DNA of 64,000 bases from Druceiella hillmani (taxonomy: Eukaryota; Arthropoda; Insecta; Lepidoptera; Hepialidae): contig JAYKKI010000095.1 in assembly GCA_039881145.1 (NCBI GenBank), positions 6,190,501 through 6,254,500 of the forward strand. Reading direction: 5' to 3'. Below the pieces are notes generated by a model. That model was not told the origin of the DNA. It did not search any database and saw only the letters and a list, made by a program, of their open reading frames with translations. Every line of letters starts with the position of its first letter. The stretch's first letter is position 1. The translations under genes and the position numbers were made by a program. Of the stretch, positions 1 to 64,000 are shown in pieces.

Positions 1-600
1 GTGTTTAACTTGAAAATACTTATATCGTCAGCATTTTTTATTAAAGAATTTTCCATTTACATTTAATAATATTGATATTTATATTTACATACAGTGTTAC
101 TACTTTATACATTCCAAGATGGTCGTACTTGAGGAATAAACTCGAGTCGCGTGTCGTAGCTGACACGCACAATATTTTTTTTATTTTTAAATTTTACTAT
201 ATCTGCTAACAATGTCTAATATACAATTTTAATACGTTTTCGATGATCCTATAACGTTTTTGTAAAATAATCTATTCCTTACAATACCTTTCCTATGTCC
301 ACATATCCAAACGCAATGAGAAAGCCTTTAAGCCCAGTAGTACTATGTATAGTGTGATTGTAGGTCATTTCTGCACATGTGCTTTTTGCCATATTTAGCT
401 AATCTATACATTATTTTAGGATAGGGTGAAATCACTCTACGATCACTGGAGAGTTTGAGTTATACAGGGTTCTTAGGTCAGTTTTAACTTTATATAAGAT
501 CATTAAAACTCATAACATTACAAACATATAACAAACATATTGCAGTATATTGTTCACGCGTAGACTGTCCTCATGAAACGCGCAGCAAAATTAAATTTAA
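1..600. other. AT-rich DNA without a gene
   Basis: No open frame or repeat family is recognised here. The one structure seen is a perfect 7-bp hairpin at 149-168, gcgtgtc and gacacgc around a 6-base loop. Confidence 0.6.
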
Positions 601-618
601 ATCTTGGAAAGTTTTATT

Positions 619-654
619 AGCGCCGTCTATTGGTCCACCAACGCCATCTAGTAG
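619..654. promoter_or_regulatory. Pair of CTCF-like motifs
   Basis: Two close copies of a cgcc(g/a)tcta motif lie 22 bases apart. Read on the minus strand, the second (641-654) gives ctactagatggcgt, which matches the known CTCF core (CCAsYAGrKGGCr) at nearly every position; the first has two mismatches. The short motif is also frequent in lepidopteran repeats, so binding is uncertain. Confidence 0.2.
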
Positions 655-984
655 AACATAACATCATTTAAATGACATGTATATTTTGCGGGGCCATCTT
701 TTTTAATTTTGACTTTATTTCTATTACCAATTGTTTTTTTTTATGGAATATGATTAGCCACTCGCTCAGTTGAATCATAAATATACATTTCATTAAATCA
801 AAGAAAGAAACGAAAAAAAAACTCGAAGAAAGTATACTCAGAATATGTTTTTACTTATAACTCAATACTAAATTCACATATTATTAAAAGAACATGAAAG
901 TCACGAACAAAATTATACGACTTCCAAGTTATAAAGTCCTCAGACGATACTTGAATCCTCGGCCATACAATACTTGAAGATGTC

Positions 985-1340
985 ACAGAATTAATAATTT
1001 AACTCCCTAGTGGAGCGCGCCGCGCTCCTGCTCTACCTATTCCGAGGGCTCCCTCTCCGCACGCGGCGAGATAAAGTCAAATAGCATGAATATATTCCTA
1101 CGGACGCCTCGCATGAATAATACAGAGCGATAGTATTCATAATATGCAACGGTCGTACGTAACGTTTGTTATTTTTAGAGATTCCAAAATAATGAAATGC
1201 GATAGGGTAATTTGAGAGACGCTCGGTCGATCGCCGAGAGAGATACTGTTTATTATTTGCATGAATCCGTAGACAATATGCGAATAGCGACGTCGCTGTG
1301 CGGTAACTTGTTTATGGCCTCGATAAACAGTCTGCTACAA
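985..1340. promoter_or_regulatory. GC-richer island, possible enhancer or promoter
   Basis: This block is much richer in G, C and CpG than the DNA around it. It holds a perfect palindrome with 8-bp arms at 1012-1028 (ggagcgcg, one base, cgcgctcc), a second one with a ctcgg/ccgag stem around 1224, and an inverted pair of forkhead-type sites, TGTTTA at 1309 and TAAACA at 1324. No long open frame crosses it. Dense palindromes and factor-like sites in an AT-rich desert suggest a regulatory element; a non-coding first exon is also possible. Conservation cannot be tested here. Confidence 0.3.
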
Positions 1341-1685
1341 TATTTAAAGACAATTCCACCCACATCAATAGTGAATTCTGTTTAGGAAGTCTTTTGTGTT
1401 TTATTTATTTTAATGGCTCGTTTTATTACCAGAATATAACAGTGCCTAAATGTAATACTATATTTTAAAGTGGGCGATATCTGGGTCGACAATTGTTTTG
1501 ATTGATATTATTCTGGTTTACTATGCGAAGTATTTGTCGTAAAAGTATGTCAAATTTAAGAGATGAAATGTCAAAAGACATGTATTGTTATTCTTTTTAT
1601 TTATATACATTTATAATTGGCTTTATTTGCCTTTTGCGGCTAGTTTTTCAGATATCTTATTTACTTTCTTGCGACTCTATCTTTT
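1341..1685. other. AT-rich DNA, nothing recognised
   Basis: I see no gene or repeat. Short frames that run into the adjoining TA repeat translate to low-complexity Tyr/Ile strings and are artefacts. Confidence 0.6.
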
Positions 1686-1696
1686 ATTGTTTTTCA

Positions 1697-1732
<36 letters not shown>

Positions 1733-1756
1733 TGAAAAACAATATATATATATATG

Positions 1757-1804
<48 letters not shown>

Positions 1805-1812
1805 GATATATA
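1686..1812. repeat. (TA)n microsatellite with a palindromic head
   Basis: A perfect 15-bp inverted repeat (attgtttttcagtct at 1686-1700, its complement at 1729-1743) brackets a TA tract, giving an unbroken hairpin of about 58 bp. TA-rich simple sequence continues to about 1812. TA tracts often extrude cruciforms, so this is also a likely assembly and replication trouble spot. Confidence 0.9.
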
Positions 1813-2028
1813 CGTGTATATATGTGAGTATTTCCAGATATTATTCCCTAAAGTCTGAACTGAAGTTCTTGAGGAAAAGATTGTGCTGTTCGGTGAAATT
1901 TTAATTCAAAATTTTAATCTTCAACCCTTATTTTTGTTCAGTGTTTTGAAATAAATCTCGAAAAAATTGACACCAATGCCCCAAAAAATTGCTTAGTACA
2001 CAAGTGGCTTTGAAATATTATTACAAAA

Positions 2029-2084
2029 ATACATAGGTTTTGTATAAATACACCACGAGGGTGTTTCATACAAAACCTATGTAT
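2029..2084. repeat. Inverted repeat, 17-bp perfect arms
   Basis: Arms atacataggttttgtat (2029-2045) and its exact complement (2068-2084) flank a 22-base loop that is itself partly complementary. It may be a small fold-back element, or a deletion remnant of one. Confidence 0.85.
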
Positions 2085-2224
2085 AGTAGTTTAAAAAAGA
2101 ATTAAAAAATGTCCATATGAAACATGCAACAAAAAATTATTTAATTATCACAACATTTGTTTGGAAATTTCTTTCTAAACTACTACGTTATTATAATCGG
2201 GTATTTCCTGTTAAGGGGCATAAC

Positions 2225-3190
2225 TTTTTAATAAACTACTTCAAATGATACTTGACTTAAAAATTATAGACGTAATAGAAAACTATGGCCATAGAAAAGC
2301 ATAGGTTATGCTTTTCTAACATGCATATATTGCCCCCACATTTTCATATGCTCTCACTTTGTTTGACTCAATTGATTTTTTTACTCAATATAATTCTCAA
2401 TTTTACATAAATCATTTGGCATATTCAAAAGATACTCGATATTAATATGAAATAGAATGAAAACCCATGATTTAATTGTAAACGATATATTCTAACACAT
2501 ATATTGCCTTCTGCATTGTCATATTGTACTCAATTGTATTGTCATTTTGATTCAACAGATTTTTTTTCACTCAATATCACGTCGTCACAGTGGTCACCGC
2601 CGTCAACATAATGTCGTCACCGTGATTTTTTCTTTGGGTTGATCACAAGGCGTACGGCCTTTGACGGTTCCGCCTATTGCATGAATCCGGGTTCGATTCC
2701 CAGCCGCGCATCGAGCGGGGCTGGACTCGTATTTTGATTGGTTGTAGAGATTGCTTTTGTAGCAATCAGTTCACCATATGTATTGATTATATACATTAAA
2801 GTACTTCAACAAATAAAATTATTTAAAACATTCAAGAGAAGTTTGACCAAAATATGAGACGTAACAGAAAATTATGATGTAATGGTAGACGATACATTTT
2901 AACGTACATATTCTCATATTGCACTCAATTGTATCGTCGTTCTGACTCAACTGATTTTTTCATACTCAATATAACTCCTGGTTATATTTAAAGTATTTTG
3001 CACATTCAAAAGATACTTGATAAAAATATAAGGTATAACAGGAAACCATGATGGAATGTTAGACGATATATTCTAACATACATGTGTTGCCTCCTGCAAT
3101 GTCATATTGCGCTCAATTGCAATGTCGTTTGGACTCAGTTGTTTATACTCAATATAATTCCCATTTACGTATAAAATATTTGATACAAAA
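2225..3190 (+). repeat. Diverged ~185-bp tandem array, split by a SINE-like insert
   Basis: Anchors reading actcaatat(a/c) recur near 2382, 2569, 2963 and 3146. The spacings are about 187, 394 and 183, and the long one equals one unit plus a ~209-bp insert (the SINE-like segment). Shared blocks in each unit include ttcaaaagatact, gacgatatattctaac and tgtcatattg. Copies are clearly diverged, so the array is old. A perfect 11-bp hairpin (agaaaagcata, ggt, complement) lies in the first unit at 2293-2317. Confidence 0.75.
2582..2790 (+). mobile_element. tRNA-derived SINE-like insertion
   Basis: This GC-richer segment carries an excellent RNA polymerase III B box, GGTTCGATTCC at 2690-2700. A weak A-box-like stretch (ggcgtacggcc) lies about 40 bases upstream. 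After the B box come cagccgcgca and an AT-rich tail. It interrupts a tandem array, which defines its limits roughly. The ends are not exact and no clear target duplication was found. A full cloverleaf could not be drawn, so it is not called a tRNA gene. Confidence 0.5.
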
Positions 3191-3474
3191 ACATGACTTA
3201 GTTATATATGTTACTTTAGTATATTTTACTTTCTTACGTTGCTTTTCAGCGACCTGACTGTGTATTACATTATTGTCTTCAAAATATACTAAAGAAACAT
3301 ATTTACAGTCTCCTCCCTTCATTTCCAACGTTATTCAAGAAAATTCTATACAAAACTATATACGTTACTTCACCAAAGTACCGAGACTTTTTGTGTCAAA
3401 TCCTGGCCCAAACTACCTTAACCAGCCATTCCGGTTAGAAACAGCCATTACATGTTACATTCAGAGCGGGTTGT

Positions 3475-3655
3475 CTTTTGATACGGCCGCGGCGTCTTTG
3501 TGCGGCGGGAAGCGGGTCACTCGCTCACAATGCAGCTGAGTGCATGCATAGAGTACATGCTTGCAGCGCGTCGCGACGCCGCGCCGGAGAGCGCCCGCTA
3601 TCTTGGCTTGCATTACGTGGGCTATTTGTAGACGGGGCGCTTTAGTACTGTAGTA
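3475..3655. promoter_or_regulatory. CpG-rich island, possible promoter
   Basis: The strongest local GC peak near the window start, with the palindrome cgtcgcgacg and repeated gcgcc/ggcgc blocks, plus a CAGCTG E-box at about 3533. An 88-codon open frame (3273-3539) ends in its left part, but its composition follows the base bias and it resembles no family. I read the block as a possible promoter or CpG-dense regulatory site; a transcription start further right is conceivable but no motif proves it. Confidence 0.3.
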
Positions 3656-4514
3656 AGATCGTAGCTTCGTATATAATTAATGTTCTAGTTACCGTAAATA
3701 TTAACAGAGTTGACATTACCAACTACCGAAAGTTCATATTTTCGTTTTTTTTGTTATTATGGTTGTATATATTAATATAATGCACGTACACTTTGTGTGT
3801 GATTGAAGTAAAGTAATATGAATTAAGAAATCTGGGGAAAAAACTGCGTTTTTATATAAAATATTACAAAATTGTACAGACTTACAATTACTAATTGTTA
3901 AATAACACTTTCAAATAAATAAACATGTCAATATTTAATTGTTTTTATCAATTAGAAATGCACAAGAGTTGTAGCTAACCCACATTCGCCATCATGGTGT
4001 GAGGCCAAGAAGCAAAAATGAAAAATCGGTTAGCTATTCTTATACCACGTAACTGTTTTATAGCTACTTCGGAAAAATAATCCTATCTTATATATAATTT
4101 TCTGTATCGTGAAATCAATAAATATAGTTAAATAAGTTTCATTTCTAAGTCACTTGAGTCTTTTAAAATTTATTCCGAATTTGGTGCTTTTTTTGCTTTA
4201 AGTGTGATTGAGGAAAACACAATTTAATTATAGATAAATCTTTATCAAAATGTTTTTGTGACTAATTCCATAGATATTATACAATGATATTGTAGCATAT
4301 CAATGGCTAAACATTTAAATATTCTGGAACTTAAAATAATTACAATGTAGATAGAATTAAAATTTTTCTTACGCAAATTATTAAAAGTTATTGGTTCTTT
4401 TCAGTAACACTTCACACAAAAATGGTTTTCCGTAAACTAGACAAATATATTTATAAAAAGAAGTAATCGACTTCCAAATAATGAAAACCTAAAATTAATA
4501 GGTAATAATTTTCT
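3656..4514. other. AT-rich DNA, nothing recognised
   Basis: Only simple AT-rich sequence with poly-T and poly-A runs is visible. No open frame or repeat family stands out. Confidence 0.6.
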
Positions 4515-4765
4515 TCTAGCTGACACGCGAATATCAGCTGTGTACACTGCGTTTCAATGCAGCGTTGCCTAGAGTGTGTTTTAACGACTTTATGTTGTGT
4601 CACGCCGTCCTAGGTACCGACCCACTAACACGTTCTCTGAGACAGTTGTGTTTCTCATGGTATCTCTCTGCTGCGTGCCACTCATTATCTTGTCGATTTG
4701 TACAAGCGGCGAGCGCTGAAAGAAATATGTTAGCGTAATAATTAGTTTTACATACGCGTTTTTTC
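4515..4765. promoter_or_regulatory. GC-richer island, weak regulatory candidate
   Basis: Moderately GC-rich block starting with tagctgacacgc, a 12-mer also present inside the hairpin at 157-168. A 64-codon minus-strand frame lies inside but looks like no known protein. The assignment rests on composition alone. Confidence 0.2.
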
Positions 4766-5685
4766 TGTAATGTTTGAAAGCTGGTCTGAGGCATTGTTGG
4801 AGTTAATGATGTTCGGAAATAACATATTCAACAGTGACTGTTAGTCACATAATACTCAGTACAGTTCTTTACTTCTTTATATGTAAATATATTCCAATAA
4901 CTACGCAGTTATAAAATACAACCTTGTAGATGCAAATTTATTGCATTTTATATAAGGGACAGTCATTTATTTACTGAATGCATTTAAATGTCTCATAATC
5001 TGAGTAATGATTTCCTAACAATAAAGGTTATGATGTAATTTCAACGGACGTTAATTTAGTACGAGTTTTCCTTTAAATAAATATGATACATTGTATCATA
5101 ATTGAAAGTATTTAAATTAAATTTTGCAGAGAAAATATTTAGTATTTATAGTAATTTATATTACGAAAGACGGACCAGGTTCAGATCTAATAAAAGGATG
5201 AAGTGACACTCGTATGTGGAGAAAATAGAAAAACGAACCCCAGAAAAGGTTTATTTAAATCGTCAATCGGATAAATGAGAAATCTTGTATTTTTTTATGA
5301 AAAGTCAGACTATTTTTCATAATAGTTTGTAAATTCTATTTCTACGAACTCTTTTAATCAGCCAGATGAAACAAAATACATATTGTGTCCCGTTGTATCC
5401 TCTATAAAGATGGTGTCGTCGAAAAAAACCCAAGAAAAACTTGAAAATAGTGAAAAATAAATTCACTTCAATAACACAGAACGAATGTGAATGTAATTAG
5501 GTAATGACTACACTTATAAAATTAGGTAATGACTACACTGATAAAAAATCGATATTTATATTTTTATTAATCGTTTTTAAATTTTAATTATGGACTTCGT
5601 TATGTTTATATTGTTATTAAGAGTTATTGATATATTAAAAATGTAATATATGCGCATTTATGAAGATCTTTTAGTCTTACGTAGA
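4766..5685. other. AT-rich DNA, one short duplication
   Basis: Apart from a small direct duplication of taggtaatgactacact at about 5499-5540, no structure was seen. Confidence 0.6.
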
Positions 5686-6285
5686 CAAATGGCAGAAACG
5701 GAACATTTATAATTTCGACCTAACGTCTGTCTGTCCGTATGTCACATCCATTATACTCGGAGTTTATTGGTACTATGTACATACAATTTGGGTGGTAGCT
5801 GTCTTTTATAAACCGCTATATAATCAAATAGGGGAATTATGAAAAAAAGTAATATTAGGGGTGGCATTTCATACATGTAACTGAGGGATGAAAATAAATT
5901 CAATGCACATAGGCGTGTGGGATATCGTTAGATAGGTCTTAAAAATTATATAGAGATTCTAAAATAACTTTTTATTTAAGTCAGTTGTTGGTGAGATATG
6001 CGCTTCTAAAGTCTTATAATTGTACCAAAACCCCCTCCAACTTTTCAACTAACGTGTGTAAAATTCTGAAAAAATTAAGATAATAGAACTTAAAATTAAG
6101 TTTCAACAAAAATTGGTTTGAATAAGATATGTTGTGTAGCTTTTGAGATATGGAATATTGTTTGCCCCGACCGCAGTAATAATTTTGTTTTTCAGAAGAG
6201 AAACACAAACTTACAAGTTTGATATTGTTTGGTGCTACGGAATCCTTCGTGCGCGAGTCCGACTCGCACTTGCCGGTTTTATTTT
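5686..6285 (+). mobile_element. Dispersed repeat family A, near full length
   Basis: Starts with a caaatggcagaaacggaac head, followed by a tctgtctgtccgtatg block. It ends with the hairpin gcgagtccgactcgc followed by acttgccggtttt. This layout is a very common non-coding repeat of Lepidoptera. It has no open frame of note, so it moves, or moved, with help from another element. The 49108 copy shares the head and middle (ttatttaagtcag, tgagggatgaaa). The 3' hairpin recurs, decayed, in the 12.1-kb and 58-kb repeats. The mobilising machinery is not evident from the sequence. Confidence 0.8.
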
Positions 6286-6534
6286 ATTTTGTATCTTTAA
6301 AGGCCCATAAATCATTGAAATATGGAATAGTATTTGAAAAAATTATTTTCTTCCCTAAAGCTATATTTCCGAATAAAATATATTTTTGTTTTAGATATAT
6401 TTTTTTTCTATAATATTACAGTTTTGACACTTATGATTCATGTATTTAAACTATCTAAATGCTTTAATTAATATGTACTTATAATACACTACCACAATTT
6501 ATTCATATTATTTTGTATTATACAAACAAAAGCT

Positions 6535-6805
6535 TGGCTTCCCGTATAAGCCATATCACATTTACGCGCAACTCAGTGAATGGCTTTTGTAAGCAGTTAA
6601 TTGGCGGCCGATAATCACCGATTTTTATCGGACAAAGTCGGTTGCTAACGTTCTATCGATTCAATGCATACGTCAAGAGGTGCATACTGCTGACGAAATA
6701 TATTCGTCTCCGTCAGCTCATGTTCAATTGTATGTACTATCCTTTTCTATGAGTTTTATCTCATAACATTCGGGTCAGCGAGAGTTAGCCACAGTCGCTC
6801 CGATT
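6535..6805. promoter_or_regulatory. GC-richer island with homeodomain-like sites
   Basis: Contains cagttaattggcggccg, gataatcaccg, tttatcgg and related TAAT/GATA-type motifs, plus a near-symmetric ccgatttttatcgg. There is no usable open frame. It suits a distal enhancer, but conservation data would be needed. Confidence 0.3.
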
Positions 6806-7725
6806 GTTTTGTAAGACCTGTGTATTAAAGTATTTAATGTTATATTTTCTATTTACTCCAATTATTTTCTGACCGATTATTGTTGGTGAGCTACGTTCCG
6901 CTTAATTTTATTGGTCATCTACGTCACGATTGAAAATGAAGAAAAGAGTATTAAGTGTGTTTTACTCTATTAAATTTACTAATAAAATTTTATAAAGGTC
7001 TGAGGAATGCACTTAGTAAAGGTAATTCATCTTTCAGCCTTTGTCACTGTCATAAATGTGTTTGAATTTTGGGTAACATTTATGGGAAGGTAACATCCCC
7101 AATGCGCATCAAGGTAGCAACGATGACACATGGTATTGTGCTAATATCAGGTTGTGATATACGAACGCGACGGGGAGGGACCCTTTTCGTTTCAGTCGAG
7201 GCACATAATTTACATAAAATATTATCCACGTTAATTATAATAAATCTAACCTCATAATAGATAATTGTATAATTATAGTATTGTAAATAAAAAGCCGACT
7301 TAACGCAGATCTGGCTTGCACATCGAAGGTTCTGTACTAAGTTTGAAGTGCCACTACTTTATTTATCATATGTCCTCCTTAATATGGACTACATAGTACA
7401 ATAAACATTTAATAATACCTAATGTAATTAAATTTGGTGGAACATAAACATTTTTCTGTCGATATTCCAAAAATAATTAACTAATAAAAATTCCGCCCCA
7501 TTAATCAAATATCTACAAAAGCGAGGCTGTAAGCAAAACCCAGTTTCTAAAACGTTTGTTATTAATGAAGAAATAACATAGTTACAAAAAGAATTTCGCG
7601 CTTCCATCAGTTTACAATCCACATAGACATGGTTCTCGTGAGATCTGCCATATGCATATTCGTAAAGCCGTAGGTAAGGAGCGGATCATTAGGGTTAGAT
7701 CCCCCCTCCCATTTTGGTTATTATG
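6806..7725. other. AT-rich DNA, nothing recognised
   Basis: Two short frames of 62-64 codons (about 7069-7257 and 7428-7622) show no protein-like features. No repeat is identified. Confidence 0.55.
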
Positions 7726-7965
7726 GGAATGTACACATTCCATTAGAGGTACCTACAAATATGTCGCATTTAAAAAATGTACACATAGGAATGTACACAT
7801 TACATTAGAGGTGCCTACAAATATGTAGCATTTAAAAAATGTACACATAGGAATGTACACATTACATTAGAGGTACCTACAAATATGTAGCATTTAAAAA
7901 ATGTACACATGGGAATGTACATATTCCATTAGATGTACCTACAAATATGTCGCATTTAAAAAATG
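7726..7965 (+). repeat. 62-bp tandem array, about 3.9 copies
   Basis: The start ggaatgtac recurs at 7726, 7788, 7850 and 7912, an exact 62-bp period. Each unit has ccattagaggtacctac and atttaaaaaatg blocks. Copies differ by only a few bases, so expansion was recent. Confidence 0.95.
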
Positions 7966-9618
7966 AACAAACTGTGGCCATTCCTGTGCTTATTCCATAT
8001 TTCAATAAAAAAACTCTCCTAATCCTTCAGTACGCAACTGCATTCTATGGAAAATAATTTGCCGTATAGGCAATAAAACTGTAGAATAAACATAAACAAA
8101 GAAAAACAAAGTACGCCCTCAGTGTCTGTTTTGAATTTTTTTATTTTATGTAATACCAATTTACGGATCGTAGATATGTCGTTTATATTGTTTTATTTAA
8201 TGTCTCATTAATGTCATTAGTATCTCTTATTTACGTCTACGTAATTATCTTTTAATTTTTTTCTTTTCATTTATGTAACGTAATTTCTTGTGTTTTTTGT
8301 CATCACAAGTAAGAAATTGTTTCTATAGTAATAAGTCTCCTTTCTAAATAAACAGTTTTCCAAGTTTTAGTAAAGTTTAATAAACATAAAATTTCTTTAT
8401 TTTGGCCAGATAAGGTAAGAAAAAGCAACTTAATCACGTACACATGAACACTTAAAATGTGAATCGTTATAAGTAAATTAGGGTACGTTAATTTTTATTA
8501 AGTCATATTTTTTAAAATGAATTATTTTCACGCAACAAATACAAAAATACCGAATTTTGATTCTCTTTTAGTTAATTGACATATTAACTAATTAAAAAAT
8601 TGCAATAAAAAAGTCAAATTTCCAGTTCATTCAACCTTTAGACAATTTAATGATAAATGTCAATAATTAATATTTATTAACATTTCCAACAACTTTATAT
8701 TTATAATTAAAATCGATTCAAATCTATATGGAAATTAAACGACGACTCGTAATGAACGTACGTCAGCCGGATACGGGCTTGACACGATTTATTCCTTTTG
8801 AACGACGTTATCAAGTTTCCGCTTCCACGTGACTAGTGACATCTGTAAATTTTTATTCTATTCTATTTAATTTTCCTCAACATATTTTATATCCCTTTTC
8901 GGGATTTGTTAAAGATATAGGTAACTTTTTATATTAATATGATCTGATTTTGGACTACATTATTTTTATTGTTTTATTGAAAAATGGAAATATCTTTTTT
9001 ATTATAAGAAAATTTATAACTAAAAGAATAAAAAAACCTAAAAAACACATTTTTGTAACTAAATGACTTATTGGGACAAAATCAAACGAGCCCGAATTTG
9101 ATGAGCTTAGCCATTGAAAAATTCTAATAAGCAAGTCCCGTCTCCATCCTCATGTCAGCTCGATGGTACCATATCATTGTATTGTTATAAGAATTTCATA
9201 TGTATACAAAGATTTAAACGGACACGACAATTATAAGTGGATGAAAATTGTTAGTGAAAACATTTGTTTACATTGCATTTCATGTTTTCAATTTTTTTTT
9301 ACACAAATTTCAACAACATTTTAGTGCGATGTTAAATAAACAGTGGCGACATCTGTTGTGACATCCGTGCAATAATAATTTTTTTGTGGTAATTATATAT
9401 TCTTAAATTTACATGACTATTATATCTATAAAACGTATGTAATTTGCATTTATTAGGCTATTTTTTTCAATTCGAATAAATTTCATACATCACTTTTAAT
9501 TATTTTTATTTTGTTTATTTTTTTGTTTACCACACATAACTAAATTTATAACTCCGAAGCAGGATAAATTATGGAATTGTTTTGTTTTTAAATATATGTG
9601 AAATGCATGCGAAAAGAA
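7966..9618. other. AT-rich DNA, nothing recognised
   Basis: Long AT-rich run without a credible frame. Short gtgacatctgt words at about 8836 and 9346 resemble repeat-derived motifs but define no element. Confidence 0.55.
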
Positions 9619-9740
9619 CTTTTTAGGGTTCATAGTGAAATAAGGAACACTTCAACTAATTTTGTCTCATCCATCCGTCCGTCGGTCACAACCACAGATC
9701 AAAGAATAAAGAAGATATGCCATATATGGTAATGTCTACC
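9619..9740 (+). mobile_element. Dispersed repeat fragment (A-like head)
   Basis: Starts gggttcatagtgaaataagg and continues with the catccatccgtccgtcggtc block, a decayed head of a lepidopteran dispersed repeat. The head at 63205 is nearly the same. Its 3' part is missing. Confidence 0.55.
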
Positions 9741-9838
9741 AAGCGATGCATGTCACTTTAGTAAAGAGTGAGAAAAACAATAACCAAGAATATCGATTGT
9801 ACTTGACCAATAAGAGCGAAGCTGAAAAAACACAATTG

Positions 9839-10040
9839 CCCACAATTAAATGAAACTACGTGATGTAGTATTATTTCTACTTTCTTTATGTTCTTTACCA
9901 CGATCTAGGTTTCGTTGTATTACGAAAGATGCAAATTTTATTTTGAAAGTAATATCTCCAAGGTCAACCTTTATATGTATTTTGGAAAATATTACGGTTA
10001 TACTATATACAACATTAACGCCAAATATATTCAATACTTG
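9839..10040 (-). mobile_element. Chimeric copy of the hammerhead-like fold-back element
   Basis: Left part (9839-9932) is the element's left arm on the minus strand: cacaattaaatg, the actacgtgatgtag stem-loop, ccacgatctagg and ttcgttgtattac. The ribozyme-like core is cut inside stem II. The middle, about 85 bases, is unrelated sequence. The right end returns to the element terminus aacgccaaatatattca. Direct repeats aaaacacaattg at 9827-9838 and 10041-10052 flank the whole unit. This fits one insertion that was rearranged afterwards, or was templated by a mixed transcript. Confidence 0.7.
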
Positions 10041-10052
10041 AAAACACAATTG

Positions 10053-12087
10053 TCTAGGGCTGTCACATCATTGGCATAATATTTAATTGTCAATTTATGT
10101 CCTGTGCATTTTAATGTTAATTACATTTATGTTATAATTAAATATATTACGAATAAACCGAAATTTAATTGCAAAGCAACTAGTATTTTTTCAAATATCG
10201 TTTTAAGCAGGAATGAAAAATAATGGAATGGTGCTCTCACATATAATTATTTCCTTTAATTATAGAATAAGTTTTATATAAAATGTAAAATAGTCACTCT
10301 TTTTTTCTCTTCTAAAATTTTAAAAATATCTGTTGTTACTTTTTTTAAATGCCTGTACTTTCCCATGAGTATTTTATTTTTTGAATCCTTTAGTCGGTCC
10401 AAGTTCGGCCTTTGTATTTTGTTCTTAAGTTTTTTGGAGTATCTTGAATAATCAAGGATTGAAGAAGTAGAAGTTGATGGCTGTTAAAAAGATTCATACT
10501 GTAAACTAAAAAAAAATAGTCGAAATTAATATAAGCTACACTTGGTATTTTTTCCAACAAACATATAAAGTTTGACCTTGAAGACATAAGTAATGTCTCC
10601 AATGTCTCTCAAATTAAAATTTGCGTCTGTTTACATGAGTATTGTAATTTTTAAAATGTACGTATAATACCAAATAAGCCTATAAAAATTATATAATAGA
10701 ATAATGCTTATGTAATTAGGGTAATTTGTCGGTATTTCTAAATCTGTTCAATAAAGGTATAACCTTAATATTTACACCAAAATAGATAATATATAGCTTA
10801 ATAAACATAACACACATGCAAATAGAATAATTTCAAAAATTTATTAATTTAAAATTAATTATAGCAAAAAATTGCGATCTTTTTGGTTTACGGCAAAATT
10901 AGGTTAAAATTAAATATTTAGTTACTTATACGTCTGAAGCCTAGACAAGCTGAACATTCATTTGATATACACATTGAATATTTTAAGCAAATTTTGATAT
11001 TTTATTTCAAAGCAACTTTGACATATATTTATAAATATCATTTAATAAATAGACTCCATATATCCGGAGTATAAAATAATAATGGCCTATAAAGGTATAT
11101 TAGTCGGGTCGGTTCAAATAATTACAGTCATGTTAAAATTATGCATGAGATTTATAAAAATTATAACTAATCTTACGCAATATACGAACAGAATCATCTC
11201 TTAATAATCTCAAGCCTTTTTTGGTATTGTAAAACGCCTCTTTCAAAAAATGTTCAGAATGAATTCGCATGTCTTTGATTGGTAACCAATTAGATCTATT
11301 TTATCGCAACAGTCCTTTTGTTTTTCCTTCACACATCCACAGAGAATCTGTAGATATAACAATTGCTTTAGCTTTAAAAAATTGAAATAAATGCTATAAA
11401 ATTAATCAAATATGACTGAATAAAAATAAAAATATAGGGTAAAAGCTGATTGTAAGTTATTGAGAGGGTATCTTATTTTCGAATTAAGCTAGTGGTAGCC
11501 CTAAAGAAGAGGCAAAACAATATATTCTATTTATCAATGCATTTATATTATAGCAAGCAACGTCATCCTGCTGGAAGAAATAATTGTGATTTTAAAAACC
11601 TTCAAATAGTGACTTACCTATGGAACGTGATTCCATGAGAACCTTTATGAATTATTCTTGAATTGCTATTGCAGCTAATGGTAAGGCAATTTGCTATTTA
11701 TGTAACTCAAAACTCAGGTTTTTATAAATAAAACGGGAGATGTAGCATGTCTAAGCGCCAATATTGTACTGGCGGCGAAGTGGCGATTGACGTATCGAGT
11801 GTGTTCAAAATGTGTACGCTGGGTGCCAAAACTGGATACACGTTCACACTTTGTATAGCGTCTCCCTTTCATTCTATCCTCCTTGGTCACAACATATCAG
11901 TTTCTACAGTTTTAGATATTTATGTTTTTCAACCTGCATCCGTCCCCTCTCCGACATAGGTCTAATCTTTAATTTTTCATATGAGTATATCTTGAGCACC
12001 GGTGAAGCGGAATATTACTTATGCCGCAAAGGTCTGGATCTTGACCGCCAACTCGAAAGTTTGTGTTGGCGCTTAAGATCTAGGTTT
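10053..12087. other. AT-rich DNA without a gene
   Basis: Mostly featureless. A GC-richer patch at 11745-11960 carries two overlapping short frames of 70 and 92 codons. Neither shows a domain, signal peptide or family motif, and both start within simple sequence, so I do not call them genes. Confidence 0.5.
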
Positions 12088-12697
12088 TAAAACAATAACG
12101 AACGGAACCCTTATAAAATAACTTATTCATCCGTCTTTCACAGATTTTTTTCGCATAACCTCCTCAACGTAGAAACTTGAAAATTGGGCGTATTTATAAA
12201 GCGAATTTACCCCATACATATCTCGATACGTAACGTTCAAAAATAATTACAAAGAAATTTAAGGGAGGGGGTGGAGAAGGGTGGCAAGTACTTGAAATTT
12301 AGTTAAAAATGCCATAAATAGTTTAGAAGAGAATTTAAACAAAGCCAAGGTAAGGGTTTCTATTATTTTTTTCATAATTTTAGGTAGTGTATATTTAGAG
12401 ATGTACTGAAAAATATATAAAATATATGTGCCCCTGAAACATATATGTGCCCCTGTTATTTCCGAAACTATTGAATGTGAACTTATCAATCGAATATTAC
12501 GAAGAAATAGGATTTACAGAAGTATACTTTAAGGTTGTAGGAAAGATGATTCCAGAAGTCATGGATTTTGAGATTTTCATGATAATACGTATGTATCCCC
12601 TATTTAGATACTTACGTTATTGTACTACGACTTCTAACGAGGTACGGAACCCTCGATGTGCGAACCAGACTCGCACTCGACAGATTTTTTATCTAAG
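12088..12697 (+). mobile_element. Dispersed repeat family B
   Basis: Head acggaacccttata, then ccgtctttcacag, an acgtagaaacttgaaa block, a ggtagtgtatatttagagatg block, agaagtatactttaagg, and a 3' end tacggaaccctcgatgtgcg with a decayed gactcgcac hairpin. This is the family-B order seen at 14478, 47085, 53776 and 57948. The short frames inside (12259-12489 minus, 12447-12719 plus) are shadows of the repeat. Confidence 0.75.
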
Positions 12698-13963
12698 CTT
12701 GTGGCGATATCCCGCTTAATGTCACTTTAATGATGCAGCCCTTTCAATGGTATAATTTTTGTTTGGGTTCTAAGTTCTTCGTTTCATACTCTGCCCCTCA
12801 AACCGATACTGTGTATGGTTTGCTCCATGACTCTGATTTACTCTAAGCTTGTTAGTGATTTTTTGGTTGAAATTTTAGGGGTAGTTTTTAATCCACCTGC
12901 AAGTCAATTCATTCAATCAAAATTTGTTTAAGGTATATGTAAAGTTGAAACTTTTTTTTACGCAATCCGTCGTTTACATCATTAAATAAAATTTTGCAAA
13001 TGAAATTGAAATTATATTATCACTTTTCACGTTTAAGCTCGGCTTATGAAATTCACGTACAATGTGCTGCCCCTAAACATAATATTTTAGTTTTTATGTA
13101 TGGATTTTAAAAACCTGAAAAACTTATCACTTCCATTTGATAACAACTTTCAATTAAATCATTTCCGTTAAATCAACAATTTTAAAAGATATACATGTGT
13201 ATAACCACAGCAACCACTCTGTGCGCCTCGGAACAACATTTCAACTATATGACACAATCTATAAATATTAAGCAATGTGACGCCACTTCGAATAACATTT
13301 GCATAATTATTTCTTTATGCAACGGCACCACCTCTTCGAGAGCTTTACTGATGCTATTAATTTCTGATCTTGCTTATTTTCGAAAACAAAGAAGGCCAAC
13401 ACAACAGTTTACCGCCAAAGTCTGCAGGTAACTGAATAAAATATTAAAGTTTCTAGCAATCACACATAATATACATTCTTTAATATTGTACTATGGGAAT
13501 ATTGTTTTATGATTTAAGATAAGGTGTCTCAAAATACTGTTTTAATTTATTCCGATGAGATGTATCCCGATTGCGATCTTCTTATACTGATAATATTAAA
13601 TTGATTACGCAAAAAAAAAACATTAAGGCACGAGGTATGTCTGTATAAACACGTATTCATATAACCCTATATTGGCTGCAGGCGAGACGAGCGAGGAATC
13701 GATGAAATTACATATCTTATAATTATCGATTTGGGATTGGTATATATTATATAATTAAGCTTTTCTGGAGCTTAATTTTATTTAAGTTCATTTGGAGTTA
13801 CGTATATTATATTAATACTTACGTATTTATTTCAAAAGGTAGATAGGTACAGTTACTTGCATAATTTTAATCAGCATATTTTGTCCAAAATTTTTATTTC
13901 ATTTTGAATTTAAATTGTAAATGTTTAAAAGTAACCTGAGAAATAATTATTAATTTCATTTTT
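12698..13963. other. AT-rich DNA, small hairpin
   Basis: A 9-bp perfect hairpin (aattaagct/agcttaatt) lies at about 13753-13777. A 78-codon frame at 13195-13431 has no recognisable features. Nothing else was seen. Confidence 0.5.
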
Positions 13964-14011
13964 CAATAAAACACAATTGATAATTTTTAAATTAAAAATT
14001 GTGGTTTATTG
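13964..14011. repeat. Inverted repeat, 15-bp arms
   Basis: caataaaacacaatt pairs with aattgtggtttattg with one mismatch, around an AT-rich loop that can also pair with itself. Confidence 0.75.
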
Positions 14012-14477
14012 TTTACAATCGATTTATTAGTGGCATAACAAGTTACTTCGGAGTTATATTTTATTTTTTCAAAAAAATTGACTGCCAATATCATCTATGA
14101 TGCAATTCTCTGCATCTTTGATGCAATTTGCGTGCCATGAACATATTGAAAGAGATGCTGGTCGGAAACTGTCGATTAGAAATCAATATTTTGTTGTTAC
14201 ACCCACTAAACTGGAAGACAAACGTGCCAACTAAGCAATACGTTCTTTGTTATTAAATATTCTCAAGTTTAGTATCAGCAAGTTCAATAACGTGCTATGA
14301 ACATTATATATTGTTCATTTTGTGTCAGAAACTTGAAAAATTAAACGCATATTTTTGAGAAAAAAATTTTGCTTGTTTATTGTCCATGTTTTTTGTAGAG
14401 CTTATACCATTTACGTGCAATTTTCATCGTTATACTACTTATCATGTCTTAATAAACGTAGAGTATGAATTATTTTT

Positions 14478-14790
14478 AGAGTTCCGCACCTTAAAAGGAA
14501 AAACGGAAAACTTATTTGTATAAGATTACTCGCATCCGGTCTGTCAGTCTATTACAGGCGTTTTTCTCAGACACCGCTTAACGTTGATACTATAATTTAG
14601 AGTAGTGATAATTTTGGGCATTTCTCAATAACTCATACTCAAAAATATTCGAATGAAAAATATAGGGACAAAAATTTTTTAAAAATTTTATGTGTATATT
14701 TTTTTCCTAATTTTACGTATTTTATTTTCAGAGATATATTGAAAAATATGTAAAATAAATGTCCCCATTATTTCTGAGACATAAATATCT
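14478..14790 (+). mobile_element. Dispersed repeat family B, 3' truncated
   Basis: Head gagttccgcaccttaaaagg with aaaaacgg, then gattactcgcatccg, caccgcttaacg, a ttcagagatatattg block and ccccattatttctgagac. The family-B 3' hairpin end is absent. Confidence 0.75.
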
Positions 14791-15229
14791 ATTTTGAATT
14801 AAATATTGTTGCTTAATTAAAATCGTATTTAAGATAGTAAATAATTTAAAAATGTACAGAAAAGTATAAGAATATGTATAACTAATTAATACAAACTGCA
14901 GATTAGAAGCGTTTATATGATTCAAAACTGGGCCGTTCAATTTTATACTTAACTAAACTATACCATAAATAATTGAACCACCCAGAAAAATTATTAATAA
15001 TTTGACCATTAAATACGATCATTTGTAAAAACGTCGAAAGCAAAGTTTAGAAATGAATTAGCTTTTTATAAATATAGTGAGTGTAAAGTCAGGACAGGTA
15101 GGAAAATTTAAGTTTTCTTGAGTCACAAGTAAATCAATTATTCAGATCTATTGTCGCTAAGTTTGAGTGTCAAGTAAGTACGTATTGTCTCTTAATATGA
15201 TAAATGTTTATACAAAAAACACATTTTCG
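14791..15229. other. AT-rich DNA, nothing recognised
   Basis: No gene, repeat or motif could be supported. Confidence 0.55.
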
Positions 15230-15269
<40 letters not shown>

Positions 15270-15310
15270 TTAGAATTCCGTACCTCAAAAGGAAAAACCT
15301 GACAAGTTAT
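15230..15310 (+). repeat. (TA)n microsatellite next to a family B head
   Basis: About 17 TA units (15230-15264) directly abut agaattccgtacctcaaaag, the start of a family-B repeat that fades out after 15310. Confidence 0.8.
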
Positions 15311-16189
15311 GAAACATAATTTTGTATGAACTAATACTACTCATACTTTAAATTGAAAGAATTGGTAATTTTAAACAAAAGTAAAGAAAAAAAGGAAAAA
15401 AACGAAAAAGAAGCAAATTTTTAAAATTGTTTGCAATAATGTTGCTCTAAACTCACTTGTCTATATTGCACAAACACAAAAAAAAAACAGTAAGCTTAAA
15501 GAAAATGACATTTTAATCATATTAGAAAAAAATTGAGTTCTCGACTGTATAAAAACCATCTTTATCTCCGTTTAATCGATGGGTGCACCATGAAAAACTC
15601 CTGGGCGAATTTTGATTGATTTCTCATGGTACGATATCAAAAAATTGAAAAATAATATCTACCTGTTTCTTTGTTTACATTCATATAACTTAAGAGCTAC
15701 AAATTCAAACCGAACAATATTTTATTGTTGCGTTATTAATATATTACCATGACATATAAAAACTTTAAAAATAAATGTAATCCTACAAGCTATTATGACT
15801 ACATTAAATATTAATCATTGTCGCTAACTACATACTTGACACACACGAGTTAAATCGAGAAAAAAGTTTTAATTGTAAAAGGTTAGAATAGAATTGTCAT
15901 TTTATCATTTTTAAATAGTTATTACAGATTTGAAAAGAGCGTTATGACTACGAACATATGTATATCAGTCATGAATAGTGACTCTTCCAATACTTCTTAG
16001 TATTAATTTATATATTTTGTCGGACTCTACTTATTACCACAATCAAAAAAATAAATAGGCAATCGACTGTGACTGTAAGTTTACTCCTTGGAACACACAT
16101 TAATACGCTATGGTTAAAATAACGCAAGCGTTTCAACATTAACACGGGAATAAATATAACTTTCCTCTAACTCTTTTTTAACATTACCA
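15311..16189. other. AT-rich DNA, nothing recognised
   Basis: No open frame or repeat family is visible. Confidence 0.55.
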
Positions 16190-16340
16190 AACCATCTGGA
16201 AATCGTCGTCACTCAAGGTAATGCCGGAGTAGTGCTCCTAATCACGACGGTCACGACAGCGACCGAGACGACGACTGACAGTTCGTGAGGAGGCTGGGAT
16301 CTACGCTGACTGCACAGACGGGTGACGACATAAGTATTGG
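16190..16340. promoter_or_regulatory. GC-richer island beside a tandem array
   Basis: CpG-rich block with repeated cgacg and gtcac words (tcgtcgtcactc, gacggtcacgacag, gagacgacgactgacag). It adjoins the 211-bp array to its right and contains no coding frame. A regulatory role is possible but unproven. Confidence 0.25.
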
Positions 16341-16351
16341 GCTCAAGATGA

Positions 16352-16985
16352 GAGCTATCTCGTGGATTTAATGTGTTGCTTTTAGGCTTACAGATTCAGC
16401 CGTAGGCGTATATTATATAGAGGTCGTTCTTATATTTTTTTTAGAAATAAGTAGTTAGAATATCGTCATTTTAACTAAACGAAGTTAACAAAGATTGTCT
16501 CTATTATTTGTACAGGTTATACTGTGCATCAAACTGAGTATATCAGTATACAACGCTTCAAACGAGCTATCTCGTGGATTTAATGTGTTGCTTTTAGGCT
16601 TACAGATTCAGCCGTAGGCGTATATTGTATAGAGGTCGTTCTTATATTTTTTTAGAAATAAGTAGTTAGAATATCGTCATTTTAACTAAACGAAGTTAAC
16701 AAAGATTGTCTCTATTATTTGTACAGGTTATACTGTGCATCAAACTGAGTATATCAGTATACAACGCTTCAAACGAGCTATCTCGTGGATTTAATGTGTT
16801 GCTTTTAGGCTTACAGATTCAGCCGTAGGCGTATATTGTATAGAGGTCGTTCTTATATTTTTTTAGAAATAAGTAGTTAGAATATCGTCATTTTAACTAA
16901 ACGAAGTTAACAAAGATTGTCTCTATTATTTGTACAGGTGATACTGTGCATCAAACTGAGTATATCAGTATACAACGCTTCAAAC
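16352..16985 (+). repeat. Three near-identical 211-212 bp tandem copies
   Basis: The start gagctatctcgtgg recurs at 16352, 16564 and 16775, and the third copy ends at 16985 after acgcttcaaac. I saw only a few differences between copies (for example tatattatat against tatattgtat, and one T in a T run). The first copy's flank does not show the array's own junction, so the flanks are unique sequence. Near identity indicates recent duplication or gene conversion. Confidence 0.95.
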
Positions 16986-17451
16986 GTGGTTCTCTGTAGT
17001 TTTTTTCATTGAAATCGCAATTTGAGTGTAATTTTTTCAGAAATAATTGAGAATTTCCACATAGTTTCTTTATATTTTCTACTCAGTTTGATGCCAGAAT
17101 CACCTTTACAAGTATGAATAGTAGATATGTTCTTTTGTTACTTTTATACTTGCGTATAAAAATAATAAAGAACGTATCTATGCATCCTATTGTATTGTAA
17201 AAAAAACGTTTGTTATCGTAGAAATAAATAAAAAAATTAAAAAGATTTTCAATGTCTTTGTAATGTATTGCATAGTTGAAGTGAAACATAAAACTCTGGT
17301 GATTAAATTAAAATAAGAACTATAAATACGACCGTAGTAGAACAACGGTAAGTTTTGAGGTTGAAAAGCCAACTGTATACAAGAAAATTTTATGAAAAAT
17401 TATATTTTAAGAGAAAAATACATTTTGTCGCGAATGTTCATGAATTTTGCA
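16986..17451. other. AT-rich DNA, nothing recognised
   Basis: Short Phe/Ile/Tyr-rich frames on the minus strand (17083-17372) reflect base bias only. Confidence 0.5.
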
Positions 17452-17740
17452 GATATTTTCATTCGGTGACAAATATGCAGAATGTAATAACATTTACAGG
17501 CACGTTCAGCGACAAAAAATATATAAACAGCTTGCATGCACTGGGAAAATTAAAAAGACCCTTTGGCGACGAATAATGCAAAAAATGCCCTTATGTGAAA
17601 TTTTGACGGCAAATGTCCAGGTTATCAGGTTTCTGTAATTTTATAGATATTTTCACTTGACGACAAACACGTAGTATTTATTAAAATTTACTAACAGGTT
17701 CAGCGCCAAAGGATGTGTGAGCCGCGCGTATGCACTAGGA
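17452..17740 (+). repeat. Diverged ~194-bp duplication
   Basis: Two copies share gatattttca at 17452 and 17646, then acaggcacgttcagcgac against acaggttcagcgcc, and gcactgggaaaatta against gcactaggaaaatta. Divergence is considerable. Frames of 63-73 codons in the first copy are not kept in the second. Confidence 0.75.
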
Positions 17741-17919
17741 AAATTATCGTTGTTGTAGTCGTTCTTGTATAAAAATCTTGAATGCGGAATCTCGTGAAAT
17801 ATTTGACTGTGCGATTTTTAAGATGCTTTACTTTGTGATATGACGTTAATACCTAATGAGTTTTACAACAAATTAATCTTAGTTGTACAAATGATAGTCA
17901 GATAATAATTCGCAGTACT

Positions 17920-18436
17920 ATTTTGTAAGTTTATAATTTGTACAGAGAATAAGAATTCAAAGAAACTTTTAAAGATTCGGATACGGCGAACAATTCTGAG
18001 TAAAATTTTGTAAGTTTATAATTTGTACAGAGCATAAGGAATTAAAGAATCCTTTAAAAAACCCGGTACCGTGGAGAATTCGCGGTAATATTTTGAAAGT
18101 TTATAATTTATACAGAGCATAAGACACTAAAAAATACTTTAAAGTATCCGATACGGTGGAGAATTAGCAGTAATATTTTGTAAGTTTATAATTTTTACAG
18201 AGCAAAAGCAATTAAAGAATTGGTTAGGGAAGGAAATTTGTAGTAATATTTTGTAAGTTTGTAATTTTTACAGAGCATAAGCAATTAAAGAATTGGATAG
18301 GGAAATAAATTTGTAGTAATATTTTGTAAGTTTGTAATTTTTTCAGAGCATAAGCAATTAAAGAATCCTTTAAAAATCCGATACAGCGGGGAATTCGCAG
18401 TAACATTTTGTAAGTTTATAATCTGTAGGGAGCATA
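17920..18436 (+). repeat. Tandem array, 85- and 73-bp units, about 7 copies
   Basis: Anchor attttgtaagtttataat recurs at 17920, 18005, 18090, 18175, 18248, 18321 and 18405. The first four steps and the last are 84-85 bp; two middle steps are 73 bp because those units share a 12-bp internal deletion. So the short variant arose once and was then duplicated. The minus-strand frames crossing it (18224-18584) are artefacts. Confidence 0.9.
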
Positions 18437-18559
18437 AGCACGATGTATATAAACTTATTGCTTCATAATGAAGTTTTGTCACACGTCTGACTGAATTTAA
18501 AAAGGCTGTTTCTAATATATAATTGGAGTTGATATAATTGGATAAGAAGAACTGGCTAT

Positions 18560-18730
18560 TGACACACTTGAAGACAACGGACATATTTTCTCAATAGACG
18601 CTGTATCACATTGCAAAAAATTAAAGTGAAAATGGACGGGTCATATTCCACGAATGAATAACGTAAAAAAAGTAGTGGATGACAATCGCAAGACAGAAAA
18701 AATAGGAGGAAAATGGAGGGGGCCTATACT
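18560..18730 (+). pseudogene. LINE reverse transcriptase C-terminal relic
   Basis: In the frame from 18618 the translation reads K-L-K-stop-K-W-T-G-H-I-P-R-M-N-N, the decayed form of the conserved LKWxWAGHxxRM motif near the C-terminus of a large class of insect non-LTR retrotransposon endonuclease/reverse transcriptases. Upstream residues fit the preceding Arg-rich segment of that region, and downstream ones (V-V-D-D-N-R) loosely fit what follows. There is an in-frame stop inside the motif, and everything upstream of the C-terminal region, including the catalytic RT domain, is missing. It is a 5'-truncated dead copy. The relic at 63.7 kb belongs to the same type. Confidence 0.65.
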
Positions 18731-18879
18731 CTTCGAGAGATCCCTAATAAGTAATTTCTCTTAATATATAATGATATTTAAACTATACTTAAAAATAATA
18801 TATAAAATTAACTTGTTTAAATCATCATTAAGAACGAAATATGAAGATATTTAATTATTAAGGAAATAAATGGAATTGA

Positions 18880-19210
18880 CAAACTCTCATTAATTTCAGA
18901 TGTTTCCGCAATTTTCTGTTTCAGTTCAGATCCTAATCGCCGCAAGTACAGAGACATCAAATAACGTTAAGAGTATGTGAAGGAAATATATGGGCCTCAC
19001 ACCCATATAGGCCGTCTGGCATTAGAATCGCTGCGTTTGATGTTATAAACAGATGGTGGCTGTTGTAATAACACGTAATTGTAAGACGTATTATTACGAC
19101 TCGGGTCTGCCTCACACATTTCCTGCCAGTCTCCAGACACGGCTTGTATTAAGATCCCAAAGCGGATGAGGGGATTTGGGTGACGGATGTGGTCCATCAG
19201 TCCTCAAGTA
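18880..19210. other. GC-richer block with a 66-codon minus frame
   Basis: Composition here is close to balanced, unlike the flanks. On the minus strand an ATG-initiated frame of 66 codons (19197-18997) reads through, with a Gln/Pro/Ser-rich middle and an Arg-rich end; it has no signal peptide or domain I recognise. On the plus strand candidate splice signals exist: ttaatttcag before 18901 and caagtaagtaa at 19204. It could be a repeat fragment, an exon or a regulatory block. I cannot decide. Confidence 0.25.
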
Positions 19211-19467
19211 AGTAATTTTATGGTATGAACGATGTGTTACAAAAAATATTTGACAACACTGAGCAGGTTTATGTACATAATTAAAAATTCTTAATTAATT
19301 CGATCGAAATTAAATCAATAGTCTGATATTGATGTCAAACAAGGAATCTCTGTTTTTTGTTAATAATAAACACGTAGAGCCGTTTGATATAAAAATATTA
19401 TTGTAATCCTGCTTATCTTCAAAATTATTTAGTCGTAAATAAAATATCTACAAAAAACTTGTTCTTT
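19211..19467. other. AT-rich DNA, nothing recognised
   Basis: Nothing supportable was seen. Confidence 0.5.
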
Positions 19468-19815
19468 TTAGGGTCCCAACGCAATAAAAAAAATTTTAAA
19501 ACACTGCCATTTATGTCGCATTTTTTGATACTAGCAAGTAATTCAAAACCTATTGAGTATTTCCCGTTGACCTAGAATCATGAAATTAGGCAGCATCTCA
19601 TAGCACAAGAAAAGGAAAAAAATCCGAAAATCGTTAATTTTTATTTTTTATGTACGCGCCTGTGAAAGGTACAGTAGGCAATATATTTTCATTCTAACAA
19701 ATTAAAATTTTCTAAATATTTTAATATGAATATTACATGCCATTAAATATTTATAAATGCTTAAATATGTACGGAACCATCGTAATGCGAGTTCCACTTG
19801 TGCTTGACAGGTTTT
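19468..19815 (+). mobile_element. Dispersed repeat family C
   Basis: Starts tagggtcccaacgcaat and contains ccatttatgtcgcat, ttcccgttgacctagaatc, atgaaattaggcagc and tcatagcacaag. It ends with tacggaaccatcgtaatgcg and a decayed gttccacttgtgcttgac tail. The same block order is seen at 55366 and, inverted, at 21095. It is non-coding. Confidence 0.75.
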
Positions 19816-19886
19816 TGTTTTAATAAAAGATCATTCGATTACTTGTTACCCCTTTATGTAAGTTAATTTTTTATTATGGTGTTGCA

Positions 19887-19887
<1 letters not shown>

Positions 19888-19947
<60 letters not shown>

Positions 19948-20052
19948 AATCCAAATATTAAAGAGGATTAGTTATAAGTACTTAATTCTAAAATTCTACT
20001 ATAAAATGTAATTTCCTTATTATTGTGTGATATATATATATATACATATATA
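19888..20052. repeat. (TA)n microsatellites
   Basis: A long TA run at 19888-19944 and a shorter interrupted TA/CA run at about 20029-20052, separated by ordinary AT-rich sequence. Confidence 0.95.
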
Positions 20053-20189
20053 CAACATTGCTCACATTTTCTAAGTCAAAGTCAAAGCCCAAAATATATA
20101 AATATGAAGAAATACTTTTTTAATGCTTATAAAAATTGAGAGGTAAAAGATCATATCACAAAGGCGATCTTTAGAAAGTTTTAGAGCCA

Positions 20190-20415
20190 AATCTGATGTC
20201 CGGTCGCTCCGTGTATGTGCACCTAATTACGACCGGCTCGTTGGGATGGAGGGGCGCGCCGTGTAATACGCTGTGCGATGTCTATTTTAAATTTACATAT
20301 TCATTTTAATTATACATAATTATGTTATTATAAGGTTGATGTTGTTTAGCGGCGCATGCGTCGTGACGGTTGGCTCACGGTGGACGATACGATTGATGAG
20401 TTTCGATATCGGTGA
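20190..20415. promoter_or_regulatory. GC-richer island with homeodomain-like sites
   Basis: Two GC-rich halves (gtccggtcgctccg through gggcgcgccgtg, and agcggcgcatgcgtcg) flank an AT-rich core with ttttaattatac and ataattatg. cacctaattacgacc is a strong homeodomain-type site. There is no open frame. It is enhancer-like by composition only. Confidence 0.3.
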
Positions 20416-20532
20416 TGTTAATATCCTCATCATGTTTTAAAGTATTATAAATAATTACTTGAAAAATGTTGTTATGGGTTAGTACAGAGTAGGTCGGTCG
20501 ACGTGTTTGTATGCGTGTATGTGTACAAAATA

Positions 20533-20600
20533 AAAAAATGGGCAAGTGCGACTCTGTTTCGTGCGTCGATGATTCTGTACCTCCTTTGAAATAAGTATAA
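20533..20600 (-). mobile_element. Dispersed repeat 3' end fragment
   Basis: On the minus strand it reads as the 3' terminus of the dispersed repeats: a tacagaatc segment in place of the usual acggaaccc, then cgacgcacgaa and gcacttgccc. The hairpin is degraded. Confidence 0.5.
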
Positions 20601-21094
20601 GTATAAGCAATAAGTATTTAATAATACCCAATATATTATATTTAACCAGGGGGGACATACATGTCATCATGAATCTGTCAAAAATTTCATAATGACATGT
20701 ATGTCCTAAATATTCTTAGTTCCTTCAACTTTTGCGTATTTCTAAATATATGGTTTTTTATAATTTTGCGTTCAGTAATTTTGGAAACTGATGAGAAAAA
20801 ATTTATTTTCATTCAATTTTTAATATATCTCAGACGGTATATTACTTCAAATTAAAAAAAAATTAAGACCATTATAATTAACCATTTTATACTACGACGT
20901 AATTTAAAAAAAACTGTCAACCTCAGGTAAACCTCATACAAGTAAAACTCACACTCAGACGGTTCTTTAGGCACTTATAAATATTTAAGAGTATTTCTAA
21001 ATAAACAATTTACAAATATTATTGTTTCACGACGAAAATATATAGCCTGCTACATATTTTATGTACATAAAAAGAAACTAAATATTAAAAATGT
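20601..21094. other. AT-rich DNA, probable decayed repeat
   Basis: Phrases such as aatatatctcagacgg and tggggtcatacatg-like words suggest the body of the minus-strand repeat whose end lies at 20533, but too decayed to delimit. Confidence 0.35.
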
Positions 21095-21370
21095 ACAATT
21101 CCACAGACAATTACTGATTTTTGGATTTTTCCCTTATGCTATGAGACCTTTCATTACATCAATTTTCAAGATTGTAGGTCGACCGGATGTACACTTTATG
21201 CTTTAATGGTGTGTAAGACAACAGTATGAATAAAAACAAATACGCTTTATGGGCTCATAACTTTTTCTTGCTTGAAATGTTTACAACAATTTTAGGCTAT
21301 AAGTCTCAGTACACGATTTTAATTTCAACTTGTTATCTCATGACGTTTCTGTAAAAAATTACTTTGATAT
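21095..21370 (-). mobile_element. Dispersed repeat family C, inverted
   Basis: Read on the minus strand it gives gacctacaatcttgaaaatt, a block with tctcatagcataagg, then tccaaaaatcagtaattg, matching the family-C order at 19468 and 55366. Confidence 0.65.
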
Positions 21371-21394
21371 AAAAATGGACGAGTGAAAAATCAA

Positions 21395-21740
21395 GTGAAT
21401 TTTTAAGGGTTCCATTCTGTCATTTTGTGGGACGGAACTCGAAAAACAATTTTCGAGTAGTTAATTTGCCGACATATAAATATTTTTGGATCGCCATATA
21501 AATGTTTTTGAATAGTCATATGAATATTTTTTAATCACCATATAAATATTTTTGAACCGCCATATGAATAGTTTTGAATCCCTTGATATATATATTGGTT
21601 CATATATTTTATTACAATGCCAAATTTCAAGTTTCTACGTCAAACGTTTAGAAAAAAAACGGTTATAGACGTGAGTGATCTCATAAGGGTTCAAGTTTTC
21701 CTTTTGAGGTACGAAATCCTAAGAAATATATTTATGAAAT
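21395..21740 (-). mobile_element. Dispersed repeat family B, inverted, with internal tandem repeat
   Basis: On the minus strand the head at 21740 reads ttcgtacctcaaaagg, then ttatgagatcactcacg, acgtagaaacttgaaattt and an AT-rich middle expanded into a 22-bp array. It ends with gagttccgtccc near 21430. Family and orientation are clear; the exact ends are not. Confidence 0.7.
21473..21583 (+). repeat. 22-bp tandem array, 5 copies
   Basis: catat(a/g)aat recurs at 21473, 21495, 21517, 21539 and 21561, an exact 22-bp period. The family-B copy at 38230 has a single unit of the same motif (catataaatatttttgag), so the array grew inside this copy. Confidence 0.9.
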
Positions 21741-22097
21741 ATAGAAAAAGTTAACTATATCTACATTTATAACAAAAAAATTAAATTAAAAAGTCTATTA
21801 AATATAGTGTAGAAAATATGATTTTGCTAGAAGAAATTTTGAATTATTCACTCTCTAGTTTATTGTTAAAAAATTCTAAACAGATTTTAATTAAATTATA
21901 ATCTTATAAAGATTAAAGTTCTGTGGATAAAATTAACTACATATTATCTTATTTAGTCAATATTTTATAAATAATTTTTATTTTTCTCCTTATTTGAATT
22001 TATAACAAATAATACATTTTAAATTAATTTATCTGATTTATTATTATATTTTTATAATACTTAGTATCTAAGAATGGAACCATAGTTCGTTGTGTTT
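21741..22097. other. AT-rich DNA, nothing recognised
   Basis: Very AT-rich with no structure beyond base bias. Confidence 0.5.
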
Positions 22098-22113
22098 ATT
22101 ACATATAATTATA

Positions 22114-22316
22114 TTTTATTTGATTTGAAACGGGTTTTTTCGCGGTAATTATATATTTAATGAGTAAACCTAGATATTATAAACTAAGTACTCACTATGT
22201 CCCGACGTTTCAGACTGGTTGCACAGCCTGTGGTCACGGGAAGACTCTTTCCGTAAAAAATAAAATTCCAAATCAAATAAAATATGTGTTCGAATCGCGA
22301 AAGTTTAAAAAAGTCT
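22114..22316 (-). mobile_element. Short fold-back element with a 16-bp target duplication
   Basis: A 16-bp direct repeat, attacatataattata, flanks the unit exactly at 22098-22113 and 22317-22332. Just inside lie inverted arms: ttttatttgatttg at the left edge and its complement at about 22268-22281. A GC-rich centre holds a hammerhead-like motif on the minus strand. Only 203 bp long, it has no coding frame and must have been non-autonomous. The target duplication shows integration by a retro- or transposition event; the motif suggests a Penelope-like or retrozyme-type relative. Confidence 0.7.
22200..22240 (-). ncRNA. Degenerate hammerhead-like fold
   Basis: On the minus strand: CCCG, then GTGACCA, then a 6-bp stem AGGCTG/CAGTCT with a 6-base loop, then GAAA, CGTC and GGG. 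This is the order of a type I hammerhead: stem I 5' strand, CUGANGA box, stem II, GAAA box, very short stem III, GUC cleavage triplet, stem I 3' strand. The GAAA box, GUC and stems are kept, but the CUGANGA box has lost its first C and the G at position 6, so I expect no activity. Confidence 0.45.
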
Positions 22317-22332
22317 ATTACATATAATTATA

Positions 22333-22559
22333 ATGAGAAAAATATGAGATCTAAAAAAATAAATCTGTCTACCATGACACAGTTAACTACTGACTACCTT
22401 CACTAATAACAGAGTTGTTTACTCAAAATATCTTCACGCGGGCTAAGTCGCGGTCAAATAAGCTCATAATAAAATATAGTAAAAATTTTCTTATTTATAA
22501 TGCAATATATGTTACAAGTATAAACATAACAAGCACTTAATTTTTTAGGCCGCAACTAA
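22333..22559. other. AT-rich DNA, nothing recognised
   Basis: No feature could be supported. Confidence 0.5.
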
Positions 22560-22830
22560 GCAATATTTGTTATCATTCTGTCCTCACCGCCAGCCCTATC
22601 TGCGACATATGAGCACCCACAACAGCGGAACCGGATATTAGATAAAAAGGAAGTTCTACATCCATGCATGTATCACTTCCTTCCCACACTGAGATTTCAT
22701 GAGCGCGGCGTCCGTCGGTCTGCCTGGATATCGCTTATCGGAGGAGTACTGCGGCAGATAGCTCGGTCGGAAGCCACTCTTAATGGCTGATGGTGTTGTT
22801 CTATTATTAGGACGAGTGAGGAGAGTTCGT
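22560..22830. promoter_or_regulatory. GC-richer island, weak regulatory candidate
   Basis: Balanced composition with several GATA-type words (ctatctgcg, ggcagatagc, tatcgcttatcgg). A 108-codon minus-strand frame (22982-22656) runs through it and into AT-rich DNA. Its sequence has no motif I can place, so I do not call it a gene. Confidence 0.25.
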
Positions 22831-23429
22831 ATAATCTGCAACAATTTATACACATTTGCGGGACATTTAATGCAAAAACTGTTGCATACATGTACGCATT
22901 TGAAATTCAATATTGTAATTAAAGATGACGTCCGGGTAAAAAAAAAAACAATTCTGAAAAATCGATTATACTGATAATTCAATGTTTTTTTTTCATTTAT
23001 TTTCAGGGAGGTACTGTTTATTGTAATGTAATTTTTAAATGTAATTATGATTAGGAAAATGGAAATGAAAAATGTTTTTATTTAAAAATTTATTATTTCT
23101 TTCGAATAAAGATCCAAATAAGAAAATGTAGATTTTTTCGTCTTATATATTTGAGAAGAATCTGAAAAAAACTTCTTGCCATAATATAAAAATGTCGAAA
23201 CTTTTTTATTGCATAAACTATTAAAGATATGGAAAATTAAATCTCTATGATGAAATCAAACTACTTTTTTCTAAGTCAATTTTTTTCCAATGGTTACTTC
23301 TAATAGACACTTGATGTCCCCTTATTTTTTATTTAATCGTATGATTGATTAAAATTATCATAATAAACAAGAAATTGCAATTAAATTCAAATTATACATA
23401 CTAGCGTTATGTGTATAATATTTTCGTTA
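22831..23429. other. AT-rich DNA, nothing recognised
   Basis: Only AT-rich sequence with A- and T-runs is present. Confidence 0.5.
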
Positions 23430-24710
23430 ATACGCAATATTGCAATTTTTATTTATTATCAACGTAAAACATTTTTCATATATCAGTGGGCGATTATTAG
23501 TAATAATAATTATGCGATACGATAATGAAAATATCTCAATTTTTTAATTACTAATTAGTAACGTACAAATATGAACAAATGAATGGCAGTGAACTTTCGA
23601 CAGAATACATGTTACCGACATAAATGAACTAAATATTGCAACCCTCGAAGGGTACATTTGTGTTTCAATGAAACTTTCTTGTTTCAAGAAGCGGAGGTAA
23701 TTATGTGTAATACTGATGGAATCATTCAATTATTAAAATATCTCGATTAGGATTATTAGCAATTACTCATTAGCAACGTAAAAATACAAACAGATGAATG
23801 ACCGCGAACGTTTGATACAATACATGTTACTGAAATAATTGCACTTAACGTTGCAACCGCCGATAGTGTATTTTTATTTCAGTAAAACATTTTGTATCAA
23901 GTTACAGTGGACGATTACGAGTAATATTATCGATTATTAAAATATCTGGAGATGTCCCGATTATAATCGTTAACAATTACTAAATAGCAACGTAAAATAC
24001 AAACGAATGAATTACTGCGAACTTTCGATAGAATACATGTTCCATTTGATAGAAAACATGTTCCGAATACATGTCATTCATCCGTTTGTATTTTATATTG
24101 CTAATTAGTAATTGCTAATAATCATAATCGAAATATCTCAAGATATTTTAATAATCCAATGATTCTATTAGTATTACACATAATTATCCACCCATATTAA
24201 CACACATATTACGTACCGACATAACCGCCCAAACATTGATGAGTATTTTTTGTTTCAAGTAGTAGTGGGTGATTATGACTAATACTAATGATTCTTTCGA
24301 TTATTAAAATATCTCAAAGTATCTCCAATATGATTATTAGCAATTACTAATTAGTAATTACAGATACGAACGAATGACTGTAAGTGAACGTTTGATAGAA
24401 TACATGTTACCGATATAGGTGAACTAAGCATAGCAATTCTCGATGAGTACATATGCGAGATAAAAAAACACTATTTGATTTTATTCTTCTGCATAGGCAC
24501 CTAGATATCGCTTTATGGCCTTTGATAAAATGTTAAACTGTTGAGGTGATTCGATTAAATCAAAACTGCGTAACTTGAACTAGCAATTAAATATCAGAAT
24601 TAGTAATTGCTAATAATAACCATTTGAATAGTGGAATATCTCATTATTAGACCATTCGATCATTCGATTCGAGATATCATTTATAACCACCCACCACTAG
24701 TTGCAAGAAA
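23430..24710. repeat. Diverged ~210-bp repeat cluster in both orientations
   Basis: The unit contains attattaaaatatctc, gattattagcaattac, tagcaacgtaaaatac, gaatgaatg and gatagaatacatgtta. Direct copies occur with aatatctc-type anchors near 23530, 23733, 23939 and 24309. Between the third and fourth, 24075-24190 carries the same blocks on the other strand, forming an imperfect hairpin of about 50-bp arms with 23959-24010. A further inverted part lies at about 24595-24710. Head-to-tail plus head-to-head order is unusual for a simple minisatellite. Confidence 0.75.
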
Positions 24711-26400
24711 ATAAAATTGCTATAAAATAATTTAATTATATTCAATTTACACTCATCATAACCGACTTTAGGAGTCGTCACAAAACCATACTTTTTCTAG
24801 TACATAGTTGATAATAGTTTAAAGTTGTCCACGTTAATCGGTTTAAGAGCTTATTAATGTGTGTAGGGCACAGAACATTGGGTAGGTTCTACTTTCTCAA
24901 TGTTGGTGGTAAAAGTTATCGTTGGGAATTTTATACCTGTATTTGTCGTTTATGATTAAAAAATTAATAATATTCAGCGAATGTTTAATTTTTACCGTAC
25001 CTATATGAAGCAGAATTTACAGAAGATCAGTTCGAGTAAGATAAGACATACATATAAGAAATAACAATGCCACGACACGAAAATATTTAAAATGTTTCTC
25101 GACTGACTGACGTTAGCTTGGAAGAAGCGCATGACTTGCTTGTATCGCAATCTCTCGTCACGGACACCGTCTTCAGCGCTAGCTATTAAGTATACATGGC
25201 ACTCTATGAATGCGGATTTTGAAGTACTTACAACTTCGAATGAAGCGAGAGTAGTAACTACAGAGTGGATGTGTCTTTTTTTTTTAAATTTCGATATAAA
25301 ATTGCTGTTAAAGTTAAACAAGAATGATTATAAGGTCTAGATCTAGGTTAGATTCGATACAATCATCTCTCTTTTAAATTATGTAATTATTAACCTATTG
25401 ATTCGAGTTTCGAACATCATTAACGTCATATAGGAAGCAATAATTAAATTAAATTGACCCAATGTTCTTTTTGTCCTTATCAAGTACTGTTTTGTAATTA
25501 CTAAGAAAATAACCATTAAGTATAACCTTATACTAACTATGCTGTAGGACCAGCAGTTAACTTTAGAATTAAGTAAATACTAAGAGAAATATAAAACAAT
25601 ATTTTATGATGTAAATATTTGGCCAAAACTTACAATGGATCTCAAATTTTATGAAGAAATAAGTGGAATGCTTTAATGAAGTTAGAATATATTCGGGAAG
25701 AACAATATTAATCTCAATGAGTAGTTATCTATATCTTTCTAAAAAAAATTCTTCGACCCCTGCATTTTCCTTGTACCCACAGGAGACTCGTACGTCAACT
25801 GAAAAAGCAGAGCAGTCGCTGAACGCCTTTTTCGCATAGATGCTAATTGAGTGATGTTTGAATATGCGATGTAAGATAATCCAAAGGTACAGAAAGAGAA
25901 CTGTTGTATTGTAGAAAATCTGGAACTATCAAAGCATAAAGAAAATGAAATTACAATGATCACGGAGTATGATAAGAAGGACTAATAGCTTTGAGTTCAG
26001 TCATGAATATCCAGTGTCATGAATATCCAGTCATTTATTTTCTTCGTTCTTTATTTCATTTGAATATCCAGATATTTAGAGACGGAAAAGGTCGAACAGA
26101 TGCCCAAATGGAAGATGCAATAAACAATCGTCTCATCAATAATAACTATTATCCTCCACCAACCAAAGATTCACATCTCTTCCGTTTGCGATCTGGAAGA
26201 TCCGGATAAAGGAAAGAAGTGTGAATCTTTTTAGTTCACATTTCAAAATCAGAAAAAACGAGGAAATTAAATTAACCCAATATACGCTTTCCTTATTTAC
26301 CTTTTCCATTTCGCCCTATGCCTTCCTTCTCTGATGCTTGATCTGTTTTTATTACCTGTTAGATTAATCTCTTTATTTATTATGGTCTCTATTTATTTTT
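24711..26400. other. AT-rich DNA without a gene
   Basis: Minor structures only: a short direct repeat (catgaatatccagt, about 26002-26033), and an imperfect inverted repeat around 26166-26237 (agattcacatctcttcc against ggaaagaagtgtgaatct). Frames of 69-106 codons at 25001-25340 and 25739-26209 have no recognised features. Confidence 0.5.
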
Positions 26401-26960
26401 TTAAACATTAGTTGTTCATTTTTTCATTCCTTTGTGTTGTACTTAAATATTATTTGTTCATTTTAAATATTATTTGTTCCTTTTAAATATTATTTGTTCA
26501 TTTTTTCATTCCTTTGTGTTGTACTTAAATATTATTTGTTCCTTTTAAATATTATTTGTTCATTTTTTCATTCCTTTGTGTTGTACTTAAATATTATTTG
26601 TTCATTTTAAATATTATTTGTTCCTTTTAAATATTATTTGTTCATTTTTTCATTCCTTTGTGTTGTACTTAAATATTATTTGTTCATTTTAAATATTATT
26701 TGTTCCTTTCAAATATTATTTGTTCATTTTTTCATTCGTTTGTGTTGCATTTAAATATTATTTGTTCATTTTAAATGTTATTTGTTCATTTTTTCATTCC
26801 TATGTGTTGTACTTAAATATTATTTGTTCATTTTAAATATTATTTGTTCCTTTTAAATATTATTTGTTCATTTTTTCATTCCTTTGTGTTGTACTTAAAT
26901 ATTATTTGTTCCTTTTAAATATTATTTGTTAATTTTTTCATTCCTTTGTGTTGTACTTAA
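26401..26960 (+). repeat. Composite minisatellite (20- and ~22-bp modules)
   Basis: Two modules alternate: A, aaatattatttgttc(a/c)tttt, occurring one to three times in a row, and B, ttcattcctttgtgttgtac, once. Blocks A-A-B and A-A-A-B repeat about seven times with few changes, so whole blocks rather than single modules were duplicated. There are hardly any CpG sites and no frame. Confidence 0.95.
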
Positions 26961-27629
26961 GGTATTTTGCGTAGTGAACCACGCTTTAAAGTACTTAAAT
27001 TGTCATTTCTTTGATAGAGTGAAATTATCGATTTTCAGTTAGTAACATATTATTTTATTTAAATTTTTAACTCCGTGCTAATCCTTTTACATTCCATACC
27101 AAAATTTTAAAAACTGTCTGTCTATCGCGGACATTTTGCTTCTTGAATAAAACATTTTTCTTCTTGAAAAAATTATAAAAATTAATAAAACAATAAATCA
27201 CTTACGAGCTTCTTAATTTGGTAGGAATAGAGTGAGGATAATTCACTGTCTTTTTTGCTCTCGTAGAATATAATGAACATTGTAAAAAATTACGTCACTA
27301 CTCAGTATTGCCGTCCTTGTCTAAACTTTAAATTTAAACATTTAAGATTTGTTAAATTTTTAAGATTTATCATAAATTTTCACTATGCCTTGAAATAATG
27401 ATTTAAGAAAAAATAAAATTGTCAAATACCCTATTATATTATTGCTTAAGTAATCATATTATTGTTTTTAAAAATTATCTTCATGAAATTAACTTTTTAC
27501 CGTACCCAAATTTTAACAGTGAAATGTTCATAGACTACTAATAAAACTATTTATCTACTCTCGAAATGCTTAATCAACCGTAAGAAACAAAAACTGAAAC
27601 GAGTTATTTTAACATAACCTATCCAAAAG
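26961..27629. other. AT-rich DNA, nothing recognised
   Basis: No feature beyond base bias. Confidence 0.5.
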
Positions 27630-27915
27630 TCTAATCGACTCGGTGAATGCGTAATAAAACGTAAGAGAAGACAATAAAGGCGAGATTCACAAGTTTGAAA
27701 CGAAAGATTATATCAACAATTTCGACAGCAAAATTCGCCACACATCTCGAGTTAAGACGCCTCTTAAACGAATTTACTTAGCGAAGCGTCTACGCGCTTC
27801 GGAGGAAGAGCAGCAAAACATTATGATTATGGCGACAAGTCGCACGGTGGCAGCACTCCCGGACAAAGTTTTAATCTCCTCTCCCTTCGGTTTCACGTTC
27901 TGGGTATTAGGAAGT
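27630..27915. promoter_or_regulatory. GC-richer island with Abd-B/Caudal-type sites
   Basis: Starts with gcgtaataaaacg, which fits the known TTTATTACG-type posterior Hox/Caudal site, and continues with ttaagacgcctcttaaacg, gcgaagcgtctacgcgcttcg and ggcgacaagtcgcac, several of them palindromic. No frame crosses it. It is a candidate enhancer on composition and motifs only. Confidence 0.3.
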
Positions 27916-28235
27916 TGTATACAAAATACCTTACGCATATAGAGTCTGCGAAGTAAACCAAGTCGGCCCTAATGATAAGCGACTGTACTTGTAAATATAA
28001 TTTTGCGGTAAAAAGTTACGACGCTACGGGTGTGCGTTTACGATGGAATTAATTATATATGTTACGACTAATGTTAGTATTGATGATAAAGTTAAGATTA
28101 GCTCAATGATAATTTTTTTTATCTCTAACCGGCTGAACTCGAGGGTAACAACAATCTTATAAAAATGTAAAATTAAAGAAAAATTAAGGTAGTTACACAC
28201 TTTGAATTATTAATTACTATTTCAAATGTTAGAAT

Positions 28236-28600
28236 TCTCTTCTTGAGTCTGTGTTCTTCACTGCTGCGGATAATGGCTCTTGTTTTAGTATATTCAACCA
28301 TTATTTCCTATTCTTATTGTTGTGTAGGGTATCATGTACCAAGGGTTTCTCGGATCTGGTTCTTCCAAGATCTAGATAGGGCAGTGCCCCTTATACTCTG
28401 TCCTTCAACGACAATGGGCTTCTCAATGCTGTCGGTAAGTTTTCGGATAATGTGTCTAAAGTATTTCAGAACTCTCCGTAGATATATGATGGATAACCTT
28501 GTTGAAAACAGTTGGCCATCCGAGCTCTTTCTGAATCGGGGCCTTGGTTCTGTACTCAGTCCGTGAGATATTCTTCCAGCAGGACGTTTCAAAGGAAAAT
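28236..28600 (-). pseudogene. LINE reverse transcriptase C-terminal relic
   Basis: Minus-strand translation from about 28592 reads through 86 codons. It contains the segment T-R-L-S-I-I-Y-L-R-R-V-L-K-Y-F-R-H-I-I-R-K and then I-V-V-E-G-Q and W-K-N-Q-I. That pattern (RL..., ILKYFGHI, IVEG, W.DQI) is the well-known C-terminal region of insect non-LTR retrotransposon endonuclease/reverse transcriptases. After a stop at about 28332 the homology continues one frame over (V-H-D-T-L-H-N-N-K-N-R-K), giving one frameshift, and then another stop. The RT and endonuclease domains are absent. It is a 5'-truncated, inactive copy. Confidence 0.75.
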
Positions 28601-28895
28601 ATTATAATTAATAACTGAACATACTTTCAAAAAGTCAGTCTAAATAAATAGTTAACAAAAATTAAAGTTCCATTTAAACAAGTTCCAACAATTACATTAA
28701 ACATAGGTATTATCTATAATTTTATAAGTTAGAAATCGTAAAATTTAAATAGATGGATAAATTAAAAAAGAAACTGCCTTAGAAATTAAACTCATAAATT
28801 AATTTGCATTAAAATCCTCATAAAATACTAAAACATCTATAAAAAGTTAAAAATTAATCGTTTAGATAAATTACGTCTATAGATAATATAGTCTT
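28601..28895. other. AT-rich DNA, nothing recognised
   Basis: No feature supported. Confidence 0.5.
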
Positions 28896-28897
28896 TG

Positions 28898-29225
28898 TTA
28901 ATCATAAGTATGACCACACAAAAATTATATAATTTAAAACTGAATGTTATGTCGGACATTAGCCTATGTTATACCTTATAAGTTTAGCCGGTTAATCTTG
29001 TGTTTAACATAAATATCAACATTAGCTCTTACATATACCCGGTGTCGTTAACTTAACAATGATTCGTCTACATTATTCTTTTAACCGTCGAGTCTTGACT
29101 AATCATAAGTCCAACATTAGCCTATGATCAAAACTAATCATATGTTTAGCTGGCTAATCTTGTATTAAATAAATACCAACATTAGCCGTAACATATACCC
29201 TTTGTCCTTAAATACTAGTGCCCGT
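28898..29225 (+). repeat. Diverged 158-bp duplication
   Basis: acattagcctatg recurs at 28956 and 29114; each copy also has tttagc(c/t)gg(t/c)taatcttgt, accaacattagc-type and acatataccc blocks in the same order. Confidence 0.75.
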
Positions 29226-30804
29226 CAAACAACTCTGAGAAATCTTAGAGCCAAGATTAAAAATGTACTAGTGAGTATAAAACCCAACAAATTGATTCAA
29301 GATATAATATAAAGTAAACTGAGCCAAATGGACCTGGCGTTACGGAATTAGAATATAATTTAAGAAAAACACAGAATTTGTTAGAACAATAGGTAAGGAC
29401 GAAAAATTAATCCTATGTGTTTAATGAATTAGTATGTTATATCTATATAATACATGTTATATCTATATATATATACATCAGGACATACTATGCATATTGT
29501 TTCTTTGTACTGGCTCAAGAGAGAAATAGGATTTACAATCTATCATCCAAAATAACCTCACTTCATAGAAAAATACAAGATTTCTCCGTTGTTTGACTGA
29601 CGATTTAAATAATTTTTTTCGGGAATAGCTTTCTTTTTTTCTTTTAACACCTGGACCCAACACCACACGGACTTTTGCCGCATTATTTTTACAGATATAT
29701 AAATATTGATTACAGATATATAAAGATATATAATATTATTAATTGCAACATCTGTCTTTTAACGGAAATATTATTATAAACGATTACCTACGTATTACAA
29801 AACCATACTCATGATTCATAACCATAATAAATATCGATGACTCGAACAATTTCCCGCATATTGTGCCTTGCTAAAACAGGAGCTGGTGTGGTATTACAAT
29901 ATCCGTCATATGTCAATACCTATCCACCACCTCGTTATAAGCTGATGTAAATCTATGCAATACGACTATTTTCACGTAAACAGCATTTTAGGTACAGTTA
30001 ACATAACGTAAAGTTATCAAAATAAAAACGTATTTTTAAAAAAAATGTAAATCTAGACAATCGGGACATTATATCATTGATTTTTTTAACTTTAAGAAGA
30101 TAGGTATAATTCGAAATACCCAAAAACCACACTATGCAATCCTTTTTAGTGTTTTGCAACTTAAAAAATGAAACGGAAACCTCCTTGTAAGATTTCTTTG
30201 TCGGTCCACATTTACGTATCTTGTAAGAATTACATTTTTTTGCTGTAATATAGGTAGCTGGTGCAATATAAGCTTAAAAAGAAAAAAAAATTTATTAAAA
30301 TTTAATACATTCTGTCATTAGAAAGAATATAGTAACAATAGTCGCAACATTTATTGATAAATATATCGATGTTTTATCTTTACTGGACTATATTGTTTTT
30401 ATAAATGATAACAAAATTTCATTAATAATCATGTATATTAATTCAATAAATTTCTATCGTCGTTGTCTTGGCTCGTTACTACACTGATAAGATAAGTACT
30501 ATTGAAAAATGTTTTAAAAATAAAATAAAATAATTATGAACATACACCTTACCACTGAGCAACCTAGACTAATTATATAATGTCGCTGATAAAGGAGGCT
30601 TCATTTGAAAATACAGAAATATACTTGTATATTACGTATTTTATTTAATAATATCACAATTATATTTGTATTATTGTGGTTATTATATAAATAAGGAACT
30701 TTCGACATACGGGTGCGATCTTTATTTCCACCTTGATAAATTAAACTGTTAAATATGTAAAGTATATATATTTCAAATAGAAATGAATAATATAATTTCC
30801 TTTC
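29226..30804. other. AT-rich DNA without a gene
   Basis: Contains a few short TA runs (about 29458-29476) and no credible frame. Confidence 0.5.
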
Positions 30805-31705
30805 CAGTTTGGGCAGATTTTATATGAATTAAAATTGTATGATACCGGTCTCTTATTTAATGCTGTCATAATCTATCATCACTCGTCTATTCTGGATTAT
30901 CTTTTATTTGATATTCTTGGACAGAGTTTAAATGAATTAAAAATGTATAACGCCAGTTTCTTTTTTTCTTTTTTAAGGTTGTCATTATCTGTCATCACTC
31001 GTCTATTTTGGGTTACATTTTTAATATCCTTTATGTTTATTCTTGGGCAGAGTTTAAATGAATTAAAAATATATAACACCAGTCTCTTATTTAACATTAT
31101 CATAATTTATCATCACTCGCCCGTTTTGGGTTATATATTTTATATATTATTCTTGGACAGAGTTTAAATGAATTAAAAATGCATAATGCCGGTCCCTTAT
31201 TTTACGTATCATAACCTATCATCACTCGCATATTTTGAGTTACATATTTAATATCTTTTGTTTATTATTCTTGGACAGAGTTTAAATGAATTAAAAATGT
31301 GTAACACCAGTCTCTTATTTAACGTTATCATAATTTATCATCACTCGCCTGTTTTGGGTTACATATTTTATTTATTATTCTTGAACAGAGTTTAGATGAA
31401 TTAAATATGCATAACGCCAGTCTCTTATTTAACTTTATCACAATTTATCATCAGCCTCCTGTTGTGGGTTACATATTTTATATATTTTATTTATTATTCT
31501 GACACAGAGTTTAAATGAATTAAAAATTTATACCGCGAGTCTCATATTTAACGCTATCCTAATCTATTATCACTTGCCTATTTTGAATTACATATTTAAT
31601 ATCTTTTATTTATTATTCTTGGACAGAGTTTAAATGAATTACAAATGTATAACGCCAGTATCATATTTAAAGCTATCATAATCTATCAACTAGCCTATTT
31701 TCGGT
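30805..31705 (+). repeat. 108-126 bp tandem array, about 8 copies
   Basis: (g/a)cagagtttaaatgaatt recurs at about 30813, 30921, 31047, 31157, 31275, 31385, 31504 and 31623. Each unit carries ccagtctcttatttaac and atcatcactcgcctatttt. Unit lengths differ through small indels in an AT-rich stretch. A 110-codon frame (30835-31167) spans three units; its repeated Leu/Asn-rich translation simply mirrors the array. Confidence 0.9.
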
Positions 31706-31837
31706 TATATTAAGGGCTAAATGCCTGAAATTGATGGGGATAGAAATTCGTATCCATTTCAAGCAGAATATCATTATGAATGAGAATATGCTTTTGATAT
31801 ATGTTGATATACTGAAGATTACATGTAACATGGATAC

Positions 31838-32178
31838 CAGCTTTAACTTGCGGCTTTGCTCGCGTGGGAAAAGAGTAAAATAAAAGTGAAATTTAAAAGT
31901 AATATTCTTGTGAAAGCATTAGACCTTGGCCTTGGAAATAATTAAGTTAGTATATACCTATACATATATACTTATGTCTACGCTCTTTGTCTAACGGGGT
32001 GAATTTTTTTTAATTACCAAAAAATGTCATTCTGGAATAAAAACAAAGACTATGTTCATCTCCTCGATACACCTTGGATATTTACAAAGACCCACTTGGA
32101 CCGATTGAGTGATTGAGATTTGAAAGAGAGAAACATAACAGACAAATCCACTTGTGAATTTTTAATATTAGGATTGCT
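31838..32178 (+). mobile_element. Retroelement 3' region with RTE-type tail motifs
   Basis: Begins with ctttaacttgcggctttgct followed by cgcgtggg, and ends with ttggaccgattgagtgatt, aacataacagacaaatcc and tttttaatattagga. The order 'gcggcttcgctcgcgtgg ... ggaccgattgag ... tttataatatta' is typical of 3' untranslated regions of RTE-like retrotransposons, and of the non-autonomous elements that share their tails. There is no coding part. It was recognised from memory of that pattern, not by alignment. Confidence 0.6.
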
Positions 32179-33710
32179 GCTAATGCCAGGTTTATTATTT
32201 AGGATGTATTATAGAAAAAAATCCAATAAATTCATGCTGTTTTCTGAACTGTAATAATAAATTACGACATGACGTGTGAGTGTTTAAAATATATTTACTG
32301 CATATTTATTATATAGTCTATGACAAAATTTAAATATATGAGCATTTAAAACTATGAGGGAAATAAGACTTGGTTTTCAATCTTCTATTAAATTTTCTTT
32401 ATTTCTGAAAATAGAAATATCTAAACGTGACCGTAAAAATATTTAAATTAGTTTATTAAGTTCATAATATTCTTTTGGACTTACGACCAATATTCGGCGT
32501 ATGTGTCACCTACTTAATTTTCCAAGTATAAAACACAAGTAAAAATACGTAATATTAAATTATTTTTTAATGTAAGTATGCAAATTGCATGAAATTTTGA
32601 ATTCACCGCGCCTCTTTCGCGTGTCATTATGTTCAACACAAACGGCCTAACGACCATATTTCTCCCTGTCAGAACTAATAAGTATTCTCCATGCTAGCAA
32701 TTGAACTATTCTCCGTGTGTCCTAATAGCCCCAATTTACTCCACCGCGTGCTATAAACAAAATATAATAACGGGCAATTTCACGGAGCGGACACATATTC
32801 GACTGTATTTCATTCGCTGGACAAAAATACAAATTACATATTGTTACATGATTATAGCGGCCTGTCTGTAGTAACTCTGTGTGCGTGTTTGTGTGTTTGC
32901 TTCGAGTGACTTGAGAAAATAGTGATGGAGGAGACAATGCATAATTTATAGTCGTGTGTAAACTTGATTCATATAAGTCAAGTGACTCATTGAATCTTAA
33001 TCAGGAAAAAGAATTGTTTCATCTCAATCACTAATAAATCAATAATATGTCGAACGAGTTACTCTTCAACTATTGAATCAAGGAGCTAAGTAAATTAATA
33101 TGGTTTCAAGTGATTCACTTAGTTAAAAAATCAATATACTGTATTAGTTCGTTTGATAAGCTCACTCTCCTGTTATTTATGTCTATAATTTTATTATTAT
33201 AACTTCATGACAAAGCAAACCAGAAATTCATCTAATCCCGAATAAATTGAGTTAATAAGGTCTGGTAATTAAATACTATAATGGTTTGCATAAACAACTT
33301 AATTGTTTTCATAAAAGTGTTTTTAAATGCTTTTGCCGTTTGAACTGCAATTAGTTTTTACTTTCTGATAAGCAGTTTGAAATTCGAAGGAAAAATTAAA
33401 ATCACTTCAAATTATTATATTAAGGAAATATTATCCTACTCAATATTCGTTCGGCTGAGCGATCAAAAGTATAATTTTAAATATAATATTTTTTTTTACA
33501 TTATTGAATATACTGTTGACCATAACCAATAAACATTAAGTGTCGAAAATAACCATTAACCACGTTCGCTATTAATTTTGAAACAATAAGTTTTATTGAA
33601 GTGTAACACGTCCTGATTCACATACAACCTGTATTATTTTCATACAATGTATGTTAGGATGTGTGTCCCGTAGGCCAAGAACGTGGTGTGTTTATCTCTA
33701 GTTACTGATT
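32179..33710. other. AT-rich DNA with a weak GC-richer patch
   Basis: 32590-32900 is less AT-rich (caccgcgcctctttcgcg, ctgtcagaactaataag) and holds a 71-codon minus-strand frame without known features. The rest shows nothing. Confidence 0.45.
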
Positions 33711-33714
33711 ATAT

Positions 33715-33765
<51 letters not shown>

Positions 33766-33822
33766 ATAATTCATTCGTATTTTTTTTATATATATATATA
33801 CATATATACACATATGATTTTA
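33711..33822. repeat. (TA)n microsatellite, two runs
   Basis: TA/CA runs at about 33711-33767 and 33787-33818, separated by a T-rich spacer. Confidence 0.95.
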
Positions 33823-34710
33823 GTGTGAAACTAAATACAGCTTGACGAATGAGCGTGCCCAAAAATATTAGTTCGATATTTGTACATGAAGTCTTGTGTT
33901 TACTTCCGTTTTATTTTTTAACCGATTTCATCTTGGAGATACTAGTTATAATACATTGCAGCAAAGAAGAGAAGTTGATTGGTAAAATTGATTTCTGACT
34001 GAGAAAAAGAGAAATGTTGTACCCTAATTTATTGGAAGAACTCTTGGATTTCTGATTATTGCGCTCGCGCAACCATCACTTTTTGCTACATGAGCATTTG
34101 GATCCTATCATATATATCAATCCTATTATATTAAAATTCTCCACGTTTCCTCGGTGTAATATTGTACAACTACCTGGGCATGATTGCACCATAGTATATC
34201 TTGAAACATGTCATTGTTAGGTTTTTTAGAGTCATTGATTTTATAACTTGTTTTTTTTTATTATTTTAATAACTGCGTAAATATATAAATAAAAAATAAT
34301 AGCTTCAATATTTCATCAGTGCTAGAGAATGGTCTTAATCGCCATATCTTTTCATAAGGCTTGATATAATTACGAGAGTGCTTTAAAAGCTAGAAAGGAA
34401 CTGAGTATAAACAAATTATTAATATTTTACTTGAAGGATTCCACATTATGTACATCTGGAGTGCATATCCAAGCAGAGCGTTTCAAGTATTTGCAGTTTA
34501 AAAGAAAATGAAAATTCATTGAAAATTAATATACCTAATCACAATAGAGCAATCGGCATATATCTACTATTGATCTCACTCATGACTTTTATAATATTTA
34601 CCCTGTGTCAGTCAATATGATTATAAGCTGGTTCAAGTGATTATCTACGCAATATAACCTGCAGAGAAAAGAAATCAAAATTTATTAAAAAATATTCACT
34701 GCATCTTCAG
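33823..34710. other. AT-rich DNA, nothing recognised
   Basis: No repeat or frame could be supported. Confidence 0.5.
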
Positions 34711-34781
34711 ACACAACATCCACTCCAGATTTACTAGATCCCTGCAAGGCAGCTACAGCCGAGTCCATAGAACTGGAATGA
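34711..34781 (+). other. Candidate small terminal exon
   Basis: After a possible acceptor (gcatcttcag, ending 34710) a short GC-balanced stretch reads T-S-T-P-D-L-L-D-P-C-K-A-A-T-A-E-S-I-E-L-E and then a stop at 34779-34781. Its codon use looks protein-like, unlike the surroundings, and it would be the acidic C-terminal tail of some protein. The polypyrimidine tract is poor and I do not recognise the peptide, so chance is a real alternative. Confidence 0.2.
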
Positions 34782-35010
34782 ATTAGTGTTAAAGCGTTTA
34801 GTGATAGGCGTCACTGGACCGTTGACGTGTCTAATCACGTTTTATGACCAGTTTTTGTATATTAATTATTCCGGCGTAATGGATCGGCACTCTCTTTTAT
34901 TTAATGAAACAATTTATCTTTGCCTTCTTTCTCGTTTCCTTCAAATGTTTATAACAATCGAACACAAGTTTTTTAATAAAGTATTAAAATATAAAAATAT
35001 ATATTTTAAT
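34782..35010. other. AT-rich DNA, nothing recognised
   Basis: A 77-codon frame (34786-35019) starts from a non-ATG codon and shows no domain. Confidence 0.45.
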
Positions 35011-35287
35011 CACAATTAAATGAAACTACGTGATGTAGTGTTATTTCTACTTTCTTTAAGTTCTTTACCACGACCTAGGTTTCGTTGTATTACAACTCTT
35101 CAGGTGGGCTATTAGCAAGGATTAAAGGGCTATTAGCAATCTTTGCTAATAGCCCACCTGAAGATGTTGTAATGAACAACCAAACTTAGGTCGTGGTAAA
35201 GAACTTAAAGAAAGTAGAAATAATACTACATCACATTTAATTGTGAATAATGAATTTTTACAAAATTAACGCCAAATATATTCAATT
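35011..35287. mobile_element. Palindromic hammerhead-like element, copy 2
   Basis: Two arms of about 100 bp lie in inverted orientation around a centre containing gggctattagcaa twice directly and once inverted. From centre outward each arm reads: cccacctgaaga, stem II, gaaac, cctaggtcgtgg, then aaagaacttaaagaaag, a stem-loop of the actacatcacgtagt type and aattgtg. The right end extends into aacgccaaatatattca. An 11-bp direct repeat, tatattttaat, borders it at 35000-35010 and 35288-35298. The left arm keeps an intact ribozyme-like core; the right arm's core is mutated (gaacaaccaaac). Confidence 0.8.
35068..35107 (-). ncRNA. Type I hammerhead ribozyme candidate (canonical core)
   Basis: Minus strand, 5' to 3': CCAC (stem I), CTGAAGA, GTTGT-AAT-ACAAC (stem II, five perfect pairs), GAAA, CCTAGGTC, GTGG (stem I, pairs with CCAC). 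The conserved CUGANGA and GAAA boxes and a GUC triplet are all exact and correctly ordered. Stem III would be A-C-C pairing with G-G-U across a 2-base loop. Because ACCTAGGT is self-complementary, two molecules could form a good stem III together, as known for Penelope-like and retrozyme hammerheads. Cleavage is predicted between 35072 and 35071. Stem I loop contacts cannot be judged. Confidence 0.6.
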
Positions 35288-35493
35288 TATATTTTAATAT
35301 TTTTGAAATGTTAAGGTTAATTAACAATATAACTAATTTTCTGATAGTCAAATTGAAATATACTTGTGACAATAATTATAATTAAATAAAAATACGTAAA
35401 AACATATTTGATGAAATGTTTGCTACATAAAGAATAACTTCTAGTAAACCAAATAAAAATTGCGGTATGACTACTAAACTAATATAACTAAAG

Positions 35494-35547
<54 letters not shown>

Positions 35548-36537
35548 ATAAAACTAATATAACTAAAATATTTCAAATGTACAAAATTATAATTACATAA
35601 TTAAAATGTATTTATATATCAATCTAAACTATATTTAAAAATTCAAGATAATGCAAGGGAAAAATAATTTGCATTTAGTATTTTTGTGATGTTCACACAG
35701 TAAAAATGGAGTATAAATTATATGGTGTCAGGAAAATTCCTGATATCAGAATTCAGTTCATTCCAAAGTTTTGCTTGTTGGACAGAAAAGGAAAGTTCTT
35801 GTGGAAAATAGCCGTGCATTCATATCATAACATATTTTATTCCTATCGCTCGAATGATAATAATTATTTTTTTAATTTTTAGCTTTAATACTTTTTAATA
35901 CTAACCCGATACCATTTGCCAGTTTAATAAATTTTAATTTAATTTCAGGTGTTTACCTTTCAACGTGCTGAAATATTACGTTGACACTAATAACTGCATC
36001 AGTATTAGCCATTCAGAATATATAGGCTTCTTCCCTAGAGCATGAAGTTGTATTTCTATTGTAGCATGAGAATAATTCTACCAGATAATTCCAACTAAAG
36101 TTAGAGTCTGTATCAAAAATGCTTTTTTAATTTTTCTAAATTGTATATATACTGCCGCTCTGGACACAGATTAACGTGAAGATCAAAATTTACTCCTTTG
36201 AATCTTTAAAATCAATGCTTAGCTGCGTCATAGGAAAGTATACCTTTACCCATCGCTGTGTGTATAAAATACTAAATTCAATTCATGAAGTAAAAGCACT
36301 TCAAAGTGTAGTTCTTGAATCCCCATAACTTTCCTGAAATAGCTGGAAAGAAGTAGTATTAGTTGTCAATCTGATATAATTCTATCTATATTTATAGTTT
36401 CGCGCCGTCTAGTTTTACCGAGACGGAACAAACAGCGATTATGCTGCACCATATTCCTGTTTCGGTAAAGGTTTCATTGTTTCAGTAAAGTCTTGCGTTA
36501 ATAGTTACAAGATGTTAATAGAATATACAAATGTAAA
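35288..36537. other. AT-rich DNA with a (TA)n run at 35496-35542
   Basis: The TA run is flanked on both sides by aaactaatataactaaa, a direct repeat that may mark slippage or a deletion. Nothing else recognised. Confidence 0.55.
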
Positions 36538-36770
36538 ATATATTTAGCGTTAATTTTGTACAAATTCATTATTCACAATTAAATTAAACTACGTGATATA
36601 ATATTGTTACTACTTTCTTTAAGTTCTTTACCACGACCTAGGTTTCTTATTTTAGTCAATCTTTGCTAATAAACCACCTGAAGATGTTGTAATACAACGA
36701 AACCTAGGTCGAAGTAAAGAATTTAAATAAAGTAGAAATAATACTATATAACGTAGTTTCATTTAATTGA
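36538..36770. mobile_element. Palindromic hammerhead-like element, copy 3 (inverted)
   Basis: Orientation is opposite to copies at 35.0 and 46.1 kb: it starts with atatatttagcgttaatt, the complement of their right terminus, and ends cgtagtttcatttaattg. The left arm has lost the inner half of its core after taggtttc. The right arm keeps CTGAAGA (36678), the GTTGT/ACAAC stem, GAAA (36699) and CCTAGGTC, but the stem I 3' strand is GAAG instead of GTGG and cannot pair. No clear target duplication was found. Confidence 0.75.
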
Positions 36771-36989
36771 AAATACGCAAAGCTGCACTCTGCAACTTTT
36801 GAGACATATAATTTGATATTAATATTTGAAGTCTGATATAATCACTTTAAAAGAGTTTCCTTGTAAAATTGGAAAAATTAGGATCGTCTTAAAAATAATT
36901 TAATTAAAAAAAAATATCAGTGAGAACGAACGATAAGTTTGAATTAGAAAATCTTTCGTTTTTCTTTACATCTTTAAAAGAATGTTATC

Positions 36990-37460
36990 ACTTTAGGTGG
37001 TGAGAACGTCACACCAACAAGTTGGAATTGATCCAAAATTAGATAGTCTGAACTTACTGCGCTGCTCCTCGGCTACTCGATTGACCCATTTTCTTCTTAC
37101 GTTGAACTCATTGATATAAGCACCCAGTAGGTAGAGATAGTTAAAAGATATTTTTTTCTCTGAACTTAGTATGCAATTTAAATGGTGAGAACGTCACATC
37201 AATTTGTTAGAATTGATCGAAAATTAGTTCGTCTAAAGTTGGTGCGCTGCCCATTGAAATAAGAGCACAGTAAAATGAGATGGTTAAGAAACGGTTTTTT
37301 CTTTTGAACTTACTATGCAAGTTAGTGGTAAAAACGTTAACCAACTAGTCCGAATTGATCCAAAGTTAAGTTTTCTATACTTGCTATGGTTTTGGCCCAT
37401 TTTAAATTAAACTCTTTAATGTAACAGCTCAGTAAAATGAGACGATTAAGCTTGGAACTT
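36990..37460 (+). repeat. Diverged tandem repeat, three copies
   Basis: tggtgagaacgtcac at 36998 and 37183 and tggtaaaaacgtta at 37326 mark three units. They also share gaattgatccaaa(a/g)tta and agtaaaatgaga-type blocks. Steps are about 185 and 143 bp, so one unit carries a deletion. Confidence 0.7.
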
Positions 37461-38229
37461 GATATAATTGCTTGAATTTAATTATTATTAAAGTACAACG
37501 TGTAAATGTCCGCTGAACAATTTTGGGTAGTAGCAGTTTAACATATCAACTTTAAGGGAATTAAAGGTTGATATAATTGACCAAATTTCTATCGTTTTAT
37601 TTAGTGATTTTTGACGTAGAAAGATAATAAAAGAAATAACGGTCGTAATACCTTTATTATAGTCTTTAATAAAAACAGTTCTGTGATATAAAAAAGGAAG
37701 CTTAATGAATAAAATAATAAAAGCTTGTTATGTGGATTTCGTAGTCAAAAAGGAAATGTCATACTTTTGTCGCATTTCTCAATCTGACACAGATGTAAGT
37801 GTGTCAATTTCGAATTCAATTCAATTTTCAAAATTTCAACAAAAACATTTTGAGATAGGTTCTATTATCAAATTATTAAACCTTAATATTAAGCTTTTAA
37901 AGCTAAATAAGGTAATGGGTAATATCGCACTCCTCACCCCTCTTAAAAATGGGAAAAAAATTTAAACACCAGTATTTGATTAGAATTTTCAGCTAAGTTT
38001 ATTTGGTTGACTTGTCTGAACCATTTCAAAAAATACATTAAACTGCAGAAACCGACTTTGTGAATGTTTCGACAAAGTTAATCAATGTGGCTATAATTCA
38101 CTTGTGGTCAATTAGATAAAACCTGGCAGGCATGAGCATATCTTGTACTACGAGGATTCCAAGGTGTGCATTTAGGTACTTATATTCATTTAAGGATACA
38201 TGGTTTTACTTTGAAATTATTTCACTACA
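37461..38229. other. AT-rich DNA, nothing recognised
   Basis: The 86-codon frame at 37705-37965 begins with ATG (M-N-K-I-I-K-A) and is Lys/Asn/Ile-rich; it has no motif and is probably chance in AT-rich DNA. Confidence 0.45.
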
Positions 38230-38470
38230 TATGAAACGAAAGAAACATTTTTTCGAGTATTTAGTTTGCCCTTGTAAAATTTTCATATAAATATTTTTGA
38301 GCTTTGACTTATTGAGTTACGTGCAGATTATATGCAAAATTTCAAATTTCAACGTCAAGTGGTATCTGAGATAACGACCCTAACATATATGTACACAAAC
38401 ACGTAAGTGATTTACAAGGGTCGGTTTTTCCTTTGGAGGTTTGAACCACAAAATATTTTTTAAAAATTTA
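38230..38470 (-). mobile_element. Dispersed repeat family B, inverted fragment
   Basis: Minus strand reads ggttcaaacctccaaagg, aaaaaccgacccttgtaaatc, tgacgttgaaatttgaaat and a tttatatgaaaat unit, the family-B order. Confidence 0.65.
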
Positions 38471-38650
38471 AAAAACTTCAATGAAAATAAAAAAAAATAA
38501 TGTACCTACAATTTCGATAAATGTTTAATATTTCGTCCACCTGCTAAATGAATGATTTTGCCTCACTTTTGGTCTACAGTAGACACAAAACGCTGTTTAT
38601 ATTGAATTCGTTTATATGTCTAGCGTACTATGTATATTTAAAAATAATAA

Positions 38651-38702
<52 letters not shown>
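38651..38702. repeat. (TA)n microsatellite
   Basis: About 26 TA units without interruption. Confidence 0.97.
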
Positions 38703-38705
<3 letters not shown>

Positions 38706-39735
38706 GAATTGTGACAGAACACCCGCATACACCTCGAAAACTTAGTATTAGAAAAGGAAGTGTGTAATTTTAATATTTTTTCGTACTAGGTTACCCTGTT
38801 ACTTGTAAGGGAATATAATAGGTACTTCTCACTCCTCACTTATAAAATACTAGGTCATATGTTGCTGTGCACACACTTATTTGCCAGGTGTACGGTTGGA
38901 AATATGCAACGTAAATACTTGTCATAAAGTATTCAAAATTGTTTTTTTTTATTATGTAACGGCATTTCCAGCAATGTCTCCCAATACAAAACGATACTAC
39001 ATAAGGTATTGAAAACTTTATAGAAGCCATATAATAGTTGGTTAAAATGGAGGTGAAAATATAAATAAACAATATTCTGATGGCATATAAGACGTTTATA
39101 TTTTTATAGCTGGCTTTTTATACATTTCAAAATTCCAATTGCATTATATACATTCATTTATTAATAACTACACTTTTTTTTACTATACATATATTTACAC
39201 ATATTGCCATATTTATATATATTTTGGTCTTTCACTTATATGAATCAAACTAAACAAAAAGTTTCAAAAATAAAATAGAATGATTACTGTTCTATTGTTT
39301 TAAAACCATTTGTTACGTGGCTTTAAAAACATATGTGCACCAAATCTCAATTTGCAATAGAGCTTAGACGGACTTGAGAAAATCTAGTAGGAATCAAGCA
39401 CAAAGCACGAGTATATGGAATACTAGCTTGTCCAAATGTTAGGAATATGAACTTATTACGTGGACCGTTTTTTGTTTCAATCTTTCCTAAGAAGGGTATG
39501 TCGCTTTGTTTATTTTGCTCTTACAGAGTTTAGTCATTGCGAACAAAGACAGAAAGCTGCGTATTTTGTAACAGGTATCTGCGGTACGTCATACGCTAAT
39601 ATGTCCGTTCCACGCAAATACTTCGTACTGGTACGGATTACAGTATATTCGCCCCACCTCTAATTGGAGACTAGTTCCTCCACAAAATCATATTAATGTC
39701 TCATTTGAAACATAACAAATGTAAAATTGATGAGC
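38703..39735. other. AT-rich DNA, nothing recognised
   Basis: Frames at 38836-39072 (minus) and 39460-39663 (plus) show no recognisable protein features. Confidence 0.45.
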
Positions 39736-39739
39736 AGGT

Positions 39740-39905
39740 GCGGGGAGGTGTTGGCAATTAACGCGACCCCACTAACGACGTCGTCACGGAGCACCGAACG
39801 GCATTCCGAATAAAAAACGCGTTACCATCTGCCTTTCCGCTTTCAACCTTCACTCCACGCGTGATTTGAGATATTTACACTAGCACCTTCGTCATTAGGG
39901 CCAAG
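39740..39905. promoter_or_regulatory. GC-richer island, enhancer candidate
   Basis: Contains caattaacgcgacc, ccactaacgacgtcgtcacg, aaaaaacgcgttacc, cgtcattagggcc and gtcttaattacgggcc. Several are TAAT-type homeodomain sites within CpG-rich sequence. No frame of note. Confidence 0.3.
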
Positions 39906-41876
39906 TCTTAATTACGGGCCAACCACGAAATGTTCGTAATCTCGATAGTATATAATAGATAATTTTTCGAAGTCTGAAAATATATACATAGTATTTTTCT
40001 CATAAATTCTATGTTTAATAAGATATTACTGCTACCATACTTTGTTATTGACTGCATTATGAATCTGATTACAGACTGTGTAATGTTCTCTTTTGTGATA
40101 ATAGGAAATGAACTCACTCATTTTTTCATCGAATGGGGTAACTTACATCGATGAAAACTTAGAAAATATTAATTCAGTTTCTCTGTTTAAAAAGCTATGG
40201 ATAATGTTCTTGACTACATCTGTCGATTTCGATTCCATGCACGATCAGATGTAATGTTCTGCAAGTGGGAATATAATTAAAATTGTCTCCTGGAATGTTA
40301 TGCGCGATATCTGATATCGATCCTGACAACTAAACCAGAGTTTTCCAAGGAGAAAATTATATAATGTAGAAAATTGTATTATAGATCAAAGCGAGAAATG
40401 ATTGAAAGCCGTATACTGCAGCCAAATTTAGCATTGTGGAAACATACTATTCAATAAATCTAAACGTAAAACTCTGACTCACTCACGCATACTTTTCCAG
40501 ATTAAATCTACAGGAATTTAATTGCCTTTATCTCCTATTTTATGTCTTAAAGAGAAACTTAGCTCATTTTATAGTACGGTTTTTGATGGCATTTCACTTC
40601 TATTTGTCGAGTTTCTTTAAGGTTTAATGGCTGACACAGAATGATAACGCTGAAGTTTTACATAGATTTTAATTTTTCCTTTTCTGTTCTGTTTACACTT
40701 CGTTGTAGATAGGTATTATTTCAGAATACATGTCTATTTTTGGGTATGAAAAGTGGCTCAATTGCATTCTTAAACACTCAATTTCGTTCAATGAAACTAA
40801 TATAGTTTTAGATACTTCAAAGAAAATCATATATTATACATTTTTCCACATTGTTTAAAGTTATTTTTTGTTGTAATAGATTATTCTTTGATGTAATAGG
40901 TATATATTATTTAGTTAAAGGCCATTGATCGGGGTACAAATTTTATTTATTTTTATTAGATTCAAATCGATATCGTAAATGACCATGATTTTAAAAATAT
41001 CTTGTTCTCTATTTAAAGGGTCCTTCTCAATATTATACCATATGACTACGTAGTAAGAGCGGTGGTGGCGGAACATCCTTCATTATCACGTATGAGCATA
41101 TGTTTGAAATTAATTTTACATATTGAATTGAATGATATATCACGTGTAATATATGAATAAGAATGATATATCATGTGTAAAATGTTGATAAAATATAACG
41201 TTTTCCTTTTAAGTATTGGTATATTTTAGAAGAACGATAGCATGATCACAACAACAGGGATCTATTTTCAACCTTCAGAAACAGATCCTCAAAGATAGGA
41301 TCTCATGAGTTGACAAAACATCAATAAGAAATATGTACTGAATTGCGTTTTATTCTACTGAACCGACACAAAAATTAAAGGATTCCTGAATCGAATTTTT
41401 AAATGTTACGCAAAATAAATCTTGCGGCAAATTTCTTTCAGCCAGTCAAGTTTGCATTAATTAAAAATTAAGTATTAGAAAAAATATAAACAAAAATTTA
41501 ACGATTAATAATTATGACAGATCAACTCGCATATCCAAAGTGTAACTTCTTTCGCATTGTAATTCACTTGCGTAAAATTCCTTATATCCTAATCAAACCA
41601 ACCGCAGCTTGTAAAATTATTTAAAAATAATATTATTTTAATTGAGTACTCTATTTATTTTAATTAATCCTCGTTATCAAAATTAAAATCATTAAGTTAT
41701 TATTAACTTAAAATAGACCATGGTATGGCACAATTAATTTTAATTTTAAATAACAAAGATAACTTTTAAGAAATCCATCCATAGTAATATGTTCTCTTGC
41801 TGTCTCTTGCTGTAAAAATACACCTTGATATTTTCGAAATTGCATGACAATAAATTCTTATGTTATTGATTTTAAA
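39906..41876. other. AT-rich DNA without a gene
   Basis: Only base-bias sequence; a short gatatatca(c/t)gtgtaa duplication lies at about 41132-41178. Confidence 0.5.
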
Positions 41877-42803
41877 TTTTGTAATAAACGAAATGATTGC
41901 AATAAAACTCGAGGAGTAGTTATTAGTGCTGTTATTAATTTTAACATGTTAGCGTTACGGACCCATAAGCGTTACCCACGGAATTATTCAACGTACATGG
42001 ACACTTTCCTCTCTCTTCTTCCCGCTTCACTCCGGCTTTACCCCCCTTTTACTGCGTTGAACGGTAACGATAACAGTGTGATGGTAAATATCAGAATTAT
42101 TCACCACTATTTGTAATAAATTAAATAACTGCAATAAAACTCGAGGAGTAGTTCTTTGTGCTGTTATTAATTCTAACACGTAAGCGTTACGGACCCATAA
42201 GCGTTACCCATGGAATTATTCAACGTACATGTACACTTGCCTCTCTCTTCTTCCCGCTTCACTCCGGCTTTGCCTCCCTTTTACTGCGTTGAACGGTAAC
42301 GATAACAGTGTGATGGTAAATAACAGAATTATTCACCACTATTTGTAATAAATTAAATAACTGCAGTAAAACTCGAGGAGTAGTTCTTTGTGCTGTTATT
42401 AATTCTAACACGTAAGCGTTACGGACCCATAAGCGTTACCCATGGAATTATTCAACGTACATGTACACTTGCCTCTCTCTTCTTCCCGCTTCACTCCGGC
42501 TTTGCCTCCCTTTTACTGCGTTGAACGGTAACGATAACAGTGTGATGGTAAATAACAGAATTATTCACCACTATTTGTAATAAATTAAATAACTGCAGTA
42601 AAACTCGAGGAGTAGTTCTTTGTGCTGTTATTAATTCTAACACGTAAGCGTTACGGACCCATAAGCGTTACCCATGGAATTATTCAACGTACATGTACAC
42701 TTTCTCCCTCTTCTCCCTGCTTCGCTCACGGCTTTATCCCCCTTTTACTGTGTTGAACGGTAATGGTAACAGTGATGGTAAATAACAGAATTATTCACCA
42801 ATA
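41877..42803 (+). repeat. 232-bp tandem array, 4 copies
   Basis: gca(a/g)taaaactcgagg recurs at 41899, 42131, 42363 and 42595, an exact 232-bp period. Copies 2 and 3 are almost identical; the first and last diverge more, as expected at array edges. Each unit is GC-richer than the flanks, with cgttacggacccataagcg, a pyrimidine tract (ctctctcttcttcccgc) and gttgaacggtaacgataac. The frame at 41844-42116 is an accident of copy 1. Confidence 0.95.
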
Positions 42804-43505
42804 ATTCTCTATTAAATTTTTCCATGTCACACGTCTAAAGGAATTACCTTATAAAATACACATTAATCAAGCGGAAAGAGAAGGTTGTATATGAGCTAAA
42901 ATAACTACAAAACGTTTAACTCTTTATCTATTCGTTAATCTAGAAATAAATATAAAACGGTATTTGGTGCGTCTGTCCATCTGTAATACGTTCAATACAG
43001 CAGTAGTTTCAACTAATTATAAAATTAAACGCTGTAAAAAAGCATGTGAAGATTATGCTTTTGACTCCAGGTCACTGAAATAGAAATTCTCAGATTGGAT
43101 TTGGAAAATGGAAAAATAACCATGCTTATCAACGGGAAGTAGTAAAAATGGAATAATTTCTGCGTCCACTTAAAAAAAATACGACGTATAAATTGAAAGA
43201 ACTGTAATTGGTACGCCTTTGTTGTACCTGTAGCAACCTAATTTTAAAGTCAAATATTTCGGATAAGGATTATTTTGAAATTATCAGTTATAATATATAT
43301 ATTAAATATAATATATTTCAAGCATAAATTCGTTTTATTAATATATTGAAAAAAAATTTAAAACCCTAATTTTTTTAAAATTATTCTAACAATGAAATTA
43401 TTCGAAATGTTTTTCAAAGAATTTATATCTCAATGAGAATATAACATAAATTAATATAGCCATGAAATAAAGTAATGTATTTGTATTTTTTACCATTTCA
43501 ATAAG
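42804..43505. other. AT-rich DNA, nothing recognised
   Basis: No feature supported. Confidence 0.5.
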
Positions 43506-43661
43506 ACTGTGATATTGTGAATAAGCATTTCACTGTGATATTGTGAATAAGCATTTCACTGTGATATTGTAAATAAGCATTTCACTGTGATATTGTGAAT
43601 AAGTATTTCACTGTGATATTGTGAATAAGCATTTCACTGTGATATTGTGAATAAGCATGTT
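43506..43661 (+). repeat. 26-bp minisatellite, 6 copies
   Basis: actgtgatattgtgaataag recurs every 26 bp from 43506 to 43636 with two single-base changes. Confidence 0.97.
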
Positions 43662-44357
43662 TTGTTGACTGACGAAATTGGAGTACATTAAAAGATAGAA
43701 CCCTTAAAAATTACGGAGGTCGAATAAATTCCAACCACAAATTTATTGTGCCTTACTTGTTCTAAAGTATTAGGGATCAAGTAAATTTTACGAAATAAGT
43801 CATCGCAGTAAAATACCTCTTGATTATTAAAAAAAGAAGTCCAAACAATAAAAGAAAGTAAAATAAAAAAGGCAGTAAACATAAAACACTTATTTGCTAA
43901 TTAACATTTAAAATAAAGTTCAGTACCATAAAATATAGAAAAATTTCTCAATTCAGAGTGAAATTTAATTGGATTGAAGTAAATAATCGATGCAATCTAG
44001 ATATACTTACACTTCATTATAATATTTTGAACAATCCAATTTATCCAATATATCTTAGAAGCAGATGTAGTTACTTGTTTATTCACGACCCCCAAGCTGT
44101 GAAAACCAGCTGAATTTTCTTTGTACCTGAGTATTAGTTAGACCTAAGGTATGCATTCCAGTTTTATTACATATAGTTTTTCTCTCTTGATTATTTCCAA
44201 CATAGGTACGAAACTGAATAGCTGTTTTTGAAGACACAGATCATTTTATAAACTCTACATTGATAAACATAAAATTGGACGCCTATTCCGAACAACGGCG
44301 ACAGAAATCAAAACGTCTTATTTTAATGTTATGTTAACAATTACAAATTAACATAAC
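43662..44357. other. AT-rich DNA, nothing recognised
   Basis: A 64-codon minus-strand frame (43882-43688) has no recognised feature. Confidence 0.5.
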
Positions 44358-44370
44358 AAAAAATGTTTTC

Positions 44371-44523
44371 AAATATTGAATATATCTGGCGTTAATTTTG
44401 TAGAAATTCATTATTCATAATTAAATGAAACTACGTGATGTAGTATTATTTCTTCTTTCTTTAAGTTCTTAACCACGACCTAGGTTTCGTTGTATTACAA
44501 CATCTTCAGGTCCATTTAACTGT
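44371..44523 (-). mobile_element. Single-arm copy of the hammerhead-like element
   Basis: A 13-bp direct repeat, aaaaaatgttttc, flanks it exactly (44358-44370 and 44524-44536). Inside is one complete arm on the minus strand, from cctgaaga through gaaacctaggtcgtgg, the actacatcacgtagt stem-loop and ttcattta to the terminus aacgcca. So one arm alone can be the inserted unit, and the palindromes at 35.0, 36.5 and 46.1 kb are inverted dimers of it. Core boxes are intact (CTGAAGA 44503-44509, GAAA about 44485-44488), but the stem I 5' strand is GGAC and does not pair with GTGG. Confidence 0.8.
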
Positions 44524-44739
44524 AAAAAATGTTTTCGTATTTCAGTAAGATTGAATCTATTTATTGCTAAGCTATAGCATCTGGATTGCGCTTACAACAC
44601 GATACCTGAACCGATATTGAAGAGTGCACGTTATATTATAAAGAGCAACGAGTACGTCAATGGTTTTTTTTCCTTTCTGACATATAATTTCCCTCCATTC
44701 GAGTATAAGTCACGTCAAATTTGCACCTGTGTAACGCAT

Positions 44740-44965
44740 GCAACGTTAGTCGACCCATCTGTAACCGACTATTTTCTCTTCCCGCACATAAATACACGTC
44801 TGATAATTGTGCTGATAATTGTTGGCAGCAATAAGGGTAATTATCGCGCCGGTACCCCGCTACGCAGCCGCTAACGACCTAGTCACGACGCATTCGTAAA
44901 AGAGTGACGACACAGACACAGGTAGCTGTCCAGCCTCGATACATAATATGGCTAATTAGCTTTCG
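44740..44965. promoter_or_regulatory. GC-richer island, enhancer candidate
   Basis: Holds gataattgtgctgataattg, gggtaattatcgcgccggtac, gccgctaacgacc and tggctaattagc, the last a palindromic homeodomain site. An 85-codon frame (44617-44874) runs into it but is not protein-like. Confidence 0.35.
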
Positions 44966-45159
44966 TTGTCTATTTCTGCAACACACTTTTTATCGTTTTG
45001 CAATATGCGATTTTGTCGAAGCAACTCGTTCCCAACGTGTTTAAGAATCTATACATGTGATTAAGTCGATAAAGATCTGAGTCTATAGATTGAATTTGTT
45101 TAAGTAAAACTAAGTGCCATCTACTAAAGACACGCCACTAAATATAAAACAACAGTTTT

Positions 45160-45540
45160 TAGATTTTTTGTTTATTTCTCAGTTTGTCTGTTTGTCTATG
45201 CAACCTTCGTCGTGCCAGTTTGTCTGTGCCACCTTTGTTGTGCTAATCCCAGCAACGGCTGGACCAATTTGAAGGTGGTTTTTAGCGATGTATTTAAAGC
45301 AGCTTGGGCCAATATTAATTTCATTTCAATTGGCACACAAATAAAAAGATACGTCAATATTAAGTTTACTTTCATTATGCGTGCTAATATCAGAACGCCA
45401 TCTATTAGGGTTTTAATAAACTTTACGCTCATAGAGTTCCGATAGAAAAAAATTAAAAAAAACACAAAAAAATGCCTAATAACTTTTGTTCCTCCGAAAT
45501 TCACGCGAACGAATTCGCAGATACAGCTAGTTTGTAAATA
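45160..45540 (+). mobile_element. Retroelement-like copy with 'ggctggaccaatttg' motif
   Basis: Opens with tttgtctgtttgtct, has caacggctggaccaatttg, and closes with cacgcgaacgaattcgcaga then tacagctagt. In lepidopteran and other arthropod genomes that head-motif-tail order marks common non-autonomous or 5'-truncated retroelement copies. Frames of 77 and 102 codons overlap it on both strands but do not look like retained RT. Confidence 0.6.
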
Positions 45541-46152
45541 ATTTTAAATTATTAAATATAAAGTTAAATTCGTAAAAACATTTTAGAGAAAGGATTTTAC
45601 CTTCAAGGAAGAACAATTTCTTGGCCATTCTAACATGATGGTAGATAGATAGTGATTTTTACAGCGATCATGGTTACAATACGCTTATATCACTGTTATT
45701 CTAATATTATTATGACACATTAAAAACCATAACATATATATCAAACAAGTTCCAAAGCGAGAAAGAAACGAAAGTTACTTATGTGTTACTTATGTATTTT
45801 ATATAAACTTTTAAAGCATTTTTTACGTAAAAACCGGCAAAATTAAATGTAAAATTGTCAGTTGGTTATTAATTAGTCAACAATTACGCTTATTTTGGTA
45901 TGTAAGTTACTTATACGAAATTTTGAATATCTTATATAAACTTTTAAAGCATTTTTTATATAAAAATCGGCAAAAATAAATGTAAAAACTATCAGTTAGT
46001 TATCAATTAGTTACAAATTACGTTTATTTTGGTATTTAAGTTACTTATATAAAATTTAAAGTATCTTATATGAACTTTTAAAGCATTTTTTTACCCACAA
46101 TTAAATTAAACTACGTGATGTAGTATTATTTCTACTATCTTTAATTTCTTTA

Positions 46153-46193
46153 CCACGACCTAGGTTTCGTTGTATTATAACATCTTCAGGTGG
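46153..46193 (-). ncRNA. Hammerhead-like motif, left arm
   Basis: Minus strand: CCAC, CTGAAGA, one extra T, GTTAT-AAT-ACAAC (one mismatch in stem II), GAAA, CCTAGGTC, GTGG. All catalytic boxes are present. Compared with 35068-35107 it has an added base between the CUGANGA box and stem II, which may lower or abolish activity. Confidence 0.5.
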
Positions 46194-46243
46194 GATATTA
46201 GCAAAGATTATAATCTAAAATAATAGAAATCTTTGCTAATATC

Positions 46244-46284
46244 CCACCTGAAGATGTTGTAATACAACGAAACCTAGGTCGTGG
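46244..46284 (+). ncRNA. Hammerhead-like motif, right arm
   Basis: Plus strand: CCAC (46244-46247), CTGAAGA (46248-46254), extra T, GTTGT-AAT-ACAAC, GAAA (46269-46272), CCTAGGTC (46273-46280), GTGG (46281-46284). Stem II has five perfect pairs and stem I four. Predicted cleavage follows 46280. The self-complementary ACCTAGGT would favour a dimer. Confidence 0.55.
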
Positions 46285-47084
46285 TAAAGAAATTAAAGAT
46301 ATTAGAAATAATACTACATCACGTAGTTTCATTTAATTGTGAAGAATGAATTTCTAAAAAATTAACGCCAAATATATTCAGCATTTTTTTACGTAAATAT
46401 CAGCAAAATTAAATGTAAAAGCTATTAGTTGGCTATCAATTAGTTACAAATTACGCTTATTTTGGTATTTAAGTTACTTATAGAAAATTTAAAGTATCTT
46501 ATATGAACTTTTAAAGCATTTTTTTACGTAAAAATCGGCAAAATTAAATGTAAAAGCTATCAGTTGGCTATCAATTAGTTACAAATTACGCTTATTTTGG
46601 TATTTAAGTTACTTATATAAAATTTAAAGTATCTTATATGAACTTTTAAAGCATTTTTTTACGTAAAAATCGGCAAAATTAAATGTAAAAGCTATTAGTT
46701 GGCTATCAATTAGTTACAAATTACGCTTATTTTGGTATTTAAGTTACTTATATAAAATTTAAAGTATCTTATATGAACTTTTAAAGCATTTTTTTACGTA
46801 AAAATCGGCAAAATTAAATGTAAAAGCTATCAGTTGGCTATCAATTATTTACAAATTACGCTTATTTTGGTATATAAGTTACTTATATAAAATTTAAAGT
46901 ATCTTATATGAACTTTTAAAGCATTTTTTAACTAAAAATCTGCAAAATTAAACGTAAAAACTATCAGTTGGTTATCAATTAGTTACAAATTACGCTTATT
47001 TTGGTATATAAGTTACTTATATAAAATTTAAAATATCTTATATTAACTTTTTAAGCATTTTTTTACGATTTTAAGATTTTCTAA

Positions 47085-47595
47085 ATCAAAAGGGATTTAT
47101 AAGGATTCCGCCTTATAAATCACTCGCTTGCCTATTTGTTCGTCAGTCGTCTTTCTTAGAAACCGCTTAATGCTTAATACATAATGTTGGGCATAATTTT
47201 AAAGGGTTAATAATAAGAGCCTCAAAGTACTTATTTCATTTTAGGCGGTATATCTTCAGGGATATACCAAAAAATATGCAAAAAAGATATGTTCCGCCAG
47301 CCTTATTTCTGAAACTACTAAATCTAAAATTATGAAAAAATAGGATTTTCAGAAAATTGGATAAAGTTTTAAAAAAACTATAGTGATTATTTCAGATCTT
47401 ATAATTTTTTATATATACTCCATGTTTTACGCCTTTGAAAGATATAGTAGGCAATATATTTAAGTTGTGAATACTCAATATTTGTAAATGATTTAATAAA
47501 TTTACAATATACCCTTAAATGTTTGAAAGTGCCGAAATGTGTACGAAACCTTAATGGTGTGAGTTCTACTCGTGCGTAACAGATTTTTTTTTAAA
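47085..47595 (+). mobile_element. Dispersed repeat family B, degenerate full-length copy
   Basis: Head ctaaatcaaaagggat and ggattccgccttataaatc, then tcttagaaaccgcttaatg, ggcggtatatcttcaggg, ttatttctgaaac, gattttcagaaaattgg, and a 3' end tgtacgaaaccttaatggtg with gagttctactcgtgcg in place of the hairpin. Confidence 0.7.
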
Positions 47596-48379
47596 CTGAC
47601 AAACTTATAATAGCTATTTAAAGAAAGAACGCCACGATTTCTATAGCAGCCACGTAGCAAAAAGTTGTTCGAATGGTGCGTTATTGTTATAAAGTAATCA
47701 TAGTATTTCGCCGAAGTTTCAACATTATAATGCTTGGAAATATCTATCTTAAAACAATATACCGAGCTAATATTATAGGAAAAAAACAAAAGTTATGGAA
47801 GTGCTTCAATTTGGTCAGGTTCGGATTTGAGCGTTACAGTAGTAATGTCTATTGCTTTTTATTACAAAACTATGGTCGTGCATTCGAATTATGTAACAAA
47901 AGCGACCACTAAAACGCACGACTGCCACTTAATAATAAAAAATATAAATTTAATGATTTTACACAAACTGTTGGCAATGAAGTAATGCATAATGAAAAGC
48001 AATAAAGAGCTTCATTAAAAATTATCCGCTCCGTTGCCTTTGTCATTAATCTTATTTTTTTAATTTAATTAGTTTTAAGTAAATATTTGCTTTTCATTAT
48101 ATTCAACTTCGTACTCACACTTGAATAAAGGCACATAATTTGTCAAAATAAGTTTTAATTTTGTTATGATAATGAACAAACAGCTGTGACGCACGAACAG
48201 AGTGATAAACATAATACAATTATTATAAATCCAGGTAACTGCCACATATTTGCCTTTGTGACATCTTTTTAATGAACAGTATGTTTTAACTTTATATTAA
48301 AAAGAATTATTTCAGCATTTGTCTGTGTGTTAGACCTAGTGTGTAGTAGAAACATAAATATTTCTTAATTCATCGGTAA
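47596..48379. other. AT-rich DNA, nothing recognised
   Basis: Overlapping frames at 47502-47789 (minus) and 47673-47912 (plus) are not protein-like. Confidence 0.45.
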
Positions 48380-48740
48380 ACTTGTAGCTTTCGACTATCT
48401 GCAGACAGGTTTCTCTGCGGCTCGTATCTTAGTAAATACTTTGTATCTCGAATGGAGTTGGAATCTGTAACGGATACAACAATTTACAAACATGGTCGCG
48501 TTTGGGCTCCACACCTTACATCCGATACAAGTTTTTAAGAGTCTCTGCATTTGGGTATGTCGCGAACGTCTCCGGTCACCGACGGTTAGCAAAAAGCAAT
48601 CGGCTAAAGGATTTCATTATAAATGTGGCAATGAAATCAGTTGGTTTATCGTCGATCTTTACGGAGATAGCGACTAGTTTTTACTCGAATACAGGTCACA
48701 GCTCTTCCAGGGAGAGACAGTGTTTATGGCAAAACCGCTG
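48380..48740. other. GC-balanced block of unknown nature
   Basis: Composition is distinctly less AT-rich, and both strands stay open: 65 codons on the minus strand (48592-48395), and 61 and 79 codons in two plus frames (48492-48677, 48502-48741). None shows a domain, and mutually overlapping open frames reflect low AT content. It may be an eroded coding relic or a conserved non-coding block. Confidence 0.25.
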
Positions 48741-49107
48741 AGGATAAATATTATTAGAAAAGCTGATCAATATTTATGCCTTTTACGCAGAAGTACGGAA
48801 CATGAGAATAGAGTAATATTGTAAAAATGTTCTGATGATAAATGTCATATTTTTCTTCCGCTAAAATGTACTAGTGTCATACTACATTTATCTAATATTG
48901 CTCAAAAAATATTGCAAGGCGTATATTATGCTTATTTATTATTTTTTGTCATTCGAAATGTCGGTGCATACGAGTTTCAATTTCGGGTCCTATATCGTAC
49001 CCTCAGGAGAAATACGTGTAAACAATACAAAGGTCCAAATTAATAAAACTAGTTGTACTTTCATCGTTTTAAATAAAGTTCCTGGTTTCTAAAAATACAA
49101 TAATATG
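48741..49107. other. AT-rich DNA, nothing recognised
   Basis: No feature supported. Confidence 0.45.
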
Positions 49108-49545
49108 GTCTTTGATAGGGTTCCGTAGCCAAATGGCAAAAACGGAACCGTAATAGTTTCCTCCTATCCATCTGTCCGCCTGTCTGTCTGTCCGTATGAT
49201 ACAGCCATTTCACTCGGAGAATATTGGTATTATATAGATGAAATTTGGAAGGTAAGTAGGTCTTTTATGAACTGCCATGCAATGAAACAGTGAAGTTATG
49301 AAAAAAATTAGTTGCGACACTCCATACAACTGAGGGATGAAACAATTTAGTGCTCTTTAGTGTTCCAAAATAACTTTTTTTATTTAAGTCAGTAATTGGT
49401 GAGGTATTAGCTTCTAAAGTCTTAAACTGTTTCCTTCCCCGCCTCAAAATAAATTTTGAACGAAAATAGCTTTGAATAACAGCGGACTTGGTCGATTTTT
49501 TTATAAATCTAATGTCGTTATTTGCGATCATTACACGAGGTGAAG
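49108..49545 (+). mobile_element. Dispersed repeat family A, 3' truncated
   Basis: Opens with gggttccgtagccaaatggc and aaaaacggaacc, followed by ccgcctgtctgtctgtccg, cactcggagaatattggt, gaaatttggaaggtaagtag and aactgagggatgaaac. It lacks the gcgagtccgactcgc hairpin end seen at 6285. Confidence 0.8.
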
Positions 49546-49631
49546 TTTCAAGTTGACTATGAACTTTAATACAATCTCTCGATCTGACTTCATATTACAG
49601 AGCAGACATCATAGAATGATATCATATTATA

Positions 49632-49632
<1 letters not shown>

Positions 49633-49678
<46 letters not shown>
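49633..49678. repeat. (TA)n microsatellite
   Basis: About 22 TA units. Confidence 0.97.
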
Positions 49679-49680
<2 letters not shown>

Positions 49681-50636
49681 TTTATAATAACATGTATGTA
49701 TATAGATGGCTTTCAGAATACTAACAGGTTTTTTTTGGAGTTACAAACGTTCTAGCGCTAGGCCATATGAGCAGGGCAACCTGTTCACACTTGACAGGCG
49801 CAGTTTATTCAGTAGTTTTAGTACCGTTTTATATATTAGGAATTCTATAGTGTAACAATCCTAACCGCAGTTTTTGCCAGCAATTAAAATTGAACAAAGT
49901 TGTTAATGTAATAAAGAGGGAATATTATAAAAGGTCTTATCAGGAAATTCCACATTAATTTATGTCAGTGTGATCACCCCCGATTAATTAATTCGATTAA
50001 GAAAAAGTAAATATTTTAACAAATAGCATTAATATGACATTTATGTCAACTGTGGTGCAGGTAAAATGAAGGGCACGAGGTAAAAAGAAACAAAAGTAAA
50101 CGTTATACTGTAAAACAACGTTTTGGAATTGTTTATAGCCAGTATGTAAATTTTTACGTTTATTATATTTACGTTATTTTTTACGTTTATCGTATTTGTA
50201 AGAATTTTAATTAGTGCAGGTATTACGTGTATTGGCTTTATAAAAGAGGTAACTGTATAAGATATGCTTCTTTCACTGTTTAACTTCGCCGATCCATGTT
50301 TTTCGTCTTTTTTGTTTTTATTGTAACCTTCTTTTTTAAATATCTTTAATGATTCCGTTTTTAAATAGGTTACGATAAAAACAAATATATGACTTCACGT
50401 ATATTTATTTTAAAGTACCTTTTTGGTTTTCAGTAGCTACTACATGGATTAAGGATCAATACGAAAATTGGAAAAATAACACTTATGCAAATACCTCGGC
50501 ATCTGGTTTAATTTTTTTGGAGACTACTTAATTTTGATAATTGAAATTTAATATAGGTGTAGGAAGTAGTAATTCAGTCATATTACGAATAAAAAACTGA
50601 ATTTCAATTTTGGAAAAAAACGTATCATTTTTGAAC
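49679..50636. other. AT-rich DNA, nothing recognised
   Basis: No gene or repeat recognised. Confidence 0.5.
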
Positions 50637-51500
50637 ATATCAACACAATCGAATAACTTTTGAATGTATCAACACAATCGAATAACTTTTGAATGTATCA
50701 ACACAATCGAACACATCGAATAAATATATCGATGTTTCTACATACCGATATTCTTGAACATATCGATATCTTTCTTTCGTATATCGCGAAATATCGATAT
50801 GTCGATAGTTATAGAGATGTCAAATCAATTTTGGAAACAAATTCGGTATGTCGATATTTTTGAACGTATCAATATCGCCCTTCGACATATCGAATAAAAA
50901 TATCGATGCTTCAAAATACCGATATTCTTGAACATATTTAGCAGGTGGAAAAATACGTTAACGTATAAAACGATATAGATCGAATAAATATATGGATGTT
51001 TCTACATACCGATATTCTTGAACATATCGATATCTTTCTTTCGTATATCGCGAAATATCGATATGTCTATAGTTATATACATGTCAAATCAATTTTGGAA
51101 AAACATTCGGTATGTCGATATTTTTTAACGTATCAATATCGCCCTTCGACATATCGAATAAAAATATCGATGCTTCATAATATCGATATTCTTGAACATA
51201 TTTAGCAGGTGGAAAAATACGTTAACGTATAAAACGATATAGATCGAATAAATATATGGATGTTTCTACATACCGATATTCTTGAACATATCGATATCTT
51301 TCTTTCGTATATCGCGAAATATCGATATGTCGATAGTTATAGACATGTCAAATCAATTTTGGAAAAAAATTCAGTATGTCGATATTTTTGAACGTATCAA
51401 TATCGCCCTTCGACATATCGAAGAAAAATATCCATGCTTCATAATATCGATATTCTTGGACATATTTAACAGGTGGAAAATACTTTAACGTATAAAATGT
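50637..51500 (+). repeat. 31-bp array followed by a ~263-bp array rich in CGATA
   Basis: First, gaatgtatcaacacaatcg repeats at about 31-bp steps (50637-50712). Then three ~263-bp units begin with cgaataaatatat at 50717, 50981 and 51244. Every larger unit is packed with atcgat, tatcgata, cgatat and atatcg words, including aaatatcgatatgtcgatag and gtatatcgcgaaatatcg. TATCGATA is the known DREF element and CGATA the BEAF-32 core in Drosophila. Frames inside (50996-51205, 51282-51488) merely translate the repeat. Confidence 0.9.
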
Positions 51501-51719
51501 TCACGTGTGCACATGTAACATAAAACATATGATGAGGAAATGTTTGTGTAATAATAAAATAAAAAATATAGAAATGGGGACTTTTGTAAACAAGGATGCA
51601 AGAAAATGTCATATAAAAATACACCAGGAAAAACATTTTGTATTATACTGACATACATACTATTATATAATTATATCATAAAAACATATAATAATAATAA
51701 CAAATAATAATAACATAAT
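51501..51719. other. AT-rich DNA with a TAA-rich stretch
   Basis: Ataat/aataataa simple sequence at about 51660-51720. Confidence 0.5.
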
Positions 51720-51964
51720 GATTTTACATTGAGGGTGCAAATATTGAAGGTGTTTTCGTTTAAAGTGATTTTCCTCGGAGGGTTTTGGTCTAGCTCTCCC
51801 GCGGTGACCGGTCGTACTGGGAGAGGAGGGATAGGTGGAGGGTCTGGTTTTGATTGCTATTCTGTGTTGTGCTGTGATGTCTTCGTTTGGCTTCAAAATG
51901 TTTCTGTCTCAGTGAGGATTAGTTTAGGCTTTTGTACATACAAATACAATATAAATAAATAAAT
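51720..51964 (+). mobile_element. Probable 3' end of a truncated LINE
   Basis: An isolated GC-rich patch (tcctcggagggttttggtct, agctctcccgcggtgaccgg) grades into tgtctcagtgaggattag and gtacatacaaatac, and ends in aatataaataaataaa, an A-rich repeat tail typical of non-LTR retrotransposon 3' ends. Open frames of 77 codons exist on both strands but neither shows RT motifs. No target duplication was found. Confidence 0.4.
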
Positions 51965-51983
51965 TGTTATACAGAGAAAATAT

Positions 51984-52281
51984 GTGGACTTAACATATGA
52001 GTATACCCCTAATAACGTGGACTTAACATATGAGTATACCCCGAGTGTGAGAAAGAGGGAGTTTTATTTGAATTCTATCAAAAAATAATTCATTTATCAA
52101 CAAATATAAGAAGGAAGGGTTGAAGAGTGGAATTCGAAACAAAAGCCGACCTACCCGCCTGTATTTCTCGCAATTAATGTAAACAAATAAGTAATTCCGC
52201 AAATTAAAGTAAACAAATAAGTAATTAAAGTAAACAAATAAGTAATTCCGCAATTAAAGCAAACAAATAAGTAATTCCGCA
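51984..52281 (+). repeat. Two short tandem repeats
   Basis: gtggacttaacatatgagta occurs at 51984 and 52017 (33-bp step). At 52171-52281 the motif gtaaacaaataagtaattcc appears about four times at 22-31 bp steps with small deletions. Confidence 0.9.
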
Positions 52282-52439
52282 ACCGCGTACTTATTAAAAA
52301 AACAGTTCGTTTCATTTTTCTTGTAAATTTAATTTCTAAACATCTAAGTTTAATGATAATTCTCATTTAAAAATTTACAATTAAAGATAAGTGCCTAACA
52401 ACAATATTTAAGTATTTTTGCAAACACGGTACATTTATT

Positions 52440-52640
52440 ATATAGTCGATCTGTTTCGAATAATAATCATTTCCTATGCGCACTTCCGTTCGATTAGACA
52501 TCGATTATCACAAATCACGCTAAAGTACTGATAATCGGCATAAAATTGACAGGCCAACATCAATAGACACAGCGCTCAACTAAGAGCCGCCGAGAACCTC
52601 CAACGATGAACCGTAAATAGACTGACAAGAATATTCTAAC
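52440..52640. promoter_or_regulatory. GC-richer island, enhancer candidate
   Basis: Contains cgattagacatcgattatc, ctgataatcggc, caacatcaatag, agagccgccgagaacctcc and ggaaatggccacg. Several ATTA/GATA-type cores cluster without any frame. Confidence 0.3.
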
Positions 52641-53489
52641 GTTTTGCAGGAAATGGCCACGTTTTCCTCGTTTCATTAGTGTTTAACACGATATTCTTGT
52701 AAATAATATGACGTAAATACAACATTCCGAATCCGACATTTTCGAACGTCATATTTCCTGCATCATTTGTGTTCTATTGCAAACGTCATTTGTGTTCGAT
52801 AGTTTATCTTATAAACGCCAATGTTATATACGATGAATTCGAGCAATACGCACTTTTCATTAATATGCTAAGTGATATTAAATTGCCTCTAAACACTGTG
52901 ACCTCTTTTTAGCGATCTACCAACATTATTTGAATAGGAATGGGCATGTCTTTGGGCCTATCCTTATTTTGTATATATAATAACATCAACAAAGATTAAA
53001 AAATTAATTGACAGATTGAAGAAGATCTTAAACGATTAATATAGTCGTAATATACGACTTTTCTTATTTAGTATTAAAATTATGTTAATGCTGCCGCCAG
53101 TGCCTATTACTAATTAATTATTACGAGTACTTAAAAGCGTATGATTACTTTTGTCTTATTGCTAGTATCTGACCAAATGGTAATTTGGAACTTTTAGGCA
53201 AGGATTCTTGGTTACTGGATTTTCGAATTTGATCATCAAACATTTGTCTGGTCAGAACTTCGATGTTTAAATTTTAATACTTCGGATGATCATTCTGCAT
53301 ATAATTTAGATAAACAATATAATAAAATAAAGTAAAATTTATTAAATATTATAATTAATCTTTTTGCTGACCAGTGGTCAGTAATAAGCTATAGCAAGAC
53401 GAAGATACCTTTTACCAAAATGTACATATGCGAGTATTTATGTACGTGTAATTAATATAGATTAAAGCAAAATATACTATCATGCTGGC
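52641..53489. other. AT-rich DNA with short regulatory-like words
   Basis: tgcatcatttgtgttctatt and aacgtcatttgtgttcgat (about 52751-52800) form a 20-bp imperfect direct repeat followed by tagtttatcttataaacg. Nothing else seen. Confidence 0.4.
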
Positions 53490-53775
53490 TAGCTGCCAAG
53501 AAACCAGCCTGAAGTTTAAATGTTAAATTTAAAAGCCAATCACGACGCTTAATAAACCAATTTATCTCGGCCACGATCTCGCTTTATCACATTTAAATTA
53601 ATGAATGTTGTAAATATTATAACAAAATATTAAATAATTTGCAATTACACTGGAAATCGGGAATGAGTTTAATATTATTTAAAAGTCAGCCGAAAATTAA
53701 ATGTGCATTTTCGTTTCTTACGTTATGTTATACACACTAATGGTATGTTTAATTATTATTTAATTATTATTTATA
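53490..53775. other. AT-rich DNA with a small GC-richer patch
   Basis: 53535-53600 holds cgcttaataaaccaattt and ttaaattaatgaatg, homeodomain-like, but the patch is too short to call. Confidence 0.35.
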
Positions 53776-55150
53776 TTTTATGGTTTCGTACCTCAAAAGG
53801 AAAAACGGAGCCCGTATAATATCACTAATGGATCCGTCTACCCATCTGTCACGATTTTACGTAGAAACTTAAAATTTTACATAGTAACAAAGCATGTAGA
53901 TCCGCACATATCTCAATTAAATACTTGGGGCAAATTAAGTACTTAAAAAATTTATTCAATGTACGGTGTGAGAATATCGTTTGAAAATACTAGTTAGATA
54001 TGAGCCATACTGGAAAACGTACAAAAATATATTAGTAATAAAGTATTTTAATCCGCACATATCTCAATTAAATACTTGGGGCAAATTAAGTACTTAAAAA
54101 ATTTATTCAATGTACGGTGTGAGAATATCGTTTGAAAATACTAGTTAGATATGAGCCATACTGGAAAACGTACAAAAATATATTAGTAATAAAGTATTTT
54201 AATCCGCACATATCTCAATTAAATACTTGGGGCAAATTAAGTACTTAAAAAATTTATTCAATGTACGGTGTGAGAATATCGTTTGAAAATACTAGTTAGA
54301 TATGAGCCATACTGGAAAACGTACAAAAATATATTAGTAATAAAGTATTTTAATCCGCACATATCTCAATTAAATACTTGGGGCAAATTAAGTACTTAAA
54401 AAATTTATTCCATGTACAGTGTGAGAATATCGTTTGAAAAGACTAGTTAGATATGAGCCATACTGGAAAACGTACAAAAATATATTAGTAATAAAGTATT
54501 TTAATCCGCACATATCTCAATTAAATACTTGGGGCAAATTAAGTACTTAAAAAATTATTCCATGTACAATGTGAGAATATCGTTTGAAAAGACTAGTTAG
54601 ATATGAGCCATACTGGAAAACGTACAAAAATATATTAGTAATAAAGTATTTAAATCCGCACATATCTCAATTAAATACTTGGGGCAAATTAAGTACTTAA
54701 AAAATTTATTCCATGTACAGTGTGAGAATATCGTTTGAAAAGACTAGTTAGATGTGAGCCATACTGGAAAACGTACAAAAATATATATTCTCCTCACCTT
54801 ACTTTTAACATATTGAACATAAAATTATTTAATAAACAGGATTTTAAAAGTCTACCCAAAGATTATAGGAAAACTGTAACGATGATTCCAGATATTATAG
54901 TGTCTGTGATATTCACAATGATACCTATATCCTACCTACTTATTACTATATTAGACAGTATTACTATTATATTAGATAATATTAAACATTCATTGCGCTA
55001 AGTTAAGGGTAAGTCCACATTAGGGTAAGTCCACATTAGTAAGAACTTAAGATTAAATAAAGTGATTTCACTTCAAACGAAGTACATTTTTATATAGTTC
55101 CGAAGTACATCCTTAATACGCAAGTTATATTCGCACTAGACCGGTTTTTG
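53776..55150 (+). mobile_element. Dispersed repeat family B, enlarged by an internal array
   Basis: Head ggtttcgtacctcaaaagg with aaaaacgg, then taatggatccgtctacccat and acgtagaaacttaaaattt. The middle is occupied by a 151-bp array (53901-54786). The rest resumes with ggattttaaaagtctaccc, gatgattccagatattat and agggtaagtccacattag. The end is agttccgaagtac, acgcaagttatattcgcac and tagaccggttttt. Without the array the copy would be close to the usual ~600 bp. The 88-codon frame 54735-55001 is repeat-derived. Confidence 0.85.
53901..54786 (+). repeat. 151-bp tandem array, about 5.9 copies
   Basis: tccgcacatatctc recurs at 53901, 54052, 54203, 54354, 54505 and 54655. The step is exactly 151 bp, apart from one 150-bp unit with a single base deleted from an A/T run. 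The first three units are almost identical; later ones share catgtaca and gaaaagactag variants, showing stepwise growth. The unit itself is part of the host repeat. Confidence 0.97.
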
Positions 55151-55365
55151 TTTAAGATTTGTATCGATCTTCATAATCGCGTAATAACAGGTATAAAATA
55201 GTTGTATCGCATTATATTATATCTAGCTGTAATCATGCGATATTTATTGCCGTGCAAAGACTCGTATTGTTAAGATTTATACAGTTATTTCTGATATAAT
55301 GATTATTTATTATGTTAAAAATAAAAAAATGACTTTAATAAGACTTTCATTTTTTTAAAATATAG

Positions 55366-55800
55366 TCTTTAGGGTTACATAACTTAAACGAAAGAAAGGA
55401 TCCCTTATAAGATTACTTCGTTTTCTGTCTGTCGGTTTGTCTTGGCCCTTTTTCTCAGGGACGCATGGAGGTATCAAGATGAAATTAATATCAAATACTT
55501 AAGTCTATGGTCCCTGGGAGCTGTGAATGTATCAAGCTTCCAAGTCAACGTAATCAAGAAGATTTCTAAATACATGGTTATTTCGCTATTGAGTACTTCC
55601 CGTTGAGTCAACGTCTCACAGCACGAATAAAGAAAAAAAATCGTTAAATTGGAAATCGTTAATTTGTAGTTATATCAAATATTAAAATTTGTTAAATAGT
55701 TTAGTAGGAATATTATGTACCTTTAAATGTTTATAAATGCCTAGATGTGTACAGAAACCTCGTAGTACAAGTTCCACTCGGGTTTGACATGTTTTTTATA
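55366..55800 (+). mobile_element. Dispersed repeat family C
   Basis: tttagggttacataac head, then cttataagattacttcg, ctgtctgtcggtttgtct, tttctcagggacgcatggag, taagtctatggtccctggg, acttcccgttgagtcaacg, and the 3' segment gttccactcgggtttgac. Matches the copy at 19468 in order. Confidence 0.8.
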
Positions 55801-56850
55801 CTTGTCCTAACTTATTCTAACTTATTTTACAATTATCGTCACAATAACTCACGGTGATTTCTATATCGTTGCAAGAATATTAAAAATTATCAATCTCTCT
55901 GTAAGTGTAAGCACTTACACTTAACTATGATGGAAATTTTAAGAGCGAAACTATTCAAGTTCCAAAATACCGACGTCATTTCCGTAAATATTAATTTAGC
56001 GAGTATCAAGATAAGATAAACGATTCTCGCTGTGATAACCCCAATAATTAAATACCCCATAGATTTATAAGCAATATTTTTTTTAGTAACTGAGAAAATT
56101 ATATGTAAGGATAGAAAAAAATGGGTCAAGTCCGTGCCGGAACTCGCATGAAGTAGAGTCACTTCGTTACACCACACTAGTAACTAAAAACCAATTTTAC
56201 TTTAAAAGGTCAATCCACAGATATTCACGTATATACCATTATCATTCAGGTGAATATAATTGGATAAACCTTTATCATTAATATAATTGGATAGATTTAA
56301 AAGGGATTGTAAAAAATGTTATTTGGTCTCAAGTTCGCTTCTATAGAAAGTATGTTTGAAAAAATCATATATATCTCTATATAAATCATCACCTTATGGA
56401 CATACAAAAGTTTAAAATGGTATATATGGGTGTAACGAAATTATAACGATTCCTCATTTCGTTGGGGAACTTATTTAACTTATTTTTTTTAAATTTAAAT
56501 ACTCAAATTTACAGTATAACACATAAAAATATCGTCTAAAATTAAATTGCAATTACTCATCCTTTTAGTATACACCCACCCAACTAGCCCCTAGTCGTGC
56601 TCTTGAGTGTCTCGCGTCAGAGTCTCTACGTCTATGCCAATATATAAAATAAAAATTTTCTTTTTTGTAATATTCACACATATTATATTTTGTAATATTA
56701 CGTCATATACACACAAATACATGTATCCACATTAATATACGAACGGTTTACTAATGTTGCACATATACTCATCTGCACACCTACTCATTTACACTCACAC
56801 ACGCCGACCTATTCCGTTACATTCGTAGTTTGGTTTCGACGTGTTTAGAT
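55801..56850. other. AT-rich DNA; likely 3' untranslated part of the next LINE relic
   Basis: A perfect hairpin, taagtgtaa/ttacactta with a 4-base loop, lies at 55902-55923. From about 56580 to 56850 the sequence is less AT-rich and directly follows the stop codon of the minus-strand LINE relic, so it is probably its 3' untranslated region. Confidence 0.45.
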
Positions 56851-57066
56851 TCATTCAATGATTAAAGTCTCGGCCCTGATGCTACCCCCACGCAGCAACC
56901 AGTTCGTGACCGTCCTTTTAAAAACGTCGTGTATGGTGTCACGTATACTTAATATGTCTTTGGGTAGTTCGTTGTACAATTTTGGTGCGTGGTATTTAGG
57001 GTACGTTCTATTTATAGGGATAGCCCTCTAGCTCTTGTAGTATGGATCAAACTACTACTAGTTTTA
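56851..57066 (-). pseudogene. LINE reverse transcriptase C-terminal relic
   Basis: Minus strand reads I-N-R-T-Y-P-K-Y-H-A-P-K-L-Y-N-E-L-P-K-D-I-L, then T-I-H-D-V-F-K-R and N-W-L-L-R, ending at a stop at 56853-56851. The (Y)PKY.APKLYN.LP...FKR...WLL pattern is the classic C-terminus of CR1/L2/Jockey-type insect non-LTR retrotransposon reverse transcriptases. About ten residues before this segment a TAG interrupts the frame, and further upstream the homology is lost. No ATG-initiated frame exists, as expected for a 5'-truncated copy. GC content is higher than in the flanks. Confidence 0.8.
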
Positions 57067-57189
57067 GAAACTAGTCTAATATTATATAAATTAATATTAT
57101 AGCCAAAACAGTAATTGAAGATTGTAAGTTATTTTACTAGCCCTATTTTACAGCTACACAAATATATCAAACATTCTTGAACAATATTG

Positions 57190-57600
57190 CGACTAATAGC
57201 CATAGAAAATGCAAACTTACGAAAGTTGCTTCAGGCGCGCGTGTCAATTAAATTGCACAAAGGCAAATGAGTATACCGCACTCGGACAGCACTCGCTTCT
57301 ACAAACATATGAACAAATACTTTACAACTAATTGTAAGTGGAGGCGACTAGGCGGACGCTAATGAGCTCAGCGTCGTTGAGGCGGGGCGTTATTAACTTT
57401 TCTTCGTCTCATTGACGCTTCTCCGTGAAAAAACATCGTCCGAAGTGCTAATTGAGCGGACGCTATTTTAAAGCGAGTATTCGCCATTAGGCGTTTACAT
57501 TAATACGTCAATGTTAGCACGAATAAGCCATTAGCGTTCATCGGGCTTCATTTAGGTTAAGTGCTAATTTGGGATGATCGGTGATCGGGAATCGTATGGG
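57190..57600. promoter_or_regulatory. Strong enhancer-like island with clustered homeodomain sites
   Basis: At least eight TAAT/ATTA cores lie within 260 bp, most inside CpG-rich context: acaactaattg, cgctaatgagc, gcgttattaac, gtgctaattgagc, cgccattaggcg, cattaatacg, gccattagcg and gtgctaattt. The 10-mer gcggacgcta occurs twice (57352-57361 and 57456-57465), each time touching a TAAT core. There is no open frame. Such clustering is typical of developmental enhancers bound by Hox or other homeodomain factors. Function and target gene are not visible. Confidence 0.45.
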
Positions 57601-57947
57601 TTCGAGTTACCAATATTAAATAAAATGACCCCAGAATCTTTTTAAAAGATATACGTAATATTTAGGTGGAAAATTTGTATATTTTTTGTCACAATTAAAT
57701 TAACAAAACGATAAATATCGAAATGCGCAGCAATATTCTAGGTATTATTGCGCAACAGTATTCTAGGCATTCATTTAGATATTCGACGATACTTATTGAA
57801 TTGCGCAACGGCATTCACAGTTATAACTTCATCAGAAGTTGTAATTCAATTAATTGCACAGTAAGGTTATTCTAGGGACTATTAAAAAAAGGGACTATTA
57901 AAAATATGTTGTACATGTTCGTGGAGATATTTTTATTATTTTTTTTT
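57601..57947. other. AT-rich DNA, nothing recognised
   Basis: gcgcaacagtattctaggca-type words recur (about 57726-57800 and 57859-57893) but do not form an array. Confidence 0.4.
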
Positions 57948-58230
57948 TGGATTCCGTAGATCAAAAGAAAAAAACTGTCCATCTCGCACAGTCATTTTCT
58001 TCAGAAACCGCTTGACGTAGTAATGTGTCATAGAAATAATGCATATTAAGTCGCACATAACTAAATAGCTAACAGTCACAAATGTTTTAAAAATTATCGT
58101 TTGCAAGGGTAAATATATTAAAACATTCTGAAAATTCTTTTCAAAAGGTTTTAAATTGTTTGATGTGAAACATCTAATAGCGCGTTTGGATAGCAGTCAA
58201 AACGTTCTGACGGCACATCGCAACGTGCCA

Positions 58231-58375
58231 TTCGGGCAGCTTCGCATCTTGTCGACTCTTTCCGACTTAATTCGGCCAGCTTCGCGTCTTATCGGTTCTT
58301 TGCGTCTAATTTCGGCCAGTTTCGCGTCTTGTCGGCTCTTTCCGACTTAATTCGACTAGCTTTGCGTCTTATCAG
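58231..58375 (+). repeat. 40-bp GC-rich array, about 3.6 copies
   Basis: ttcgg(g/c)cag(c/t)ttcgc recurs at 58231, 58271, 58311 and 58351. Alternate units are more alike (cgactctttccgactta against cggttctttgcgtcta), suggesting an 80-bp higher-order unit. The 64-codon frame across it changes phase in each unit and is not coding. Confidence 0.9.
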
Positions 58376-58693
58376 CTAACAGTATTATAAAATTAAAAAT
58401 AAATTTTCAATAGATTGTTAACAAATATTTCTGTGATAAATTATTTCACAAAATAAAACATTAAAATTAAATTAATACTTTATTATTAACAAATATCTGA
58501 ATATTTGTTTTTCGTTTTCAATTCCTTCATATAAAAATATTTCAATACGAAAAAATTGGATGTTTATCTTTATAATTTTAGGTAGTAGTACCTTTATTTT
58601 CAAATGTATACAGAAAGCTAAGCAAAAAAGATATTCTCCACTCCTCTCAAGGGGAGGTGGGCTCCCCTTTGCTTTTAAAATTGAACCTAAAAT

Positions 58694-59245
58694 TATGAAA
58701 ATAACAAGGTTTCTAAAAATTCCGACAAAGGTTATAAGGAAAACTATAAAGATGATATTACATGCCATAGTTATGTCATGTTATATCATATTTAAGCCTT
58801 AATAATATACCTCTAAGTATATTATGTATTATTAAATATTTATTACGTTAAGAAGTCCATATTAGTGATAACTTATGAAAATAACAGGGTTTCTAATATT
58901 TCAGACAAAGGTTATAAGGAAAACTATAAAGATGATATTATATGCCATAGTTATGTCATGTTATATCATATTTAAGCCTCAATAATATACCTCTATGTAT
59001 ATTATGTATTATTAAATATTTATTACGTTAAGAAGTCCATATTAGTGATAACTTATGAAAATAACAGGGTTTCTAATAATTCAGACAAAGGTTATAAGGA
59101 AAACTATAAAGATGATATTACATGCCATAGTTATGTCATGTTATATCATATTTAAGCTTCAATAATATACCTCTATGTATATTATGTATTATTAAATATT
59201 TATTACGTTAAGAAGTCCATATTAGTGATAACTTATGAAAAATAC
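58694..59245 (+). repeat. 180-bp tandem array, 3 copies
   Basis: tatgaaaataac recurs at 58694, 58874 and 59054, with a partial fourth at 59234. Units are nearly identical and contain gacaaaggttataaggaaaa, gatgatatta and agaagtccatattag, which are family-B body sequence. Confidence 0.97.
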
Positions 59246-59310
59246 AGTAATTTCATTTGAAATCAGGCGTTTAATCTTCGATGAGCGAGCCAGACTCGCT
59301 CGCACTTGAC

Positions 59311-61019
59311 TACGTTTCCAAACCATTGGCTACGTCATAGTTAATTTTAAAATTACATTTTGTTTATTTAATAAGTGCTATCTCAGTATACAGTGACAGG
59401 CTGACAAAAATGGCTAGAAATTAAAGTAAACTGAGATTTAATCTTAGATCACATTTTATTATTTATGATTTACCTATGTAATGAAAGGATATCAGGGCAC
59501 TTGTCAAAATTCGCATGCGATCTCCAACAATTCGTGCGCTCATGTCGTTTACCACGCAAAGTTTAATATCATATTGGATTCGCTGCACTTTGAAGTGTTT
59601 TGATTTGACCACTATTTAGTTGCAACGTAATTTACATTAGTCCTTTGCCAATAACATTTATTTTTGTCTTAGTCGTCTCTTTTTTGTCTCGAAAATGCAC
59701 ATGATTCTTATTACATTTTAAAATGATAAAGTGTAATTTATTTTTGTATTAGTTAGTTATAATTTAAAATAATTTAAGGTTTTTCCTCATAGGTCACCAA
59801 TATCGATGCCGGCGACTTTGTAAGCACAGACCACTGAAAAATGTAACTCTGACCACGCCCTTTTGTCAATTTATATCCGGGTAGAAATTTCATTGTGCGA
59901 TTTAAAATACACGTAGTGACATCTATTGATGTAAGTAGGTACACTACATATGTGTGTAATTGAGTAGCTAGGGGTTTCTTTGTGTTGTTGGCCTAATCTA
60001 TTGTAGACATATTTTTGAAAATATTAAATTTGCATATCTTCTGATCGAGTGAATTTTACTTCAAGTTAATCCTGTTAGTAGTTTAATGTGAAACGATACA
60101 AACAGAGACACAACGATAGAAACAAAAACAACAAAAAACAAACAGACGAAAATGTTGGGAATGACCCCAATTTATATTATCACTTATTCCCCCCTCCCCA
60201 GTTTTTTTTGTTGTAAATATTTTCAATGTTCATTACTTAGTGTTTTGTTTTTTTCATTATTATTGTTACACCTTCCCATATAAAGTTTATTTAACTGTTA
60301 ATTTATACACCTTAGAAGTATTTCTCCGGTGCCCATCAACAAAAATTTTCATTTCAATCAGTCCGTTTCATATTTCCACATTCAGCTTTACTTAAATTTA
60401 AATGTTACTCTTGGTATTTAAATACGTATTAACATGAAAATTATACCACACTGCAAAATCTAAAACTCAACGTTTGTTTTTCTAAATAATCAATACCTAC
60501 ATATATAAATGTAGGTTATGAAATAAAATATTCGATTTGGTAAATGCGCCGCATTCATAATAATGTATATGCGAAAGATTTAAGCAAATACAAACAAAAA
60601 TAAATATTGAAGATTCACAGTATTCTAGCATCCTGTCTTTTACTCATGATAAAAAGACGCAGATACACAAGCGTAACTTATAAAAAAAAATTTAATTTAA
60701 TTGTGACGTGTTTTTGAAAGGCTTAACAATATGTACATGAATATAAATACTGAAGATTTGCTGTCTTTAAAAACCCTCTTTTATTTATATTAAATACACA
60801 CAAATTCAAGATGAAAATTTAAATTTTCAATGCGTAATTAATTATATAAATAGATTAAATCTTGGGGAAATTTCGGTTCAAAGAAAATAAGTACTCCAAT
60901 TTGTAGTATTTAAACACCATGCCTTTTACTATTCACTTATAAATATATGGATTCATTTAATATATTAGAAACAATCGGTGTAATTTCTGTGAGCGTCAAT
61001 CGAACAGTGTTGACTTGAT
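59311..61019. other. AT-rich DNA with small GC-richer patches
   Basis: 59490-59600 (tcgcatgcgatctcc, gtcgtttaccacgc) and 59790-59940 are somewhat GC-richer but short. No frame or repeat was recognised. Confidence 0.4.
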
Positions 61020-61490
61020 TGAATTTATTGCAAATGTTCTCTCTTCTACTGAAATAATGTATATAAACTCAAACTTCGCTTAATCGACTCTTCGTTTATT
61101 TTCCTTAGAGAAAAACCATTTGAATTTCACCACCGCTTGAATTCTATAACACTGCCTAACGAACATCGAGCTGAGTAACTAGCGCTTTGCCATCGGCGCT
61201 TCTTGTTAAAACATTTAATGATAATTATGCAATTAGGTCGTTAAAGCCCCGAGTCCTAAGCCGCCGATGCAAAATAAGGAGTCGATGATAATTTACCGCC
61301 ACGAACTTGAGATAAAACTCACTTCAAATTTGTTCTGTGCGCGCGGCGTCGGAATTTCGATATCGCGCTGCAATTACAGACTCACGAGTGGTCGTGACTG
61401 GGACCGATTCATGCTCCGTTCGTTTTAAAAGAAAAAGTAATTCTCGTCTTCGTCTTTATTGGCGGACGGCAGCGGTACGGTTTTTTCAAG
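61020..61490. promoter_or_regulatory. GC-richer island, enhancer candidate
   Basis: Contains taatgataattatgcaatt followed by aggtcgttaaagc, cgatgataatttaccgcc, gtgcgcgcggcgtcgg and tttcgatatcgcgctgcaat. The left half is rich in ATTA/TAAT and ATGCAAT (POU-like) words. A 62-codon frame (61337-61525) enters the right half without protein-like features. Confidence 0.35.
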
Positions 61491-63204
61491 TAGATGGTGG
61501 ACTGGAAGCTTTATTTTTAATTTAAAATTGTCTCGACGCGTTAAACGTCGAGAGGTGTTGATAGGTATATGACTGCATTATATCAGTTTTTATATTACAC
61601 GAGAATATTCAGACTTGACGACGTTCAACCCATTAGACTAAGAGATTTATCGTGATTTAACGCGTTATTGCTTTTGATTTACGGGAAGAGCCGAGTATAT
61701 CTTATAATCTTCTTTTAACATAAGGCTAAAACTCTAGATGTACCTAATACAAATGGGAATTTTAATAAAGTCATTGTATTTTAAGTCAGAAATTATGTTT
61801 ACAATGTTTTGAAATCGACAGGTGGTGTGACTAAGACGCCTTCTACCAGAGTCTCTGAAAAAATCTTGCAAAATATTTTCACGAATCTCGAATTTCCGAA
61901 TAATTTCTAATAGTAAATACAAAACCCAATGTTTCCAATGATAGTTTATATTTATCTATTTTATTTTTAAACCAGGTTTTACCGTATTTTTTATTTATGT
62001 TTTGGTAAAAAATGCTTCTTATTTGTCTCTTAAATATTTGTGAGGACACTGACTTGATAAAACTGAATCGGTGAACATTAGAAGTACTAAAAAAGACCCA
62101 CACACACTTCAAAAGGATTAATGGGATACAAACTTTTGTGCTTTAAGAGTTAACTTTTATCTTATTTAGATCCATTTATTTTCATCGTAAAGAATAGAGA
62201 AAGTACTGATTATACTCAAGATATGATTCTATAGATGAAGATGAGGCACAAACAGGTAGCATATTTTTAATTTTTTTTTTAAAAGATAGAACAAAATGAA
62301 AAAGTTTGTCGAAAAGATAGATAAATTTCACGATTAGCAATAATTTAAAATATTTTGCTTCAATTGTGTAGTTTTATTGAAACGTTATCGATATCAGAAT
62401 TGTACGGATTTAAAAGCCATTAAAATTCTTTTGCATTCATTGTGTTTACGCTTGAACTATTAATTTTCGTTTTACAGCTGAAGAAATAATTAAAATACTT
62501 CGAAATAACGTTTGTCCACTTTTTAAATTTCCGTGGAGTCACGATTCACAGCAATTTTTTTTTAAATTGCACGTTCATTAAGATTAAAAGGGATACTAAG
62601 AAAATAATTGCAAAACACCGACGTGGTAATCCAAACCGTGTTGAAAAACATGTACAATTACTCACCGCCAAACGAACCAGTAATTGCAACTCAAATTTTT
62701 CGTGATTTTCCGATAAAAATGGGTAATCGAATGTATTAAAGAACTTAACATTTTTTTGTAAAATTATTAATTATTTTTTCCTTATTGTTGTAAATAATCA
62801 CAATAGAAGAAAGCCTTACATTTTATACGTACTAAAATTAAGAAAAACACAAGTAAAAAGTATCCAAACTCGATGGGTCCTTACTCCATCATAATCATGT
62901 GTTGTCACCGGAAATAAGTGTATATGCCAAGTTTCAAGTATCTAGCCCAAAAGGAAGTGGGTGAAATACCAATAAAGAAATTTGTATGATATAAAATGTA
63001 ACAGGAATTGAACAGCAGTGCTTAAACGATACAAGGTGGAGAGAAATTGTTCTATTTATTGACTGTCATCCCGAATACTCCCACCTATATACATCCGACC
63101 ACAACGATCGATCTCGTAAAGAAAATTCTACATGCTTGAAACCACGGAACATAGCCTAGTAAAAGTATGAACTAAAAAAATTCCCAAGACACTTGTTAAC
63201 GATA
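61491..63204. other. AT-rich DNA without a gene
   Basis: Frames of 62 and 77 codons on the minus strand (61734-62112) have no recognisable features. No repeat was identified. Confidence 0.5.
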
Positions 63205-63290
63205 TTTTTAGATTCTATAGTGAAACAAGGAAGCCTTATAACTTGGTCAAATCCGTCCGTCCATCCGTCATGGCCTGCAAGTATTTAGAA
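63205..63290 (+). mobile_element. Dispersed repeat head fragment
   Basis: agattctatagtgaaacaag, gaagccttataacttgg and ccgtccgtccatccgtcatg match the head seen at 9619. Confidence 0.5.
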
Positions 63291-63686
63291 TTTTTAAACT
63301 TATACATAAATTATACATAAATTTATATATAACATATACATAAATTTTAAAACATAACACTTTGCAAGTATGTGCTTTCTATGGAGAAATAATTTTAATA
63401 TACCTTTCCGTATACATAAAATGCAAGAATTTTTTTTGTGTATTCCCTAGAGTATATACGAAATATTAAGTTTTAAAGTGATATAAAATATATCCCCTCA
63501 TTCTATTTTTTAATCGTGAAGTTAAAAAAATCTGAAATAATTATCGACAAATTTGATTAAAAATTACAATTAAAATTAATTTCGTTAACCTGCGTTGTCA
63601 ATTTCAAGGGACGTAAAAAACCACGGTATCCTACATTATGCATGTTCCGATACGCACTTATCAACTTGTCAGCATCGTCATTATCA

Positions 63687-64000
63687 TTAGCCGGAAGACG
63701 TAAACTGGTGACCATAGATCGTCCTAGATCCCCACAAAAATTGATCCAGTGCTGCTTACGTCAAGGCACTTGCCGCGACTTTTACCAAGCAGGGGCCCTC
63801 TTTCCGGTACGTGGTCACCATTCAAAAACTTTTCTTCTCCAGCGATCGTCTGTTTTGTGCGCTATGTGCACATTGCCACTTCAGGTTGCGAATTATAAGA
63901 GCTATGTTGGTAAACTTAGTTCTTCTACAGATCTCCTCCTTACGAATCATATCTAGTAGAGAATCCCTACGCATAACTCTTTTCATAGTTCGATGAGTAA
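63687..64000 (-). pseudogene. LINE reverse transcriptase C-terminal relic, cut by window edge
   Basis: Minus strand from the window end reads M-K-R-V-M-R-R-D-S-L-L-D-M-I-R-K-E-E-I, then R-R-T-K, N-L-K-W-Q-C-A-H, and K-V-F-E-W-stop-P-R-T-G-K-R. This is the R(x)EEIRRRTK...LKWQWAGH...KVLEWRPRTGKR region of insect non-LTR endonuclease/reverse transcriptases. The W and G of the WAGH motif are mutated, a stop replaces one codon, and a frameshift follows. The terminal Q-F-T-S-S-G-stop (63687-63689) is in another frame. More of this copy may lie beyond the window. It is the same type as 18560-18730. Confidence 0.85.

Follow-up and report, generated by a model that had tools for sequence, protein, structure and literature searches.

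What kind of element forms the palindrome at positions 46095..46379, and how did it come to be there with hammerhead-like boxes in its arms? Within the whole 64-kb stretch of DNA that was analysed (the window), the palindrome is one of five dispersed copies. The reading that we favour, and hold to be reasonably probable, is that these copies are short insertions without an ORF, owed to an enzyme that an unseen Penelope-like element (PLE) supplied in trans, and that their arms carry a predicted minimal type I hammerhead. Support at the level of the sequence comes from common 5' and 3' ends, an inverted arm without a tail, duplications at four of the five copies and an empty site that is still visible.

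The insertion and its relatives

The palindrome itself comprises two arms of 134 nt each (46076-46209 and 46228-46361) that are 91% complementary and separated by 18 nt. The element, referred to here as copy A (46095..46379, plus strand), is a complete insertion of 285 bp consisting of an inverted arm, this short loop of 18 nt, a direct arm and a 38-nt tail, and its bounds are fixed by the flanking target-site duplications AGCATTTTTTTAC that flank comparison places at 46082..46094 and 46380..46392. The direct arm (46228..46341, plus strand) was identified from the palindrome, by blastn and by a profile search. The inverted arm (46096..46209, minus strand) is 97.4% identical to it over 114 bp and is without the tail; the plus strand there is the antisense of the hammerhead. 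The tail (46342..46379, plus strand), recognized by inspection of the sequence and by the profile, was found only after the direct arm. The first-pass annotation had placed a palindromic short element between exactly the ends that the duplications set, and the two arms do lie head to head.

Copy A entered a tandem array with units of approximately 135 bp. Once joined at the 13-bp duplication, its flanks are identical to the adjacent tandem unit in 138 of 143 positions, and the array spacing of 433, less the 298 taken up by copy A and one duplication, leaves 135, or one unit. Because the joined flanks reproduce the neighbouring empty unit and the spacing leaves a single unit, the insertion event is shown directly. 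Tandem arrays are abundant across the window (24 TRF rows with scores of at least 150 between 7726 and 59241, units of 20 to 264 bp, some rows describing the same array). The direct arm also holds a 35-codon open frame (IFANIPPEDVVIQRNLGRGKEIKDIRNNTTSRSFI; 46228-46333, plus strand) that lies in a different frame from the ATG discussed below and is without other support. Matches to miRNA families in a 601-base Rfam scan lay far under their gathering scores and are a consequence of the long hairpin, and identity as a miRNA was rejected.

Eight arms were found in the window by blastn and were grouped into the five dispersed copies, A to E. A profile search recovered the same eight arms, from which it had itself been built, all with an E of 1.6e-29 or better; all other rows had E >1, one of them being the tail of copy E. 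Copy B (35011..35283, plus strand; profile and flank comparison) is a palindromic insertion between 15-bp duplications with one mismatch (34996-35010 and 35284-35298). Its centre (35116-35150) holds a second partial arm end, with GGGCTATTAGC present twice, as though the strand had switched twice. Copy C (36536..36769, minus strand), with ends placed by homology, has a full inverted arm, a direct arm from which the 5' half of the motif is missing, and a tail. Profile and flank comparison likewise delimit copy D (44371..44523, minus strand), in which approximately 11 nt resembling the start of the inverted arm are joined to a direct arm and tail between 13-bp duplications (44524-44536 and 44358-44370), and copy E (9839..10040, plus strand), in which an inverted arm, approximately 86 bp of foreign interior and the end of a tail lie between 12-bp duplications (9827-9838 and 10041-10052). 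When random flank pairs were given the same offset freedom as the real flanks, 6, 4, 2 and 2 of 5000 equalled the duplications of A, B, D and E (13, 15, 13 and 12 bp), respectively. No convincing target-site duplication was found at copy C, whose flanks are equalled by 1785 of the 5000 random pairs.

The interior of copy E (9925-10010) resembles the reverse complement of 10547-10628, approximately 600 bp downstream, with a match of 41 nt at 85% (E 1.6e-8) and two weaker pieces in the region 10530-10800. Because this foreign interior sits inside the duplications, a template jump or capture from the host are both possible origins for it.

The ends of the copies are held in common. All five open with the beginning of the inverted arm, of which copy D has only an approximately 11-nt likeness, and start within a few bases of CACAATTAAAT; all five end at AACGCCAAATATATTC (or a one- or two-base variant) or 7-8 nt past it. 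The tail measures 38 nt in A, B and C and 45 nt in D, and copy E retains only its end. Copies D and E (44364-44377 and 10033-10046) run on as AATA[CT]TTGAAAACA beyond the common 3' end and partly into the duplications, which may reflect a tail of greater length or, alternatively, priming from target bases that have a match in the template. The head-to-head pairing of an inverted and a direct arm is full in A and B and has a shortened direct arm in C, and the inverted arms of all three match the direct arm of copy A up to one common base, 46228. The first-pass annotation had taken the element for a retroelement inserted here as an inverted dimer. With inverted arms recurring in three copies to the same base, the head-to-head palindrome is no accident of this one insertion; the arrangement is that known from PLEs and not that of a retrozyme dimer.

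The palindrome is the most visible feature of the element, recurring in A, B and C (partly deleted), and papers on short inverted-repeat insect elements are common, which together would suit a foldback or MITE DNA transposon, in which the palindrome would be a pair of long terminal inverted repeats mobilized by transposase and the hammerhead-like boxes would be incidental. This reading is highly improbable given the structure of the ends. The extreme ends are not mutual inverted repeats, as 38-45 nt at the 3' end are absent from the 5' end, the duplications are not of one fixed length (12, 13, 13 and 15 bp), and the 3' ends of A and B lie 7-8 nt apart from those of D and E. Neither the inverted repeats at both extreme ends nor the fixed-length duplications of a MITE or foldback element were found.

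Much the same applies to a retrozyme, which would spread via circular RNAs produced from tandem copies by efficient hammerheads and would have landed here as an inverted dimer. The likeness to animal retrozymes, as characterized in portions of PMC7229834, lies in the small size, the lack of coding sequence and the type I hammerhead. Animal repeats of this kind are given there as 150-450 bp, and both the 285 bp of the whole element and the 152 nt of the direct arm plus tail fall in or near that range. However, the animal retrozymes described in these portions are direct tandems with more canonical hammerheads, whereas the five copies within this window are dispersed, none of them (0/5) in direct tandem, and copy A sets two arms in inverted orientation with a tail on one side only. 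The invertebrate retrozymes covered by that source have a closed short stem III, as opposed to an 8-nt self-complement without a loop here, and a monomer derived from a circle does not explain a recurring inverted arm that is consistently without a tail. A retrozyme origin is thus considered very unlikely.

The hammerhead-like motif

The boxes of copy A's direct arm occupy 46244..46284 (plus strand), with a predicted cut at 46280/46281. Stem I and the core begin with CCAC (46244-46247) and CTGAAGA (46248-46254), followed by an extra T (T46255), a 5-bp stem II (GTTGT/ACAAC, 46256-46260/46264-46268) with the loop AAT, and the 3' boxes GAAA (46269-46272), ACCTAGGT (46272-46279), C (46280) and GTGG (46281-46284). 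Stem III, ACCTAGGT, is an 8-nt perfect self-complement without a loop. The order of boxes reported in the first-pass annotation for both arms is present as described in the right arm, but the extra T46255 had gone unmentioned, and the left arm, an inverted copy of the motif, has a mismatch in stem II (GTTAT/ACAAC). Of the six arms that retain the foot of stem II, five have an extra base there; the motif in the inverted arm of copy B (35068..35107, minus strand) has none. The invariant core boxes, stems I and II and the cleavage triplet are all present in two of the eight arms.

Could such boxes have come together by chance in an AT-rich repeat, a possibility compatible with any mechanism of insertion? 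The pattern CTGANGA...GAAAC occurs five times in the window against 0.26 expected, every time in copies A-D. A full descriptor with both stems, the self-complementary stem III, the cleavage triplet and one extra base allowed, written after the motif had been seen, matches the same window twice, or 2/8 arms (46248, plus strand, with one extra base; 35103, minus strand, with none). It has no match in the reversed or complemented window and none in 300 Markov-1 windows searched on both strands. Among 4227 Rfam families, RF00163 (Hammerhead_1) is the best on both of the 53-base stretches tried and in the correct register, with 16.6 bits (E 0.05) over 46242-46286 in the direct arm of copy A and 23.9 bits (E 1.9e-4) in the inverted arm of copy B, the E-values referring to 53 bases that were picked for their motif and scanned alone with laxer filters. 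Both scores lie under the gathering score of 34, no family reaches its gathering threshold across the whole window, and Hammerhead_1 is not among the 16 matches of the 601-base scan up to E 10. The covariance-model search that the first-pass annotation had proposed therefore returns the expected family, but below threshold and from the short stretches only.

The Rfam scores under the gathering level, the absence from larger scans, the extra base beside stem II and the conservation of the motif, not significantly above that of the remaining arm, each speak for chance. In columns with at least four letters, minority letters make up 7/282 within the hammerhead span and 24/484 elsewhere in the arm (p = 0.13), such that the additional conservation of the boxes to which the first-pass annotation had looked was not significant. 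Conservation inside a family of dead copies would say little for or against a function. Generic box-pair patterns, slightly different from the boxes of the family and used as chance controls only, identified 1 + 7 loci in viral_contigs and 12 bacterial or archaeal loci in genome_contigs. In the register with the extra base, none of the 20 has a stem II longer than 3 bp, and in the register without it the length is 0, as compared to 5 bp here. With this difference, the descriptor matches against none in the Markov windows, and RF00163 ranked first in the correct register, a chance resemblance is distinctly unlikely. Exact patterns of the family have no match in viral_contigs or genome_contigs, collections not meant for animal genomes, and a full-text search with four 13-14-base pieces of the motif found no paper.

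Folding of the monomer and dimer, also proposed in the first-pass annotation, gave a divided answer. The minimum-energy fold of the 53-nt monomer is not a hammerhead (-9.9 vs -4.4 kcal/mol for stems I and II alone), but a stem III duplex between two copies is predicted at approximately -11.4 kcal/mol. Where a transcript holds one arm or tandem arms, its motif could dimerize with a second copy by way of the self-complementary ACCUAGGU, and the dimer could then cleave after GUC. This layout is akin to the minimal, dimer-forming PLE hammerheads of Cervera and de la Pena 2014 and Lunse et al. 2017, as cited in a section of PMC7761336, which have the type I order, a minimal stem III and an expected need to dimerize for activity. 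As far as that section describes them, the motif here differs in the 8-nt perfect self-complement of stem III and in its placement within a palindromic element that carries its own antisense.

The RNA of the full palindrome is predicted to fold as a single hairpin at -181.7 kcal/mol and, because the whole element folds in this way, would bury the motif. Locked in a hairpin of >100 bp, such a transcript would more likely be a source of siRNA than a ribozyme. Part of PMC3136932 suggests that Penelope siRNAs in Drosophila virilis derive from long inverted repeats, and by analogy the same fate is plausible for a palindromic transcript of this family. The hammerhead of the Anolis PLE PAc cut only with protein, and its mutants still inserted (PMC11167929), from which it follows that cleavage may not be needed for movement here.

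Coding capacity and the Penelope-like arrangement

The extra T that interrupts the textbook core creates CTGAAG-ATG. This ATG (46254..46256, plus strand) reaches from the final base of CTGAAGA to the first of stem II, a layout recognized from the sequence and by comparison with PAc (PMC11167929), and reads ATG TTG TAA; because TTG TAA follows, no PLE protein can be made from the ATG of the family. Counting from its A, the predicted cut falls 26 nt downstream, and the element ends at +88 on the inverted arm and at +126 on the tail, 38 nt apart. The remainder of the window offers no candidate for the enzyme among the frames scanned. Stop-to-stop ORFs reach at most 141 aa. Of the 61 ORFs in the window that measure at least 75 aa, 10 were scanned; none of these matched an RT or GIY-YIG family, and two weak matches to other families were below the cut-off. 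A single ORF with a telomerase-like RT and a GIY-YIG endonuclease, as in an autonomous PLE, was not found in the window. A fragment on the minus strand at 28335-28601, which we take to be LINE-like, has no homologue at E 0.001, and a tRNA search of the window found none.

The traits of a PLE derivative are nonetheless present in the head-to-head arms, the one-sided 3' tail of approximately 30-40 nt and the duplications of variable length. Passages of PMC3846280 describe a PLE of Adineta vaga in which an inverted pLTR lies head to head with a direct pLTR and is 37 bp shorter than full ones, with a 31-bp tail and duplications of 8, 9 and 10 bp. The same passages interpret junction palindromes as self-priming and report solo pLTRs as well as pLTRs that are sufficient in trans, carrying unrelated sequence. 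As in Pen2a_Av of A. vaga, so far as these passages describe it, the inverted arm of copy A is head to head with the direct arm and shorter by about the length of the tail; a tail of 30-40 nt and short duplications at AT-rich sites are shared with Penelope/Poseidon-type PLEs as represented by Pen2a_Av and PAc (PMC3846280, in the same passages; PMC11167929). In PAc, a minimal type I hammerhead likewise lies over the ATG with a cut about 26 nt past it, though the counting convention behind '26 bp' may differ. The parallel with PLEs is one of anatomy, drawn from the layout, and on this basis we infer that each arm is a PLE pLTR.

Unlike Pen2a_Av, as covered by those passages, or PAc, the element has no RT/GIY-YIG ORF behind its ATG TTG TAA, its arms are joined almost directly and it totals only 285 bp. 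Its duplications are 12-15 bp, compared to the 8-10 bp given for the Adineta PLE in the excerpts of PMC3846280. PAc initiates reverse transcription at an internal point of its RNA that lies 111-118 bp into the ORF and in an AC-rich stem loop, and it requires template RNA to +172 (PMC11167929), whereas the tail here is AT-rich and the copies end at approximately +126 to +134. Solo copies may for these reasons not be templates.

This shortfall, with copies stopping before the +172 that PAc required, also bears on the possibility that there is no separate short family, and that each copy is instead a severely 5'-truncated insertion of an autonomous PLE, a solo pLTR with a tail, in which the inverted arm was made on the spot. 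Solo pLTRs are known from the portion of PMC3846280 drawn on above, and the arms of A and B are closer within a copy (distances of 0.026 and 0.031, respectively) than between copies (lowest 0.043). Random truncation would not, however, have led the inverted arms of A, B and C to the same base or set five starts within a few nucleotides. The spacer CTAAAATAA, compared by eye, is common to A and C, and the profile search found no copy longer than the short form within 64 kb. Truncation of an autonomous PLE is consequently a possibility to be taken seriously, if a doubtful one. In preferring a short family moved in trans, we retain the core of the first-pass annotation, namely a non-autonomous retroelement insertion whose boxes follow a minimal type I layout and whose stem III is self-complementary. 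This core is upheld by the presence of duplications, a tail and an inverted arm, and by RF00163 ranking first on two 53-base stretches.

Origin of the palindrome and its implications

The palindrome probably originated by copy-back during reverse transcription. In this scheme, a PLE-type GIY-YIG endonuclease/reverse transcriptase acting in trans would nick AT-rich DNA, and cDNA synthesis would start inside the template, approximately +126 nt past the ATG, generating the tail before the arm is copied. Having reached the 5' end of the pseudo-LTR used as template, the cDNA would fold back or jump strand to produce the inverted arm to approximately +88. In favour of copy-back, the arms of A and B are each closest to their partner within the copy, and a single common base marks the limit of the inverted arms in A, B and C. 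Against it, the informative sites are few, with four of five columns grouping the arms by copy and one conflicting, and of all 28 arm pairs the most distant is that of copy C (0.134 over 67 columns). Gene conversion between arms would give the same pattern as copy-back. The foreign interior of copy E, lying inside its duplications, fits with a jump of the template.

A more elaborate version would make the family a self-propagating ORF-less satellite of PLEs, with the palindrome rebuilt by copy-back at each round and full insertions carrying both the hammerhead and its antisense, switching between a dimeric ribozyme in single-arm RNA and an siRNA-feeding hairpin in palindromic RNA. We regard this version as unlikely.

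It should be noted that the hammerheads, tails and inverted pLTRs of PLEs are already known, as are Penelope elements that are short and non-autonomous. The last of these are described for heliconiine butterflies in part of PMC6685494, and the copies here can be likened to them as short, non-autonomous derivatives by description and not by sequence; the main text of that paper has no occurrence of 'hammerhead' or 'palindrom'. No title matching an ORF-less palindromic PLE with a hammerhead was found in a literature that leaves out most subscription papers.

Both the origin of inverted pLTRs and the reason for PLE hammerheads are standing questions, and the in vivo activity and role of the latter are 'still a mystery' according to a passage of a review (PMC7761336). 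The minimal unit of arms, tail and motif, whose empty site can be seen in the adjacent tandem unit, narrows down what the enzyme may require in cis, and the 285-bp element provides a substrate for testing copy-back synthesis and dimeric cleavage.
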